From the NCBI GenBank assembly GCA_029555925.1, contig JAKPQU010000218.1, positions 1 to 8,032 of the forward strand: 8,032 bases of DNA. Direction: 5' to 3'. Below the pieces are notes generated by a model that worked only from the letters and a program-made list of their open reading frames with translations, was not told where the DNA came from and did no database searches. This document shows, in pieces, positions 1 through 8,032 of this stretch (position 1 is the first letter of the stretch; each line of letters opens with the position of its first letter). The DNA is from Bacillota bacterium. GTDB taxonomy: Bacteria; Eremiobacterota; SpSt-956; JAKJGF01. Position numbers and translations under genes: made by a program.

Positions 1-43
1 CTGTGTCCATTACATATATTTACAGATAAATGGAAATACCGGC

Positions 44-339
44 CTTAGTACCGTAACAGGTAAAATGGTATCCGTAAGAAGCTTCTGCCTGGCGGGCTCT
101 GGAGAAGAAAAATTAGTGTTTTATATAGAATTAAAAATTAAATAAGGGCTAATTTATTGTCTGTAAAACAAATTAAATAAGGCAAATTATTTTTCTTCGT
201 AAGAGCCTGTCAGGCAGAAGCTGATAAATGGTTACTAACAGCCATGACCGGAGCGGTCACAACCAAATATGAAAATCAACATCCAGTGAAGGTGTAAACT
301 TCATCATTTTCATATAAATTTACCTGTAGCGGTACTTAG
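44..339. repeat. Nested inverted repeats, possible multi-helix structured RNA
   Basis: An outer pair of arms, 44-64 and 319-339, matches at 18 of 21 positions and encloses further helices. These are the long stem 80-113/189-222, a perfect 6-bp hairpin 245-250/254-259 (TGACCG, loop GAG), and a 9-bp stem 268-276/306-314 (TATGAAAAT) containing a smaller 287-291/299-303 stem. A separate 6-bp hairpin, 6-11/29-34, lies just outside. Together this has the geometry of one closing helix around a three-way or four-way junction. It could be a non-coding RNA, or the remains of a palindromic mobile element; I do not recognise the family. No open reading frame of useful length covers it. The left edge may lie outside the window. 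Positions 340-449 hold nothing I can identify. Confidence 0.45.
80..222 (+). repeat. 34-bp inverted repeat with G-U compatible mismatches
   Basis: Arms 80-113 and 189-222 pair over 34 positions with five departures from Watson-Crick. Three of these (92/210, 94/208, 102/200) are G opposite T, which would be G-U pairs in a plus-strand transcript; only 101/201 and 103/199 are true mismatches. The 75-nt apical part is AT-rich and contains a 13-bp direct repeat (AAATTAAATAAGG at 135-147 and 170-182). The bias toward G-T suggests structure kept in plus-strand RNA. C-to-T decay of an old perfect palindrome would look the same. Confidence 0.6.
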
Positions 340-449
340 TGTAAGCATGTAATAAACGTTCTTCTTCCAGTCACGCTACGCATGTTTCATCTGACCTTAC
401 CTCAGGCTCGTTAACTAAAAAACCTCATAATTCTTTATAATCTGCTCTC

Positions 450-1499
450 TTAATAAGGCGGCAGCAATCTCCTGAACCCGTGAAGTAGGACAATGACAGT
501 AAAGAAGATATTTCTTACAAAAGAACCGGCAAAATTCAGTTTTGCCCCTGTATTTTTATTATTTTCCGAGAGACTTCTGCCGAGTTCTTCTAGCCATTTT
601 ACCGACAGAGGCCAGTCCCATATATTGGTAAGCCATTCTTCCGGTATGACTTCTTTTCCTCCTCCGGCACCTGTAATGGCTCCCAGTATTGCTCCCGTAG
701 TATCCGTATCTCCGCCGCATTTCACTATATCCGTGAGACTGGCACGAAAATTTTTTTTGTGTTTGAACCAGCAGTAAAGCACTGTCGGAACTGTATGGTA
801 CATATAACCGCTTATACCTCTCCCGATCCCCAGAGATTCCGCAAAATCTTCAGTTTTTTTTCCTGGGGAAACAAATTCTACGGCTTTTTTTATTAGCTTC
901 AGCAATTCTTCTCCTTCTTTTCCGATAAGCTGTTCCAGTTCTCTGTAATATTCTTCAGGTGAAGAATCTGAAAGGTGAGCGGCAAGGGCAACTGCTAGAG
1001 CACCGTATTCTGCTTTCGGATCCCTGTGGGTTATCTGTGTGGAAGCCCTCACGAGTTCTTTCATTTTTTCCCTGTCTTCACCGTACATAACACCTATAAT
1101 GGCACTTCTCATGGCAGGCCCGTTTCCTGCAGAGAAAACTCCGCTTTTATCTCCCGGCCACCCGAGACACAGTTTTATACAGGATTTCAGTGTTGCCATA
1201 CCGATACCGGCAGGGAGTGACATAAACCAGAAACGCAATTTCCATGCGAGATTTTCAGTGAAAGCTTTTGTGTCTCCATCTGTTTCCAGAAGGGCTTTCG
1301 CTACCATGGCAGTATGTTCCGTATCATCCGATAACATGCCTTTATTGAAGAAAAAAGAATGGCCTTTTATTTCGCCGTAGATTTTCTTCAATCTTCTTTT
1401 TGAAAGCCCTTCCCAGGGAAGACCGATGCTGTCTCCTGTTGCTGTACCAAGGAGACATCCGATTATTTTATCTTCTTTTGTTCTTGAGGAATTTTCCAT
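450..1499 (-). CDS. ADP-ribosylglycohydrolase family protein
   Basis: A 349-residue member of the DraG/ARH family, which removes ADP-ribose from proteins or other ADP-ribosylated targets using a binuclear metal centre in an all-helical cytosolic fold. Visible signatures are GDSIG at 22-26, the metal-binding SDDTE at 57-61, GNGPAMR at 125-131, THRDP at 157-161, and GGDTDTTG at 262-269 with D264, D266 and T267 as expected ligands. The core ends near residue 312. A C-terminal tail (about 313-349) carries a short hydrophobic stretch at 330-339 followed by a basic GFRRLLPPY end, too short to be called a membrane anchor with confidence. The ATG at 1499 is chosen because the conserved IIGCLLGTATGD block begins at residue 12 and the next Met, residue 55, would delete it. 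There is no Shine-Dalgarno site; a promoter abuts the start. No ADP-ribosyltransferase gene is nearby, so the substrate is unknown. Confidence 0.93.
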   Translation of the reverse strand: MENSSRTKEDKIIGCLLGTATGDSIGLPWEGLSKRRLKKIYGEIKGHSFFFNKGMLSDDTEHTAMVAKALLETDGDTKAFTENLAWKLRFWFMSLPAGIGMATLKSCIKLCLGWPGDKSGVFSAGNGPAMRSAIIGVMYGEDREKMKELVRASTQITHRDPKAEYGALAVALAAHLSDSSPEEYYRELEQLIGKEGEELLKLIKKAVEFVSPGKKTEDFAESLGIGRGISGYMYHTVPTVLYCWFKHKKNFRASLTDIVKCGGDTDTTGAILGAITGAGGGKEVIPEEWLTNIWDWPLSVKWLEELGRSLSENNKNTGAKLNFAGSFVRNIFFTVIVLLHGFRRLLPPY

Positions 1500-1813
1500 A
1501 AAAATATTCTAAATTAATTTTTTATATAAGTCAAAAATTTATTTTTTTTGAGATCCTATATATTTACAATATATAGATTTTAATTCTATAGAATCGTTTT
1601 GTCAGGATTGATAAATTTTTCATTTTTCATGGTATAAAATAAAGCTTTGGATAAAAGTTATAAAGAAGCAATTTATCTAAATAATTTATATCTCTATAAT
1701 CAAAATATATATATTTAAAATCTATAGAATTATATTGTATATTATATTATAAATCTTCCGGTTTTTTTAGATTTTTTTTAGATTTTTTTTATGTTATAAT
1801 TTTTATTATCCAT
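1500..1813. other. AT-rich intergenic region with phased T-tracts
   Basis: No gene is visible in this stretch. Apart from the promoter at its left edge it holds a perfect 12-bp palindrome, ATTCTATAGAAT, at 1583-1594, a related imperfect copy around 1720-1731, and three T-tracts of 7-8 bases at 1762-1790. The tracts repeat every 11 bp (AGATTTTTTTT at 1769-1779 and again at 1780-1790). A-tracts phased near the helical repeat normally make DNA curve. The region lies between two divergent genes and ends at miniature element copy A. Confidence 0.6.
1506..1534 (-). promoter_or_regulatory. Sigma-70-type promoter for a probably leaderless mRNA
   Basis: Read on the minus strand there is TTGACT (1529-1534), a 17-bp spacer, then TAGAAT (1506-1511), each hexamer one mismatch from consensus. 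Six bases separate the -10 from the ATG at 1499, so transcription should begin at or within a base or two of the start codon. This fits the absence of any ribosome-binding site. Confidence 0.6.
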
Positions 1814-1958
1814 TATAGTTAGTTTCATAACTATCCATAAATAATGACCTCGTAATGCGTAAAGCGTAATGTGTGATGCGCAGGGATTAAACCCGTCACG
1901 CGTCACGCGTTACGCTTTACGACGACTTAAATTCTAATAAGTTATGAAATACACTATA
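1814..1958 (+). mobile_element. Palindromic miniature element (MITE-like), copy A
   Basis: A 145-bp element with imperfect terminal inverted repeats of the form TATAGT-N3-TTTCATAACT (16 of 19 positions match between ends). The interior is a long hairpin of heptamers, GCGTRAY on the left arm and GTCACGC or GTTACGC on the right, around a GGGATTAAACCC centre. It matches copy C at 138 of 141 aligned positions and copy B in reverse, which carries a 21-bp deletion. It encodes nothing, and outside the repeated block the flanks of the three copies differ. TA ends and a possible TA target duplication suggest mobilisation by an IS630/Tc1-type transposase, which is inference: no transposase is in the window. 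Its right end lies 29 nt before the gene at 1988. Confidence 0.85.
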
Positions 1959-1960
1959 AA
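1932..1960 (+). promoter_or_regulatory. Outward promoter at the element A terminus
   Basis: The element end ACTATA plus two flanking bases gives TATAAA (1955-1960) as a -10, with TTCTAA (1932-1937) 17 bp upstream as a weak -35. Initiation near 1967 would leave a leader of about 20 nt holding only the Shine-Dalgarno site of the 1988 gene. The -35 matches consensus at only three positions, so an activator may be needed. Confidence 0.4.
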
Positions 1961-1987
1961 TTTGCAGGATAGAGGTGAATTTTTTAT

Positions 1988-2389
1988 ATGGAAACAAATG
2001 AGGCGAAATCGGAGAACAACATACAGGAATTAACGCCGTCTCAGGAAATACCGCTCTGTCAGATTACGGAAAAGACTTTTGACGATTTGAAGGGTAAAAT
2101 TCCTGATGATAGGTTGGAAACAGTAAAATCTATGAAGAAAAGGCATTTTTTGAAGGAAGAACTGGCTCAAATGCTGGAAAAACTAGATTTCTCCAGAGAA
2201 GAGATTGATATAATTTCTTCTGCTACACAGGAACTGGATAAAGAAACATTTATGAAACGTTATTGCATGACTCCTGGAAAATACAGAGAATGGAAAGAAT
2301 CTCTTGTGACATATAAAGATAATCCTTCTGAAAATCCTTTTTATTATGTTCATCCTCCTTTTCAGGTTCTGGACGAAGAGGAGCTTTAA
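1988..2389 (+). CDS. Hypothetical protein, 133 residues, upstream of CHAP hydrolase
   Basis: I do not recognise this protein. It starts at an ATG preceded by AGAGGTGA (1971-1978) with a 9-nt spacer, a strong site that supports translation. The product is soluble and highly charged: a polar N-terminus (1-20), a Lys/Glu-rich and probably helical middle (about 28-110), and an acidic end (DEEEL) after an aromatic segment, PFYYVHPPFQ, at 117-126. There are two cysteines (24 and 93), no signal peptide and no membrane segment. It lies 107 bp before the CHAP-domain gene on the same strand, and a separate promoter sits in that gap, so cotranscription is possible but not required. A chaperone, adaptor or immunity partner of the CHAP protein is one reading suggested only by position. 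Element copy A ends just upstream and may supply its promoter. Confidence 0.75.
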   Translation: METNEAKSENNIQELTPSQEIPLCQITEKTFDDLKGKIPDDRLETVKSMKKRHFLKEELAQMLEKLDFSREEIDIISSATQELDKETFMKRYCMTPGKYREWKESLVTYKDNPSENPFYYVHPPFQVLDEEEL

Positions 2390-2411
2390 TGACTATTTTT
2401 ACATAAAATTA

Positions 2412-2441
2412 TTTACAATTTTTAATTTTGCGTGATATCAT
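2412..2441 (+). promoter_or_regulatory. Putative promoter of the CHAP gene
   Basis: TTTACA (2412-2417) and TATCAT (2436-2441) are separated by 18 bp, each hexamer one mismatch from consensus. Initiation near 2448 would give a leader of about 48 nt ending in a good Shine-Dalgarno site, AAAGGGGA at 2482-2489, 7 nt before the ATG. Confidence 0.45.
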
Positions 2442-2496
2442 TGATAAGAGTAATTATGTCTTTCTTTTGATTTTGATTATGAAAGGGGATATATAA

Positions 2497-3648
2497 ATGT
2501 CAGTAATACGTGATGCCGGCAGTAAGCCTTCATCTCCTCCTCCTAAACCGCAGGCTCCGGCGCCTAAACCTCAGACAACTCAGACAAATAACACCGGTAA
2601 TACCGGGCAAACAGGTCAAACAGGAGGAAATAATAAACCTGATACTGTGAAAACAGAAAATCTTGCTCCTGAAGATAAGGCAGAACTTTCTGCCGAGGCG
2701 CAGCAGGCAGTAAGCGGTAACACTGCATTACCTGATAATATACCAATATCTGCTCCCAAAACAACAAGTAACGTACCTGACTGTTCCCAGGAACAATGTG
2801 CTGAATGGGTTCAAAGGGTATTCAGGGAAAACGGCAGACCTCTTCCTGTAAGCGGAGACGCAAAGGATCTTTTCCCGAAGGACTGGGGAGAAGGTTATCA
2901 AAAACAGTCAAACGGTCAACCGGGACTTGGGCCCCAGGCAGGTGATATATTATGCTGGGGAAAAGGTAACACTCAAAACAGTCAGTGGGGGCATGTGGCT
3001 ATCATAAAAGAAACCCATACAGATCCTCCTCCTGCCTATGTGGTAGTCGCAGAAGCCAATTATGGAACAAATGACGGTCAACATGTGCCTACAAGACAGA
3101 TCCCATATGACCCTGCTACAAATACCATACAGCAGACAGGTAACTGTCCTGTCCAGGGCTGGGTACACCCTGAAGGGGATAAGAGCCTTGTAAATGCTCC
3201 TCCCGGCCAGCCGGGCAATTATGTGCCACAGGCACAGATGCCTGCTTCAGCCCCTGGCGGAGGCACTCCTCAGACAGGTACACCAGGCGGCACTCCTCAG
3301 ACAGGTACACCAGGCGGAGATCCCGGAGGACAGGTAAATGGCAATTTACCCGGAATTTTCGGAGACAATCCTGTTATGTCACCGACAGGTGTGGAAATAA
3401 CCCAGTCTGTCGGCAATATGCTTATGTCGGCATGGCAGGAAGTTATGATGGGTAATTTTAACGGGCCTTCAATACAGAAACTTTATGAGTGGTATATGAA
3501 AGGTGATAAAAATTCACAGGATCCGATAAGGCAGATGGCAGGTAATATTCTGCAGATGGCAGGTATGGTTGTGTCTCAAAATGGATCCACTATGGCAGGA
3601 GGAATTCCTCCTCATATTGCGAAAATGATGCAGGCCCAGCAGATGTAG
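2497..3648 (+). CDS. CHAP-domain amidase/peptidase with low-complexity arms
   Basis: A 383-residue protein with a CHAP (cysteine/histidine amidohydrolase-peptidase) domain at about 94-225, a fold that usually cleaves peptidoglycan peptides or the amide joining them to sugar. The catalytic pattern is visible: Cys101 in EQCAEWV, GDILCWG at 149-155, His166 in WGHVAIIKE, and an acidic/Asn site in EANYG at 186-190. Residues 10-50 are Pro-, Gln-, Asn- and Thr-rich. Residues 250-280 form a Gly-Thr-Pro linker containing an exact tandem duplication. The C-terminus (about 300-383) is a Met-rich, probably helical module I do not recognise. There is no Sec or Tat signal peptide or lipobox, which is unusual for an enzyme that must reach the wall. 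Phage-type release, a signal-independent secretion system, or an intracellular substrate (some CHAP proteins are amidases of other amides) remain open. ATG 2497 is fixed by its ribosome-binding site. Confidence 0.88.
   Translation: MSVIRDAGSKPSSPPPKPQAPAPKPQTTQTNNTGNTGQTGQTGGNNKPDTVKTENLAPEDKAELSAEAQQAVSGNTALPDNIPISAPKTTSNVPDCSQEQCAEWVQRVFRENGRPLPVSGDAKDLFPKDWGEGYQKQSNGQPGLGPQAGDILCWGKGNTQNSQWGHVAIIKETHTDPPPAYVVVAEANYGTNDGQHVPTRQIPYDPATNTIQQTGNCPVQGWVHPEGDKSLVNAPPGQPGNYVPQAQMPASAPGGGTPQTGTPGGTPQTGTPGGDPGGQVNGNLPGIFGDNPVMSPTGVEITQSVGNMLMSAWQEVMMGNFNGPSIQKLYEWYMKGDKNSQDPIRQMAGNILQMAGMVVSQNGSTMAGGIPPHIAKMMQAQQM
3262..3315 (+). repeat. Exact 27-bp tandem duplication in the CHAP linker
   Basis: Two identical in-frame copies, 3262-3288 and 3289-3315, each encode GTPQTGTPG. 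Zero divergence between copies, including third codon positions, indicates a recent slippage event. This makes linker length a likely point of strain-to-strain variation. Confidence 0.95.
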
Positions 3649-3655
3649 GCTTTTT

Positions 3656-3704
3656 ATAGCGGTCAGATTTGCCGTTAATTTATACCGGGATTTTTGACCG
3701 CTAT
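3656..3704. terminator. Hairpin between convergent genes, possible bidirectional terminator
   Basis: A perfect 10-bp inverted repeat (ATAGCGGTCA 3656-3665, TGACCGCTAT 3695-3704) with a 29-nt loop lies 8 bp after the CHAP stop and overlaps the last codons of the opposing radical SAM gene. Neither strand has a T-run after the stem, so it is not a classic intrinsic terminator. It may slow polymerase, protect 3' ends, or need Rho. Confidence 0.4.
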
Positions 3705-4622
3705 GCAACATTTCCCCTGCCAGAGGTCTTTTTCTATAAGGTTTTTTTCTATAAGTGAGAGGGTTTTCTGTTTGTTCAGAGCCCACTGAGGTTCTACCAG
3801 TTCTCCTTTTTTCGGGTCTCCTGTAAGCCTCTGTATAACGACATGTTTTGGAAGAAGTGAAATTGCTTCACAGACAATATTTACATATTCTTCTTCTGTT
3901 ATTGGTTTATAGACACCTTCCTTCAGGAGTTTTTCCATGGGAGTTCCTTTAATTACATAAAGACTGTGAAATTTAACGCCATCGACAGGGAGGTTTGAGA
4001 GTTTTTTCGCTGTTTCTATCATGTCTCTGTAATCTTCTCCGGGAAGTCCGAAGATTACATGAGTGCAGACATGTAACCCTCTTTCTTTTGCCAGGTTCAG
4101 AGCAAAGAGAAAATCTTCAAAGGTGTGATGACGATTTATCTGTTCCAGAGTTTTATTATGTACCGATTGAAGGCCCAGTTCCAGCCATACCATATAATTT
4201 TTTTTCTGATAATCTTCCAGAAGATCAAGTATTTCTTTATTCAGACAGTCAGGTCTTGTTCCTATCGAGAGCCCGACCACTCTATCATCTATGAGTGAGG
4301 AATCATATAATTTTTTTAATTTTTCTACATGGCCATAGCTGCTGGAATAGGATTGAAAATAGGCTATGAATTTGTTTGTTTTAAATCTTTTTGAAAGGTA
4401 ATTTATTCCTTCTTCCATCTGTTTTTCAATGGATTTTCCTTCCCGTGACGCACCTGTGCCTGAACCGAGACTGTTACAGTATATACAGCCTCCCATACCT
4501 TTGGAACCATCCCTGTTGGGACAGGTAAAACCTGCATCAAGAGGTACTTTATGTACCCTGGTGCCGAATTTTTCCTTCAGATAATTATTAAGACTGACGT
4601 ATCTTTTTGGATTTTTGACTAT
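3675..4622 (-). CDS. Radical SAM protein, YhcC/YtqA (TIGR01212-like), AUA start
   Basis: A 315-residue radical SAM enzyme of the YhcC/YtqA type. Such proteins bind a 4Fe-4S cluster and cleave S-adenosylmethionine to a radical; the family's reaction is not securely known. With the start proposed here, cluster cysteines are Cys34, Cys46 and Cys49 in TCPNRDG...GGCIYC, the spacing typical of the family, and LDAGF precedes them at 28-32. A glycine-rich FGLPGED follows at about 190-196. The first ATG in frame, at 4496, lies after Cys34, so a protein begun there would lack a cluster ligand. Upstream the frame stays open to a TAA just before a strong GGAGG, with no ATG, GTG or TTG. Codon ATA at 4620-4622 is 8 nt past GGAGG and is followed by VKNPKRYVSLNNYL, a normal family N-terminus. 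Hence a rare AUA start, a mutated ATG, or a sequencing error. Element copy B lies 34 nt upstream. Confidence 0.9.
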   Translation of the reverse strand: MVKNPKRYVSLNNYLKEKFGTRVHKVPLDAGFTCPNRDGSKGMGGCIYCNSLGSGTGASREGKSIEKQMEEGINYLSKRFKTNKFIAYFQSYSSSYGHVEKLKKLYDSSLIDDRVVGLSIGTRPDCLNKEILDLLEDYQKKNYMVWLELGLQSVHNKTLEQINRHHTFEDFLFALNLAKERGLHVCTHVIFGLPGEDYRDMIETAKKLSNLPVDGVKFHSLYVIKGTPMEKLLKEGVYKPITEEEYVNIVCEAISLLPKHVVIQRLTGDPKKGELVEPQWALNKQKTLSLIEKNLIEKDLWQGKCCIAVKNPGIN

Positions 4623-4627
4623 TTTTT

Positions 4628-4635
4628 CTTCCTCC
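4628..4635 (-). promoter_or_regulatory. Ribosome-binding site that decides an AUA start
   Basis: The minus strand reads GGAGGAAG here, followed by five A residues and then ATA (4622-4620). This is the strongest Shine-Dalgarno in the window and is ideally spaced (8 nt from GGAGG) for initiation at AUA. No AUG, GUG or UUG codon occurs in the 42 codons before the internal ATG at 4496. Confidence 0.7.
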
Positions 4636-4654
4636 AGTATTTACAGAATTGGGC

Positions 4655-4683
4655 ATTATAGTGTATTTCATAACTTATTAGAA
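4655..4683 (-). promoter_or_regulatory. Outward promoter at the element B terminus
   Basis: On the minus strand TTCTAA (4678-4683) lies 17 bp before a perfect TATAAT (4655-4660). The final AT of the hexamer comes from flanking DNA and the first four bases from the element end, so insertion completed the -10. Predicted initiation near 4648 gives a leader of about 26 nt that carries the GGAGG of the radical SAM gene. Confidence 0.5.
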
Positions 4684-4780
4684 TTTAAGTCGTCGTGACG
4701 GGTTTAATCCCTGCGCATCACGCATTACGCTTTACGCATTACGAGGTCATTATTTATTGATAGTTATGAAACTAACTATA
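4657..4780 (-). mobile_element. Palindromic miniature element (MITE-like), copy B, inverted
   Basis: The reverse complement of copy A, 124 bp instead of 145. The difference is exactly 21 bp, three heptamers missing from the right arm, so the arm after GGGATTAAACCC holds only GTCACG before ACGACTT. Terminal repeats are intact; one further base differs near the left end (CAATAAAT here, CCATAAAT in A). With the right arm shortened the long hairpin can no longer form fully, yet the promoter-bearing terminus facing the radical SAM gene is unchanged. Confidence 0.85.
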
Positions 4781-4804
4781 ATATTTAGTAAAAATTTTTC
4801 TCTG

Positions 4805-4839
4805 CACCCTTTATTCTTCACCCTTCACTCTTCACCCTT
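4805..4839. repeat. Second heptamer array, CACCCTT type, five units
   Basis: Five contiguous 7-bp units read CACCCTT, TATTCTT, CACCCTT, CACTCTT, CACCCTT. It resembles the short tandemly repeated heptamers known from several bacterial genomes and differs in sequence from the heptamers inside the miniature elements. It lies 17 bp beyond the stop of the hybrid kinase gene. I see no convincing terminator for that operon. Confidence 0.85.
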
Positions 4840-4856
4840 ATAATACAGGGAACCAT

Positions 4857-6494
4857 TTACAACCCTGTTTTTTCAAGTATTTCTACGAGTTCTTTTATTT
4901 CAAATGGTTTTTGTAGAAACCAGTCTGTTTTTCCCTCTATATAATCCTTGAAGGCAGCCTTACCTTCATAGCCACTTGTAATTATAATTTTTACGTTATT
5001 GTTAATGAGGCGTATCTCCTGCAGTGCTTCTATGCCGCTCATCTTCGGCATAGTTATATCAAGTATTATGGCACATATTTCTTCTTCATGTTTTTTAAAT
5101 AATTCCAGTCCTTCTTTTCCGTCACCTGCTGTTATTACTGTAAAGCCCAGTTCTTCAAGTATAGCTTTAGTTACAATACAGATACATTCTTCGTCATCAA
5201 CTACAAGTATTTTTCCCTTCCATTTAGGGAGATTTATTTCACTATGTTTTTCTGTCTTTTCCTCCGCAATAAAAGTAAAAGCAGGAAACAGTAATCTTAT
5301 AGTTGTTCCTCTGTCCGGTTCACTGCTGAGTTTTATTGTTCCCCTGTGATATCTTATAATACCGAGGACTGCCGCAAGTCCCAGACCTCTCCCGGTAAAT
5401 TTGGTAGTAAAGAAAGGATCGAAAATTTTATCCTGATTGTCTTTTGGTATTCCGCAGCCCGTATCTGTTATTTCAATATAAATGTAAAGACCTTCTAAAA
5501 GATTTTCATGAAGATAACTTTCAGCTAAATAAGCTGTGTCACATTTCATTGTTCCTGTAGTTATTGTAATTATTCCGTCTTTTTCACCTATAGCTTCCGA
5601 GGCATTTATTATCAGGTTCATAATTACCTGACGTAACTGTGATATGTCACAGTAGCAGAGTGGGAGATTTTCATGAAAATTATATTTTAATATATGTTTT
5701 TTAGGAATGGATAGTTCCATCAATTTTCCTGTATCCTCTGCCAGGCTTGAAAGATTTGCAGGTTGAATTGAAAATTTGCCGAGTCCTGCGTAAGCAAGCA
5801 TCTGCCCGGTCAGTTCAGATGCTCTTATTGAAGAAGTGCGAATCTGTTCCAGCCTGTTTCTTAAAACTGATTCTGCAGACATGTCTCTCAGAGCAAGCTC
5901 GACATGTCCCAGGATACCTGCCAGGATATTATTAAAGTCATGGGCTATACCTCCTGCAAGAATACCGAGGCTTTCAAGTTTTTGAGCATGAAGAACCTGC
6001 TTTTGAAGTTTTTTCTTTTCTTCTTCTGCTTTTATTCTTTCCGTTATATCTCTTGCTACTATAACGGCATAGAATATGCTGTTGAAATTAACAATCCTTA
6101 CTGTCATTTCTACCGGTAAATCGTGACTGTTGCTTTTCTTCATTATTATCTTTAATATCTGTCTTTCTTCATCTATGATTTTTTCATTTTCCAGTAATTT
6201 TTTTATTCTTTCATCATCTGTAATATTTCCAAAAGGTTTCTTCAGAAGATCATCTTTTTTATATCCAAGCTGACTGCAGGCAGATTCATTTACATCCATA
6301 AGTATACCGGAAGGTATCTGTACAAGAAATATGGCATCATTGCTCTGATCCAGAAGGGAACGGAATTTTTCCAGTTCTGCCAGTCTTTCCTGAAGTTCAG
6401 GGTAATAGCTTTTTCTTATGGAATGTTCACCGAGTCCTATAATTCTTTCACGAAGAGATTCATATTTATTTTCGTCATCATAAGGCCTGTTCAT
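4857..6494 (-). CDS. PAS-domain hybrid histidine kinase with C-terminal receiver
   Basis: A 545-residue soluble hybrid sensor kinase. Order: an N-terminal segment with IIGLGEHSIRKSYYPELQ at 18-35, a PAS domain at about 43-155, a HisKA dimerisation domain with phospho-acceptor His185 in GGIAHDFNNIL, an ATPase domain with N-box Asn297, G1 DTGCGIP at 344-350, FDPFF at 358-362 and G2 GRGLGLA at 368-374, then a receiver domain at about 427-545 with acidic pair D433/D434, phospho-acceptor Asp479, Ser507 and Lys529. Every catalytic residue is present. No membrane segment is seen, so it should sense a cytosolic signal through PAS. It overlaps the end of the ercA-like gene by 17 bp, implying translational coupling; its own ribosome site is weak. 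That pairing recalls ErcA with its sensor kinases in Pseudomonas ethanol-oxidation control. No separate output regulator is encoded here, so phosphate probably passes to a partner elsewhere. Confidence 0.93.
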   Translation of the reverse strand: MNRPYDDENKYESLRERIIGLGEHSIRKSYYPELQERLAELEKFRSLLDQSNDAIFLVQIPSGILMDVNESACSQLGYKKDDLLKKPFGNITDDERIKKLLENEKIIDEERQILKIIMKKSNSHDLPVEMTVRIVNFNSIFYAVIVARDITERIKAEEEKKKLQKQVLHAQKLESLGILAGGIAHDFNNILAGILGHVELALRDMSAESVLRNRLEQIRTSSIRASELTGQMLAYAGLGKFSIQPANLSSLAEDTGKLMELSIPKKHILKYNFHENLPLCYCDISQLRQVIMNLIINASEAIGEKDGIITITTGTMKCDTAYLAESYLHENLLEGLYIYIEITDTGCGIPKDNQDKIFDPFFTTKFTGRGLGLAAVLGIIRYHRGTIKLSSEPDRGTTIRLLFPAFTFIAEEKTEKHSEINLPKWKGKILVVDDEECICIVTKAILEELGFTVITAGDGKEGLELFKKHEEEICAIILDITMPKMSGIEALQEIRLINNNVKIIITSGYEGKAAFKDYIEGKTDWFLQKPFEIKELVEILEKTGL

Positions 6495-7614
6495 AAATTG
6501 TTTCTATATCCTTTTGTTTAGCTTTTTTAGGATTTGTTACTATACATGCATCTCTTATGGCATTATAAGCCAGCTGTGGAATATCACTTTTCTTCATACC
6601 TTTTTGCCCCAGTGTGGAAGTAATGCCTGCTTCAGTTCGTAACTGTACTATTTTTTTACAGATAGATTTTTTTTTGTCACCATTTAATTTAAGTTTCATT
6701 GCTTCTCCTATCCTGTCATAGCGTTCAGAAGCTACATCATAATTATGGGATATTACATAGCTTAATAGAATAGCATTCGCTTCTCCATGGGGAAAATCCA
6801 GGAATCCTCCTAGACTGTGTGCCATGGCATGGACTGCTCCCAGGCTTGCATTGGAAAAGGCGAGTCCTGCAAGGAGGCTGGCCAGCATCATATTATTTCT
6901 GTATTTCATGGACATGGGATTATTTAGTGATTCTATCAAATTTTCTGTTATCAGCCTTATTGCTTCAAGTGCATTGAGATCTGTAACAGGTGAACTGGCG
7001 TTGGATACATATGCTTCTATTGCATGACACAGGGCGTCCATGCCGGTACAGGCAGTGAGATATGAATCCATAGTTGTCAGTGTGACAGGATCTATCAGTG
7101 CTATATCAGGAACAACTGCTTTACTGATAATAGCTATTTTTACCTTTCTTTCCCTGTCTGTAATGATGGCGAACTGTGAGACATCTGCAGATGTCCCTGC
7201 AGTAGTGGGGATACATATGAGTGGAGGACAGGGGTTTGACACCATATCAACACCTTCGAAGTGAAGGACATGCTCTTTATTGGAAGAGACTATGCCGATA
7301 CCTTTGGCACAGTCCATAGGACTGCCTCCTCCTACAGATACTATAAAATTACATCCTTCATTCCTGTATATTTCTGCTCCCTTCATAACTTCTTCTGCCC
7401 GTGGGTTTGGACTTATGTCAGAAAAAATCTCGCATGACAGACCTTCTTTTTTGAGGCACTGAGCTATTTCTTCTGCCCATCCTGCAGTAATTACACCTTT
7501 ATCTGTTACAAGTAAAATCTTTCTGGCGCCTAAATGTCTGGCATATCTGCCTGCGTGTAATCTTGCTCCTTCTCCGAAAATGAATTCAGGAGCAACAAAT
7601 TTTCTTAACTCCAT
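6478..7614 (-). CDS. ercA: Iron-type alcohol dehydrogenase, ErcA-like regulatory protein
   Basis: A 378-residue group III (Fe-containing) alcohol dehydrogenase of normal length. The NAD(P)-binding GGGSPMD is at 95-101 and IPTTAGTSAD at 135-144. Expected metal ligands D193 and H197 (GMDALCHAIEAY) and H262 and H276 (AVHAMAHSLGG...FPHGEAN) are all present, so catalysis is plausible. The opening ELRKFVAPEFIFGEGAR and the genetic coupling to a PAS hybrid kinase are what I know of ErcA, an ADH-like protein with a regulatory role in ethanol oxidation in Pseudomonas; the symbol rests on that resemblance and on synteny, not on a search. ATG 7614 has a purine-rich AAGGGAAGAG upstream, about 6 nt away. 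A decayed miniature element (copy D) occupies the promoter region from 7648. An enzymatic role in alcohol or aldehyde conversion is the alternative. Confidence 0.9.
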   Translation of the reverse strand: MELRKFVAPEFIFGEGARLHAGRYARHLGARKILLVTDKGVITAGWAEEIAQCLKKEGLSCEIFSDISPNPRAEEVMKGAEIYRNEGCNFIVSVGGGSPMDCAKGIGIVSSNKEHVLHFEGVDMVSNPCPPLICIPTTAGTSADVSQFAIITDRERKVKIAIISKAVVPDIALIDPVTLTTMDSYLTACTGMDALCHAIEAYVSNASSPVTDLNALEAIRLITENLIESLNNPMSMKYRNNMMLASLLAGLAFSNASLGAVHAMAHSLGGFLDFPHGEANAILLSYVISHNYDVASERYDRIGEAMKLKLNGDKKKSICKKIVQLRTEAGITSTLGQKGMKKSDIPQLAYNAIRDACIVTNPKKAKQKDIETIYEQAL

Positions 7615-7647
7615 ATTTATCTCTTCCCTTCTGCTATGAATATAAAA

Positions 7648-7735
7648 TATAATGTTATGGACTGATTGTTTTCGTGACGCGTGACGCGTGACGGGAGGAT
7701 TATCTATGGATTATTTAAATATATGAATTATTATA
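7648..7735 (-). mobile_element. Decayed miniature element, copy D
   Basis: A core of three GCGTGAC-type heptamers ending in GACGGG (7673-7695) equals the right arm of the element in reverse. It is followed directly by AGGATTATCTATGGAT, which resembles the AGGTCATTATTTATGGAT of the inverted left flank, as if the loop and other arm (about 40 bp) had been deleted. Outer ends TATAATGT (7648) and ATTATTATA (7735) are weak matches to the terminal repeats. The orientation equals copy B, with the promoter-type end 33 nt from the ercA start. Homology of the outer parts is tentative; the heptamer core is certain. Confidence 0.5.
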
Positions 7736-7776
7736 GAATTATTTAAAAAAAATAGCAAATTATAAATAAAATTCTT

Positions 7777-7890
7777 TCATACTCCTTTGCCTGGATAATA
7801 CATATGGAATTTCAGCAGCCAATCCCTTCCGAAAACAAATAATCCTCTTTCTGTTAAATTTGTTCTTCCAGGTATCTCAGATTTAACTTC
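7777..7890 (-). pseudogene. Possible C-terminal gene remnant cut by element C
   Basis: On the minus strand 37 codons plus a TGA stay open from the edge of copy C. They read as plausible protein, including RGLFVFGRDWLLKFH, and are less AT-rich than the DNA on the left. There is no ATG, GTG or TTG start before a late internal Met. The frame hits a stop immediately inside copy C, as expected if the element inserted into a gene. A chance open frame of this length is quite possible, and I do not recognise the peptide. The rest of 7736-7891 shows no other feature. Confidence 0.22.
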
Positions 7891-7891
7891 T

Positions 7892-8032
7892 TATAGTTAG
7901 TTTCATAACTATCCATAAATAATGACCTCGTAATGCGTAAAGCGTAATGCGTGATGCGCAGGGATTAAACCCGTCACGCGTCACGCGTTACGCGTCACGA
8001 CGACTTAAATTCTAATAAGTTATGAAATACAC
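7892..8032 (+). mobile_element. Palindromic miniature element (MITE-like), copy C, right end cut
   Basis: The sequence matches copy A over 141 positions with three substitutions, all in the heptamer arms (GTG to GCG in the left arm; GCTTTACG to GCGTCACG in the right). The window ends at ACAC, four bases (TATA) short of the complete element. It has the same strand as A, so its promoter-type terminus points out of the window. Confidence 0.85.

Follow-up and report, generated by a model that had tools for sequence, protein, structure and literature searches.

A new family of heptamer-cored miniature inverted-repeat elements whose promoter-like ends are very probably accidental

The short repeats of the window, that is, of the whole 8,032-nt stretch of DNA analysed here, belong to a new family of miniature inverted-repeat elements (MITEs) of a known kind, and their general interpretation as mobile promoters is unsupported. 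The family was very probably spread by a transposase that targets TA, the promoter-like character of its ends being an accident and not the mark of a dedicated promoter cassette, as a first-pass annotation of the window had suggested. The features concerned are listed below, with G001 denoting a related public genome and C238 one of its contigs.

1814 to 1958, forward strand: element A, a full and intact MITE of 145 bp, running from its L to its R end.
1814 to 1831, forward strand: L terminal repeat of A (TATAGTTAGTTTCATAAC).
1941 to 1958, forward strand: R terminal repeat of A (GTTATGAAATACACTATA).
1988 to 2389, forward strand: gene for a 133-aa protein without a Pfam match; its C238 relative (71% identity) has no element in front.
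3675 to 4622, reverse strand: gene for a radical SAM protein; its C238 relative (67% identity) has no element in front.
4657 to 4780, reverse strand: element B, a full and intact MITE of 124 bp, its R end facing the radical-SAM gene.
6478 to 7614, reverse strand: gene for an iron-containing alcohol dehydrogenase, adjoining D.
7673 to 7711, reverse strand: D, a relic with core heptamers and a weak likeness to the L-subterminal part; no terminal repeat is recognisable.
7892 to 8032, forward strand: element C, cut by the end of the window; over 142 bp it shares 98% identity with A.

By reading of the window and by repeat search, A and C are direct copies and B is an inverted one; the bounds of A and B were set with the end motifs, at no more than 3 mismatches each, and C is also detected by a profile built from the copies. 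The 21 bp by which B is shorter than A equal the length of three heptamers. Nothing in the window matched Rfam. The idea of a miniature element, real and mobile, is upheld for these copies, and D was dropped as a positioned copy: its core heptamers give a 23-nt match to the element (score 41, where 300 shuffles reached at most 26) and its L-subterminal stretch a weak one (score 22; 95% of shuffles 20, maximum 27), but its R end does not match (score 15; 95% of shuffles 22), and the profile misses it at E 0.01.

The original argument for a cassette was one of geometry, with three copies lying 29, 34 and 33 nt before starts at 1988, 4622 and 7614, all turning the same terminus to the gene. For A and B the distances are correct: the R end of A (1958) lies 29 nt before the ATG at 1988, with 314 nt between its L end and the divergent start at 1499, and the R end of B (4657) lies 34 nt from the start at 4622, in a co-directional gap behind a histidine kinase gene. 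Both turn the R end (CACTATA) to the gene, and both have TTCTAA 17 bp upstream of a −10 hexamer, TATAAA in A and TATAAT in B, as had been described. The 33 nt and the TATATT assigned to D are not supported, its R end being unmatched. As for the starts, 1988 is an ATG, while the radical-SAM codon at 4622 reads ATA and the first listed ATG is at 4496; we infer the start at 4622 because the frame runs as far as this position and the alignment with the G001 relative begins at residue 6. The apparent ATA start (4620-4622) follows a GGAGG motif; one explanation would be a rare start codon, the other a change in the sequence. Moreover, since both ends read ACTATA outward, this terminus alone defines no orientation. 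C had been left out of the argument (its L end is toward the divergent start at 7614, 277 nt off, and the neighbour on its R side lies beyond the window), and with D unusable the agreement of three copies reduces to that of two. That both A and B turn R to the gene would occur by chance once in four times.

The check proposed with that annotation, a tabulation of orientation and distance over genomic copies, was run in a relative and not in the window's own genome. G001 is the metagenome-assembled genome UR.bin48, of JAKJGF01, deposited as Bacillota. An end-pattern scan of genome contigs gave 29 stretches, nine of them from JAKJGF contigs, and the BLAST matches of the window to the 29 all fall within these nine, save for a bare 22-nt end match in L027; two virus stretches carrying the end pattern were judged to be chance, because BLAST at E 1e-3 aligned no part of the window with them. 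Contig C238 carries relatives of the 133-aa, CHAP (67%) and radical-SAM genes in the same order as the window. Its only profile match is a core-type one of 27.7 bits (L130:11073-11140), some 2.5 kb from the radical-SAM gene. Other genes argue against a close kinship: the best G001 match to the alcohol dehydrogenase has only 38% identity, the histidine kinase reaches just 31-33% in the G001 loci then examined, and in those loci the ADP-ribosylglycohydrolase had no match at E 1e-20. The CHAP protein (2497-3648) has a relative, P0003, of 67% identity labelled Candidatus Eremiobacteraeota, and two closer ones of 93% and 86%. The phylum name of the window is one that we infer. With regard to the Bacillota name of G001, the gene order and the label of the CHAP relative suggest that it may be wrong.

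In G001 the ends of the element are abundant, with 97 matches at no more than 2 mismatches and none to the reversed-pattern control. Apart from G001 itself, two of the 18 genomes given as relatives carry a single end match each, and among the other 148 genomes of the phylum six have 1-3 at no more than 1 mismatch, as does the reversed-pattern control; among the 149 genomes of the phylum, the element is present in numbers only in G001. The sample drawn from it comprises 58 regions and 498,088 bases. Pairing of ends gave 41 elements, A and B among them, and the profile gave 62 non-overlapping matches at E 0.01, three of them in the window; with a threshold of 28 bits, the sampled G001 regions contain 47 copies and the window 3, the dispersal proper to a MITE. 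Equally in keeping with one, 37 copies (A and B included) are short, at 90-151 bp, without a long reading frame, and have inverted-repeat ends with no more than 2 mismatches in all, both ends taken together. The terminal repeats are of 18 bp and imperfect, and the R and L ends differ, so that the orientation of each copy can be read.

The target of the family is the palindrome ATTAAT, with duplication of TA. In the joined target of 35 G001 copies (at no more than 2 mismatches) T stands at −1 in 30 and A at +1 in 30, and in the outer positions A stands at −2 in 23 and T at +2 in 23, the TA at both ends of the element being built into the end motif. When the flanks of a copy are joined, they align in some cases with sequence elsewhere, and do so through the junction (29 rows, several of which are own-locus matches or were left unexamined); in the 10 alignments inspected, identity is 77-86% over 47-130 bp, with small gaps beside the spot in some, and the insertion spot reads TA in six and, as a point against the rule, AA or TT in four. 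These are other copies of host repeats, without the element, aligning across the junction, so that a duplicated target and an element-free site are both present, as in a MITE, and the duplicated TA is that of IS630/Tc1-mariner derivatives. As separate observations, an element is inserted in a second interspersed repeat family (flank of L119:5001-5129; L091:5052-5181, L081:948-1070, L088:5057-5166, L141:8863-8977); inner sequence resembling that second family lies between element-like ends at L092:1441-1587; and two elements of different core type and the same orientation lie 46 bp apart in L111 (5001-5108 and 5155-5293).

Duplication of TA at an AT-rich palindromic target is the habit of the IS630/Tc1-mariner family, and MITEs derived from it share both traits with the present element, although no transposase with matching ends was found in G001. 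The enzyme that spread the family would probably have been of this type, inserting at the TA of ATTAAT and duplicating it. It speaks against this account that the search of this draft genome yielded no autonomous partner bearing such termini: between 20 pairs of ends 115-3500 bp apart (the lower bound being set at 250 bp), no transposase occurs among the 8 proteins scanned. Seven IS630-type (DDE_3) matches exist in G001 (L131-L137), three with internal stops and the other four covering only part of the profile, and none has element ends within the loci read, where other ends are present. Five of these loci, L131 (an inverted pair, 873-2014), L132, L133, L135 and L137, have TAGAGTGTTTC ends, with a faint likeness to those of the MITE.

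Between its ends the element holds a palindrome of heptanucleotide repeats, variable in sequence and in number from copy to copy, with lengths (90-151) peaking at 137 and 133; its two arms vary independently in their number of units. Arrays of period 7 are a trait of the whole G001 genome: the element regions and the window hold 49, of which 27 are in elements, 3 in genes and 19 in other intergenic positions, where periods 5, 6 and 8-11 give 0-2, and 20 other G001 contigs (204,488 bases, hand-picked among contigs without an end match) hold 14, against 1 at periods 4-6 and 8-12 together. Of ten relatives sampled (7.8-40 kb each), only G009 has such arrays (2), and some others have arrays of 6, 9 or 12. 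In G001 they occur in L067-L124 and L138-L157, many outside the element (for example L141:12872-12933), with units of the GTGAAAA, GTGAGAC, AGTCAGC and TAATGCG types. The G001 arrays resemble heptamer repeats of cyanobacteria, the STRRs and the TAACTGA repeats. Given so many arrays outside the element, it could be supposed that the copies are themselves nothing but expanded arrays with incidental ends, and not transposons. However, this is already largely contradicted by the precise and conserved ends, the target rule and the element-free copies of insertion sites, as well as by the outside arrays themselves, which have no divergent bias (18 co-directional, 7 divergent and 3 convergent, thus 7/28 in gaps; a further 8 are in genes or at edges), and we give it almost no credence.

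The palindrome could also act as RNA, in such a way that the hairpin of a read-through transcript would be cut or would make the mRNA more or less stable, a role reported for Correia and ERIC elements. The predicted folds are strong, and that of A (−59 kcal/mol, z −9.8) agrees with this, as does the position of B, where co-transcription is possible. An inverted-repeat element folds in any case, though, and the arms fit their own partner no better than that of another copy (means of −27.2 and −27.4 kcal/mol; permutation P 0.62, 29 copies), nor are arm lengths within a copy correlated (0.04). In these 29 copies, chosen after omission of 8 loci whose elements have a damaged or different core, and split at the predicted loop (off-centre for B), arm covariation as a sign of selection was not found. 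Co-directional gaps, moreover, are depleted of copies (14/44, against 48% to 66% expected), and an RNA role seems to us quite improbable. A single regulator binding the heptamer palindrome and governing unrelated genes, as once envisaged, is likewise unlikely, because the heptamers differ between copies and an arm pairs with its own partner no better than with that of another copy.

Genes were called with a hexamer coding model and Shine-Dalgarno scoring (86% coding overall); the window received six, among them the radical-SAM gene, which the caller began at ATG 4496. Both end regions are covered in 44 of the 47 copies, and for 42 of the 44 a usable gene was called on either side, 27 in divergent, 13 in co-directional and 2 in convergent gaps. 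The nearest start is faced by the R end in 18/40 and by the L end in 22/40 (P 0.64), R facing it in 8/13 co-directional and 10/27 divergent copies; the single orientation seen in the window does not hold. Nor does its fixed spacing, since the 35 R-to-start and 32 L-to-start distances range from overlap to 960 nt, and the 7 R and 5 L ends that lie 15-45 nt before a start do not significantly exceed the 4.5 + 4.5 given by random TA sites in the same gaps (12 against 9, P 0.156; R alone, P 0.158). The R ends being slightly above expectation (7 versus 4.5), there is room for a few real promoters.

What is not random is the type of gap. At a gene score of at least 15, 44 elements lie in gaps, 28 divergent, 14 co-directional and 2 convergent, against a TA-weighted divergent expectation of 0.31 from element-free gaps of the same regions (P 7e-6), 0.27 from the 20 other contigs (P 3e-7), or 0.44 if all gaps, the element-bearing ones included, are counted (P 0.006, range 5e-5 to 0.007); when divergent gaps are compared only with convergent ones, the result is borderline (P 0.03 to 0.19, depending on the settings). 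The copies lie mostly in 5′-flanking gaps and seem to settle where the DNA between genes is A/T-rich, insertions in genes and inside operons having probably been lost, and loss inside operons may explain most of the divergent bias. Of the alternative offered by the first-pass annotation, that transposition targets such sites, the selectivity for ATTAAT and the divergent, 5′-flanking bias stand, and the rule of orientation and spacing does not.

There remains the promoter-like sequence itself, from which it could be proposed that the R end is a promoter of sigma-70 type (TTCTAA-17-TATAAT), and that selection has kept the insertions driving a neighbouring gene. The geometry of A and B, the TATAAT at many junctions, the seven R ends 15-45 nt before starts and the fact that Correia elements can do so in Neisseria, in the parts of two accounts consulted (PMC2649163, PMC10969869), all speak for it. 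Nevertheless, TATAAT reads outward at 21/35 R and at 21/35 L junctions in G001, because the terminal TATA joins the AT of ATTAAT, and equally at both ends, because that target is symmetric. In this way a −10-like hexamer would often come to lie near a gene by accident. Of 13 full-length ends 15-45 nt before a start, one being that of A, 4 have TATAAT and 7 TATAAA, and TATAAT is rarer there (4/13) than at other ends (40/65, among which the R end of B is counted, as the caller used ATG 4496), a difference opposite to a promoter role (Fisher P 0.06). By contrast, for the exact TATAAT sites of 222 element-free upstream regions of G001, the −35 match reaches 5-6/6 in 11 forward versus 2 reverse cases, the lower matches being 16 versus 12 (4/6) and 27 versus 23 (3/6). 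The R ends of 37 elements match the −35 at 3/6 in 32, 4/6 in 4 and 2/6 in 1, and the L ends at 2/6 in 26, 3/6 in 10 and 4/6 in 1; as native 3/6 matches are equally common on both strands, the R ends are at background level. Ends placed and shaped as promoters, in the manner of a Correia-type promoter element, are thus not the general rule in G001, and a cassette maintained by selection is highly improbable.

Promoter donation may occur at single loci, such as that of A. A broader form of it would be that some few of the insertions, those no more than about 45 nt from a start codon (the 13 full-length ends including A, with B as a 14th having an ATA start), replaced the native promoter. As ATTAAT and the terminal TATA complete TATAAT or TATAAA, the preference for this target would itself mint −10 boxes at both ends, and the family would supply weak promoters at random, facing either way; independently of this, its core would have captured the genome-wide heptamer system, which also exists outside the element. 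This reading we consider rather unlikely.

The family has several known counterparts. The Correia repeat enclosed element (CREE) of Neisseria has TATAG termini and a TA target. It is an inverted-repeat MITE of 69-157 bp, located 5′ of genes in 71/113 cases in one strain, at 22-124 nt from them, and promoters can form at either of its ends, according to the portion of the study consulted (PMC2649163). Compared by description, the two are alike as short inverted-repeat MITEs with many copies 5′ of genes; the present one differs in its lineage, in its heptamer core, in lacking an orientation or spacing signal in G001, and in that its promoter role is only putative. BrickBuilt, of Porphyromonas gingivalis, is an intergenic MITE with an internal tandem repeat and inverted-repeat ends (PMC4596501, in part), with a 23-nt unit in place of a palindromic array of 7 nt, and with measured promoter activity. 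The heptanucleotide repeats of cyanobacteria form intergenic arrays of a strict 7-nt unit, in the section consulted of their description (PMC4679880), whereas in G001 there are several unit families, one of them inside a MITE. In the one library searched, we found no paper on miniature inverted-repeat elements in Eremiobacterota, which does not prove that none exists elsewhere.

In summary, a pattern shared by two or three copies within a single window can look like regulation of which a whole related genome shows none. What that genome does contain is a MITE family of an uncultured lineage, which obeys a clean target rule, has insertion sites that also occur without the element, and is built around a heptamer core.
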